From NCBI RefSeq assembly GCF_026586675.1, contig NZ_JAODIX010000001.1, positions 139,139 to 183,530 of the forward strand: a stretch of DNA of 44,392 nt, read 5' to 3'. The notes under the pieces are model-generated. The model was not told where the DNA came from, did no database searches, and was given only the letters and a program-made list of their open reading frames with translations. The DNA is from Halorubrum yunnanense. Lineage in GTDB: Archaea > Halobacteriota > Halobacteria > Halobacteriales > Haloferacaceae. The position numbers were made by a program, and so were the translations under genes. This document shows, one piece after another, positions 1-44,392 of this stretch (position 1 is its first letter; every line of letters begins with the position of its first letter).

Positions 1-30
1 CCCCCCCCCCGCGACTCCCTCGCGCGCGCC

Positions 31-87
31 GCTCGCGGCCAATTCTGGCCGCTCACGGGCACGCGCCACCGCATCGGCTTTTATAAG
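31..87. repeat. Dispersed repeat, copy 1 (cut by the window edge)
   Basis: Bases 31-87 resemble 4601-4656. Both have the blocks GCTCGCGGCC, then GGCCGCTCAC, then CGCGCCACCGCA, then TTATAAG in the same order with small spacing changes. The first two blocks form a short hairpin around the loop. The resemblance probably continues leftward (CTCCCTCGCG here, GTCCCTCGCA there) but the window cuts it off. The match is seen directly. That this is a dispersed genomic family is an inference from two copies. Confidence 0.55.
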
Positions 88-223
88 TCATCTCCGTTGC
101 AGCCCGTCTATTTTTAATTGTCACATCGACCTACCGTCTCGATCGAACCCACGTTCGAAGGGGCTGCCCTCACGGAGCTACTGAGCCGGATCCCACGCCG
201 AAACCGCCACACCCGGCGTGGGG

Positions 224-229
224 TATATA
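224..229 (+). promoter_or_regulatory. TATA box of the DUF460 gene
   Basis: TATATA is centred about 27 bases before the GTG at 254, the archaeal box A distance. This implies a leaderless transcript and favours the start at 254 over the GTG at 218, which would lie upstream of the box. Confidence 0.6.
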
Positions 230-253
230 CGCGCGAACGGCCTACGTGAACTC

Positions 254-2305
254 GTGACAACCCGGACCATCCGCGCCCGCGACCGGCCGGTGTTCGGCGT
301 CGACGTGCACAGCGGCGACGTCCGCGGCGACGACCCCTCCTACGCCCTCGTCATCCTGGACCCCGTCGACGAGGACGACCCGGACGCGCCCGACGCCGAC
401 GGCCCGATGGCGCGCGTGACCCGGGACGTGGTGTCGTTCCGGAAGCTCTGCCGGCTGATCGACGACCGCGAGCCCCTCTACGTCGCCACCGACAACGCCT
501 ACGAGCTGGCGGCGGACAAAAACGAACTCGTCGGGTTCCTCCGGTCGCTGCCCGACGGCACCCGGCTGGTGCAGGTGACCGGCGCGGAGCGCCCGGAGCC
601 GCTCTCGCGGGTCGCCTCCCGCCACGGGATCCCGTACGGGAAAGAGCCGATGAAGGAGGCGGAGGCGTCGGCCCGGCTGGCCGCGGCCAACGTCGGCCAC
701 GAGGTGACCGCGTTCACCGACGAGACGACGGTGAAGGTGTCCCGCGGGCGCTCAACCGGAAAGGGCGGGTGGAGCCAGGACCGCTACACGCGGCGGATCC
801 ACGGCAACGTCCGGAAGCGAACGCGGCAGGTCCAGTCGGAGCTGAAGGACGCGAACCTCGACTTCGAGCGCGACGTGACCGAGAAGTACGGCGGCTACGC
901 GAACGCGACGTTCACGGTCGAGGCGCGTCCCGAGGACATCCCCGTGTCGAACTCGCGGGCTGGCGACGTGCGCGTCGAGGTCGAGCGCGAGCGCCGCGAC
1001 GGGATCGAGTACGAGCCCCTCGTGCAGCGCCGCGACCGGGTGATCGTCGGGATCGACCCGGGGACGACCACCGCGGCGGCCGTCGTCGGGCTCGACGGTA
1101 CCGTCCACGCGCTCTACTCCTCGCGGACCGCCGACACGGCCGACGTGACCGAGTGGATCATCGAGCAGGGCCGCCCGATCCTCGTCGCCGCCGACGTGGA
1201 GCCGATGCCGGAGACCGTCGAGAAGTTCCGGCGCTCGTTCGACGCCGCCGGGTGGCGGCCGACCACGGACCTCCCGGTCGACGAGAAGCTCCACCGGACC
1301 CGCGAGGCGAGCTACCAGAACGACCACGAGCGCGACGCGCTGGCGGCGGCGCTGTACGCCTACGACGACCACGAGGACCAGTTCGAGCGCATCGCGGCGA
1401 AGACCCCGCCGCGGCTCGACCGCGGGGCGGTGATCGCCGGCGTCGTCGCGGGCGGGGCCTCCGTGGAGTCCGTCATCGCGGACCTCAGCGAGGACGACGG
1501 GAACGACGGGGGAGACGGGGAGGGCGACGCCGACGAGACGGACCCCACAGAGCCGGAGCGCACCGAGGAGGAGGAGACGATCCGCCGGCTCCGGGAGCGC
1601 GTCGAGCGCCTGGAGTCGCACACGGAGTCGCTGGAGGCCGACCTCGCCGACCGCGACGAGCGGATCGCGGAGCTGGAAGGAGAGCTGGAGGAGGCGAAAC
1701 GCGAGGAGCGCATCGAGGCGCGCTCCCGGCGGGCCGTCTCCCGGCTGGAGCGCGAGACCGACCGGCTGGAGCGCGAGCGCGACGAGGCGCGAGAGACCGT
1801 CGAGGACTTGGAGGGCAAAGTGGAGACGCTCAAGGAGCTGTGGCGGCTCGACCACTCCAACTTCGACGACGTGGCCGCCGACCAGGGGCTCGCCAGCGTG
1901 AAGACCGTCGAGCAGTTCACGCTCGACGCGCTGGAGGCCGCCGACGAGGCGTACGGGCTCGTCGCCGGCGACGTGGTGTACCTCCGGGACGCCTCGGGGG
2001 CGGGGCGCCGGACCGCCGAGCGACTGGCCGAGACGGAGCCGCGGGCGGTGATCCGGGACGGAAACCTCTCCGACGTCGCCGATCAGGTTCTCTTCGACCA
2101 CGACGTGCCGGTCGTCCCGGCCGACGCGGTCCCCGTGCGCGAGGTCGACGACCTGGCGGTCGCGAGCGAGAGAGAGCTGGACGCCGCCCTCGACGACTGG
2201 GAGCGGGGAGCGGAGCGGCGGCGGAAAGCCGAGAAACAGGAACACCTCGACCGGATCATCTCGGAGCATCGGGCGGGGCGGACGCTGCCCGAGACCGAGG
2301 AGTAG
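254..2305 (+). CDS. DUF460 family RuvC/RNase H-like protein
   Basis: This 683-residue protein is a typical archaeal DUF460 member, a predicted RuvC/YqgF-like nuclease of unknown substrate. The N-terminal part contains GVDVHSGDVRG. A second RNase H-fold segment begins near residue 266 with GIDPGTTTAAAVVG, and HERDALAAALYAY near residue 359 looks like the later acidic motif of the same fold. Residues 436-530 are a long heptad-rich Glu/Arg coiled coil, and a small C-terminal domain follows. I chose GTG 254 because the TATA box at 224-229 fits it. An upstream in-frame GTG at 218 would add 12 residues. It is followed by tyrS on the same strand with its own promoter. The family assignment is strong. 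The nuclease activity is an inference from the fold. Confidence 0.88.
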   Translation: MTTRTIRARDRPVFGVDVHSGDVRGDDPSYALVILDPVDEDDPDAPDADGPMARVTRDVVSFRKLCRLIDDREPLYVATDNAYELAADKNELVGFLRSLPDGTRLVQVTGAERPEPLSRVASRHGIPYGKEPMKEAEASARLAAANVGHEVTAFTDETTVKVSRGRSTGKGGWSQDRYTRRIHGNVRKRTRQVQSELKDANLDFERDVTEKYGGYANATFTVEARPEDIPVSNSRAGDVRVEVERERRDGIEYEPLVQRRDRVIVGIDPGTTTAAAVVGLDGTVHALYSSRTADTADVTEWIIEQGRPILVAADVEPMPETVEKFRRSFDAAGWRPTTDLPVDEKLHRTREASYQNDHERDALAAALYAYDDHEDQFERIAAKTPPRLDRGAVIAGVVAGGASVESVIADLSEDDGNDGGDGEGDADETDPTEPERTEEEETIRRLRERVERLESHTESLEADLADRDERIAELEGELEEAKREERIEARSRRAVSRLERETDRLERERDEARETVEDLEGKVETLKELWRLDHSNFDDVAADQGLASVKTVEQFTLDALEAADEAYGLVAGDVVYLRDASGAGRRTAERLAETEPRAVIRDGNLSDVADQVLFDHDVPVVPADAVPVREVDDLAVASERELDAALDDWERGAERRRKAEKQEHLDRIISEHRAGRTLPETEE

Positions 2306-2396
2306 GTCCCGGGGCTCCGAGGCGGGCGCTCGCTCCCTCGCCACCCGTCCGCGCGCTTCCAGAAGTCATATGTCCGACAACCGCACAGTCGTGCGT

Positions 2397-3383
2397 ATGG
2401 ACGCCTACGAGCGGATCACCCGGAACGCGGCCGAGGTGGTCACCGAGGAGGAGATCGAGGCGCTGGCCGACGACCCCGACGGGAAGCGGGCGTACGTCGG
2501 CTACGAGCCCTCGGGCGTCCTCCACATCGGGCACATGCTCACCGCGAACAAGCTCATCGACCTCCAGGAGGCCGGCTTCGAGGTGACGGTGCTGCTCGCC
2601 GACGTACACGCCTACCTCAACGACAAGGGGTCGTTCGAGGAGATCCGCCACACCGCCGAGCGCATGCGCGACCAGTTCATCGCCTACGGGCTCGACGAGT
2701 CGAACACGCAGTTCGTGCTCGGCTCCGACTTCCAGCTCGACGACGACTACACGCTGGACCTCCACTCGCTGGAGCTCGAGACGACGCTCGCGCGGGCCGA
2801 GCGCGCGATGGCCGAGATCACCTCCGGCGACTCCGTGAAGGTGTCGCAGGCGGTGTACCCCCTGATGCAGGCGCTCGACATCCCGTACCTCGGCGTCGAC
2901 CTGGCGATCGGCGGGATGGAGCAGCGCAAGGTCCACATGCTCGCGCGCGACGTGCTCCCGAGCATCGACCGCGAGCCGCCGACGAGCCTCCACACGCCGC
3001 TCATCGCCGACCTCGGCACCGGACGCGGGAAGATGTCCTCCAGTGCGGGCGTCACCATCTCGATGGAAGATTCCCGCGACGACATTGAGTCGAAGGTGAA
3101 CGACGCCTACTGCCCGCCGACGGCCGACCCCGAGCCGACGGACGACGGCGAGGCCCGGGAGAACCCCGTCCTGCAGGTGTTCGAGTACCACGTGTTCCCG
3201 CGGTTCGACGCCGTCACCGTCGAGCGCCCGAAGGAGTACGGCGGCGACCTGGCGTACGAGGGCTACGGGGCGCTGGAGGCCGACTTGGAGTCTGGCGAGC
3301 TTCATCCGGCGGACGCGAAGGGCGCGCTCGCGGAGTACCTCGACCGCCTCATCGCACCGGGACGCGAGCAGCTCGCGGAGTAG
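2397..3383 (+). CDS. tyrS: Tyrosyl-tRNA synthetase
   Basis: This cytosolic class I aminoacyl-tRNA synthetase charges tRNA-Tyr with tyrosine. The protein has 328 residues, normal for the archaeal enzyme. The HIGH signature is at residues 43-46 and KMSSS at 212-216. Between them PYLGVDLAIGGMEQRKVHMLARD is the archaeal/eukaryotic TyrRS tyrosine-pocket segment, which separates it from TrpRS. An in-frame ATG at 2370 would add nine residues. I prefer 2397 because homologues start at MD-Y-E and because a TATA-like CATATG lies about 27 bases before it. The gene ends seven bases before the convergent zinc-finger gene, with a T run in the tiny gap. Confidence 0.95.
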   Translation: MDAYERITRNAAEVVTEEEIEALADDPDGKRAYVGYEPSGVLHIGHMLTANKLIDLQEAGFEVTVLLADVHAYLNDKGSFEEIRHTAERMRDQFIAYGLDESNTQFVLGSDFQLDDDYTLDLHSLELETTLARAERAMAEITSGDSVKVSQAVYPLMQALDIPYLGVDLAIGGMEQRKVHMLARDVLPSIDREPPTSLHTPLIADLGTGRGKMSSSAGVTISMEDSRDDIESKVNDAYCPPTADPEPTDDGEARENPVLQVFEYHVFPRFDAVTVERPKEYGGDLAYEGYGALEADLESGELHPADAKGALAEYLDRLIAPGREQLAE

Positions 3384-3389
3384 GCGGAC

Positions 3390-4151
3390 TCACTCCTTTT
3401 TGTCGCCGGGCGCGTGTCCCGCGTACTCGCAGGTCCCGTCGAGACAGTCGCGGCCGGTCGCCGTCTCGAAGACCGGGAGCCCGCAGTCGCACTCGTCGAC
3501 GACGACGCCGGATGGGACCGAGAACGTCGTCTCGCAGTCGGGGTAGCGCTCGCAGCCGAGGTAGACGCGGCCGGGCGCGGATTTCACGAGCAGTTCGCCG
3601 TCGCAGTCCGGGCAGTCCCAGACGCGGTCGAACCGGTCGCTGACGGCGTCCTCCATCGGGTCGCACCCGGGGTCGAGACAGAGGTGGAACGGCTCGCCCC
3701 GCTCGATCCGGATCTTCGGGAGGCCGCAGTCGTCGCACACCCCGTCGGTGACGCACGCGCCCGCCGGGAGCCCCCACCGCTCCTCGCAGTCGAGACAGAC
3801 CACGTCGCCGCGCGAGCGCACGAGCGCCCCGCCGTCCTCCGGGCAGGTGCCGACCGGAACTCCGGCCTCCGTGATAGGGAGGGCGCGGCCGGCGGTCGCC
3901 TCCTCGGCGACGACGCGGAGGCGTCGGGTGCCGTCGCGGGCGGTGACGGAGAAGCCGTCGCCGTCGCCCTCGACGACGACCGAGTCGGGGCGGGTGAGCC
4001 ACGCGACGGGCTGGTAGCCGTCGGCGTCGTGGACGAGCGTGGTGTCGTCGGGCTTTATGAGGACGACGACGCGCCCGCGGTGCGTGCGGGAGCGGTCGCC
4101 GCGCTCGGTCACTCGACAGTCGCCGGCGAACACGCGGAGTCGTTCGGGCAT
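3390..4151 (-). CDS. NucS-N-like, C4 zinc-finger topoisomerase-type protein
   Basis: This is a 253-residue protein of a family common in haloarchaea. The N-terminal about 60 residues (VVVLIKPDDTTLVHDADGYQPVAW) resemble the N-terminal domain of the NucS/DUF91 nuclease. The rest is a chain of CxxC pairs: CPEDGG, CLDCEERW, CDDCGLP, CLDPGC, CPDCDG, CERYPDC and CDCGLP. These resemble the C-terminal C4 zinc ribbons of type IA topoisomerases. I see no NucS catalytic domain, so a nucleic-acid-binding role is more likely than cleavage. I chose ATG 4151. The reading frame stays open upstream to 4643, but that part overlaps a GC-rich repeat and does not look coding. It is convergent with tyrS. Confidence 0.8.
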   Translation of the reverse strand: MPERLRVFAGDCRVTERGDRSRTHRGRVVVLIKPDDTTLVHDADGYQPVAWLTRPDSVVVEGDGDGFSVTARDGTRRLRVVAEEATAGRALPITEAGVPVGTCPEDGGALVRSRGDVVCLDCEERWGLPAGACVTDGVCDDCGLPKIRIERGEPFHLCLDPGCDPMEDAVSDRFDRVWDCPDCDGELLVKSAPGRVYLGCERYPDCETTFSVPSGVVVDECDCGLPVFETATGRDCLDGTCEYAGHAPGDKKE

Positions 4152-4735
4152 ACGACGGGTGGCCGCGGTATGTGTGAAAAGCGGTCGTTGCGGGGGTTTA
4201 TCAGGGATATAGAGCGGTTGTTGTGAGTGGTCGAGATCGGGTGTCTCTCGTTGCTGGCGCGGTGACCGATTCCGAAGTTTCGGCCGATCGATTATAAATG
4301 GTTGATCGCATATCGACGGTGAAACCTCCAAATCCACAGCCGCTCGTTTATAAACCACTACTGGTGGATCGATGGTGGACACTGTCAAAGCCCCAGTCGC
4401 GCTCGGCTCCCACAGCTCGCTGCGGTCCTCGGTCGCTGCGCTCCCTGTGGTCCTTGGGTCGCTGGGGTTCGCCGAGCGCGACTGCCCCTTTGAGTCCCAC
4501 CCCGCCCCCACAGCACCGCACCTCACGCCTCCCCAACCTCGCCGCTCGCTCGGGGCTCCCTTCGGTCGCCCTGTCACTCGCGGCGTCCCTCGCACCGTCG
4601 GCTCGCGGCCCTCTGGGCCGCTCACCGGGGCGCGCCACCGCACAACTATTTATAAGCGATCGTCGCTCCCACTCATGACTCTTTAAATATCCCGTCGCCA
4701 GCGACGACTCACGGGGTCGGATTCCGACGCCGCTC
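4152..4735. other. Intergenic region with a dispersed repeat
   Basis: About 580 bases lie between two minus-strand genes. No ORF has a convincing codon pattern. The region contains several TATA-like spots (4293-4298, 4347-4353, 4648-4655) and a compositionally odd block, 4369-4640, rich in TCGCT/GCTCG words, which ends in the repeat copy at 4601-4656. The helicase gene ends at 4736, so this stretch is downstream of it and upstream of the zinc-finger gene. Confidence 0.5.
4601..4656. repeat. Dispersed repeat, copy 2
   Basis: Matches bases 31-87: the same three GC-rich blocks followed by TTTATAAG. GCGGCC and GGCCGC around CTCTG form a hairpin. The element may extend left to about 4290. Only the 56-base core can be aligned with the copy at the window start. 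Confidence 0.55.
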
Positions 4736-7078
4736 CTACTCCACGCGAACCGTCCGCGCGGCCCTGACGGGCATCAGCGGCAGGTCGGGGAAGACGGCCT
4801 CGACGACGAACGCCAGTTCGTCGGCGTCGGGCGGCCCGAACACGCCGACCGGGACCGTCGTCTCCCCGTCGAGGTACGTCGTCGTCGCGGTCATCTCCAC
4901 GTCGTTGACGGTGACCCGGATTCCCGTTCGAGCGCTCCCGGAGACGGTCGAGACCGCGACCTCGCACATGTCGTTTTCGCCCGCCGCGATCGCGTCTGGG
5001 AAGTCGCCCCAGTCGACGTCGATCCGGGGGCAGTCGCGGGCGGCGTCGACGATCCGCTCGGCGACAGAACCGCTCATCCCGGCGTTCTCGAGGGCGCTTG
5101 AGCCGGCGTCGACCACGGCGGCGGGGGAGGTGAGCCCGGCGTCCGCGAGCCGCTCCGCGCGGCCGGAGCCGACTCCGTCGATCGCGGTGAGTGCGACCGC
5201 CTCCCGCGAGACGCCGTGTTCGACGCGCGCCTCGACGCGGCACGCGAGGTTCGCGGCGCGCGGGCCGGCGAACCGGTCGAGGAACTCCGAGAGCGCGGCG
5301 ATCAGGCGGAGCGCGTTCTGTCGGATCACCCACGCGTCCGACCGCAGGTCCGAGGGGATCGAGTCCGCCATCCCGGCGAGCAGGATGGCGAACACCTTGC
5401 GGTGGCCGTCCTCCAAGTCGGTGTCGTGGCCGTCGAGGATGCGATCTATCGCGTCCGACTCGGCCGACCGCGCCGAGACCGAGTCGAACTCGCCGGCCGA
5501 GGCGACGGCTTCGAGGATACGGTCGACCGTCAGCGTCTCGCGGTCGGCCAGCTGCCGGAAGCGACGGGCGGTGTCCAGCCGGAGGTAGTACTTCGAGGCG
5601 AGCCGACCGAGCCCCGTCGGCTCGATCGCGAGGTCGTCGTCGGCCGCGACGAAGCCGTCGTCGACGAGCGAGTCGAGGGTGTCGCGCACGCGGTCGCGGA
5701 GGGTGCCGAACTCGTACTCGTCCGGTTTCGACTCGGCGCGGACGTAGTAGAAGGTCGTCTCCAGCCACTCCATCACGTCTTCGAGCCCGCGGATCGTCCC
5801 CATCGCGATCTCCGCGTTGAGGTGCGACTCGAGTTCCGCGGCGAGCCGGGACTCGATCTCTTTGCCCTGCTTCAACAGCTTCCGGTACTTGTCGGCGTCC
5901 GCTCGGTCGCAGACCACCCAGCCGTACCCCACGTCGTCGTAGCCGGGGCGACCCGCGCGCCCGAGCATCTGGAGGACGTCGAGCGGCGAGATGTCCGTCT
6001 CCCCCTCCAGCGGGTCGTGGTACTTCGTGTCACGGATGACGACGCAGCGCGCCGGGAGATTCACCCCCCACGCGAGCGTCGACGTCGAGAAGAGCAGCTT
6101 GATCTTCCCCTGTTTGAACCACTCCTCGACGCGGTCGCGGTCCCCCTTCCCGAGCCCGGCGTGGTGGAAGCCGACGCCGTCGGTGACCGACTGCCGGAGC
6201 GTGTCGTTGGTTAGCCCCTTGGCCTCGTTGTGGAAGTCGTAGTCGTCCCGCGAGTCGATCGGGATGTCGCGGTCGGTTATCTCGTCGCGCGCCTTCTTGG
6301 CCGCCTGCACCGTGTCCTGCCGCGAGGAGACGAACACGAGTGCCTGCCCGTCCTCGCGCACGTGCGGCTCCGCTAGGTCGAGCGCGCGGTAGAGCCGCCG
6401 GTACTTGTCGGCGAAGGCGTTCGAGCCGTGCGAGTACGTCTTCACGTCCGTTTCGAGGTCGACCGGCCGGTACTCGTCGCCGAACTCGTAGGTCGTCTCC
6501 GCGGGCGCGTCGAGCCACTCGGCGACGTCGGCGACGTTCGGCATCGTCGCCGAGAGCGCGACGACGCGCGGGTCCTGTAAGCGGCGGAGCCGCGAGACCG
6601 TCACCTCCAGCACCGCGCCGCGCTTCTCGCTGTCGAGGAGGTGGACCTCGTCGATGACGACGCAGTCGACGTCGGTGATAAACGAGTAGCGCGCGGAGTC
6701 GTGTTTCCGCGTCGCGCTGTCGGCCTTCTCCGGGGTCGTCACGAGCACGTCCGCGCGCTCCGCGCGGCGGGGGTTGAGGTCGCGCTCGCCGGAGACGACG
6801 TAGACGGAGTAGCCCAGCTCCTCGAAGCGCTCCCACTCGCTCTCCTTCTCGTTGGTGAGCGCGCGGAGCGGGGCGACGAAGAGGGCAGTTCCCCCCTCGG
6901 AGAGGGTCTTGCAGATCGCGAGCTCGGCGAGCGCGGTCTTCCCGGAGGCCGTCGGCGCGGAGGCAACGACGTTGTGATCGGTCTCCAAGATCCCCGGTAA
7001 CGCCTCCCGTTGCATCCGGTTGAACTCCTCGAACCCGAAGGCGTCGGCGAACTCCGGCACCGCGTCCGCGACCTTCAC
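4736..7078 (-). CDS. Hel308-like superfamily 2 DEAD/DEAH helicase
   Basis: This is a 780-residue ATP-dependent helicase of the Ski2/Hel308-like group. With the GTG start at 7078 the motifs are: FNRMQREAL at 19-26, Walker A APTASGKT at 41-48, DEVH at 143-146, SATMPN near 176-181, STSTLAWGVNLPA near 331-343 and QMLGRAGRPG at 370-379. A winged-helix region and a helix-hairpin-helix-like segment (TAIDGVGSGRAERLADAGL) follow, then a C-terminal beta-rich tail. Hel308 relatives unwind forked DNA during replication restart. The exact role here is inferred. An ATG 26 codons upstream (7156) is open, but homologues begin at the (M/V)KVADAVPEF segment. It is divergent from the TRAM gene, with 186 bases between them. 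Confidence 0.88.
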   Translation of the reverse strand: MKVADAVPEFADAFGFEEFNRMQREALPGILETDHNVVASAPTASGKTALAELAICKTLSEGGTALFVAPLRALTNEKESEWERFEELGYSVYVVSGERDLNPRRAERADVLVTTPEKADSATRKHDSARYSFITDVDCVVIDEVHLLDSEKRGAVLEVTVSRLRRLQDPRVVALSATMPNVADVAEWLDAPAETTYEFGDEYRPVDLETDVKTYSHGSNAFADKYRRLYRALDLAEPHVREDGQALVFVSSRQDTVQAAKKARDEITDRDIPIDSRDDYDFHNEAKGLTNDTLRQSVTDGVGFHHAGLGKGDRDRVEEWFKQGKIKLLFSTSTLAWGVNLPARCVVIRDTKYHDPLEGETDISPLDVLQMLGRAGRPGYDDVGYGWVVCDRADADKYRKLLKQGKEIESRLAAELESHLNAEIAMGTIRGLEDVMEWLETTFYYVRAESKPDEYEFGTLRDRVRDTLDSLVDDGFVAADDDLAIEPTGLGRLASKYYLRLDTARRFRQLADRETLTVDRILEAVASAGEFDSVSARSAESDAIDRILDGHDTDLEDGHRKVFAILLAGMADSIPSDLRSDAWVIRQNALRLIAALSEFLDRFAGPRAANLACRVEARVEHGVSREAVALTAIDGVGSGRAERLADAGLTSPAAVVDAGSSALENAGMSGSVAERIVDAARDCPRIDVDWGDFPDAIAAGENDMCEVAVSTVSGSARTGIRVTVNDVEMTATTTYLDGETTVPVGVFGPPDADELAFVVEAVFPDLPLMPVRAARTVRVE

Positions 7079-7264
7079 GGCGGACCACGCCCGTGGGAGA
7101 CTCGACGGCGACCGAGAGTCGTTCGCATCACGTCGAACCGGGGGCTTCGAGAGCAAAGGCGTTTCTCATGCGGTCGGCGGAGACGGGGCGTTCGGCGGCC
7201 GGCGGTGTCGAGGCCTTCGGCGTCGACCCCGAGCGTTTAGGTGACGGCGGGTCGACCCACCGGT

Positions 7265-7627
7265 ATGATACCGTCGGATCCGATCGTCGTGGGGGCCGTG
7301 GCCGTGATCGCCCTCCTCGTCCTGTTTGCCGTCGTCAGCCGTCTGCGCGGGCCGTCCGAGGAGGCGAAGGAATCGAAGCGCGCCCACGAGGCCGCCCAGG
7401 ACCGCGACCCGCCCGTCGAGATCGGCGAGACGTACGAGCTCGGCATCACCGAGCTCACCGACCATCACTCCGGCGAGGAGGTCGCCGTCGGCAAGGTCGA
7501 AGGGTTCGTCGTCTTCACCGCGGACATCCCGCGCGACCTGTCGACGGGCGACGTGATCCGCGCTAAGGTGCTCTCGTTCAACGAGGGGCGCACCTCGGCC
7601 GACGCGACGTTCGTGACGAAGGCGTAG
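7265..7627 (+). CDS. Membrane-anchored TRAM domain protein
   Basis: This is a 120-residue protein with one hydrophobic N-terminal helix (about residues 8-25, VVGAVAVIALLVLFAVV), a charged linker, and a TRAM domain at about 52-118 (GETYELGITELTDHHSGEEVAVGKV). TRAM domains bind RNA. In archaea, single TRAM proteins act as RNA-binding or chaperone-like factors, and this version would sit on the inner face of the membrane. I chose ATG 7265. An upstream in-frame ATG at 7241 adds only eight residues and would disturb the membrane segment. The domain is clear. The RNA partner is unknown. Confidence 0.85.
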   Translation: MIPSDPIVVGAVAVIALLVLFAVVSRLRGPSEEAKESKRAHEAAQDRDPPVEIGETYELGITELTDHHSGEEVAVGKVEGFVVFTADIPRDLSTGDVIRAKVLSFNEGRTSADATFVTKA

Positions 7628-7645
7628 CGAGACCGCGTTCGGATC

Positions 7646-7689
7646 GAGCGGAACCGGAGCCCGGAGCGAGCGGAACCGGAGTCCGGAGC
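7646..7689. repeat. Two 22-bp tandem repeats upstream of mcm
   Basis: Units at 7646-7667 and 7668-7689 read GAGCGGAACCGGAGyCCGGA plus GC and differ at one base. The array begins 18 bases after the TRAM gene stop and ends about 70 bases before the mcm start. It may be leader or terminator sequence, or simple local duplication. Confidence 0.6.
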
Positions 7690-7762
7690 GAACGCGCGCC
7701 GCCGGCTCCACCTCCGCCCCGAGCATGAGGTTCATACGTGGTGGCGACGAAGTGGCTTCGTA

Positions 7763-10700
7763 ATGGCTCAGGCCGGGAATCAGGACCTCACGGAGCGGTT
7801 CATTCAGTTCTACCGTAACTACTACCGCGAGGAGATCGGCACCCTCGCGCAGCGATACCCCAACGAACAGCGCTCCCTGTACATCGATTACGACGACCTG
7901 TTTCAGTTCGACCGCGACCTCGCGGACGACTTCCGCACGAAGCCGGACCAGATGCGCGAGTACGCCGAGGAGGCGCTGCGGCTCTACGACCTCCCCGCCG
8001 ACGTCAGCCTCGGTCGCGCGCACGTCCGCATCGAGAACCTCCCCGAGAGCGTCGACATCCGCGGCATCCGCGTGCACGACGACCACATCGGGAAGCTCGT
8101 CTCGGTCAAGGGAATCGTCCGCAAGGCGACCGACGTCCGCCCGAAGGTGACCGAGGCGGCCTTCGAGTGTCAGCGCTGCGGCACGATGACGTATATCCCC
8201 CAGAGCGACGGCGGCTTCCAGGAGCCGCACGAGTGTCAGGGCTGCGAGCGACAGGGCCCCTTCCGCGTCAACTTCGACCAGTCGGAGTTCATCGACTCCC
8301 AGAAGCTCCGCATTCAGGAGTCGCCGGAGGGGCTCCGCGGCGGCGAGACGCCGCAGTCGCTTGACGTCGACATCGTCGACGACATCACCGGGAAGGTGAG
8401 CCCCGGCGACCACGTCACCTGCGTCGGCGTCCTCCACATCGAGCAGGTCGAGCAGGGCAACGAGAAGTCCGCCATCTTCGACCTGTACATGGACGGCGTC
8501 TCCATCTCCATCGAGGACGAGGAGTTCGAGGACATGGACATCACCGAGGCGGACAAACGCGAGATCATCGAGCTCTCCAACCGTGACGACATCTACGAGG
8601 CGATGGTCAGCTCCATCGCGCCCGCCATCTACGGCTACGAGGAGGAGAAGCTCGCGATGATCCTCCAGCTCTTCTCCGGCGTCACCAAACACCTCCCCGA
8701 CGGGTCGCGGATCCGTGGCGACCTCCACATGCTCCTGATCGGTGACCCTGGTACGGGTAAGTGCCAAAAATTTGATACTAAAGTGACACTAGCCGACGGG
8801 TCTGAACAGGCAATCGGGAATATAGTAGAATCAAGCCTCGAGGAGCCGATAGAGGTTGACGACGGAGTGTACGAACCGGTTGATATTGACGTTCAAACCG
8901 TAACGGAAGCGGGAGAAGTCGAGACTGGGACCGCAACAAAAGTCTGGAAACGAGAAGCGCCGGATGAGATGTACCAGATTACGATGGCCTCGGGGCGAGA
9001 GGTAGAAGTGACGCCATCACACCCTCTGTTCAAACAGTTGGACAGAGGATTGTCTCCACAGCGAGCGGATCAATTGGCGGAAGGAGATCTCATTGCCGTC
9101 CCCGAAAATATCGACGCGGATTGGAACGATTCGCTTGACGTTTCGTTCCAGCGGGTCGAAACCTACAACGCGAATTCCTTCACCCCTCCCAGTCAGATCG
9201 ACCCCGCACTGGCGCGGCTTCTCGGCTACATCATTGCTGAGGGCCACACCCATATTTCGGGATCAAGCGCCGCTACCGCGATCACGAACGTCGACGAAGA
9301 GATCCTGACGGACGTGGAACACTGCTTCCGGGAGTTGGGTGTTCGGTGGTCCCGCCGGGATAAACAGGACCACGAAACCGCCGAGATTGTCAGCTGCTCT
9401 TCGTTGGAGTTCGTCCGGTTCCTGAGAGAACTCGAACCGGCGATTCTCGAGACTTCTGAGGATCAGCTCGTACCCAGTTGTCTTAAACGAGCGAGTCCAA
9501 AAAACAAGGCAGCATTCCTACAGGCGTACGTTGACAGCGAGGGAACTGTCTCGCCAAAGGAACGCGAGATCACAGTTTCCTCGATGAGCAGAGAATTGCT
9601 AGCAGGTGTACAGACACTGCTTGTTGCGTTTGGTATCCAGAGCCATCTCCGGAGACGGCACAACGACAGCTATCGACTGCACATCAGTGGACGGGATTTC
9701 GTCAAATACGTCGACGAAATTGGGTTCGTTACCGATCGCAAAACGACGGCCTCGCGAGCGTTCGAGGACGTTCCAGAGAACACAAACACGGACGTGATCC
9801 CCGGACTGAGTGACGACCTCCGGCGGATTCGCGAGGCGCTCGCGTTGTCGCAATTCGATATCGGACTGCCGCGTCCGACGTATCAACACTACGAACGTGG
9901 CGACAGAAACCCGAGTAGATCGAGTCTGAGAGCGGTTGTCGACACGTTCGAAACTCGCTTGGACTGGCTTCGCGAGAAGCGCGGAGAGCTGCTGGACGGC
10001 GACTGGCAGGGAGTCGAGACACTGCGGAAGGAACTGAACATCTCTCAGAAGATGCTCTCGGAGGGTATGGACGTCTCTCAAACCGCGATCAGCTACTACG
10101 AGCGGAACGACGTCGCTCCCGACGGTGGACAGACCGCGGACGCAAAGGACGTGATTTTGGATCGTCTCGATGAGGCCTTATCGGTCGCCCAAGATGTCTC
10201 CGAACTCGATCGTCTGTGTGCGAACGACGTTCACTGGGACCGGATCGAGTCGATCGAGTCGGTCGATCCGGATTACGAGTGGGTCTACGATCTCGAGGTC
10301 GCAGACACGCATACGTATCTCGGAAACGGCGTCGTCTCCCATAACTCCCAGATGATTTCGTATGTAGAAAATATCGCGCCCCGCTCGGTGTACACCTCCG
10401 GGAAGGGCTCGTCCGCGGCTGGGCTCACGGCTGCAGCCGTAAGGGATGACTTCGGCGACGGCCAGCAGTGGTCGCTCGAAGCCGGCGCGCTCGTCCTCGC
10501 AGACAAAGGGATAGCCGCTGTCGACGAGCTAGATAAGATGGATTCGGCGGACCGGTCGGCAATGCACGAAGGGTTGGAACAGCAGCAGATCTCCGTCTCG
10601 AAGGCGGGGATCAACGCGACGCTGAAGGCGCGGTGTTCCCTCCTCGGCGCCGCGAACCCGAAGTACGGCCGGTTCGACCAGTACGAGCCGATCGGCGAGC

Positions 10701-11449
10701 AGATCGACCTCGAACCCGCGCTCATCTCGCGGTTCGACCTGATCTTCACGGTGACGGACACTCCCGACCCGGAGCACGACTCTCGGCTGGCGAAACACAT
10801 CATCAAGACGAACTACGCCGGCGAGATCAACACCCAGCGGACGGAGTTGGCGAGCTCGGAGTTCACTTCGGACGAGGTGGCGGAGGTGACTCAAGAGGTC
10901 GCCCCGGAGATCGACTCCGAGCTGCTCCGGAAGTACATCGCCCACGCGAAGCGGTCCTGTTACCCGACGATGACGGAAGAGGCGAAGGAGCTGATCGAGG
11001 AGTTCTACGTCGACCTGCGTTCGAAGGGCGCCGACGAGGACGCCCCGGTACCCGTCACCGCACGGAAGCTGGAGGCGATAGTGCGGCTCGCGGAGGCGAG
11101 CGCCCGGCTCCGGCTCTCGGACACCGTCGAGCGCGAGGACGCGGACCGCGCGACCGACATCGTTGAGTCTTGTCTCAAGGACATCGGTATCGACCCGGAG
11201 ACCGGACAGTTCGACGCCGACGTGGTGGAGACGGGCACCTCCAAGAGCCAGCGCGACCGCATCAAGAACATCAAGGCGCTCATCGCCGATATCGAAGAGG
11301 AGTATCAGGAGGGCGCGCCCGTCGACGAAGTGCTCGACCGCGCCGGCGAGATCGGGATGGACTCGGGAAAGGCCGAAGCGGAGATCGAGAAGCTCCGGAC
11401 GAAGGGCGAAGTGTACGAACCCAAGCAGGGCCATCTCCGAACGACGTAG
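7763..11449 (+). CDS. mcm: MCM replicative DNA helicase with an in-frame intein
   Basis: MCM forms the hexameric replicative helicase that unwinds DNA ahead of the fork. The 1228-residue precursor has about 700 extein residues, the normal haloarchaeal length. The N-terminal OB domain carries a zinc motif (CQRC near residue 135, CQGC near 159). The AAA+ Walker A GDPGTGK-S is split by the intein after residue 333. Walker B (AAVDELDKMD) is near precursor residue 920 and the arginine finger SRFDLIF near 990. A C-terminal winged helix ends the protein. Activity needs intein splicing, because the P-loop is incomplete in the precursor. The next gene starts directly after the stop codon, suggesting co-transcription. 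Codons next to the intein are AT-richer than the rest of the gene. Confidence 0.97.
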   Translation: MAQAGNQDLTERFIQFYRNYYREEIGTLAQRYPNEQRSLYIDYDDLFQFDRDLADDFRTKPDQMREYAEEALRLYDLPADVSLGRAHVRIENLPESVDIRGIRVHDDHIGKLVSVKGIVRKATDVRPKVTEAAFECQRCGTMTYIPQSDGGFQEPHECQGCERQGPFRVNFDQSEFIDSQKLRIQESPEGLRGGETPQSLDVDIVDDITGKVSPGDHVTCVGVLHIEQVEQGNEKSAIFDLYMDGVSISIEDEEFEDMDITEADKREIIELSNRDDIYEAMVSSIAPAIYGYEEEKLAMILQLFSGVTKHLPDGSRIRGDLHMLLIGDPGTGKCQKFDTKVTLADGSEQAIGNIVESSLEEPIEVDDGVYEPVDIDVQTVTEAGEVETGTATKVWKREAPDEMYQITMASGREVEVTPSHPLFKQLDRGLSPQRADQLAEGDLIAVPENIDADWNDSLDVSFQRVETYNANSFTPPSQIDPALARLLGYIIAEGHTHISGSSAATAITNVDEEILTDVEHCFRELGVRWSRRDKQDHETAEIVSCSSLEFVRFLRELEPAILETSEDQLVPSCLKRASPKNKAAFLQAYVDSEGTVSPKEREITVSSMSRELLAGVQTLLVAFGIQSHLRRRHNDSYRLHISGRDFVKYVDEIGFVTDRKTTASRAFEDVPENTNTDVIPGLSDDLRRIREALALSQFDIGLPRPTYQHYERGDRNPSRSSLRAVVDTFETRLDWLREKRGELLDGDWQGVETLRKELNISQKMLSEGMDVSQTAISYYERNDVAPDGGQTADAKDVILDRLDEALSVAQDVSELDRLCANDVHWDRIESIESVDPDYEWVYDLEVADTHTYLGNGVVSHNSQMISYVENIAPRSVYTSGKGSSAAGLTAAAVRDDFGDGQQWSLEAGALVLADKGIAAVDELDKMDSADRSAMHEGLEQQQISVSKAGINATLKARCSLLGAANPKYGRFDQYEPIGEQIDLEPALISRFDLIFTVTDTPDPEHDSRLAKHIIKTNYAGEINTQRTELASSEFTSDEVAEVTQEVAPEIDSELLRKYIAHAKRSCYPTMTEEAKELIEEFYVDLRSKGADEDAPVPVTARKLEAIVRLAEASARLRLSDTVEREDADRATDIVESCLKDIGIDPETGQFDADVVETGTSKSQRDRIKNIKALIADIEEEYQEGAPVDEVLDRAGEIGMDSGKAEAEIEKLRTKGEVYEPKQGHLRTT
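8762..10345 (+). other. Intein in MCM (P-loop site) with DOD endonuclease and two HTH segments
   Basis: The intein is 528 residues, precursor 334-861. It starts with Cys (CQKFDTKVTLADGSE) right after GDPGTGK and ends VVSHN, followed by extein Ser, so splicing restores GDPGTGKSQM. Block B is TPSHPLF and block F is YDLEVADTHTYLGNGVVSHN. The endonuclease of the LAGLIDADG type has LLGYIIAEG (intein residue about 153) and FLQAYVDSEG (about 252). Its acidic residues are E and E rather than the usual D, which leaves cleavage activity uncertain. After it, about residues 347-457, two Xre-like helix-turn-helix segments occur (ALSQFDI..PTYQHYERG and NISQKMLSEGMDVSQTAISYYER). The intein DNA is clearly less GC-rich than the extein. 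Confidence 0.95.
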
Positions 11450-11794
11450 ATGGACCGGATCTCCGCGATACGGAACGTCGAGGACGCTCTGCGCGCGTTC
11501 GAGAACGGCGAGGCCGACCTCGCCGACACGGAGCGGCGGGTGGCCGCGGTGCTCCGGACCTACGCCACGGAGTTCGACGGCGACGACGACGTGTTCCGCG
11601 CGATCGGCGAGGAGCCGGTCGACGGGCGAGTCGTCGTGGCCCCCTCCGCGCCGGCCGCCCGCGAGCGCGTGCTCGCCCTCTCGGGAATCGATGCGAGCGG
11701 CGCGGGAGAGACCGATAGTTCAAACGATCTGACAGTAGACAAAAACGACGCAGTCCCCGAGTTCGAGGTCGAACGCGTAGTCGATCTGGTGTAG
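11450..11794 (+). CDS. Conserved haloarchaeal protein behind mcm
   Basis: The 114-residue protein begins at the base after the mcm stop codon, so it is almost certainly translated from the same message. The N-terminal half is helical and acidic (MDRISAIRNVEDALRAFENGEADL). The C-terminal tail PEFEVERVVDLV is short and hydrophobic. It has no cysteines, membrane segments or recognisable catalytic motif. I do not recognise a function. The position next to mcm suggests, without proving, a link to replication. Codon use matches the core genome, so it is a resident gene. Confidence 0.8.
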   Translation: MDRISAIRNVEDALRAFENGEADLADTERRVAAVLRTYATEFDGDDDVFRAIGEEPVDGRVVVAPSAPAARERVLALSGIDASGAGETDSSNDLTVDKNDAVPEFEVERVVDLV

Positions 11795-11833
11795 TTCGGA
11801 ACAGCTAAGTTTGACCCCCGATCAGCCGCGTTC

Positions 11834-12172
11834 GTGCTGCTGATCGTGACGTATTCGGAGGCGGCCCGCACGGGCCTTCGGAACCTGTGTCGACGCCACG
11901 AGGAGCCGGTCGTCCGGCGGTTCGGGCGGGCGGCGCTGCTCGACGCGACGGAGTACGCCGCGTTCCTCGCCGTGCGGCTCCGCGAGTCGCACGGGGGAGA
12001 TGTCCAGATCGAGCGGACGGAGCCGTTCAACGAATTCGTCTCGCTCGACGAGCCGGTTCGCGAGGCGGCGAGCGCGTACGCGAATCGGGAGGCGACGGCG
12101 ACGCCGTACGCCGCGTTCGCCGCCGGGACGGAGCATCCGGATCCGGAGGGGCTGAAAGGCGAGGAGCTGTGA
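11834..12172 (+). CDS. Conserved haloarchaeal protein, unknown function
   Basis: This is a 112-residue protein starting at GTG 11834 (VLLIVTYSEAARTGLRNLCRRHEEPVVRRFGRAALL). It looks like a compact alpha/beta fold with one buried cysteine. The stop codon overlaps the next gene in a GTGA arrangement (12169-12172), a sign of translational coupling. I see no motif that gives a reaction. The motif RRFGRAALLDATEYAAFLAVRLRE is likely the conserved core. It belongs to the unknown gene run between mcm and the MinD-like ATPase. Confidence 0.8.
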   Translation: MLLIVTYSEAARTGLRNLCRRHEEPVVRRFGRAALLDATEYAAFLAVRLRESHGGDVQIERTEPFNEFVSLDEPVREAASAYANREATATPYAAFAAGTEHPDPEGLKGEEL

Positions 12173-12951
12173 CCGCCGGACCAAACTCGGAGGTGCCGGG
12201 AGAGCGCTCAATTCCCGCGCCCGCGACGGTCCTCGGTCAGGTGCCGACCGGCACCAGCCTCCGACGGGAGCTCGCGGCCGCGGCGCGGTCGCGCGGATGC
12301 GAGTCGTCGGTGAACGACGAGATCGGTCGGATCCGCGACGAGATCGTGGCGATCGAGACCGAACCGGTCAATCTCGCCGCGGCCCGTCGGCGGGTCGCGG
12401 AAGCGACCGGGGAGGAGGAGCGACTGAAGGAGCGCGTCGCAGCACTTCGCGGCGACGTCCGAGCGCGGAGAGCCGTCGAGGCGGAGACCGACGAGGCGCT
12501 CGGCGACCTCGAATCAGCCGCGGCGGAGCTCTCGAGCGCACAGACCGAACGGATTGCGGCGGAGCAGGCGCTCGAGCGGACCCGCGAGCGGGCCGCCCGC
12601 GCCCGCGACGAGCGCGAGCGACGGCTCGAGCTCCGGGACCGGCTGCGGAATCGCCGCCGAGAGGCGCGCCGCGAACTCGCTCGCGAGACGTATCCGGCGT
12701 TCCGCGACGCGCTCACTGCGGTCCCCGGCGCCGAGCCGGCTCAGGCCGGCCCCGACCCGTCGGAGTACGACGGGCCGGAGATCGCCGCGTCGCTCGCAGC
12801 GGTTCGGACCGCCGACCTCGATACCCCGGTCACGCTCGGCGTCGAGGCCGCCCGCTGGCTCGCCGAGCGGAGGTCGAGGTCGCCGGAGCGGGTGCTCGAC
12901 GCGACCCTGGCCCGTCCGGACACCGCACCGGAGGTCGCGCCGGACAGGTGA
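12169..12951 (+). CDS. Coiled-coil protein of the mcm-downstream operon
   Basis: This is a 260-residue protein starting at GTG 12169 inside the previous stop codon. Residues 40-170 are a nearly continuous Arg/Glu/Ala-rich coiled coil. Short globular ends flank it: IPAPATVLGQVPTGTSLRRELAAAARSRG at the N-terminus and TPVTLGVEAARWLAERRSRSPERVLDATLARP at the C-terminus. It resembles an SMC-like rod in architecture but has no ATPase head. The coupled MinD/ParA-like ATPase two genes downstream could be its partner, as an inference. I do not recognise the family. Confidence 0.78.
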   Translation: MTAGPNSEVPGERSIPAPATVLGQVPTGTSLRRELAAAARSRGCESSVNDEIGRIRDEIVAIETEPVNLAAARRRVAEATGEEERLKERVAALRGDVRARRAVEAETDEALGDLESAAAELSSAQTERIAAEQALERTRERAARARDERERRLELRDRLRNRRREARRELARETYPAFRDALTAVPGAEPAQAGPDPSEYDGPEIAASLAAVRTADLDTPVTLGVEAARWLAERRSRSPERVLDATLARPDTAPEVAPDR

Positions 12952-13003
12952 CTGACGGCGGCTCCGTGCCGAAATTTAAATCGGATACCGCGGGAGCCGG
13001 CGT

Positions 13004-13762
13004 ATGGATCTCTCGTGGACCGTCGACCGAGCGGGCGACGCGTCGCTGGTGCGCTGTCGCGTGCGCAACGACGACGCCGCCCCGCGACGCGTGCGAGTGG
13101 AGAGCCGGTTCGACGCGCCCGTGTTGCCGCCGCGACGGGCCGGTACGCCGGTAGACGGGTGGGACGAGAGCGGGGTAACACTCCGGGTCGACCCGGACGA
13201 GAGACAGGGGTTCGGCTTCGCAGTCCCGGTTTCCCCGGTCGATCCGCCCGTCGAGATCGCCGATGTCGCCCCGATCGATCCGGGTGAGAGGATCGCCGAC
13301 CCCGACGAGGACGGCGGAACCGCCGGTTCGACCGCAGCCGACGCGCTCCGCGAACTCGCCGAGCACCGGCCGCCGCGGGCCGCGGTCGACGGGGATCGCG
13401 AGGTCGACGATTACCGTGATGACGCCGCTTCGGTCGGAAACGCGTGCGCCCCCGGCGGCGAACGCGACGGCCCCGAGCGCGACGCGGACGGATCGGAGCG
13501 AGCGGCTCCCGCCGCGATCGACGACTGGTTCGACGCGGTCGAGGCGCGGCTCGCTCGGGCGGAGCGGCTCGCCGACGCCGACGTGGAAACGGCGACCGAA
13601 GTGGTCGCCGACGCGGGCGGCGTCGGCGCGCTCGCCGACCTCGACGACCGACTCACCGACGACGCGGAGCGGCTCCGAACGGTGAGCGAGCGCGCGGCGT
13701 CGCTGGCGGAGCGCGCGGACGCGACCGACGTCCCGATCGGGGCGCTGGAGCGGCTCGCGTGA
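13004..13762 (+). CDS. Conserved haloarchaeal protein coupled to a MinD-like ATPase
   Basis: The 252-residue protein has two parts. Residues 1-90 are a beta-rich domain (MDLSWTVDRAGDASLVRCRVRNDD, then GFGFAVPV) that looks like an immunoglobulin-type fold. A variable acidic linker follows. Residues 160-250 are helical and include DDWFDAVEARLARAERLADADVETATEVV. The stop codon overlaps the GTG start of the MinD-like gene. A TATA-like AAATTTAAAT at 12972-12981 lies about 27 bases before the ATG at 13004, so this gene may have its own promoter. Function unknown. Confidence 0.78.
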   Translation: MDLSWTVDRAGDASLVRCRVRNDDAAPRRVRVESRFDAPVLPPRRAGTPVDGWDESGVTLRVDPDERQGFGFAVPVSPVDPPVEIADVAPIDPGERIADPDEDGGTAGSTAADALRELAEHRPPRAAVDGDREVDDYRDDAASVGNACAPGGERDGPERDADGSERAAPAAIDDWFDAVEARLARAERLADADVETATEVVADAGGVGALADLDDRLTDDAERLRTVSERAASLAERADATDVPIGALERLA

Positions 13763-14409
13763 TTCTTGCCGCCGCCGGCGGCAAGGGCGGCGTCGGGAAG
13801 ACGACGCTCGCGTACAACGTCGCCGCCGCGCTCGACGCGGTCGTCGTCGACGCCGATCTCGGTATGGCTGACCTCCCCGGCGGTCGCGGTCCGGACCTCC
13901 ACGACGTCCTCGCCGGACGCGCCGACCCGACGGAGACCGTTCGGACCGCTCCGGTCGACGTCGTCCCCTGCGGGCGGACGCTCGCCGGTGCCCGCGCCTG
14001 CGACCTGTCCGCGCTGGGAGACGCGATCGCGGCGATCGAGCGGGAACACGGCGTCGTCGTCCTCGACTGCCCGGCCGGCCGGCGGGCGGACGCCGGCGTC
14101 CCGCTCGCGGTCGCGGACGCCTGTCTGTTGGTCGTCTCCCCTCGGGCGTTCGCGCTGGCCGACGCGATCCGGACGCGGGAACTCGCCCGCGAGCTCGGCG
14201 CCGGACTGGTCGGGTGTGCCGTCAACCGAGTGACTGAGGAGCCCCCCACGGGGGCCATCGCCGACGCCTTGGGGGCGCCCGCGGCGGTGGTCCCCGCGGA
14301 CCCGCGGGTGGGTCGCTCCGTCGCGGCGGAGCGACCGGTCGTCCACGCCGCGCCGGACAGCGACGCCGCGGCGGCGATCGAGGAGCTGGCCGGTCGGGTC
14401 CCCCGCTGA
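13759..14409 (+). CDS. MinD/ParA-like P-loop ATPase
   Basis: This 216-residue protein starts at GTG 13759 (VILAAAGGKGGVGKTT), overlapping the previous stop codon by GTGA. The deviant Walker A GKGGVGKTT is at residues 8-16, VVVDADLGMAD is at about 28-38 and the Walker B-like VVVLDCPAG near 97. MinD/ParA ATPases place proteins or DNA by ATP-dependent dimerisation and membrane or DNA binding. I see no clear C-terminal amphipathic membrane helix. It is shorter than typical MinD (about 250-270). The upstream unknown proteins are likely partners. The family is certain but the cargo is unknown. Confidence 0.88.
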   Translation: MILAAAGGKGGVGKTTLAYNVAAALDAVVVDADLGMADLPGGRGPDLHDVLAGRADPTETVRTAPVDVVPCGRTLAGARACDLSALGDAIAAIEREHGVVVLDCPAGRRADAGVPLAVADACLLVVSPRAFALADAIRTRELARELGAGLVGCAVNRVTEEPPTGAIADALGAPAAVVPADPRVGRSVAAERPVVHAAPDSDAAAAIEELAGRVPR

Positions 14410-14469
14410 CGGGGCGCCCAGTGCGGGAATATCGGGTCGTTTTACACGATCGGGAGCCGACGGGGAGCC

Positions 14470-15162
14470 ATGCTCACGGTCGCGTTCCTCGTCGGCGTCG
14501 CCGTCGTCGCCTTCCTCGCGGTCGAGGTCGGCCCCCTCTACGCCGCCGACCGCTTCCGCGACCTGCGCGAGCCGACGGCCGGAGAGCGCGAGCGGCTCGC
14601 CTCGCTCCGCGAGACCGCCGGCCTCGACGTCGACCGGGTCGCGATCGAGACGAGACGCCGGGAAGACGGAGGCGCCGAGGGAAGCGAGGACGCGATCGGG
14701 CGGATCGACGCCGGCGTCCGCGGCCCGCCCGGAAGGCGGGTGCTGTTCGTCACGGAGAGCGTGCTCGACGCGCTCGACGAGGACGTCGCGATCGGGCTCC
14801 TCGCGGCCGAGGCGGGGCGAGTCGAGACGTACTACGGCGAGTTCCGCGCGGTCGCGATCGCGGCGGTCCTCGCGATTCTGGCGGCGATCGTGACGGTCGC
14901 GGTGCCGTTTCAGGCCGGCTTCGCGTCGCTCGTCGCCGTCGGGCTCGCCGCGTTCTGGGCCGGTCGACGGGTGCAGTACGCCGCCGACGACCGCGCCGCC
15001 GACGCGGTCGGCGCGGGGCGCGTCGCCGACGCCTTCGAGCGCGTCGCCGCCGCTCGGGGGGTCGAGCCGGAGACGGGCGACTGGTCGACGTGGTTCGAGG
15101 TCCAGCCGCCGCTCGGCGACCGGATCGCGACGCTCCGAGAACGGGGGGACGGCGAGAACTGA
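14470..15162 (+). CDS. Degenerate M48 (HtpX-like) peptidase homologue
   Basis: This 230-residue membrane protein has hydrophobic segments at about 2-22 and 127-165, the layout of HtpX-like M48 peptidases. At the zinc-site position (DEDVAIGLLAAEAGRVETYYGEFR) the HExxH motif reads AEAGR at 113-117. The glutamate remains, but both histidines are gone. The third ligand region is YAADDRAAD, where active members have E-AD-R. The closing segment QPPLGDRIATLRE matches the usual THP-P-R-I-LR end. So it has the fold but no zinc site, and it should not be an active protease. It is a separate transcription unit from the MinD-like gene, 60 bases after it. Confidence 0.72.
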   Translation: MLTVAFLVGVAVVAFLAVEVGPLYAADRFRDLREPTAGERERLASLRETAGLDVDRVAIETRRREDGGAEGSEDAIGRIDAGVRGPPGRRVLFVTESVLDALDEDVAIGLLAAEAGRVETYYGEFRAVAIAAVLAILAAIVTVAVPFQAGFASLVAVGLAAFWAGRRVQYAADDRAADAVGAGRVADAFERVAAARGVEPETGDWSTWFEVQPPLGDRIATLRERGDGEN

Positions 15163-15186
15163 GAGAGCCGGTACGGTCGGCGCTCG

Positions 15187-15492
15187 CTACTCGGCGACCC
15201 GAGCGATGACCTCGTCGCAGTCGACCCGCACCTCGTACTCGCCGACGGCGAACGAGAAGGCGACCTCGCCGTCGGAACCGCGCTCGACGAGCGAGTCGAG
15301 CGCGTCGGGGTCGACGTAGTCGTACAGCACAACGTCCGCCTCGTCGGCGAGCGCGTCGGGCTCGACGCCGGCGAGGCTCGCGATCGCCTCCACGACCGCG
15401 AGGCTCGGCGACCGGTCACCGCGGCCGTGGGCGACTCGGACAGACCCGGAACGCGAGCCGGCGTCGGAAGCGCCCGTTGGAACACTACTCAT
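15187..15492 (-). CDS. HalOD1 output-domain protein
   Basis: This 101-residue protein matches the haloarchaeal HalOD1 domain, a small module found alone or fused to signalling proteins. Diagnostic features are SLAVVEAIASLAGVEPDAL, then VLYDYVDPDALDSLVE, then a beta hairpin GEVAFSFAVGEYEVRVD. The N-terminal about 28 residues are a disordered Ser/Gly/Arg-rich tail. The start at 15492 is followed upstream by TTTTTATTGACAG, and the AT-rich stretch 15497-15530 probably holds the promoter. It is convergent with the M48-like gene. The biochemical role of HalOD1 is not known. Confidence 0.8.
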   Translation of the reverse strand: MSSVPTGASDAGSRSGSVRVAHGRGDRSPSLAVVEAIASLAGVEPDALADEADVVLYDYVDPDALDSLVERGSDGEVAFSFAVGEYEVRVDCDEVIARVAE

Positions 15493-15848
15493 ACTCTTTT
15501 TATTGACAGATCAGTATATAAACTCTCGGTGTAGCTTATCAGATCAGAGAATAAGAGCCCTCGACGTCAGGCCCGGAGCGAAACGGTTAACGGCGTTTGC
15601 GAGCCACGCGTTCGGATGGCACCCGAACGCGTCACGGCGGCTATCGCCCGGGGAGTCGACGGCGATGCGTCCGGACTCTTTTTCTACTAGCCGGCGCGCG
15701 GCGGACCCGCCCCGCGGTCGGGGGGCGAAACCGCGCGGTTCGGCGGCGACGGGACGCCACGGACGCGAGCCGACCCACCGTGTCGCCCCGCGACGGCGAC
15801 GTCCCGGAACCGTTACCAACCAGCCACACGCGTATGGATACAACTCGA
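15493..15848. other. Divergent intergenic region and pheS leader
   Basis: About 355 bases without a gene separate the HalOD1 gene from pheS. The left part, 15497-15540, is AT-rich and holds the HalOD1 promoter. A strong hairpin lies at 15606-15632. A T run, CTTTTTCT, occurs at 15676-15683. I found no tRNA-like cloverleaf and no coding frame with resident codon use. Confidence 0.5.
15606..15632 (+). promoter_or_regulatory. 10-bp hairpin upstream of pheS
   Basis: ACGCGTTCGG and CCGAACGCGT pair perfectly around a 7-base loop (ATGGCAC). The hairpin sits about 217 bases before the pheS start and about 45 bases before a T-rich run. It could be a leader attenuator-like element, an operator dyad, or a terminator. 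The sequence alone does not decide. Confidence 0.4.
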
Positions 15849-17357
15849 ATGCGACTCCCACAACGACAGCTCGCGGTCCTCGAGGCCGCGAGCGCGACGG
15901 ACGAACGGACGATAGACGAGATGGCGACGGCGACGGGGCTGAAACCCGAGACGGTCGTCGGCGCCGCCTTCGACCTCCGCGACGAGGGACTCCTCTCGCT
16001 GGCGGAGCGCACCGTCGACACCCTGGACCTCACTGACGAGGGACGGCGCTACGTCGACGGCGGGCTCCCCGAGACGCGGCTCTACCGCGCCGGGCTGGCG
16101 CTTGACGCCGACGAGTCCGCGGTGTCGATGGGGGAGGTCATCGGCGAGGCCGGCCTCGAGGGACCCGAAGTCGACATCGCGCTCTCGAACTTCGCGCGGA
16201 AGGGCCTCGGGTCGATCGACTCTGGCGAGCTACGGGTCGATCCCGACGTCGACCCCGACGCCGACCCGGAAGCGGCCGCGCTCGCGGCGCTCGTCGAGGG
16301 CGACGACCCCGCGGCCGACGAGGCCGTTCTCGACCAGCTCGACTCCCGCGGGCTCGTCGACCGCGCCGAGTCGGTCACCCGCTCCGCGACGCTCACGGAG
16401 GACGGCGTCGACGCCCTGATGACGGGCGTGGAGGCGACGGAGACCGTCTCGGAGCTCACGCCGGAGCTGCTCGCCAGCGGCGAGTGGCGCGACGTGGAGT
16501 TCTCCGAGTACAACGTCGAAGCCGACGCGCCGACGGCGCGCGGCGGCCGGAAACACGTGCTCCGCCGGACCGCCGACCGCGTGAAGGACGTCCTCGTCGG
16601 CATGGGCTTCCAGGAGATGGAGGGCCCCCACGCCGACAGCGACTTCTGGATCAACGACTGCCTGTTCATGCCCCAAGACCATCCGGCTCGGACGCACTGG
16701 GACCGGTTCGCGCTGGACGTCGACCCGATGGACCGGATCCCGGACGAGCTGATCGCTCGCGTCGAGGCGACCCACCGCGACGGGTGGGGAGTCGACGGCG
16801 ACGGCTACCACTCGCCGTGGTCCGAGGAGTTCGCCCGCGAGGTCGCCCTCCGGGGCCACACCACCTCGCTGTCGATGCGCTACCTCTCCGGCATCGCGGG
16901 CGCCGAACTCGAACCGCCGCAGCGCTACTTCTCCGTCGAGAAGGTGTATCGCAACGACACGCTGGACCCGACGCACCTCCTCGAGTTCTTCCAGATCGAG
17001 GGGTGGGTGATGGCCGAGGACCTCTCGGTGCGCGACCTGATGGGCACCTTCGAGGAGTTCTACCGGCAGTTCGGGATCACGGACATCCGTTTTAAGCCGC
17101 ACTACAACCCGTACACGGAGCCGTCATTCGAACTGTTCGGGGAACACCCGGAGACCGGCGAGGAGATCGAGATCGGCAACTCCGGCGTCTTCCGCGAGGA
17201 GGTCACCGGCCCGCTCGGCGTCGACTGCGACGTGATGGCGTGGGGGCTCGCCTTGGAGCGGCTCGCCATGCTGACCACCGGCGCGGAGGATATCCGCGAC
17301 CTCCACGGGACGCTGGCAGACATCGACTTCCTGCGGAACGCGGAGGTGAGCTACTGA
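15849..17357 (+). CDS. pheS: Phenylalanyl-tRNA synthetase alpha subunit
   Basis: This is the catalytic subunit of the (alpha-beta)2 enzyme that charges tRNA-Phe. It has 502 residues, the normal archaeal length. The N-terminal about 200 residues are winged-helix tRNA-binding domains (LPQRQLAVLEAASATDERTIDEMA). The class II core follows, including HVLRRTADRVKDVLVGMGFQEMEGP, the Phe-pocket region PARTHWDRF, motif 2 around YFSVEKVYRND and motif 3 GVDCDVMAWGLALERLAML. I chose ATG 15849 because homologues start MRLP. An in-frame ATG at 15834 adds five residues. The stop overlaps the pheT start by one base, so the two subunits are coupled. Confidence 0.96.
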   Translation: MRLPQRQLAVLEAASATDERTIDEMATATGLKPETVVGAAFDLRDEGLLSLAERTVDTLDLTDEGRRYVDGGLPETRLYRAGLALDADESAVSMGEVIGEAGLEGPEVDIALSNFARKGLGSIDSGELRVDPDVDPDADPEAAALAALVEGDDPAADEAVLDQLDSRGLVDRAESVTRSATLTEDGVDALMTGVEATETVSELTPELLASGEWRDVEFSEYNVEADAPTARGGRKHVLRRTADRVKDVLVGMGFQEMEGPHADSDFWINDCLFMPQDHPARTHWDRFALDVDPMDRIPDELIARVEATHRDGWGVDGDGYHSPWSEEFAREVALRGHTTSLSMRYLSGIAGAELEPPQRYFSVEKVYRNDTLDPTHLLEFFQIEGWVMAEDLSVRDLMGTFEEFYRQFGITDIRFKPHYNPYTEPSFELFGEHPETGEEIEIGNSGVFREEVTGPLGVDCDVMAWGLALERLAMLTTGAEDIRDLHGTLADIDFLRNAEVSY

Positions 17358-19093
17358 TGCCCGTCGTCGACATCGACACCGACGAGCTGCGCGGGCTCAC
17401 CGGCCGTACCGACACCACGGACGCGGAGTTCGAGGAGGACCTGTTCGGCCTCGGCCTGGAGTTCGAAGGAGAGACCGACGACGGGCTCCTCCAGTTCGAG
17501 TTCGCGCCCGACCGCCTCGACCGGCTGAGCGTCGAGGGCGTCGCGCGCTCGCTGCGCTACCACTACGGCGACGACCGCGGCGTCTACGTCCCTGAGACGA
17601 ACGACCCCGAGTGGACGATCGAGGTCGACGAGTCGGTCCCGGACGAGCGCCCGTACGTCACGGGCGCCGTGGTCCGCGGCGCCGACCTCGATGAGGGCGC
17701 GCTCGAGTCGCTGATCCAGCTCCAGGAGAAGCTCCACGCGACGATGGGTCGCGGCCGCGAGAAGGGCGCGATCGGGATCCACGACCTGGCGATGGTCAAG
17801 GGCGCGCCGCTCCAGGAGGGGTCTGAACCGTCGATCACCTACCGCGGCGTCGACCCCGACGGGGTGTCGTTCGTCCCGCTGGACGCGAACGACGAGCTGA
17901 CGCCGACCGAGGTGCTCGCCGAGCACGACACCGGTCGAACGTACGCCGACCTCGTCGAGGGCCTGGACCGGCACCCGGCGATCTACGACGAGCTCGGCCT
18001 CTTCTCGTTCCCGCCCGTCATCAACGGGAAGCGGACCGAGGTGACCACGGGCTCCCGCGAGCTGCTCGTCGAGCTCACCGGCACCGACCAGTGGACGATC
18101 GACCGGATGTGTAACATCATCTGCTACGCGCTCTCGGCGCGCGGCGGGACGGTTGAAAAGGTCGAGGTGAACTACGCCGACGGCGCGACGCATCCCAGCG
18201 AGTACGGCGCCGAACTGGTCCGCCCGAACTTCGACACCGACGAGAAGGCGGTGAAACACGACCGGATCGAGACCCTCCTCGGCGTTGACTTCGAGCCCGA
18301 GGAGGTCGTCGACTGCTTCGAGCGCGCCGGCCTCGAGGCCTCCTACACGCTCGACGAGGACGTCACCTACGAGGTGGAGATCCCGCCGTACCGCGTCGAC
18401 GTGCTCCACCCTCTCGACCTGGTCGACGACGTGGGGCGCGCGTACGGGTTCGATAACCTGGAGCCGCGCTACCCCGACGTGGGGACGGTGGGTGGCCGTC
18501 ACGAGCGCTCCCGGCTGGAGGACGCGGTCCGGACGAGCCTCGTCGGGCTCGGCTTCGAGGACCTGCTCAACTTCCACATGACGAGCGGGACCGAGAACTA
18601 CGACCGGATGCGCGTGGAGCCGGGGAGTTCGGCTCTCGGCGGCGGCGAGCCGGTCGAGATCACCGAGCCGTACAGCGAGGAGTACACCCAGCTCCGCACG
18701 TGGGCGCTCCCGTCGCTCGTGATGCTGTTAGAGCGGAACACGCACAACGCCTACCCGCAGGACGTCGCGGAGGTCGGCTTCGTCGCCGAGCGCGACGACG
18801 CGGGGGACACGAACGTCGCCGAGCGCCGTCACGTCGCCGGCGCGGTCGCCCGGCGCGACGCCTCCTACGAGGCCGCGAAGGGACGCCTGCAGGCGGTGTG
18901 CGACGATTTCGGCACCGACCTGGAGACCCCCCGTACCGAGCACCCCTCCTTTATCGACGGCCGGACCGCTACGGTCGTCGTCGACGGCGACGAGGTCGGC
19001 GTGATCGGCGAGCTGCACCCCGCGGTCCTCGTCGAACACGACTTGGAAGTCCCGGTCGCCGCCTTCGAGTTCGACCTCGACGCGCTGCGCTGA
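17357..19093 (+). CDS. pheT: Phenylalanyl-tRNA synthetase beta subunit
   Basis: This is the 578-residue structural and editing subunit of the PheRS heterotetramer. It begins MPVVDIDTDELRGLTG at the ATG sharing one base with the pheS stop. The B3/B4 editing region (about 90-260) contains EKLHATMGRGREKGAIGIHD. The B5 region is near 290-380 (VEVNYADG..GAELVRP, YEVEIPPYRVDVLHPLDLVDDVGRAYGFDN). The C-terminal class II-like domain ends IGELHPAVLVEHDLEVPVAAFEFDLDAL. The anticodon-binding ferredoxin-like domain of bacterial PheT is absent, as is normal in archaea. Confidence 0.96.
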   Translation: MPVVDIDTDELRGLTGRTDTTDAEFEEDLFGLGLEFEGETDDGLLQFEFAPDRLDRLSVEGVARSLRYHYGDDRGVYVPETNDPEWTIEVDESVPDERPYVTGAVVRGADLDEGALESLIQLQEKLHATMGRGREKGAIGIHDLAMVKGAPLQEGSEPSITYRGVDPDGVSFVPLDANDELTPTEVLAEHDTGRTYADLVEGLDRHPAIYDELGLFSFPPVINGKRTEVTTGSRELLVELTGTDQWTIDRMCNIICYALSARGGTVEKVEVNYADGATHPSEYGAELVRPNFDTDEKAVKHDRIETLLGVDFEPEEVVDCFERAGLEASYTLDEDVTYEVEIPPYRVDVLHPLDLVDDVGRAYGFDNLEPRYPDVGTVGGRHERSRLEDAVRTSLVGLGFEDLLNFHMTSGTENYDRMRVEPGSSALGGGEPVEITEPYSEEYTQLRTWALPSLVMLLERNTHNAYPQDVAEVGFVAERDDAGDTNVAERRHVAGAVARRDASYEAAKGRLQAVCDDFGTDLETPRTEHPSFIDGRTATVVVDGDEVGVIGELHPAVLVEHDLEVPVAAFEFDLDALR

Positions 19094-19107
19094 TCGGGAC
19101 CAGAAGC

Positions 19108-19114
19108 GATATAC
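19108..19114 (+). promoter_or_regulatory. TATA box of the 51-residue zinc-finger gene
   Basis: GATATAC is centred 27 bases before the GTG at 19138. This supports both the start and a separate, leaderless transcript for the small gene rather than read-through from pheT. Confidence 0.55.
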
Positions 19115-19137
19115 CCGTCTTCGCGAGTCGGCCGAGT

Positions 19138-19293
19138 GTGAACTGCGAACGCTGCGGGGAGGACACGTCGGTCGTACACCCCGACGTCGACGGGTTCCCG
19201 TACTACCTCTGCGTGCCGTGTGCGGAGGAGTGGGACGCGGTGCGCGACGCGACGACGACGGTCGGGTCGGCCGGCCGGTCGCCGGGGCGGTAG
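19138..19293 (+). CDS. Small C4 zinc-finger protein, 51 residues
   Basis: This very small protein starts at GTG 19138: VNCERCGEDTSVVHPDVDG, then PYYLCVPCAEEWDAVRD. Two CxxC pairs (C3, C6 and C27, C30) make one zinc knuckle of the CPxCG-like type common among haloarchaeal micro-proteins, several of which affect stress or biofilm behaviour in other species. The leaderless promoter at 19108-19114 and GC-ending codons support it as a real gene. The C-terminal 15 residues are low-complexity. The partner or function is unknown. Confidence 0.75.
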   Translation: MNCERCGEDTSVVHPDVDGFPYYLCVPCAEEWDAVRDATTTVGSAGRSPGR

Positions 19294-19334
19294 CGGTCGG
19301 GACGGCACCGTCGGACTCGACACCGAAACCGCGG

Positions 19335-20474
19335 CTACTCCTCGAACCCCTCTTCCCACCGGAACGCCCCGTCGCGCTGGACGACCTCGCCGTCGACCTC
19401 CGTCCGGGAGCGCCCGCTCACGTCGCTTATCATGTCGACGTGGACCGCGCTGTCGTTGCCGGACTCCCCTTCGGGCAGGCAGGCGTCGTAGGCGCGACCG
19501 ACCGCCATGTGGACGGTGTCGCCCATCTTCTCGTCGAAGAGGATCGAGTCGGTGAACCGGTCGATCCCGCGGTTCATCCCGATCCCGAGTTCGCCGAGCC
19601 GCCGGGCGCCCGGGTCGGTGTCGAGCACGCCCGCGAGCGCGTCTTCGCCGGCCTCCGCGGAGAAGTCCACCACTTCGCCCGCCTCGAAGACGAGGTGGAC
19701 GCCCCGGACGCGGGTCGCGTCGATCGTCATCGGCACGTCGAAGAAGGCCTCGCCCGCGGTGTCGTACGGGGCGGTGAACACCTCACCGGAGGGGAGGTTG
19801 TGTGAGTCGTACGCCACGGAGGCGGCGGAGTTGACCGCGGTGCGGCCCGCGATCGACATCGTCACGTCGGTGTCAGGCGCGCCGTCGCGCTCGGTGACGA
19901 GCCGGACCTCCTTCCCCTCATCGAGGATGGTCTTCATCTCTGCCATCTCCTCGGCGAGCGCCTCCCAGTCGCGGAGGACGGCGTCGTAGACGAACTCTTG
20001 ATACTCCTCGTAGGCCATCCCGGCCTGCTGTGCGAGGCTCCGGGTCGGGTGGACCGTCGACACCCAGTCGGTGTCCATCCGGGCCTCGCGGATGCCCCGT
20101 CTCGCTTTCACGTAGGCCTGGCGGGTTTCGCTCCCCACGTCGGCGCTCGCGGTCGTGTTGCGCCCGCCGCCAATCCGGAGGTAGGCGTCGGCGGCCTCGA
20201 AGATCGCGCGGTCGACGGCGGGATCCGCGTCGAAGTCGTCCGCGTCGACGTCGCCGTCGGCCTCCGCCTCTGCGCCTTTTAAATACGCCCGGGAGAGCTC
20301 GTCGGAGCCGTACAGCGTCGTCACGGTCGCCCCGCGCTCGCCGAGCGCCTCGGCGACGGCGACGCCCAGCTCGTGGGCGTCCTCCGCGACGCTGACGACG
20401 ACGTCGTCGCCGGCCTCGACCCGAGCGCTCCAGTCGACGAGCACTTCGGCGTGCTCGCGTACGCGTTCGTCCAT
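19335..20474 (-). CDS. M29 family aminopeptidase
   Basis: This 379-residue protein is a typical M29 (thermophilic metalloprotease, AmpS/PepS/T-like) aminopeptidase. It would remove N-terminal residues from peptides using two metal ions in the cytoplasm. Visible metal-site regions are GEVFTAPYDTAGEAFFDV, GIGMNRGIDRFTDSILFDEKMGDTVHMAVG and AVHVDMI. I chose ATG 20474 (MDERVREHAEVLVDWS) because a TATA box lies 27 bases before it. The frame is open to 20954, but the extra part does not resemble the family. Its start faces the zinc-ribbon gene's 3' end, so it has its own promoter. Confidence 0.9.
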   Translation of the reverse strand: MDERVREHAEVLVDWSARVEAGDDVVVSVAEDAHELGVAVAEALGERGATVTTLYGSDELSRAYLKGAEAEADGDVDADDFDADPAVDRAIFEAADAYLRIGGGRNTTASADVGSETRQAYVKARRGIREARMDTDWVSTVHPTRSLAQQAGMAYEEYQEFVYDAVLRDWEALAEEMAEMKTILDEGKEVRLVTERDGAPDTDVTMSIAGRTAVNSAASVAYDSHNLPSGEVFTAPYDTAGEAFFDVPMTIDATRVRGVHLVFEAGEVVDFSAEAGEDALAGVLDTDPGARRLGELGIGMNRGIDRFTDSILFDEKMGDTVHMAVGRAYDACLPEGESGNDSAVHVDMISDVSGRSRTEVDGEVVQRDGAFRWEEGFEE

Positions 20475-20497
20475 GCGCGGGTGTTTCGGGGGATCAG

Positions 20498-20505
20498 TTA
20501 AATAT
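20498..20505 (-). promoter_or_regulatory. TATA box of the M29 aminopeptidase gene
   Basis: On the minus strand ATATTTAA is centred 27 bases before the ATG at 20474. This fits a leaderless transcript and decides the start. Confidence 0.6.
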
Positions 20506-20619
20506 GCACTCTCCCCCGCGAGGTCCGTGCGCTGATATCTGCCGGCCGGCAGACCCCCGGAACGCGTCAGAGGGACAACCGGCGTCCCGACGGGCGCGTG
20601 ACCCGGGCGAGCGTGGTCG

Positions 20620-21519
20620 TCAGTCGAGCCGGTTTCCACAGAGCGGACAATAAAACGCGTCCGCGTCGACGCCCTTGCCACAGTACCGGCAGTACACGTC
20701 GTGTTGACTCCCGTCGTTTCCACCGGGATCGGACTCCCGTGTCGCCTCGTCGGCGCTCGCTTTGTCGGGGCGAAACGCTTCGGTCTCGTCGGTGCCGCTA
20801 CCCGTCTCCGGCCCCGTCCCGAATATCTCGGTATCGCCGCCCGTCTCGGTCGCGTCAGTGCCCGGTCCCGGATCGAACACTCTCGTGTCCCCGTCGGCTT
20901 CGTCCGCAGCAGTCGTCGCCGGCTCGGGGTCGACCACCGGCTCGCCTCGTTCACCCGGTGGCGCGCTCAGGTCCACGGGGTCGACGTGCAGTTCGTGGAC
21001 GGTGTAGATACCCACCTCGTCGACCATCCGATTCCTCGCGTCGTCACCGCACAGCGGCGGCCGGTCTTCGGAGCGGAGAGCGACGAAGCCCGGCCGCCCG
21101 GCGTGGAACGCGACGTAGTAGTCGCCGCTGTAGACCCGGTCGGAGAGCTCGACGTACCCCGTGAACGACGTCCCGGAGAGGTCCCCGATGACCCTCTCGA
21201 TCGGCAGATCGCCCGTGTAGCGCCGCAACTGTCGCTTCCCCCTCCCGTGTACGGCGACGAGATACGGGAGTTCCGGCGCGGGCGCCTCTCGGGCCCGGTC
21301 GACTCGCCCGGTCTCGCCCGGCGAGGGGAGGTCCCGATTCGCACGGACGGCGAACCCGTTGACGACCAGTATCGACGTCCGCCCCGCCGACGTCGACCAA
21401 TCTAACCCCCCCGAGAACCTCCGGCCCGCCGATCCGAACTCTTCGAGAGAGCGCGATCCGGGACCGTCTACTGGTACCGAATCCCAATGGTCGGTGATCG
21501 ATTGTACGTCGTACTCCAT
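20620..21519 (-). CDS. Zinc-ribbon protein with acidic linker
   Basis: This is a 299-residue protein of unknown function. The N-terminal about 170 residues form a globular domain (YDVQSITDHWDSVPVDGPGSRSLEEFGSAG). Residues 185-265 are an acidic Thr/Asp/Glu-rich linker. The C-terminus is a zinc ribbon with two CxxC pairs (VYCRYCGKGVDADAFYCPLCGNRL). GAGGT lies just before the ATG at 21519 and could serve as a ribosome binding site. An upstream ATG at 21636 would add 39 residues that look non-coding. The ribbon type is common in proteins of many roles, so no function is proposed. Confidence 0.7.
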   Translation of the reverse strand: MEYDVQSITDHWDSVPVDGPGSRSLEEFGSAGRRFSGGLDWSTSAGRTSILVVNGFAVRANRDLPSPGETGRVDRAREAPAPELPYLVAVHGRGKRQLRRYTGDLPIERVIGDLSGTSFTGYVELSDRVYSGDYYVAFHAGRPGFVALRSEDRPPLCGDDARNRMVDEVGIYTVHELHVDPVDLSAPPGERGEPVVDPEPATTAADEADGDTRVFDPGPGTDATETGGDTEIFGTGPETGSGTDETEAFRPDKASADEATRESDPGGNDGSQHDVYCRYCGKGVDADAFYCPLCGNRLD

Positions 21520-21706
21520 TTTACCTCTTAATGTCACGTCGGCAAAGCAACTCTTTCGGTTCCGGAACGACCTCGGTCGGCGGTCTCGCGGGGGCGAGAG
21601 CGACACGTGACCCCGGACCGCCGGGGTGCACGTCATCTCGTTCCCGACGGAGCGGAGACCGGACCGCGGAGCCGCGGGGCCGAGACCGAGGGACCTGACC
21701 GGGTCG

Positions 21707-23506
21707 CTACGACAGACCGAGCAGCGCCGCGATCTCGTCGAGGTAGTCGTCGTAGATCCCGACAGCGGACTCGATCGGGTCCGGCGACGCCATGTCGATG
21801 CCGGCGAGTTCGACGACGTTCAGGGGGTAGTCGGAGCCGCCGGCCCGCAGCATCTCGCGGTAGTCGGCGGCCGCGGGCTCGCCCTCCTCTAAGACCCGCT
21901 CGACGATCGCGGCGGCCGCGGAGATGCCGGTCGCGTACTGGTACACGTAGAAGTCGTAGTAGAAGTGGGGAATGCGCTCCCACTCGCGCTCGACACCGCC
22001 GGTCAGCTCGGTGGGCGCGTAGTAGTCGCCCTTCAGACCGGCGTACATCTCGTCGAAGGCGTCGGGCGTGAGCGCGTCGCCGGCCTCCACCCGCTCGTGG
22101 ATCCGCTGTTCGAACGTCGCGAACATCGTCTGCCGGAAGAGCGTCGAGCGGAACCGCTCGAGGTACTCGTCGAGCACGTGCGTCCGCAGCTCGTCGTCCT
22201 CGACCGTGTCGAGCAGGTGGTGGGTGAGCAGGGTCTCGTTGACGGTGGAGGCGATCTCCGCGACGAAGATCTCGTAGCTCGCGTCGTGCCACGGCTGGGC
22301 GTCGCCCGCGAGCTCCGAGTGCATCGAGTGGCCGAGCTCGTGGGCCAGCGTGTACATCGAGGCGATGTCGTCCTGGTAGTTCATCATGATGTACGGCTGG
22401 GTGTCGTAGGTCCCGGAGGAGAACGCGCCGGAGCGCTTCCCGCGGTTCTCGTAGACGTCGACCCACCGCGAGTCGAGCCCCTCTGCCATCCGATCCTGGT
22501 ACGCCTCGCCGAGCGGCGCGACCGCCTCGATCACCCACTCGCGGGCTTGGTCGTACTCGACGTCCGGCCCCTGATCGCCCGTCAACGACATGTACAGGTC
22601 GTGGCTCTCCAACTGGTCGACACCGAGGGCCGCCTCCTTCAGCTCCGCGTGCCGGTGGAGCACGTCGAGGTTGTCGTCGACCGTGTCGACGAGCGTGTCG
22701 TACACCTCGACGGGGACGTTCGAGCCGTCGAGCGCGGCCGCCCGGGCGCTGTCGTAGCCACGGATCTCGGCGCTCGTCGCGTGCTCGCGGACGGCCTTCT
22801 CGAGGGAGGTGCCGACCGTGTTGCGCACGTCTCCCCACTGCTCGTAGAACGTCTCGTGGACGCGGCGGCGGAAGTCGCGGTCGGGGTTCGTCTGGAGCTT
22901 CGTGAAGTTCGACTGCGTGATCTCGGTCTCCTCGCCGTCGGGGTCCTCGACGACGCCGTAGGTCATGTCGGCGTTCGTCAGCATCGAGTAGATCTCGCTC
23001 GGGGCGTCGGTGACCTCCGACAGGTCGGCGAGCACCTCTTCGACCTCCGCCGAGCGCGTGTGCGCTTTCATCCGCAACACGTCGTTCAGGTAGTGCTCGT
23101 ACGCCTCCAGGGCGGGCTCGCTCTCGAGGAACTCCCCGACCCCCGCCTCGGTCAGCGACTGCAACTCGGGCTCGAGGTAGGAGAGCGCGCTCGAGGCCTC
23201 GGAGCTCAGCGACGACGCGCGCGCCGACATCGCCTGGTACTCCTGGTTCCGCGTGTCCTCGGAGCCGCGGAGGCGGGCGTACGTCGTCACCTGCTGGAGC
23301 TCCCGGAATATCTCCTCGCGGAGCTCGAGCAGCTCCAGCAGCGTCGCGGCGTCCTCCGTGACGCGCCCCTCGTAGTCGCGGAGCTCGTCGATCCGGTCGG
23401 CGACCGCCTCGTAGGCCGTCTCCCACGCCTCGTCGTCCTCGTAGATGTCGCGGAGGTCCCACTTGTACGCCTCGTCGATCGCCGCCCGCTCGGGAACCGA
23501 ACTCAT
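21707..23506 (-). CDS. pepF: Oligoendopeptidase F (M3 peptidase)
   Basis: This 599-residue cytosolic zinc peptidase cleaves short oligopeptides. It begins MSSVPERAAIDEAYKWDLRDIYEDDEAWE, the typical PepF N-terminus. The zinc motif LAHELGHSMHSE lies near residues 384-395 (HELGH), followed by the third-ligand region HDASYEIFVAEIASTVNETLL. Other family blocks include RSGAFSSGTYDTQPYIMMNYQDDI and the C-terminal YDFYVYQYATGISAA. The length equals the family norm. It is the last gene of a minus-strand run of peptidases and acetyltransferase, but 120-base gaps make an operon with rimI uncertain. Confidence 0.95.
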   Translation of the reverse strand: MSSVPERAAIDEAYKWDLRDIYEDDEAWETAYEAVADRIDELRDYEGRVTEDAATLLELLELREEIFRELQQVTTYARLRGSEDTRNQEYQAMSARASSLSSEASSALSYLEPELQSLTEAGVGEFLESEPALEAYEHYLNDVLRMKAHTRSAEVEEVLADLSEVTDAPSEIYSMLTNADMTYGVVEDPDGEETEITQSNFTKLQTNPDRDFRRRVHETFYEQWGDVRNTVGTSLEKAVREHATSAEIRGYDSARAAALDGSNVPVEVYDTLVDTVDDNLDVLHRHAELKEAALGVDQLESHDLYMSLTGDQGPDVEYDQAREWVIEAVAPLGEAYQDRMAEGLDSRWVDVYENRGKRSGAFSSGTYDTQPYIMMNYQDDIASMYTLAHELGHSMHSELAGDAQPWHDASYEIFVAEIASTVNETLLTHHLLDTVEDDELRTHVLDEYLERFRSTLFRQTMFATFEQRIHERVEAGDALTPDAFDEMYAGLKGDYYAPTELTGGVEREWERIPHFYYDFYVYQYATGISAAAAIVERVLEEGEPAAADYREMLRAGGSDYPLNVVELAGIDMASPDPIESAVGIYDDYLDEIAALLGLS

Positions 23507-23627
23507 ACCGTACGGTTCGCGCCCCGGGCACTAAGAGTTGTCAAAAGCGGAAGCTCCCGGGAGACGTGGACGGTGAGCGCGCGGCGGGCTCCCGGCCGGC
23601 CCGCGTGCCGCCGCCGCTCCGCGGGGA

Positions 23628-24101
23628 TCACTCCCCCGTCGCCCACTCGGCGAGGTCGACGACGAGCACGATGGCGTCCTCGCCGTCACGGTAGTAGTTC
23701 GAGACGCGACGGACCGGCTCGAACCCCTCGCCGGCGTACAGCGACCGGGCGACCGCGTTGCTCTCGCGGACCTCAAGCCGCACGACAGCGACGCCGACGC
23801 CGCGGAGCCGTGCGAGCGCCGAGCGGAGGAGTCCCCGTCCGAGCCCCTCGCCCCGCGCGTCGGGGTGGACCGCGAGGTCCTTGACGTGGCCGATGTCGCG
23901 GCCGTGGTTCGGCGTGGAATCCGCGACGACGTAGCCGACGACCCCGGCGTCCCGCTCGGCGACGAGGAACGCCGGCTCGTCGAGCAGCCGCTCGAAGGCG
24001 TCGTACGGCCACGGATCCGAGAAGCAGGCCCGCTCGATCCGCACCAGCGCGAGCAGGTCCGCGCGCTCGACCCGACGGATCGTGGCGTCGACGGGGGTCA
24101 C
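23628..24101 (-). CDS. rimI: Ribosomal protein S18-alanine N-acetyltransferase-like GNAT
   Basis: This 157-residue GNAT acetyltransferase fits the RimI/archaeal Ard1 group, which acetylates protein N-termini using acetyl-CoA. The start is MTPVDATIRRVERADLLALVRIERACFSDPWPY. The acetyl-CoA loop is VKDLAVHPDARGEGLGRGLL (R/Q-x-x-G-x-G/A type). The C-terminal LEVRESNAVARSLYAGEGFEPVRRVSNYYRDGEDAIVLV is diagnostic for the RimI subgroup. In archaea this enzyme acts broadly on N-termini rather than only on S18. Confidence 0.88.
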   Translation of the reverse strand: MTPVDATIRRVERADLLALVRIERACFSDPWPYDAFERLLDEPAFLVAERDAGVVGYVVADSTPNHGRDIGHVKDLAVHPDARGEGLGRGLLRSALARLRGVGVAVVRLEVRESNAVARSLYAGEGFEPVRRVSNYYRDGEDAIVLVVDLAEWATGE

Positions 24102-24180
24102 GGTTCGGATTAGCAGCCGGGAGGAATAAACGCGACGGGACGTCGGAGCGGTGATCGTCGGGCTCGGGGTCGCACCGCTC

Positions 24181-25824
24181 TCACCTGTCGATCCACGGCT
24201 CCGCCGCTCCGACCGCGTCCGGACCGGGCGCCTCGACGACGAAGCACGCTCCGCCGGGCCGCGGGACCTGGGGCGGGAGGTCGGCGACGCCAGGGTTCGA
24301 CCGGAGGCCGACCGTCCAGCCGTGGCATTCGACGACCTCGCGGACGATGTCGAGGCCGTATCCCGTCCCCTCTGCGCTGGTGGTGAAGCCGGGCTCGAAG
24401 ACGCTCTCGCGGTGCTCGGGGTCGATCCCGGGACCGTCGTCCGCGACGAGGAACCCCTCGTCGGTCGCGCTCACGACGACCGTGAGGTCGGCGGCGGCCT
24501 CGCAGGCGCGTTCGACGCTGTCGCCGGACTCCGTCCGGCTGCCAGTCGGGCTGTGCTCGACGCTGTCGCCGGACTCTGTCCGGCTGCCAGTGGAGCCGTG
24601 CTCAACACTGTTTCGGAACAGGTTCTCCAGCGCCTGCCGCAGTCGCCCGCGGTCGCCGCGGACCCGTGCGTCGGCACCGACGACAAGCGTCGCGTCGTCG
24701 CTTCCGGCGGTGCCCCACGCCTCGCGGACGACCCCTTCGAGGTCGAACTCGGTCGGCTCGTCGATCCCCGACCCCTGTCGGGCGAGCGTCAGCAGCTCGG
24801 AGACGAGCCGGTCGATCCGGTCGACCGCGCGCTCTCCGCGCTCCAGCGGGTCGGTGTCCTCCTTCACCCGCGCCATCTCCATCGACGCGCGGATCACGGA
24901 CAGCGGGTTCCGGAGGTCGTGCGAGACGATGCTGGTGAACCGGTCGAGCCGCTCGTTTCGGTCGGTGAGCCGGCGCTCGCGAGCCTTCCGCTCGCTCACG
25001 TCGCGGGAGTTGATGAGGAGCCGGCCGACGGCGACGTCGTCGGGAAGCGACCGCGTCCGCGACTCTAACCAGACCCAGTCGCCGTCGGCGGTGCGGTACC
25101 GGTACTCCATCGTGGGCGCCGCCTCGGGATTGTCGAGAGCGTGGTAGAACCGCTCCGTCACGCGCTCGCGGTCGTCCGGGTGAATGTACCCGAGCGGCGA
25201 CCGGCCGACGGTCGACCCCTGCTCGTAGCCGAGTACCTCCTCGATCGAGGGGCTCTCGTACCGGACCCGCCCGTCGCCGTCGACGACGGTGACGAGGTCG
25301 GTGCCGTACTCCAGGAACTGTCGGAACCGCTCCGGAAAGGCGCGGTCGACGTCGACGCGACGCGCGGTGACGACGCGTCCGCCGAACTGCGGGGCGAGCT
25401 CCTCGTCGACGACCGACTCGACCCAGACGAACCCCCCGCTCGCGTGCCGGACCCGGTGCGTGACGGTCCGATCGGTCGCGACCGCGGAGAGCGCGTCGGA
25501 GACGGGGTCGCGGTCGTTCGGGTGGACGCGGTCCAGCAGGTCGGTGCCGAGCAGCGCCTCGCGCTCGACGCCCAGCACCGCGGGCACCGACGGGCCGGCG
25601 AAGAGTACCTCGCCGTCGACGGCGACCGCCGCGATGAACCGGTCCGAGCCGGGGTCGCCCGCGGTCGCAGGCTCCGCCGTTTCGACGTCACCCTCGGACG
25701 TCGGCCCAGACTCGGATCTCCTCTTGGCGCTCGAGCGATTCCGGTCCGCCGGCGTCCGCCCTTCGTCACCTCGGCAGGCCTCGCTTCGCGGCGCGGACGA
25801 TCGGTCGCTGGGACGGAGGGTCAC
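24181..25824 (-). CDS. PAS-domain sensor histidine kinase
   Basis: This 547-residue protein has no transmembrane helix, so it is a cytosolic sensor. A variable N-terminus (1-55) is followed by two PAS domains (about 60-170 and 175-290, the second with the PAC segment YRYRTADGDWVWLESRTRS). The H box SIVSHDLRNPLSV carries the phospho-accepting His near residue 300. The N box ENLFRNSVEH is near 400, with DDGPGID and GTGYGLDIV as the G boxes. A 15-residue tandem repeat (SVEHxxTGSRTESGD) sits directly after the N box in the ATP lid region. No response regulator is adjacent, so it is an orphan kinase. A TATA-like GGTATAAAC lies about 30 bases before ATG 25824. Confidence 0.92.
   Translation of the reverse strand: MTLRPSDRSSAPRSEACRGDEGRTPADRNRSSAKRRSESGPTSEGDVETAEPATAGDPGSDRFIAAVAVDGEVLFAGPSVPAVLGVEREALLGTDLLDRVHPNDRDPVSDALSAVATDRTVTHRVRHASGGFVWVESVVDEELAPQFGGRVVTARRVDVDRAFPERFRQFLEYGTDLVTVVDGDGRVRYESPSIEEVLGYEQGSTVGRSPLGYIHPDDRERVTERFYHALDNPEAAPTMEYRYRTADGDWVWLESRTRSLPDDVAVGRLLINSRDVSERKARERRLTDRNERLDRFTSIVSHDLRNPLSVIRASMEMARVKEDTDPLERGERAVDRIDRLVSELLTLARQGSGIDEPTEFDLEGVVREAWGTAGSDDATLVVGADARVRGDRGRLRQALENLFRNSVEHGSTGSRTESGDSVEHSPTGSRTESGDSVERACEAAADLTVVVSATDEGFLVADDGPGIDPEHRESVFEPGFTTSAEGTGYGLDIVREVVECHGWTVGLRSNPGVADLPPQVPRPGGACFVVEAPGPDAVGAAEPWIDR
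24513..24602. repeat. 45-bp tandem duplication inside the histidine kinase
   Basis: Units at 24513-24557 and 24558-24602 both begin CGACGCTGTCGCCGGACT and differ at a few bases. They encode two 15-residue copies, SVEHSPTGSRTESGD and SVEHGSTGSRTESGD, and the frame is preserved. The copies follow the N box of the kinase domain. Confidence 0.85.
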
Positions 25825-26065
25825 GTTCGTTCTGTTCGCGCTACGGACGCCTAGGTATAAACCCGCGTGCCGCAGATATCAAAACAGATATTTCACGGGG
25901 CTGCGAACCAATGGCGAGGGCGCGGAGAGGCGGTTGGCGGGTTCGAGTGATCGGCGGGCCCCGGAGATCCCGACTCCGCTCGGACGGGAAACGGGAGCGC
26001 AGTCACGCGATCGCGACGCCCCGAGTCAGAAGCGTTAAACGCACGCCGCGGATATCTGAGCGTGA

Positions 26066-26138
26066 GGGCGCGTAGCTCAGCGGACAGAGCACTTGGTTCC
26101 GGACCAAGATGCCGCGGGTTCAAATCCCGTCGCGCCCG
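26066..26138 (+). tRNA. tRNA-Arg (anticodon CCG)
   Basis: This 73-base cloverleaf has an acceptor stem GGGCGCG/CGCGCCC with discriminator G. The D arm is GCTC..GAGC, the anticodon stem CTTGG/CCAAG holds the loop TTCCGGA (anticodon CCG), and the T arm is GCGGG-TTCAAAT-CCCGT. CCA is not encoded. There is no intron. The upstream GCGTTAAACGC at 26032-26042 may include its promoter. Its 3' end is the integration target of the elements that follow: copies of it recur at 37779, 38824 and 43402. Confidence 0.97.
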
Positions 26139-26140
26139 TT
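26124..26140. other. Attachment site inside tRNA-Arg (left end of element A)
   Basis: ATCCCGTCGCGCCCGT at 26124-26139 is the 3' end of the tRNA plus one base and is repeated exactly at 37779-37794. A 14-base part recurs at 38824, and a 15-base part with the following T (26126-26140) at 43402. Integration by a tyrosine recombinase into the 3' end of a tRNA leaves the tRNA intact, as seen here. Confidence 0.85.
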
Positions 26141-26318
26141 CCTTCGCTTCGCTCAGCCACGGGCGCGACTGGCTCCACGCTCGCTCACTCCGTTCGCTCG
26201 CGTGGATCCCGTCGCTTTCTGTCCCTTTTGAAAGAATGCATCCGACCATATTTGATCGGGCGTGGATGCTCTCCCTCGCAGGAGGGTTTTTGTTCAGCCG
26301 TGAAAACCTCGATCTTGA

Positions 26319-27356
26319 ATGAGAGCATCGACGGCGAAGGAGGAACTGCTTGATAAGGGATTACAGATCGACCACGAGCAGTTTGAGCAGCTCTGTAAAA
26401 TGGTGATCGAGCGTGCGGAGCCAACTCGTGAACTTGAGCTAACGCCGTTCCGTGGCGATGGTGGAATCGATATTCACGCGGTCATCGATCGAGAACTGTT
26501 CCACGCACGGCTTGGCATTCAAGCGAAACAATATGCTTCTGGAAACACCGTCGGCGCTCGCACCCTCCGCGGATTTAAAGGCGCACTCTCTGAGCAACAG
26601 TACCATATCGGAACGGTGATCACAACGTCCTCGTTCACTTCTGGGGCAGAGACAAGCGCAGATCAAGATTTCATCCGATTGATCGACGGTGACCGGCTCA
26701 CAAACATTATGATCGAGAGCGGTATCGGCGTCGTTACAGACGACGAATCATACGAACTCGATCCCACGTTCTGGAGTGCGTTCGAGAAGCCGGAGCGCAC
26801 CGATACGATTCCGTCACTAGAAGTACCACAGGCGGACAACTTTGACGTGATACGCACCGTCATCCAGGCAGTTGGAGTGGGTTCCGACACTAAACCCAAT
26901 ATCGCAGACTACGTCCGAAGACAGACAGATACGGACACGTTCGATCCGCGGCAAGCGGATTATTACGGTATCGCCGCGTGGCTTCTCCAATTTCTCCACA
27001 AAGAACAGGAGATCGACGTCGACAACTACACGATCCGCCGTTGGGGACTCACCCGGCTCGGTGAGGAATACCTCACGTACCTCGATCGTGGCAATCAAGA
27101 ATCTGCGGGTGACCTTCTCACAGAGCAGATTCGCGATGTCGAGATCATCTCTCGTGTATACGCTCAACTAGAAGCAGACGGTACTCTCTCCCGAAGTGAT
27201 ATTACGGAGATCCTCGCTGCCGAAACAGATCTCTCGGACTCAACCACTCGTCGACGTGCCCGAACCGTCGGACAGTGGCTCGTTCGCCTTCCAGAAATCA
27301 CTACGAGCGGTCGAGGAACTCAGCAACAATACGTTCTAGCCTCGACGCCACGCTGA
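26319..27356 (+). CDS. Mrr-type restriction endonuclease-like protein
   Basis: This 345-residue protein has an N-terminal Mrr-cat/PD-(D/E)xK nuclease domain. FRGDGGIDIHAVID at residues 44-56 gives the catalytic acid, and LGIQAKQYASG at about 66-75 gives the Q/E-x-K. VGARTLRGFKGALSEQQYHIGTVITTSSFTSGA is the rest of the Mrr core. The C-terminal two thirds looks like winged-helix DNA-binding repeats (RWGLTRLGEEYLTYLDRG; DGTLSRSDITEILAAE). Mrr proteins cut methylated or otherwise marked DNA. The convergent adenine methylase 15 bases away suggests either a paired restriction-modification unit or defence against foreign marks. GC content and codons are lower than in the core, as expected for a transferred gene. 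Confidence 0.82.
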   Translation: MRASTAKEELLDKGLQIDHEQFEQLCKMVIERAEPTRELELTPFRGDGGIDIHAVIDRELFHARLGIQAKQYASGNTVGARTLRGFKGALSEQQYHIGTVITTSSFTSGAETSADQDFIRLIDGDRLTNIMIESGIGVVTDDESYELDPTFWSAFEKPERTDTIPSLEVPQADNFDVIRTVIQAVGVGSDTKPNIADYVRRQTDTDTFDPRQADYYGIAAWLLQFLHKEQEIDVDNYTIRRWGLTRLGEEYLTYLDRGNQESAGDLLTEQIRDVEIISRVYAQLEADGTLSRSDITEILAAETDLSDSTTRRRARTVGQWLVRLPEITTSGRGTQQQYVLASTPR

Positions 27357-27371
27357 GGGATTTTTGACGAC

Positions 27372-28241
27372 TCATTCAGTAAAGTCGGAGAGAGTCTTTC
27401 GCCGTTGCTCATCTGGTGGAACGTTTGTAATGAGTACTTCCGAGACTTCCCCACGACTGCTGGCATCACTATTTATCGCACGAGTGGCGTCTACGTATCT
27501 GACCGAGTACGCGTCGTAGCCCTCGTATAATTCTACAACCGGCGGCGAATTAGAGAGGATCACGGAAACGCCCATCTCTGTGAGCTCTATGACGACATCA
27601 CGAAGCCGCCGTTGGTCCTCTCGATCGAATCCAGCCGCCTGATATGAGTTAAAATCCGCGGTTTTCGACACCGGTTCGTACGGCGGATCAAAATACACAA
27701 GATCGCCACTAGAAGCCTCATCGACGACGTAGCTAAAATCCGTATTGAACACGGCCGTGTCTTGGAGGACGCGCGATGCCTTTCGGATCCGCTGTTCTTG
27801 TACCCAATCTGGATTTGAATACCGTCCGAACGAGACGTTGAATTCGCCGTCACTGTTCTCCCGGTACAATCCGTTGAAACATGTCCGATTCAAGTATAAT
27901 AGTAAGCTCGCCTCTCGGACTCTCTCGTCCTGTGTTAGAGTCGACTGGGTAAGGAGCGTATTGAACTCCGAGCGAGCGTCGTAGTAGTATTCTTCCGTAT
28001 GCTCGTGTGTTTTGTTCTCGGTAATGAGGGCGTCCGGTTGGTCTCGAGCGATCTCATAAAACGTTGTTAACCGTGTGTTCAGATCGTTTATTGTCCCATC
28101 GTCAGAACCCTGATAAAAAAAGACGGCGCCACCTCCTACGAACGGTTCGTGATACGCCTCATATGAGATCGGAAACAGCGCCGTGATCTCTGAGAGAAGC
28201 TGGCGCTTCCCACCCGCCCATTTTAAGATCGGCTCCACCAT
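27372..28241 (-). CDS. Dam/D12-class DNA adenine-N6 methyltransferase
   Basis: This 289-residue enzyme transfers a methyl group from S-adenosylmethionine to adenine in DNA. D12 (Dam) class motifs are present: ILKWAGGKRQLL at 5-16, HEPFVGGGAVFF at 31-42 (SAM-binding FxGGG), RTCFNGLYREN near 119-129, and catalytic DPPYEPVSKT with DPPY at 185-188. The recognition sequence cannot be read from the protein, though many relatives use GATC. It is convergent with the Mrr-like nuclease. Whether they share a target is open. ATG at 28241. Confidence 0.9.
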   Translation of the reverse strand: MVEPILKWAGGKRQLLSEITALFPISYEAYHEPFVGGGAVFFYQGSDDGTINDLNTRLTTFYEIARDQPDALITENKTHEHTEEYYYDARSEFNTLLTQSTLTQDERVREASLLLYLNRTCFNGLYRENSDGEFNVSFGRYSNPDWVQEQRIRKASRVLQDTAVFNTDFSYVVDEASSGDLVYFDPPYEPVSKTADFNSYQAAGFDREDQRRLRDVVIELTEMGVSVILSNSPPVVELYEGYDAYSVRYVDATRAINSDASSRGEVSEVLITNVPPDEQRRKTLSDFTE

Positions 28242-28338
28242 TCAACATAGATCTCCTCGGTATTAGCAAAAAACTGTCTCGTTGGAGTAGCAGTCTCTCT
28301 CGGTACTTGATCTGTCTTGTTGAGGTGGCGCTTGGGGG

Positions 28339-29607
28339 TTAGTTACCCGTAACACCACCCTGTTCTCGGAGAACTGTTGCTACGTCTCCGAGCCTCTCTG
28401 ACTCCTTCGGGAGATTCTCAAGCGCCGTATCAAGATCGACCGCCAGCGAATACTGGTTTTCGTCGCCACGACCCCGACCCTGCCGCTTATTGAGCACGTT
28501 CGTGTCAGCGAGATCATTTAGCCGGTCACGGAATCGACGGTTCGAGAGGACGTTCACATCCACGTACTCACAGAAGCTCTTGTACTGGGTGTAGATCGGC
28601 GTCGTCGTCACGGGCGTGTCACCGTGTATCCCGTGATACGTGACCGCCATGAGCGCGAGCATTCGTTGATTCGGGAGTGTCTGAATCCCCGACTCGATGG
28701 CTTTCGTCTCGAGGAAGTCCCGTGCTTCACGCACGTGCTCCTCTGTGACGGTCGTCTCACTCCTATCGTCGGCGAATCGGGTCGCACGGAACAACAGACG
28801 GATCGCCTCGCGAGCGTCTCCCGTATCCTGTGCGCCTAACGCCGCGGCAAGCGGGATCGTGTCGTCGCTCAGAATCTCGCTTCGGAGGTGCTGGAAGTCC
28901 TCAATGTCGTCCTCGAAATACGTGTCACGGAGGGCACCGACAGCACGTCGTGCGAGGATATTGCGGAGCTGATCGGCGTCGTACGGTTCGAAACGGACCT
29001 CATCCTCGCCGAGACTCGACCGGACGTCGGCGTCGAGGTTCTCGCGGAACTGGAGGTCGTTTGTGATCCCAATGAGCGAGAGACGGACACCGTCCGGATT
29101 CGACCGCGGGAGTTCGTAGAGGATGTAGTCGTCGTCGCCGATTGCGTCTATTTCGTCGAGGACGACGATGACTGTCCCACCGACTTGCTCCAGATTTTCG
29201 ATTACCATGTTGAGGAGGGTCTTCCGCTGGTGACCGCTGGGGAGCTCCTCACCGGGACCAAACCGCTTCTCACGGAGTCGCTTGACGAGGTGGGTCAGGA
29301 CGTGATAGGAGCCGTCCATGCCCTTACAACGAATGTGAACCACAGTGAGGTCCATCTCAGAGTCATCAGCGTACTCCTGAAGCTGGTCGGTCTTGAGACG
29401 GATTCCGACGGTCTTCCCCTGACCGGATTGACCGTATACGATCAGATTTAGCGGCGTCGACCCCATCGTTGCCGGACGGAGCGCGGAGTGGATCTGGTCG
29501 AGTTCAACCTCGCGCTCCGGTAGCGACTCGGGCTGATACGTCTGCTCGTTGGGGTTGAGGACGTCCATATCCTCGAAGATCGTGTCTTCGTCGCCGAACG
29601 CCTTCAT
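28339..29607 (-). CDS. Orc1/Cdc6 family replication initiator
   Basis: This 422-residue AAA+ initiator binds origin repeats and loads MCM. Walker A GQSGQGKT is at 59-66 and Walker B VIVVLDEIDAIGDD near 150-160. Sensor and arginine regions follow (LSLIGITNDLQF; SLGEDEVRFEPYDADQL). A C-terminal winged helix is at about 330-400. The presence of an initiator inside a tRNA-integrated element suggests the element can replicate on its own, or once did. A TATA-like box about 25 bases upstream of the ATG at 29607 supports the start. The noncoding region upstream contains paired 21-bp repeats, the likely origin. Confidence 0.9.
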   Translation of the reverse strand: MKAFGDEDTIFEDMDVLNPNEQTYQPESLPEREVELDQIHSALRPATMGSTPLNLIVYGQSGQGKTVGIRLKTDQLQEYADDSEMDLTVVHIRCKGMDGSYHVLTHLVKRLREKRFGPGEELPSGHQRKTLLNMVIENLEQVGGTVIVVLDEIDAIGDDDYILYELPRSNPDGVRLSLIGITNDLQFRENLDADVRSSLGEDEVRFEPYDADQLRNILARRAVGALRDTYFEDDIEDFQHLRSEILSDDTIPLAAALGAQDTGDAREAIRLLFRATRFADDRSETTVTEEHVREARDFLETKAIESGIQTLPNQRMLALMAVTYHGIHGDTPVTTTPIYTQYKSFCEYVDVNVLSNRRFRDRLNDLADTNVLNKRQGRGRGDENQYSLAVDLDTALENLPKESERLGDVATVLREQGGVTGN

Positions 29608-29742
29608 ACGCTCCCGTTTTTAGGAGACACACATAAACCCCCGTGTCCTACATGTCTTCCTGTCTGGGATACGGGTATGCGTCCTGAAAGTCTCCACCAG
29701 TTCTCTCCCGGTTCTACTGTGCTCTGGGTGGCAGCGGGGGAT

Positions 29743-29763
29743 GGAGGGGGGTACGTCCGGCAA
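29743..29763 (+). repeat. Origin-type repeat 1
   Basis: GGAGGGGGGTACGTCCGGCA plus A is repeated 135 bases downstream with one change (A to G at position 11). The G run followed by a short AT-free core resembles haloarchaeal origin recognition boxes only loosely. Confidence 0.6.
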
Positions 29764-29877
29764 ACTGCTCAGACGCTTGACTGCCGCTCCAGTGTCCTCA
29801 TAACGAGCTACGATCACAGAACCGCTCTGTGCCTGATACGATACTCGTATTCATCGGCCTAGGACCGCGCGACCCTG

Positions 29878-29898
29878 GGAGGGGGGTGCGTCCGGCAA
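29878..29898 (+). repeat. Origin-type repeat 2
   Basis: Same 21-bp unit as at 29743 in the same orientation, 20 of 21 bases identical. Confidence 0.6.
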
Positions 29899-30666
29899 TA
29901 GACCGCAGCGAATGACGCTTCGAGAATAGTCGGCTCACAACATTTTATCAAAACTCCCGGAGACGCATGTCTATGGAACAAAATGTCTCGCAGATCCACG
30001 AGCACGACCTCCGCTCGGTGTGGGAGAACGAAGAGCGGGACTTCACGCAATGGTTGACAGAGAACATCGACCTGCTCGCATCCGAGTTGGGGATAGAGAT
30101 CGAGGACGCACGAGTGGAGGAAGCCGTCGGCGACTTCTCGGTCGACATCGTCGCACGAGAGATGAACACGGGCGAGACCGTCGTTATCGAGAACCAATAC
30201 AATCGGACGGACCACGACCACTTGGGGAAGCTCCTGACGTACTCGTCGGGAAAGAACGCCGGGTTCACGATGTAGCTCGCCGAGGAGTTCCGGCCGGAAC
30301 ACCGGAGCGTCCTCGAATGGTTAAATGAAACTGGGCCGAAAGGTGCGAAATTCTTCGCAATCAGACCCCGCGTCGTGAGTATCGAGGGATCCGAGGAGCG
30401 TGGGTTCGAGTTCGAAGTCGTCGTTGAGCCGAATGAATGGGAACGCGAGGTGAGTACCGAGTCGCTTTCCGACTCCGAGCATAGCTACCGTCAGTTCTTC
30501 GCCGAGATGGTTGAGGCGTACTCGCAGCGCCGTCCGAACTGGTACAAGCTCAAGCCCGGACCTCGGAACTATCTGACGTTCAGTGCCGGTATCTCTGGCG
30601 TCCGATTCGGCTGGGTATTCCATCAGGGGCCGGAGTTCTCCGTTGAGCTCTACATCTCCACGTCGG

Positions 30667-32115
30667 TTGACATCCTCCTCCGGCTAAAACCGGAGGAATC
30701 CCGAGCGTTGGGATATTACGGTTTACAGTCTTCTCGTTCTCTCGGTGTGAACCGTCCGCTCTCGCGGTCGAACAGGAAGACTCTGGGCTGTGCCAACCAG
30801 CCGTTACTCATATCCTCTGTCGGGGGACTCTGAGTTATCTTTCGCCGGATGTTTACTGCACCGTTTACGTCTGCGTTCATCGTCGTCTCGCACGACGAAC
30901 AAACGTACAGACCACGCTCCACTCGGTTGCTGTCACGAATCTGTCCGCAACACGAACACGTCTTGCTCGTGTTCTCCTCGTCTACACGGTCAACGAGGAT
31001 ACCGTGTTCCTCGGCTTTGTATTCGAGGAGATGAGCGAATCGGTCGAACTCCCAACCGTGGAGTTTCTTGTTCCCTGACGCACCCCAGTTCCGCGAATCG
31101 CCCTTTTCATCCTCGCGGATGTAGCTGAGGTCGCCAACCGCAATCTTCCCCACTCCTTCTTCGACACACCGTTCAACGATGTGTTTCGAGAGTGTGTGAA
31201 GGAAGTGGTCTTTACGCCGAGAGAGTTTCTGCCGAGCCTTCCGCGCACGCTTCGACGGCCCACTTTCCCCTTCGGTTTGGTACTCCTCGCGGGTGAAGTA
31301 GTGCTTGTCCTCTTTCAGCACGTTCCCCGGATACAGTTCACTCGCCCCATCTTCGTAGTCGATGGCGAGGTAGTTGCTGATGCCGAGATCGATCCCTGCC
31401 GTGTTGTCGCCGGGTGCGTTTTCGACTGGAATTTCTTTCTTACAAACGAGGTGGAGTTCCCACCTGTCTCCGTTCCAGACGGCACGCACCTGCTGGATGT
31501 TCTCGACTTCTACGTCGGGTCGGGTTTCGTACTCCGCGAGGATGAAGTCAGACCGCGACTCTTTCAGGTTGAAGCCCTTCGAGAGGCGAAGTTGGCCGTG
31601 TTTCGTGTCGTGCTTGATGGCCCGTTTCTTCCACGTGACGGTGGAGCGCGGGTGGTCGTCGCCACGTTTCCGGTAGCCCGGTGGGCTGTTGCCGTCGTCG
31701 GAGTTGTACCAGCCGACGAACGCCTCAGCAAGCTCTTCGAGAACTCGCTGACTTGACTGCGAATGTAGGTCACTGTAGCGTTCGTGGTCTTTCAACTCCG
31801 ACTTCAATTCGGCTTCGTCAGGTATCTCACCGGTTTTGTCCCACCGTTGTTGGATGTAGTAGCGTCCGACGTTCCACAGTTTGGATGTAGAGAACCCACA
31901 CTGGTCGAGGCCATCACGAACCTGTTGGTGGTTCGTGATGCCTGCGACGTAGGTGCGGGTCGTCTCTAACATCGTACTAACTTCATAACACATTATGTAA
32001 CAATATAAATTAAAACCAACGACTGGGCGTTGAATATCCGGCTGGAGTGTCGTCGTGGATTGGCGGTCAGAGTGTCGGATTCATCCCGCGCCTTTAGGCG
32101 CGGGTATTCTCCTCG
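30667..32115 (-). mobile_element. IS200/IS605-group element carrying only tnpB
   Basis: About 1.45 kb inserted in the DUF4268 gene. No tnpA is present. Hairpins mark the ends. At the tnpB 3' side CCTCCGG and CCGGAGG (30677-30696) surround a 6-base loop. At the 5' side CCCGCGCC and GGCGCGGG (32085-32104) surround TTTA. The exact ends are not certain to the base. They are set by where the host frame stops and resumes. As in other members of the group there is no visible target-site duplication. Confidence 0.8.
30716..31972 (-). CDS. tnpB: TnpB, RNA-guided nuclease of the IS200/IS605 group
   Basis: This 418-residue protein starts MLETTRTYVAGITNHQQVRDGLDQCG, as haloarchaeal TnpB proteins do. The RuvC motif I Asp is in AGIDLGISNYLAI. 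The zinc finger is CSCCGQIRDSNRVERGLYVCSSCE, and the RuvC III Asp is in MNADVNGAVNI. At RuvC II the usual catalytic Glu (EDL) is Gly in IAVGDLSYIRED. Acidic residues follow a few positions later. TnpB proteins cut DNA guided by an RNA made from the element's right end, overlapping the 3' end of this gene (about 30665-30830). I use ATG 31972. A further in-frame ATG at 31993 adds seven residues. Confidence 0.9.
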   Translation of the reverse strand: MLETTRTYVAGITNHQQVRDGLDQCGFSTSKLWNVGRYYIQQRWDKTGEIPDEAELKSELKDHERYSDLHSQSSQRVLEELAEAFVGWYNSDDGNSPPGYRKRGDDHPRSTVTWKKRAIKHDTKHGQLRLSKGFNLKESRSDFILAEYETRPDVEVENIQQVRAVWNGDRWELHLVCKKEIPVENAPGDNTAGIDLGISNYLAIDYEDGASELYPGNVLKEDKHYFTREEYQTEGESGPSKRARKARQKLSRRKDHFLHTLSKHIVERCVEEGVGKIAVGDLSYIREDEKGDSRNWGASGNKKLHGWEFDRFAHLLEYKAEEHGILVDRVDEENTSKTCSCCGQIRDSNRVERGLYVCSSCETTMNADVNGAVNIRRKITQSPPTEDMSNGWLAQPRVFLFDRESGRFTPREREDCKP

Positions 32116-32478
32116 CTCTGTATAAGGAACGCAACGAGGAGATATTCGAGGCGCTGAAACGCGAACGAACGGATATTGAGAGCAATTTAGGCGTCGAGTT
32201 GGAGTGGGAACGTCTGCCTGAGAAACAAGCATCCCGGATCAAGCAGCCTGAAGATATTGATAGGACGATCACCGATCTAACCGCAGACCAGCGAAATCAC
32301 TTGGTCGAATGGGGGGTGGATGCGATGGACGAATTCCAGGAGGAGTTCGAACCACGTCTCTCCGCTCTCGGCTCCAGCTGATCACTGCTTCTACTGGTGT
32401 AACGAACTCGCTGTGTAGGTGCCTTCTATTCTCACCGTCTTGTTGGACGCACCCCCCTCCCCCAGGTTCTATTTTGAA

Positions 32479-33582
32479 TCACCCCAACCTCTGCCGCTCG
32501 ACTTGAACCTCTCTCCCTGAAACTGTCACTAACCACGTTGAGGGGTTGTTCTCCTGTGTCGATGTGCTAATCCCCGCAGTCGGACCCGTGACGATGAGGG
32601 GGGTCTCGTAGCCCGCTATCGAAGCGCGACTCCCAACGTGTAGATCCCCCGAAGCGATCAGGTCCAGCCACTCGTCGGCTGAATCGAGGAATTCCCTGAG
32701 ATCCAGATGATTCGGATCGGTCCGGTGGATTGGAGACTCGTTCTCGTCGACCACTGGGTACGGTGTGTCGTGTAGGACGAGGATCGATACGGACTCCCCA
32801 TTGTCGCCGGGCCTCTCCGGCGGGGGACTCGAAAATTCTCCTGCCCCGTAATCAAGTCCAGAAAGTCGCACGACATCATCTCCGAATACGACCGTCTCTC
32901 CACCGATATGGACTCCTGGACCCCGGCGTAACGTTCTGTTACCCGCTTCGTTGTCGTGGTTTCCGTGGATGTAGTACACCGGAACCCCCGTGTCGTGGGT
33001 GCGTCGGATCTCCTCGCGAACGTGATCTCTGTCTTCTCGGGTTATCTCGTGGTCAAACACGTCGCCAGCGTGAACGACTGCGTCGACGCCAAGGTCCCGA
33101 GCACGGGCAAGACTCCGACTGAACGTTTGTCTGTTGTCGACCTCTCGGGCCCACGGGGATTTCGTATTCGATGGCCGATGTCGATATCCGACGTGTGTAT
33201 CGCCGAGGACGAGGAGCCGTAACCGGTCTGATTCGGGTGTAACCCGCTCGACAGCAAAATCCGCGTTACTGTGGATCCGCAGCTCCGGGCCCGAGGCGTC
33301 GATGTATCGCTTCGCTCGTCCGCCCCTGATCGGGTAGGTGGCACCGACCTCCCACTCCACCGTTACGTCGTGTTTCTTCCAAGTAACGACCTGTAGCTTC
33401 ACCCCGTCAGCATCAGTCGCGATGAGTTCCACGTCTCGAGGCGGTTTAGGGCCGGTGTTGACGTCGTGGACCATCACCTCCAACGGACCCGTTACGGACT
33501 GGTTGTGCCGAAGGCCGCTACTGGTCTCCACGGAGTACGCCAACCCGGACGTCCTGTTAGTTCTGCTGATAGTGACGGCCAC
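32479..33582 (-). CDS. Mre11-like calcineurin-type metallophosphoesterase
   Basis: This 367-residue protein has an N-terminal about 115-residue OB-like domain (PLEVMVHDVNTGPKPPRDVELIATDADGVKLQVVTW). The phosphoesterase core carries all metal motifs: LGDTHVGYRH, HAGDVFDHEIT, YYIHGNHDNEAG, LVLHDTPYP and SGDLHVGSR. Mre11/SbcD-type enzymes are DNA nucleases, but no Rad50-like partner is nearby, so the substrate is open. It is a lone gene in element A between the broken DUF4268 gene and the integrase operon. A frame remnant lies just upstream. Confidence 0.85.
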   Translation of the reverse strand: MAVTISRTNRTSGLAYSVETSSGLRHNQSVTGPLEVMVHDVNTGPKPPRDVELIATDADGVKLQVVTWKKHDVTVEWEVGATYPIRGGRAKRYIDASGPELRIHSNADFAVERVTPESDRLRLLVLGDTHVGYRHRPSNTKSPWAREVDNRQTFSRSLARARDLGVDAVVHAGDVFDHEITREDRDHVREEIRRTHDTGVPVYYIHGNHDNEAGNRTLRRGPGVHIGGETVVFGDDVVRLSGLDYGAGEFSSPPPERPGDNGESVSILVLHDTPYPVVDENESPIHRTDPNHLDLREFLDSADEWLDLIASGDLHVGSRASIAGYETPLIVTGPTAGISTSTQENNPSTWLVTVSGREVQVERQRLG

Positions 33583-33874
33583 ATCGAATTTGGATATTCT
33601 CCCAAGCTAGTAGGCGTCCAGAACGATTTGATCGAATCAACTCATCAATGTCGCGCGAGACCATTCCTGCCACAAACCCCCCGATATCGATGTTTTTCTC
33701 ACGAGTGGACGAATCTCTTTCTGGGATGTGAGCCACCAATATCGGCGCGCTGTATGGCGATTTGACGACATAGATCGCTCGTCGATATGAGTTGGTAGAT
33801 AACCTGTGATCTCGCCTCTGTAGTTGGCGACCAGACGCAAATACAGAACGACAATTGGTGTCAGAGTAACTCAT
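33557..33874 (-). pseudogene. Possible frameshifted gene remnant
   Basis: On the minus strand one frame encodes VLYLRLVANYRGEITGYLPTHIDE. A second frame starting directly after it encodes AIYVVKSPYSAPILVAHIPE and then GGFVAGMVSRDIDELIRSNRSG. Both halves look protein-like, and an ATG at 33874 (MSYSDTN) begins in a third phase. This pattern suggests a short gene with one or two frameshifts, but I do not recognise its family. Chance open frames are the alternative. Confidence is low. Confidence 0.3.
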
Positions 33875-33958
33875 ACGATCAGATTCACACCAGAGTTGTA
33901 GGTTGTTTTGGCAGGAATTGGTGAATATAGGCCGCCCAACCACCAATTCTGACCAACC

Positions 33959-33963
33959 TATAT
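33959..33963 (+). promoter_or_regulatory. TATA box of the RHH-integrase operon
   Basis: TATAT is centred 28 bases before the GTG at 33989, in the AT-rich stretch upstream. This fits a leaderless transcript carrying the small protein and integrase 1. Confidence 0.5.
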
Positions 33964-33988
33964 CAGTAAGTTCGGTCTGCGCACTGAC

Positions 33989-34246
33989 GTGACCAATCGC
34001 ACTGAATCGGTCGCCGCTCGTATCGACTCAGACTCGAAGACCAAGCTCACCCGCGCTGCCGAGGAGTGTGATCTCACCGTCTCGGCATACCTCGAGAGTG
34101 TTATCGAGGAACACATCGACCAGAATCCCCGCGATCTTCGAGCACTCGAACCGTCTCCTCCCCGAGATTCTGACCAGACGACGACCACTACACCCGAGGA
34201 ATCACCGGATGGATTCGTCAAGGAAATGCTCGAGGAGTTAGAGTAA
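33989..34246 (+). CDS. Small helix-rich protein coupled to integrase 1
   Basis: This 85-residue protein starts at GTG 33989 (VTNRTESVAARIDSDSKTKLTRAAEECDLTVSAYLESVIEEHI). This is the pattern of a ribbon-helix-helix/CopG or relaxosome-type DNA-binding protein. A Thr/Pro/Ser-rich linker and an acidic helix follow (DGFVKEMLEELE). The stop is two bases before the integrase start, so the two are co-translated. Being directly before an integrase, it may act as a recombination directionality factor or transcriptional repressor. That is an inference from position. Confidence 0.7.
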   Translation: MTNRTESVAARIDSDSKTKLTRAAEECDLTVSAYLESVIEEHIDQNPRDLRALEPSPPRDSDQTTTTTPEESPDGFVKEMLEELE

Positions 34247-34248
34247 CC

Positions 34249-35364
34249 GTGTCCAACGAGGTCCCTTCCATCGCCGAGCCGGACAGCCTCGAGAATCGCC
34301 TCGAGGAGTTGCTCGAACAAACGACTGAGTCGCTGGAACCGACCGACCCGGAACGAGCGCTCGAACTCTATCTCGACGATAAGGCTCGCGACTGCCAGGA
34401 GGCGACCGTCGATGCCCATCGCTCTCGGCTCGGCTTCTTCGTTGACTGGTGTGACGACCAGGACATCGACACGCTCGACCAACTCTCCGCTCGCGACCTC
34501 AACGAGTTCCGCGTGTGGCGGCGCGAAGACCTCAACGTCGTCAGCGAGAAGACGCAGATGGACTCGCTGCGCGTGTTCATCGAGTGGTGCGAGACCATCG
34601 ACGCCGTCGAATCCGGGCTGTATCGCAAGGTCGACTCGCCGAACCTAGACAATGGCGAGAACGCACGAGACACCGTGCTCAACGCGAAACGCGCACAAGA
34701 GATCCTCGCTTACCTCGAACGGTACGAATACGCCACAACGGAGCACGTCTGCTGGGTCGTCCTCACGGAAACGGGCGTACGCCTGGGAGGAGCTCGTGCC
34801 CTCGACGTGGGCGACTACCAAGCCGACGCGGAGACGCCCCACATCGAGATCCACCACCGGCCGGACTCGGATACACCGATCAAGAACAAAGAGCCGGGCG
34901 AGCGTCGTGTCGCAATCACCGAAGCGGCGTGTGACGTGATCGACGACTACCTCGAACAGCGCCGCCCGGACATCGTCGACGATCACGGCCGGGATCCGCT
35001 CCTCGCGACCCAGCGAGGTCGCGTGGGAACGTCGACTATCCGGACCTACGTCTACCGATGGTCACGGCCGTGCGCTATCGGCCGGGAGTGTCCACACGAC
35101 CGCGATCCTGACGACTGTGAAGCCGCCAACAACGAGGCACGAGCCGCACGCTGTCCGTCGAGCGTGACGCCCCACCCGATTCGCCGAGGATACATCACGC
35201 AGTTGCTCCGGGCAGGTGTTCCGGTCGAAATCGTCAGCGACCGGTGTAACGTCTCGCCGACGATCATCGACCAGCACTACCACGTGCGGTCGAAGGAGGA
35301 CAAAATGAAACAGCGGCAGGAAGCCCTCGACGACGTCGACGGTCGTGGTTCATCGTACACCTAG
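34249..35364 (+). CDS. Tyrosine site-specific recombinase, integrase 1
   Basis: This 371-residue integrase of the XerC/D-like haloarchaeal phage-integrase family starts at GTG 34249. It has a SAM-like N-terminal core-binding domain (ALELYLDDKARDCQEATVDAHRSRLGFFVDWC). The first catalytic Arg is in TGVRLGGARALD, HxxR is HPIRRG, and the nucleophile Tyr is at about residue 344 in QHYHVRS. A Cys-rich insert (CAIGRECPHDRDPDDCEA) is typical of this haloarchaeal subgroup. No stop codon or frameshift interrupts it. It lies inside element A rather than at its edge, unlike integrases 2 and 3, so A may be composite. Confidence 0.93.
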   Translation: MSNEVPSIAEPDSLENRLEELLEQTTESLEPTDPERALELYLDDKARDCQEATVDAHRSRLGFFVDWCDDQDIDTLDQLSARDLNEFRVWRREDLNVVSEKTQMDSLRVFIEWCETIDAVESGLYRKVDSPNLDNGENARDTVLNAKRAQEILAYLERYEYATTEHVCWVVLTETGVRLGGARALDVGDYQADAETPHIEIHHRPDSDTPIKNKEPGERRVAITEAACDVIDDYLEQRRPDIVDDHGRDPLLATQRGRVGTSTIRTYVYRWSRPCAIGRECPHDRDPDDCEAANNEARAARCPSSVTPHPIRRGYITQLLRAGVPVEIVSDRCNVSPTIIDQHYHVRSKEDKMKQRQEALDDVDGRGSSYT

Positions 35365-35378
35365 TCGTCACGTCCCGA

Positions 35379-35891
35379 CTATCGAGTGTCGCAGACACAG
35401 ACGCCGCCTTCCCGTATCTGGTCCGTGACGTACTGGTGAACGCTGCGAGAGAGTGCATACATACTATCTGCTTGCTTCTCCGTGGGCCGCTTGCCGCCAT
35501 AATAGCTGTCCGTTCGGTTATCATCGTACAGTCCCCGAAGCTCTCGTGTCGCCGGCCGCGAGAGCAGACCGAGCTCCACCGCTCGGTCGTAACAGTGCGT
35601 GTGGTCGTGGAAGTCGTCCAGCTCGTCACCACCGACTGCGAGGGCATAGGCCTCGATAGACCGCTCGGTTGCTCCGAAGCAAAGTTCGATGACAGCGGTG
35701 TAATGTCCTTCTCCGTTGATCCGTGCGACCGCATCCAGCAGCCGACACGCCTTCGTGAGCTGTGTCTTCCACTCGTCGTCGGTCGCGATCGCGTCCTCGC
35801 GGTTCGGGACCCCGAACCCCTCCTCGTTGAACGCGTCGATAGCCGCATCGAGAGCTGTTCTGATATCCCGCGGATCGGACTCCTCACTCAT
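35379..35891 (-). CDS. HEPN-like protein, likely toxin of an MNT/HEPN pair
   Basis: This 170-residue all-helical protein starts MSEESDPRDIRTALDAAIDAFNEEGFG. It follows the nucleotidyltransferase gene with an 8-base overlap (start ATGAGTGA), so the two are coupled. The segment YTAVIELCFGATERSIEAYALAVG and the Arg/His-rich tail resemble HEPN domains. The RNase motif R-x4-6-H is not clear. RSVHQY near the C-terminus is only a weak candidate. In known MNT-HEPN pairs the HEPN RNase is the toxin and the MNT enzyme disables it by AMP transfer. The pairing is strong. The toxin role is inferred. Confidence 0.68.
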   Translation of the reverse strand: MSEESDPRDIRTALDAAIDAFNEEGFGVPNREDAIATDDEWKTQLTKACRLLDAVARINGEGHYTAVIELCFGATERSIEAYALAVGGDELDDFHDHTHCYDRAVELGLLSRPATRELRGLYDDNRTDSYYGGKRPTEKQADSMYALSRSVHQYVTDQIREGGVCVCDTR

Positions 35892-36576
35892 CGAGATCAC
35901 CGTGGAAAACCATGCTCCGGACCGTCTGGAACTTCTCCGTCTCGTGAATTACGATCCCGTCGCTGAGTACCTCCCGTATCTCGGCGATGTACTTTGGGAC
36001 CGCCTGAAGCGCCTCAACGTCTATCTCGTACTCGTACCGGCCGTTCTCAAACTCCTCGTCTTCGAGTGCCTGTTTGACCTGATTCGCCGCTCGCTGGTTT
36101 GCCATCCGATCTTCCTCGACGAGCACCCAAAGATCGATATCGCTCCGCCGGTCCGCTTCGCCTCGCGCGACGCTACCGTACAGAACGATCCCGATCACGC
36201 TGTCGAGTTCGCCGTGGAGTTCGGTTGCTGCTGCTCTCACCGGTTCTTGAAACTCGGCCTGAGGAATCTGTAGATAGGGGTCGTCCGGGACGTGGAGCCG
36301 CTCCTGGTTGATACGAACCCATCGCGTGTTGCCCTCGCGTCGTTCGACGACGAGATCGTTTTCGGAGAGTACGGTTACCGCCTTGGAGACGCTCGGCTGC
36401 GAATAGTCCACTGCCTCAACGAGGTCACTAATCGAGAACTCCTCAGTGTGGTGGCGACATAAAAAAGAGAGAACTGTATCTGTGGCCGTACTACCGAATA
36501 ATTCTCCGCTTTTGGCCGGTATAGCGAGAAGTATCTGTAACCCGTCTTCGGCCTCAATATTCGAGCTACTTTTCAT
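35884..36576 (-). CDS. HTH-fused MNT nucleotidyltransferase, likely antitoxin
   Basis: This is a 230-residue two-domain protein. Residues 33-90 form a winged helix (TDTVLSFLCRHHTEEFSISDLVEAVDYSQPSVSKAVTVLS). Residues 120-200 are a minimal nucleotidyltransferase (IGIVLYGSVARGEADRRSDIDLWVLV) with GS-x3-G at 134-139 and Asp-x-Asp at 146-148. In MNT/HEPN systems the MNT enzyme AMPylates and neutralises the HEPN toxin. The fused DNA-binding domain could let it repress its own operon. A minus-strand CTTATAAAG at 36608-36616 lies upstream at about the right distance for a promoter. It is co-transcribed with the HEPN-like gene downstream. Confidence 0.82.
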   Translation of the reverse strand: MKSSSNIEAEDGLQILLAIPAKSGELFGSTATDTVLSFLCRHHTEEFSISDLVEAVDYSQPSVSKAVTVLSENDLVVERREGNTRWVRINQERLHVPDDPYLQIPQAEFQEPVRAAATELHGELDSVIGIVLYGSVARGEADRRSDIDLWVLVEEDRMANQRAANQVKQALEDEEFENGRYEYEIDVEALQAVPKYIAEIREVLSDGIVIHETEKFQTVRSMVFHGDLDE

Positions 36577-36683
36577 AGCAAAGGATCTGTTTCTCTTTCT
36601 ACTTAAACTTTATAAGAACAGGGCGGCTTAGTTTATAATACATAGTTCTCTGAGAGGGTCAGCGACGGCGCCCGAGAGTGGCT

Positions 36684-37694
36684 CTAGATGTCGTCGAGGT
36701 ATCCTCTCCGTTGTTCCATCTTCTCTTTCTGCGAGCGCTGGTCGTAGTGCTGGTCGATAACGTCGGCCGTCACGTTCGCCCGGTCGCCGACCACCGTCTC
36801 GGGCACGTCGCTCTGTAGGTAGTGCGTGATAGCGCCACGACGGAACGGATGCGGACTGACGCTAGACGGACACTTCGATGCTGCGCGACTTATCGTGGCC
36901 TCACAATCGGCCGGTTCACGGTCGTGTGGACATGCTTGGCCGTACTCGCACGGACGGGACATTCGGTAGCATTTCATCCGAAAACTAGACTTTGAAATTC
37001 GGCCGCCGCTCGTCGTGAGAAGCGGGTTCCGGCCGTGGTCATCCGTGACATCGAGCCGCCGCTCCCGGATCCAGTCGTCGAGGACGAGACAGACCTCGTT
37101 CGAGACGGCGATGATCCGTTCGCCTTCTCGCTTGTTCTTGAGTGGCGTGTCGGTATCGGGCCGATGCCGGAGTCGGAGGGACTGCTCTTCGGGGTCGTAA
37201 TCTTCGACATCAAGCGCTCTCACCGAACCCATCCGAAGCATCGTGTGCCACAGGATCTTCGCGATCACGTGGTGAAGCGACGCGTACTCGTATCTCTCGA
37301 GGTACGTCAGTAGTTCCTCTGCGTCCTCGGTCTCGAGCATCACGTCGCGACTGTTCTCTCGGGGCGTGATATCGGGCGAGCGGACCTTCTTGTGGAGGTC
37401 CTGTTCGACGGCGTCGATTGACTCCAGCCACTTCACGAAAACGCGTAGCGTGTCCATCTGCGTCTTCTCGCTCACCTTCGTGAGATCGCCGACGTTTCGA
37501 CGCCAGAGCCGGAACTCCTGAAGCCGCCGGCCGGTCAGCTTGTTCAGGTTTTCGATGTCGCGTTCCTCACACCACCGGAGCAGGAAGCTCCGGCGTGACT
37601 TGTGAGAGGCGACGGTCGCGTCCGCGACCGAGGTCTCTTTCTCCGCGATATACAGCTCGAATGCCGTTTCGGGGTCGATTGGTTCGAGTTCCAT
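36684..37694 (-). CDS. Tyrosine site-specific recombinase, integrase 2
   Basis: This 336-residue integrase starts MELEPIDPETAFELYIAEKETSVADATVASH (ATG 37694, the second start in the frame). The catalytic Arg is in RMGSVRALDVEDYD, HxxR is HPFRRG, and the nucleophile Tyr is in DQHYDQRSQ. The Cys-rich insert CEYGQACPHDREPADCEA matches integrases 1 and 3. It ends KMEQRRGYLDDI. Its start lies 85 bases inside the attachment copy at 37779, the usual place for a tRNA-integrase, so it is probably the recombinase of element A. Confidence 0.93.
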   Translation of the reverse strand: MELEPIDPETAFELYIAEKETSVADATVASHKSRRSFLLRWCEERDIENLNKLTGRRLQEFRLWRRNVGDLTKVSEKTQMDTLRVFVKWLESIDAVEQDLHKKVRSPDITPRENSRDVMLETEDAEELLTYLERYEYASLHHVIAKILWHTMLRMGSVRALDVEDYDPEEQSLRLRHRPDTDTPLKNKREGERIIAVSNEVCLVLDDWIRERRLDVTDDHGRNPLLTTSGGRISKSSFRMKCYRMSRPCEYGQACPHDREPADCEATISRAASKCPSSVSPHPFRRGAITHYLQSDVPETVVGDRANVTADVIDQHYDQRSQKEKMEQRRGYLDDI

Positions 37695-37778
37695 GGTTCG
37701 ATCGGTCTCGAACCACACGAAGACGCGGCCTTCGACACCCGTTCAGCGAATCACCAACTTTTCCGAGTCGAGGGCCGT

Positions 37779-37794
37779 ATCCCGTCGCGCCCGT
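37779..37794. other. Attachment site, element A/B junction
   Basis: ATCCCGTCGCGCCCGT is an exact 16-base copy of the 3' end of tRNA-Arg (26124-26139) in the same orientation. Integrase 2 starts 85 bases to the left. A long repeat shared with the next junction begins at 37781. Confidence 0.85.
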
Positions 37795-37948
37795 ATCGTT
37801 CTAATCGGATGACTGCGTCGGGGTAGACACCGCAATACTGCGAGGCGTATGCTTTCGTTCGACAGGTGACCGTCCACGGATGCATTAGTGGGGTTCGCGT
37901 ACACCCAAACAGGACGCAGTAGAGAAAATCAATCGCTGATTGACCCAT
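37781..37948. repeat. 168-bp direct repeat, copy 1 (start of element B)
   Basis: Aligns with 38824-38991 with no insertion or deletion and at about 85 percent identity by eye. It begins with the attachment core. It contains the words CGCAATACTGCGAGGCG, GCTTTCGTTCGA, GTGACCGTCCACGGATGCAT and CAAACAGGACGCAGTAGAGAA. On the minus strand an open frame runs from ATG 37948 (MGQSAIDFLYCVLFGCTRTP). Confidence 0.85.
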
Positions 37949-38031
37949 CCACCTCGCTTGATCGGAGAGACGGTCTCGAATTCGACGGGATCCAACTACT
38001 GTCTGGAGAAGATCCAGTCAGTACAAGGCAC

Positions 38032-38172
38032 TTATTCGTCTTCGAGGGCGTCGTAGACGTCCCGGTTCGCATCTCGGTCGTTCGCCGCGACCCGTCGGAC
38101 CAGTTCCCGCCGGATGTCCTCCATCACGTCGTCAATCGGAGAGGTCGTCTCTGCTCCTTCTTCGGTGGCCAT
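38032..38172 (-). CDS. 46-residue protein following the Doc-like gene
   Basis: MATEEGAETTSPIDDVMEDI, then RRELVRRVAANDRDANRDVY, then DALEDE. It is acidic, mostly helical, and starts 25 bases after the Doc-like stop codon on the same strand. Size, charge and position suit an antitoxin or other partner. In the classic phd-doc order the antitoxin comes first, so the order here is reversed, and the sequence does not resemble Phd. No other candidate antitoxin is in element B. Assignment as antitoxin is an inference. Confidence 0.6.
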   Translation of the reverse strand: MATEEGAETTSPIDDVMEDIRRELVRRVAANDRDANRDVYDALEDE

Positions 38173-38197
38173 GCCTGAACGGACGCTTCGAACGCGG

Positions 38198-38686
38198 TTA
38201 ATCGTTCGGGTCCGACGAATCGCCGGTCAGCCGGTCCAGCCCGTACCGGACGAGTTCGTCTCGCCACTCATCGTTCTCACCGGCCAGATCCAGCTCCTCG
38301 GTGTGGGATCGCAGATACTCGGTAGTATCCTCCTCATCGACGGCCGCTTCGTCGGTGCCGAACTCTTTCAGGATCGTTCTCACTTCGTTGTCGTACTCGA
38401 ACCGGTACCCGTTGAGGAAGTAGAAGACGACCGTCACATTGAGTGCAGTTCGTTTGTTCGCATCGACGAAGGGGTGGTTAGCGACGAGGAGCCGGAGGAG
38501 GTGATACGCTTTCTCGTGGATGGTGTCCGGTCCGGAACCGAAACTGCCCTCTTCGATGTAGTTCAACGCGAACTCGATGTCACCACGCGATCGAACACCG
38601 ACGGGAGTATCGGGATACTCCGCGACGACGTCGTCGTGGATGGTGACGACGTCTTCGACGGACGGGTACCACAACGGGTCGGCCAT
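38198..38686 (-). CDS. Doc-like Fic-fold toxin
   Basis: This 162-residue protein has a Fic/Doc motif HPFVDANKRTAL at residues 71-82. The Lys in place of Gly (ANKR) is the Doc variant, which in bacteriophage P1 phosphorylates elongation factor EF-Tu and stops translation. Another Doc hallmark is the N-terminal helix WYPSVEDVVTIHDDVV and HEKAYHLLRLLVANHPF. The C-terminal about 45 acidic residues are a haloarchaeal extension. It is the only sizeable gene of the short element B. A 14-bp dyad lies just upstream in the promoter. The archaeal target is unknown; the archaeal elongation factor is the obvious candidate. Confidence 0.88.
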   Translation of the reverse strand: MADPLWYPSVEDVVTIHDDVVAEYPDTPVGVRSRGDIEFALNYIEEGSFGSGPDTIHEKAYHLLRLLVANHPFVDANKRTALNVTVVFYFLNGYRFEYDNEVRTILKEFGTDEAAVDEEDTTEYLRSHTEELDLAGENDEWRDELVRYGLDRLTGDSSDPND

Positions 38687-38703
38687 TCGCTCTGGCGTCG
38701 GTG

Positions 38704-38717
38704 CTACACCAGTGTAG
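38704..38717. promoter_or_regulatory. 14-bp dyad in the Doc promoter
   Basis: CTACAC-CA-GTGTAG is a perfect 6-bp-arm palindrome, 18 to 31 bases upstream of the Doc-like start. On the minus strand AAAATCTACA overlaps it and may be the TATA region. A protein bound here would block transcription, as in autoregulated toxin-antitoxin operons. Confidence 0.5.
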
Positions 38718-38772
38718 ATTTTGTCATCGCCGGCTGAACGATGTCTGATATCACCGTTTCAATGACGTCGAT

Positions 38773-38810
38773 TTCGACCGTCTCACACCTGAAAGGTCTA
38801 GTCGTTCGAC
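38773..38810. repeat. 38-bp fragment similar to the SWIM gene start
   Basis: Matches 40017-40054 at 34 of 38 bases with no gaps. In the SWIM copy it encodes FDRLTPEMSSRST. Here it ends 14 bases before the attachment copy. It looks like a broken copy of the same gene's start. Confidence 0.6.
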
Positions 38811-38823
38811 AGTCGAACCAGCG

Positions 38824-38837
38824 CCCGTCGCGCCCGT
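38824..38837. other. Attachment site, element B/C junction
   Basis: CCCGTCGCGCCCGT, 14 bases identical to the tRNA-Arg 3' end. The two bases to its left differ (GG-type instead of AT). It starts the second 168-bp repeat. Confidence 0.8.
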
Positions 38838-38991
38838 ATCGTCATAATCGCATGACGGCGGCGGGGTAATTGCCGCAATACTGCGAGGCGCGTGCTTTCG
38901 TTCGATGGGTGACCGTCCACGGATGCATCAGTGGGGTTTGCGTACATCCAAACAGGACGCAGTAGAGAAGATCAATCGCTGATTGGCTCAT
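38824..38991. repeat. 168-bp direct repeat, copy 2 (start of element C)
   Basis: Gap-free counterpart of 37781-37948. On the minus strand the frame starts at ATG 38991 (MSQSAIDLLYCVLFGCTQTP) and keeps the same protein pattern as copy 1, then stops at CGATTATGA before the attachment core. Confidence 0.85.
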
Positions 38992-39139
38992 CTATACTGA
39001 GTGATCCGTACTTCACCTGTATCGGTTGCGGTCGGGTCTGACGGTACCACCAGCTGAGGATCTCAACAGGTTCTTGAATTTCGTAGTGAATGGACCTGCA
39101 AGCTCCTCGGAATACTTAGCGTATCCTCGCGGGCAACTG

Positions 39140-39478
39140 CTACTCCCCGACGCTGTTGAGCGCGCTGTTTAGCTCGAAGAGCTCGCGGACGACATCGCTG
39201 TCCGCGACCCGGTATCGGCGTGGTGACGTGTTCGGAACCTCCTCGATGAGTTCCACCTCAACCAAGAGGTCGGTATAGTTGCCGACGGTCTGGCGCGTGA
39301 CGCCAGCGTGTTCTGCGAGTTCGGTCTTGTTGAACTCGCGGTTCGGCGGGAGATCGAGCAGCGCGTCTACGAGAATCGGGATCGCATCGTGCTGCGTGAG
39401 GTAGAGCCACCCGCTCGGGTGCTCCTTCCGGAGCTCCTTCTTTGCTCCGCGGTCGTCCGCCTGTTCCATACTACTCAT
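39140..39478 (-). CDS. Winged-helix transcriptional regulator
   Basis: This 112-residue protein starts MSSMEQADDRGAKKELRKEHPSGWLYLTQHDAIPILVDALLDLPP. A winged helix-turn-helix follows (REFNKTELAEHAGVTRQTVGNYTDLLVEVELIEEV), with TRQTVGNYTDLL as recognition helix. It is a typical haloarchaeal MarR/HTH-type regulator. The minus-strand TATA box TTATAC at 39502-39507 lies 27 bases before ATG 39478 and decides this start over the ATG at 39517. It is divergent from the small gene at 39572 and likely controls both promoters. Confidence 0.82.
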   Translation of the reverse strand: MSSMEQADDRGAKKELRKEHPSGWLYLTQHDAIPILVDALLDLPPNREFNKTELAEHAGVTRQTVGNYTDLLVEVELIEEVPNTSPRRYRVADSDVVRELFELNSALNSVGE

Positions 39479-39537
39479 ACACAGAGACACCATCTGTGTG
39501 TGTATAAGTGTTCCCACTAGCGTTAATCGTCATTAAC
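39479..39537. promoter_or_regulatory. Divergent promoter region with two dyads
   Basis: Between the winged-helix gene and the plus-strand gene lie ACACAGA/TCTGTGT (39479-39485 and 39493-39499) and GTTAAT-CGTC-ATTAAC (39522-39537). The first lies at the start of the regulator's transcript and the second overlaps the promoter space of the plus-strand gene (TATA-like CTTTATG at 39541-39547). Both are plausible operators for the winged-helix protein. Confidence 0.45.
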
Positions 39538-39571
39538 AGTCTTTATGTGAGTATGGATTCATCCCTCCGCT

Positions 39572-39886
39572 ATGGAGAAGCCGTCGGTGAAATGTGCCCT
39601 CTTGGCGACGATGATAGCGAAACACAAGTGGGGCACACCGATCACGGAGGAGGCACTCCTCAATCTCTCAGCGATCGACGGCGACTATCCTACTGCGCGA
39701 GATGTCTACGCCGACCTTCGCCGCGAACCCTACATCACCTACCGCGGAAACCGCGGTATCGAACTCAACAAGAGCCGCTTCGACAAACTCGCCGATGTCC
39801 TCTACCACGAGTGTGGCTGGGAAGCGTGGGAGATCGACAGTCGTCTGAAGCACTACGAGGGTATCGAGGAGCACGATTGGAAGTGA
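39572..39886 (+). CDS. Hypothetical protein divergent from the winged-helix regulator
   Basis: This 104-residue protein reads MEKPSVKCALLATMIAKHKWGTPITEEALLNLSAIDGDYP, then TARDVYADLRREPYITYRGNRGIELNKSRFDKLADVLYHEC. It is mixed alpha/beta with a helix-turn-helix-like middle, and there is no membrane segment. Codon use fits the accessory region. I do not recognise a function. It may be a regulator or partner of the adjacent gene pair because the two are transcribed divergently from a shared control region. Confidence 0.6.
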   Translation: MEKPSVKCALLATMIAKHKWGTPITEEALLNLSAIDGDYPTARDVYADLRREPYITYRGNRGIELNKSRFDKLADVLYHECGWEAWEIDSRLKHYEGIEEHDWK

Positions 39887-40037
39887 CCCCGCTATACTGA
39901 ACGAGCTAGCTCCCGCTGAGCCGGAGAGGCCGATACGAGATGTGGGCTCTGTATCTCGCACGGATCGTATAGAGTGTTAACTTAGTTGTCAGAAAGGCGG
40001 TTTTGAACCAGCCGCATTCGACCGCCTCACGCCTGAA

Positions 40038-40733
40038 ATGTCCAGTCGTTCGACGTACGACGTGCGTGTTGACCTCTCAGCCGAGGGGTTCGATCCGTGG
40101 TGCGACTGCCCGTACGACGGATCGAAGGCGTGTAAGCACGTTGTCGCCGTGTTAGTTCGGTGTGCCGACGACGTTCTGAGGGACGAAGGCGACCGGCTTG
40201 ACGCCACGCTCGACGCCGCGGATACGGACAATCTTCGGGTCTTCTTCGGGGAGACGCTGGCGACCGACGCTGCCATCGGTGAACGCTTCTTCGCCCCTTT
40301 CGGTGAATCGTCGACGCGGTCGGTCACCGACCTGCGCGCTGCGATCGACCGGCAGTTCGAGGAGACGAATCCCGACTACCTCGTCGTCTTCGAACCGATC
40401 AACTTCTCGGAATGGTTCGACCTCGCGAGCGAGTATCGCGATCAGGGACGGTACGCGTCGGCAGCGGCAGTGTATCGTGCCCCCGTCGAATCGCTCGACG
40501 GCAACATGGAACGTGTCGACGAGGCGTACGAGCACTTCTCGCAGGCATTCAAGCGAGCGCTCCACGGGCATGTCGACTGCGTGACGGCCGGAGATATCGA
40601 CGCTGACGAGGCCGCCGACGCCGTCGCGTTCCTCAGGGAGCGGCCGGCACCCGGGACGCCGTTGCTCGGCGAGTGCTTTGAGCACGCAGCGGCGAAGTTA
40701 GAGGAAACGCTCACTGAGCGGCGAGAGCATTAA
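40038..40733 (+). CDS. SWIM zinc-finger protein, N-terminally shortened
   Basis: The protein has 231 residues from ATG 40038. The SWIM motif is at residues 22-34 (CDCPYDGSKACKH: C22, C24, C32, H34). Related haloarchaeal proteins begin with an FDRLTPE-like segment followed by an additional N-terminal region before the SWIM motif. Here FDRLTPEM is encoded just before the ATG, and VDLSAEGFDPWCDC follows almost at once, so the front part seems deleted. The C-terminus is helical (SEYRDQGRYASAAAVYRAPVESLDGNMERVDEAYEHFSQAFKRAL), resembling TPR-like repeats. SWIM fingers bind DNA or proteins. Function here unknown. Confidence 0.7.
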   Translation: MSSRSTYDVRVDLSAEGFDPWCDCPYDGSKACKHVVAVLVRCADDVLRDEGDRLDATLDAADTDNLRVFFGETLATDAAIGERFFAPFGESSTRSVTDLRAAIDRQFEETNPDYLVVFEPINFSEWFDLASEYRDQGRYASAAAVYRAPVESLDGNMERVDEAYEHFSQAFKRALHGHVDCVTAGDIDADEAADAVAFLRERPAPGTPLLGECFEHAAAKLEETLTERREH

Positions 40734-40770
40734 TTCACCGCTATCTCGCTTTTCGCCGCGCTTCAATTGC

Positions 40771-42162
40771 TCACTCTCCGAGCGCGGCAACAATGTCGTC
40801 GATCGTATAGAGACGTACATCGTCACGTCCGGCAGCGGCTTCGCGGACGCTATCGGTAAACCCGCTCCGGGAGAACAGCGCGTATTCGACCGTTCGCGTG
40901 CTACCGCCCGACGGCTGCCACCGGAGTTCCTCGACATGCGTCTCCAGTGAGCCAAGTGCGCTGTAGTCGAGTGGCGATTCCTGATACTTGCACTCACCGA
41001 CGACGAGCGTTTGCTCGTCGGTGAGTCCGACAACGTCGATCTCGTGGTCCTGATACCACCACTGTCCGACATCGACGATCGGTGTCTCGCCGTACAGCGT
41101 CCACAGGGCCTCACAACACAGCTGTTCGAAGGCGGGAGCGACGAAGTCAGCCAACTCCGGTTCGACGAGCCGTTCGTAGGCGTCGTCGCCAAACTGGTCG
41201 TAGCGATCCGAACTCCCGTACAGGAACCGGAACCAGAACCGGAACAAAGGGTCACGCAGCCGATACTGGCTTCGCTTGGATCGCTCCGGCTTCTCCGTCA
41301 CCGGCACGTGCCGTTCGATGAGCCGAAGCCGAGAAAGTCGATCCAAATACGTCGATAGCTGGTTGTAGTCGATACCCGTCACACCGGCGATCTCGTTCCG
41401 TCCGGTCGCCCCGCCGGCGATCGCTTCGAGGATCGAGAAGTAGCGCGTCGGCTCTGTCAGCTCCATACGAAGAACGTACTCCGGTTCGTTACGGAGCGAT
41501 CCGTGATGAGTCAGCACCGTCTGCTGAATGTTCTCGCTGAGTGATCTGTCGGCGTCAACTTCTTCGAGGTAGTAAGGAACGCCACCGAACACACTCCACG
41601 CACGCAGGGCCTCGTCCGGTGTCACACCGTCTGGTAAAAACTCCGTCGCGGCGTCGAACGAAAGTTCACGGATGTCGAGGGTAAGGGATGTTCGCCCATA
41701 TAGCGGGCTGTCTCCAAGCAGAGTCGCTTCCTCCATCATGCTGATCGACGATCCGACCAGAACGAACGTCGTCTCCGACTCGTCGAACTTGTGATCGAAC
41801 AACGCCTGTAACACTGACGGGAGGCTCTCGTCCTGTTCGATCAGGTATGGGAATTCGTCGAGGACGACGATCGCATTTTGCTCGGCGAGATACCTGAACA
41901 GCCGCTCCCAGTCGGGCCGAATGTCTTCGATGCCGGGAAACGTCTCGGCTGCGGCCTCGATGAACTGTTCCAGTTGAAGCTCTCGCGTCTTCTGTCGTGC
42001 CTGATAGAAGACTGTGTTCGCCTGTCTCTCAAGCGCCTTCTTTACGAGTCTCGTTTTCCCCAGCCGTCGCCGTCCGTACACGACCGCGAGGTCTGCGCTC
42101 CCCGAGTCGAAGAGATCGTAGAGTCGATCCAGCTCCTCCGATCGGTTCACGAAGTTTACCAT
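40771..42162 (-). CDS. Archaeal AAA ATPase with C-terminal DUF234 nuclease-like domain
   Basis: This 463-residue protein has an archaeal ATPase (PF01637-type) N-terminus with Walker A YGRRRLGKTRL at about 29-39 and Walker B AIVVLDEFPYL near 118. A winged helix follows (AIAGGATGRNEIAGVTGIDYNQLSTYLDRLSRLRLIERH). The C-terminal DUF234 domain (about 330-460) carries DHEIDVVGLTDEQTLVVGECKYQES, the D..ExK pattern of PD-(D/E)xK nucleases. The family is widespread in archaeal mobile regions, but its function is not settled. Four 15-bp repeats (42192-42251) sit right upstream of its start, suggesting tight regulation. ATG 42162. Confidence 0.88.
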   Translation of the reverse strand: MVNFVNRSEELDRLYDLFDSGSADLAVVYGRRRLGKTRLVKKALERQANTVFYQARQKTRELQLEQFIEAAAETFPGIEDIRPDWERLFRYLAEQNAIVVLDEFPYLIEQDESLPSVLQALFDHKFDESETTFVLVGSSISMMEEATLLGDSPLYGRTSLTLDIRELSFDAATEFLPDGVTPDEALRAWSVFGGVPYYLEEVDADRSLSENIQQTVLTHHGSLRNEPEYVLRMELTEPTRYFSILEAIAGGATGRNEIAGVTGIDYNQLSTYLDRLSRLRLIERHVPVTEKPERSKRSQYRLRDPLFRFWFRFLYGSSDRYDQFGDDAYERLVEPELADFVAPAFEQLCCEALWTLYGETPIVDVGQWWYQDHEIDVVGLTDEQTLVVGECKYQESPLDYSALGSLETHVEELRWQPSGGSTRTVEYALFSRSGFTDSVREAAAGRDDVRLYTIDDIVAALGE

Positions 42163-42191
42163 GGCGACGAGTTGGTGACTCTGGAATAAAA

Positions 42192-42251
42192 ATATTCTGA
42201 ATAATCATATTCCAGAATATCATATTCCGGGATATCATATTTGAGTATATT
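42192..42251. repeat. Four 15-bp tandem palindromic repeats upstream of the ATPase-DUF234 gene
   Basis: Units at 42192, 42207, 42222 and 42237: ATATTCTGAATAATC, ATATTCCAGAATATC, ATATTCCGGGATATC, ATATTTGAGTATATT. The period is exactly 15. Unit 2 contains the perfect dyad ATATTC-CA-GAATAT. The array starts 30 bases upstream of ATG 42162, where archaeal box A would be. It looks like a multi-site operator or iteron array. Confidence 0.75.
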
Positions 42252-42289
42252 ATAATGGATAGTGACGAGCAGTGATCGGTGAGCGCGTC

Positions 42290-43299
42290 TCAGATGTTGT
42301 CGAGATACCCTCGGCGCTGCTCCATTTTCTCATCTGACTCCGTCGGTCGTAGTGCCCGTCGAGAACTCCTGGCGTCACGTCCGCAGGATCGCTGACGACA
42401 TCTTTCGGAACACCATTGCTTAGGTGGTGAGTGATTCCACCACGTCGAAGAGCGTGTGGACTGACGTTCGAGGGGCAGTCGAACGCGGCAGTATACGCCA
42501 TCGCGTCACAATCGTCTGGATCACGGTCATGCGGGCACTCTCCAGTGGAAACGCAGGGCCTTGTGTACCTGTAGCCATCCCCCCGAAGCGTCGATCGGTG
42601 CGTGCGTCCCTTCGACGTTGACACGAGTGGTCGCCTGCCGAACTCGTCGTCTACATCGGGTCGCTGATTGGCTATCCAGTTGTCGATAAGCCCGCACACC
42701 CTGTTCGATAACGCGATCAGCCGCTCTCTATCTCCTGCATTCTTGATTGTCGCTCCGGTCTCAGGTCGATGGACGACAGCGATGTATTGCCCGTCTGAAT
42801 CGTAGTCGTTGACGCCGAGCGAGTGGACCGCACCGGTCCGCATCATCGTGTGCCACATCAGCGTGAGCACGACGTGAGGGCGTGATGCGTACTCGCACTT
42901 CGAGAGGTACTCGAGAACCTCTTCAGCACGATCGGACTCGAGCATCACGTCGCGGACGTTCTACGGGTCTCGTAACACGGGCGACCGCACCTTCGTGTGG
43001 AGGTCGTCGACGGCGGCGTCGATACTCTCTAACCACTTCACGAAGACGCGAATTGTATCCATCTGGGTCTTCTCCGTGGCGGGTGCGAGACCACCCTCAC
43101 GACGCCGCCACAGACGGTACTCGTGGAGCGTCCGTCCGCTCAGCTTGTTCAGGTTGTCTATGTCCTCCTCGTCACACCAGCGAACGAAGTGACCGAGACG
43201 GGAGCTGTGCGAGTACAGCGTTGCCTTGGCCACCTCGGCTTCGCGATCGGCGAGGTCCAGTTCTACGGCTGTTTCCGGGTCGATTGGTTCAAGACTCAT
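42290..43299 (-). pseudogene. Tyrosine recombinase, integrase 3, broken
   Basis: Homologous to integrase 2 over its whole length: MSLEPIDPETAVELDLADREAEVAKATLYSHSSRLGHFVRW, then the Cys-rich insert CVSTGECPHDRDPDDCDA, HALRRG and HYDRRSQ. Two lesions are visible. An in-frame TAG (42961-42963 on the minus strand) falls in the segment DP-stop-NVRDVMLE. A one-base deletion near 42330 shifts the last codons (homologues read KMEQRRGYLD, and this reading frame leaves it). The attachment copy at 43402 lies about 100 bases before its start, so it once served element C. The catalytic Tyr is still in frame, but the TAG should truncate the protein before the catalytic domain. Confidence 0.9.
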
Positions 43300-43401
43300 C
43301 GCTCTTGGTGGCGCGAGTCGTAGTTACGACCCCGATCTGAAGTCCCTGATTTCAGGCAGTACAGGCCCGAAAAGACGATCCGTTCTCAGTATGAACTCCC
43401 G

Positions 43402-43416
43402 CCCGTCGCGCCCGTT
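43402..43416. other. Attachment site, right end of element C
   Basis: CCCGTCGCGCCCGTT, a 15-base exact copy of tRNA-Arg positions 26126-26140, in the same orientation. It marks the right edge of the array. The sequence beyond does not resemble the DNA to the left of the tRNA. Confidence 0.8.
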
Positions 43417-43674
43417 ACATTTTCTGTCAGAGCGGATTAGTACGTTGACAAGCAGACATATAAGCCAAACTTCGTCGCTTTGAATTCTTTGTTGTCGGTG
43501 GGCCCGCGTCGACTATCGACATATGCATTTTCGTTGCAGCTCATGCCTTGTCTCCATGATCGAGTCGACAACGGCGAACAACGCTTCCATCGCGTCTATT
43601 CGCAGTTTCGCCATGCTTGTGAGCCGCCGTCGTGACTATGCTTAACCCCTCATCGCAGCTACGCTGTGAATACA

Positions 43675-43827
43675 CCGGCAGAGCCTTGTTTAGACGCGGT
43701 GTGGATAGGGCGAAACAGCCGCTATCCAAAGAAGAAAATCAAACAGGGAGGCTCCACAGATGGATCCCGTTCAGTCAACATAGACGCTAACCCGCGTTCC
43801 CGGGAGCGTCTAAACAAGGCCCACCGG
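43675..43827. repeat. 15-bp inverted repeat enclosing alternative hairpins
   Basis: GCCTTGTTTAGACGC (43683-43697) pairs perfectly with GCGTCTAAACAAGGC (43806-43820), and CCGG on both outer sides extends the symmetry imperfectly. Inside, TGGATAG (43702-43708) pairs with CTATCCA (43722-43728), with GGC/GCC inside that. AGACGCT (43782-43788) pairs with AGCGTCT (43805-43811), using the same right-arm bases as the outer stem. This gives two mutually exclusive folds. Confidence 0.6.
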
Positions 43828-44202
43828 TAGCATTTCGTATCCCACCGTGCCTGCGAGAGCTGATGTCGTCACTACGCAAGTTCGTGGACTGTAACGGAAA
43901 CCCTGTGTGACGCTTGATAAAGGTGACCTCGGGACGGGCTGGAATCCTGTCCACGGCGAGATCACGGCCGAGCAACGAGTGTACGTCCAGCGACTCGGCC
44001 GGGGTCTACGTCGTTCCGGCACTTGCGGACGGACAAATCCCGAACCTCTCCGAGGAGATTTGGTGAAACCCGCTGCAAGGCGGTTCTTGACGCGACACCG
44101 TAGGATTCGATACAGAAGTAACGCCAGATTCATTTGTCTATTCATCCAATTCTATCGAATTATTCTCAATATAACTCGGTTTAAACGTGAAAAATAATCT
44201 AA

Positions 44203-44225
44203 TGATCACTAACGATCAGTGATCA
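44203..44225. promoter_or_regulatory. 8-bp dyad in AT-rich DNA
   Basis: TGATCACT and AGTGATCA pair around a 7-base spacer within a very AT-rich stretch upstream of no recognised start. It may be an operator, an insertion-sequence end or a chance palindrome. Confidence 0.35.
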
Positions 44226-44284
44226 GTAATTAAAACTAGAAAATTAGATTTAGATATACGCTCTTGTGTAGCACATTGTTGATT

Positions 44285-44392
44285 TCAGAGAGTTGCTTTG
44301 ACGGCGTGTTTGAGCGCTTTTCGTCCGGGTTTGCGGTAGAGTTCTCGTCTGAGTTGGAACGCTCGGAGATACTGTGTGAGGCGATCTTTTGA
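44285..44392 (-). CDS. C-terminal fragment of an unidentified gene (cut by window edge)
   Basis: A minus-strand frame enters at the right edge and ends at 44285: SKDRLTQYLRAFQLRRELYR, then KPGRKALKHAVKATL and stop. It is 35 visible residues, very basic. This would suit a transposase or DNA-binding protein C-terminus, but the rest lies outside the window and I do not assign a family. Confidence 0.4.
   Translation of the reverse strand, partial: SKDRLTQYLRAFQLRRELYRKPGRKALKHAVKATL

What the first reader, a model, noticed from the sequence alone, without database searches (positions are those of the whole stretch)
37781..38837. A 1-kb Doc mini-element bounded by att sites and a gap-free 168-bp repeat
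Element B contains only a Doc-like toxin, a 46-residue partner and terminal sequence. Its left end matches the left end of element C over 168 bases with no indels. This is what a non-autonomous satellite would look like: it borrows the integrase of a neighbour recognising the same ends, while the toxin-antitoxin pair keeps it from being lost. A toxin cassette this compact, using tRNA attachment sites like an integron-style unit, appears worth describing.
Basis: partly seen in the sequence, partly recalled or inferred. Interest (0 to 1): 0.7.

Follow-up and report, generated by a model that had tools for sequence, protein, structure and literature searches.

The report
Integrase-less tRNA cassettes in haloarchaea
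The 1-kb toxin unit is one of a large family of tiny gene cassettes that sit in rows behind arginine tRNA genes of salt-loving archaea, share the same end sequences but usually lack an integrase, and so probably rely on the integrase of related elements to move.

Summary
Element B (37781-38837) lies between two copies of the 14-nt 3' end of tRNA-Arg(CCG) and holds only doc and a 46-codon partner. Its first 169 bases match the start of the next unit at 89% without gaps.

One is cut by the edge of the fetched stretch; of the other 45, 42 show no integrase match. Cargo varies (Doc, PIN, NUDIX, glyoxalase, transporters, kinases), and order differs between species. Two occupied sites match unoccupied sites in relatives exactly at the core. 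A left-end model hits 122 of 392 genomes of the order and none outside it in a 295-genome phylum sample.

One integrase clade sits about 85 bp inside the same right end and is the likely helper. Its copy in this window has an in-frame stop, and the intact neighbour in element A has a different right end, so the window itself shows no working helper. "Element C" is two fused cassettes. Movement was not observed. I found no published description.

The parts
26066..26138 (+). tRNA-Arg(CCG), anchor of the array; core CCCGTCGCGCCCGT at 26126-26139
   Evidence: ARAGORN; Rfam
36684..37718 (-). Intact tyrosine integrase of element A (IntA2); its right end is not of the cassette type
   Evidence: Pfam PF00589; no stop inside; right-end comparison
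37781..37794 (+). Left att core of the Doc cassette
37795..37949 (+). Left end (about 155 bp after the core; inverted repeat TCAATCGCTGATTGA)
38032..38172 (-). 46-aa partner (candidate antitoxin), 25 bp downstream of doc
   Evidence: conserved in 16/16 cassettes, dN/dS 0.12
38198..38686 (-). Doc toxin, motif HPFVDANKR
   Evidence: TIGR01550; Pfam Fic
38782..38823 (+). Right end with inverted repeat GTTCGACAGTCGAAC
   Evidence: R profile E = 2e-17
38824..38837 (+). Core shared by the Doc cassette and the next cassette
38838..38992 (+). Left end of the second cassette (C1)
39140..39517 (-). HTH protein, cargo of cassette C1
   Evidence: weak Pfam matches; same cassette in L034, L036, L039
39572..39886 (+). 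104-aa protein, cargo of cassette C1
   Evidence: 93-98% identical in L034, L036, L039
40026..40055 (+).
   Evidence: R profile positions 1-30, E = 6e-5
40038..40733 (+). SWIM zinc-finger protein, cargo of the autonomous-type unit C2 (its start overlaps the C1 right-end remnant)
   Evidence: Pfam PF04434; same unit in L033, L038, L039
40771..42162 (-). ATPase_2/DUF234 protein, cargo of C2
42250..43299 (-). IntC-clade integrase of C2, interrupted by one in-frame TAG: probable helper clade, here broken
   Evidence: right-end match
43360..43415 (+). Right end and core of C2

Best explanation
Element B is a non-autonomous integrative cassette. Shown by sequence: its ends are a roughly 170-bp left arm and a 42-bp right arm around the 3'-terminal 14 nt of tRNA-Arg; the same pair of ends brackets many unrelated, mostly integrase-less cargos in tandem rows behind tRNA-Arg genes across haloarchaea; occupied and unoccupied sites differ exactly at the core. 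Inferred: a tyrosine integrase of the IntC clade, carried by longer elements with the same right end, acts in trans. It excises a cassette as a circle (right arm-core-left arm = attP) and joins it to the tRNA-Arg 3' end or to the core of a resident cassette, so cassettes accumulate in rows. Some cassettes appear to have arisen by decay of integrase-bearing elements, as integrase fragments remain beside a few ends. The Doc/46-aa pair is cargo under purifying selection and may help this cassette persist, but other cassettes do without a toxin.
For: The left end begins at the tRNA core in every full-length hit. 46 delimited left-right cassettes in 32 loci; one runs off its fetched stretch; of the other 45, 2 hold an integrase, 1 a 28-aa integrase fragment, and 42 (in 31 loci) have no tblastn match to 12 diverse integrases of the family at E < 0.01; median 2.2 kb, 14 of them at most 1.3 kb. 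Single-gene or gene-pair cargos: NUDIX, glyoxalase, CHRD, CNNM/CorC, PIN_2 + partner, DUF5615/DUF433, glycosyltransferase 2, histidine kinase. Order differs: element A then Doc in the window, Doc then element A genes in L032; A-C1-Doc in L036; Doc then C1 in L034. Unoccupied sites: L042 after its last core = L088/L095/L080 after the tRNA (408 bp, 80-83%); L044 = L094 (914 bp, 89%), alignments starting at the core; the Doc cassette is second in L036 but the same sequence lies directly behind the tRNA in L098 (900 bp, 85%). A solo Doc cassette, no integrase beside it, at the tRNA in another genus (L041). The same Doc/46-aa pair occurs with three different cores, at tRNA-Arg(CCG) and tRNA-Arg(TCG). 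Helper: IntC homologues in other families lie about 85 bp (170 bp in L137) inside the same right end (E 1e-16 to 1e-19 in L128, L130, L131, L132, L137); in L143 a left end, IntC and right end form a 6.8-kb unit; IntC right ends match the cassette consensus at z = 6-10, the other integrase classes at z = -0.9 to 0.4. Integrase fragments beside ends: L040, L067, L068, L143.
Against: No excision or integration was observed; helper assignment rests on shared ends. The in-window IntC gene is broken. Several cassette-bearing Halorubrum genomes have no close IntC relative, so any helper there is lost, transient or more distant. Most IntC elements examined showed the right end but no full left end within the fetched stretch. 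The integrase search covers one family by sequence similarity, with a gene-calling filter for cargo, so unrelated recombinases could be missed. The unoccupied-site comparisons are between species (80-89% identity), not strains.
Confidence: 0.75

Rival explanations
1. The cassettes are dead remnants: elements that integrated with their own integrase, lost it by deletion, and now only persist or recombine by ordinary homologous recombination between the 170-bp left ends.
For: Broken IntC in the window; integrase fragments beside some ends; decayed cores and a fused boundary at 40026-40055; near-identical left ends in tandem in L034 and L040.
Against: Solo cassettes flanked only by the 14-nt core (L041, L042) cannot be placed by homology between left ends; junctions with unoccupied sites fall at the core; the same small cargo types recur in different arrays with intact ends and purifying selection; presence of Doc is patchy within the genus.
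Confidence: 0.2
2. The 169-bp repeat is a conserved RNA gene, regulator or small coding sequence that happens to recur, not an integration arm.
For: It is long and conserved, and an open frame can be drawn on the minus strand in both window copies.
Against: No Rfam match; the alignment has 1-2 nt indels that break any shared frame; full-length copies begin at the tRNA core and are paired with the right end irrespective of cargo and cargo orientation.
Confidence: 0.03
3. The unit is a piece of a virus or plasmid, not an independent cassette.
For: Integrases of this kind are common in haloarchaeal proviruses and plasmids (review PMC8371274); one weak left-end match lies in a Natrinema replicon of 881 kb.
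Against: No match among 50,697 phage records, none in IMG/VR for one exact left-end motif; cargo is bracketed directly by the two ends with no structural or replication genes recognised in the small cassettes.
Confidence: 0.02

Closest known systems
CIMEs (cis-mobilizable elements) and tandem accretion at an att site, e.g. ICESt1-related elements of Streptococcus (PMC5704250)
   Same: att-flanked elements without integrase, stacked in tandem with integrase-bearing relatives at one site; origin by decay fits some cassettes here.
   Different: Archaeal; units down to about 0.9 kb carrying one gene or gene pair; no conjugation genes noticed; one pair of arms reused across many cargos, two tRNA-Arg genes and many families of an order.
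Integron gene cassettes
   Same: Small promiscuous cassettes, one or two genes each, in rows, presumed moved by an integrase supplied in trans.
   Different: No IntI seen; the site is a tRNA 3' end with a 170-bp and a 42-bp arm; genes lie in both orientations. attC sites were not searched for.
Integrative elements with SNJ2-type or other haloarchaeal tyrosine integrases (review PMC8371274)
   Same: Tyrosine integrase, short core in the 3' end of a tRNA gene, haloarchaeal hosts.
   Different: The known elements are viruses or plasmids with their own integrase; the review gave no hit for 'non-autonomous' or 'satellite'. I did not test which named integrase family IntC belongs to.
Tycheposons and other helper-dependent 'hitcher' elements (from memory; hitchers are named in the abstract of PMC11389934)
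   Same: Small cargo elements at tRNA genes, some depending on others.
   Different: Described in bacteria, as far as I know; no sequence comparison was made here.

Membership tests
Doc (death-on-curing) toxins | Match to the family model above its curated cut-off, with motif HxFx(D/N)(A/G)NKR | tested here: met
   TIGR01550 64.3 bits, cut-off 38.65; HPFVDANKR in 15 of 16 homologues, DADKR in L062
Type II phd/doc toxin-antitoxin system | Antitoxin gene (Phd type) upstream of doc | tested here: not met
   The only conserved partner is 46 aa, without a Pfam or NCBIfam match, and lies downstream of doc
Type II phd/doc toxin-antitoxin system | Toxicity neutralised by the partner | not testable with these tools
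   Needs expression
CIME-like element | Flanked by att core copies, no integrase inside | tested here: met
CIME-like element | Derived from an integrase-bearing element of the same family | tested here: inconclusive
   Right end shared with IntC elements; integrase fragments only in a few loci
CIME-like element | Mobilised together with, or by, a related element | not testable with these tools
   Needs excision and transfer assays
Integron | IntI integrase | tested here: not met
   The window's integrases match XerC/XerD-like models best; the integron model TIGR02249 scores 15.4 against a cut-off of 265
Integron | attC hairpin sites on cassettes | not tested
   No attC model was run; ends are a tRNA-derived core with long arms
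Tyrosine-integrase tRNA element | Core identical to the 3' end of a tRNA gene, duplicated on insertion | tested here: met

The most novel reading that the evidence does not exclude
Haloarchaea have an order-wide gene-cassette system anchored at tRNA-Arg genes that does the job of an integron without IntI or attC: single-gene cassettes with fixed arms are excised as circles and stacked at tRNA-Arg by IntC-clade tyrosine integrases acting in trans, giving each lineage a changing row of accessory genes.
Probability: 0.5. Interest if true: 0.85.

Novelty: new variant of a known kind. Interest (0 to 1): 0.72.

Why it matters
It gives a sequence signature (two arms plus a tRNA-Arg core) by which accessory genes of haloarchaea can be listed as discrete mobile cassettes, names a likely helper integrase clade, and makes a testable case for integron-like gene traffic in archaea by a different route. 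It would also explain why toxin pairs, transporters, regulators and enzymes of unrelated kinds collect behind tRNA-Arg genes.

Tried and rejected
Rfam on the window: only the tRNA. Phages and IMG/VR: no left-end match (the latter one exact motif only). Plasmids: one weak record, Natrinema. Named-genome scan with one exact motif: 7 haloarchaeal stretches plus 2 in Bacteroidales MAGs, judged chance for such a short pattern in 257 Gb and not followed. The first cassette-pairing script mis-paired touching ends (20 cassettes) and was replaced. Unoccupied site for L041 within its genus: only one genome held. Element A integrases as helper: right ends unrelated. PADLOC and PHROG scans of cargo showed mixed, partly defence-like content but no single theme. 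Nine literature searches and four papers searched by term gave no description of these arrays; the library lacks most subscription journals. No structure prediction was run.

Full report
Observation. The repeat, the cores and the two small genes are as described. The Doc call is solid. The 46-aa frame is a real gene: intact in 16 of 16 related cassettes, dN/dS 0.12.

Search for the repeat elsewhere. With the window's 169 bp as query, 52 of 392 genomes of the order match; full-length hits are mostly in the same genus, start at the tRNA core, and often come in pairs 1-3.5 kb apart. Record titles identify the genus as Halorubrum. A profile made from the copies also finds the end at tRNA-Arg(TCG), with core CCTGCAGCGCCCAT, in other families. 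A sequence-only model of 28 left ends hits 122 of 392 genomes of the order at E <= 1e-4; in a 295-genome sample of the phylum all 13 matching genomes belong to the order. The number of non-order genomes in that sample was not printed, and weak hits may rest partly on the tRNA core.

Anatomy. Before most internal cores lies a right end of about 42 bp, consensus CTCACGCCTGAAAGGTCGATTCGTTCGACAGTCGAACCAGCG. Right ends carry the inverted repeat GTTCGAC-A-GTCGAAC; left ends carry TCAATCG-C-CGATTGA, and many TCG-type left ends also carry the first repeat. These look like protein-binding sites; that is inference.

Cassettes. Pairing left ends with the next right end gives 46 cassettes in 32 loci. The boundary at 40026 was entered by hand, as was the left end in L045. 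One cassette (L061) starts off the fetched stretch. Of the other 45, 2 hold an IntC-clade integrase, 1 holds a 28-aa integrase fragment, and 42 have no match to 12 diverse integrases of this family. Cargo is diverse. At least one 3-kb form is enlarged by an insertion, an IS66-type gene in L037. The loci were chosen because they contain a left end, so these counts describe the sample, not all haloarchaea. Longer intervals may span more than one decayed cassette.

Evidence for movement. Cassette order differs between species. Two occupied sites align, from the core onward, with the sequence directly behind the tRNA in relatives. A Doc cassette stands alone at the tRNA in another genus (L041). 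The Doc pair occurs with three different cores. Doc is patchy: 27 of 52 Halorubrum genomes have a match at E <= 1e-20, some of them only 53-58% identical.

Helper. Four kinds of integrase-bearing elements abut the cassettes. Only the IntC kind has a right end related to the cassette's (z = 6-10 against shuffles; the others -0.9 to 0.4). Several relatives in other families sit about 85 bp inside a matching right end and core, and in L143 a left end, IntC and right end make a 6.8-kb unit. In the window this gene has an in-frame TAG. The likely helper for B is therefore an IntC-clade integrase from elsewhere or from the past.

Comparison with the known. Tandem att-flanked elements without integrase are described in bacteria as CIMEs, formed by decay and accretion (PMC5704250). 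Integrons stack small promiscuous cassettes but use IntI and attC. Haloarchaeal tyrosine integrases at tRNA genes are known (PMC8371274). What I did not find described is an order-wide set of short cassettes with one fixed pair of arms, mostly without integrase, at two tRNA-Arg genes.

Limits. Nothing was seen to move. Helper assignment is by shared ends. Integrase absence is by similarity to one family. Unoccupied-site comparisons are between species. The literature search covered open-licence papers only.

Noticed in passing
window 26139-26219; L045 (reverse strand) 4627-4789; L076; L085: An 81-bp module directly behind tRNA-Arg(CCG), ending in a second core, in two tandem copies in L045 and with a decayed second core in the window.
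   Followed up: partly
L072-L101, first 110 bp behind the tRNA; window from 43416: At least three other recurrent sequences directly follow tRNA-Arg(CCG) in Halorubrum (TCACGTTTTCTGACGGGG.., TCACACA..GGATACATAGCAAACC.., CTTACTCACGAACCGTTTCACG..): other end families or native flanks.
   Followed up: partly
window 7763-11449: MCM helicase gene with a long insertion that reads like an intein (read by eye).
   Followed up: no
window 35379-36576: Nucleotidyltransferase gene with an MntA-antitoxin-like match (below cut-off) next to a 173-aa gene of unknown family (labelled HEPN in my scripts by guess; no NCBIfam match) in element A.
   Followed up: no
window 30716-31993: A 425-aa gene in element A that I labelled TnpB from its sequence by eye; no family scan was run on it.
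   Followed up: no
G000:C38:104238-105269: Second copy of the element A integrase (85% identical) with one in-frame TAG, on a contig that also holds a tRNA match at 109114.
   Followed up: no
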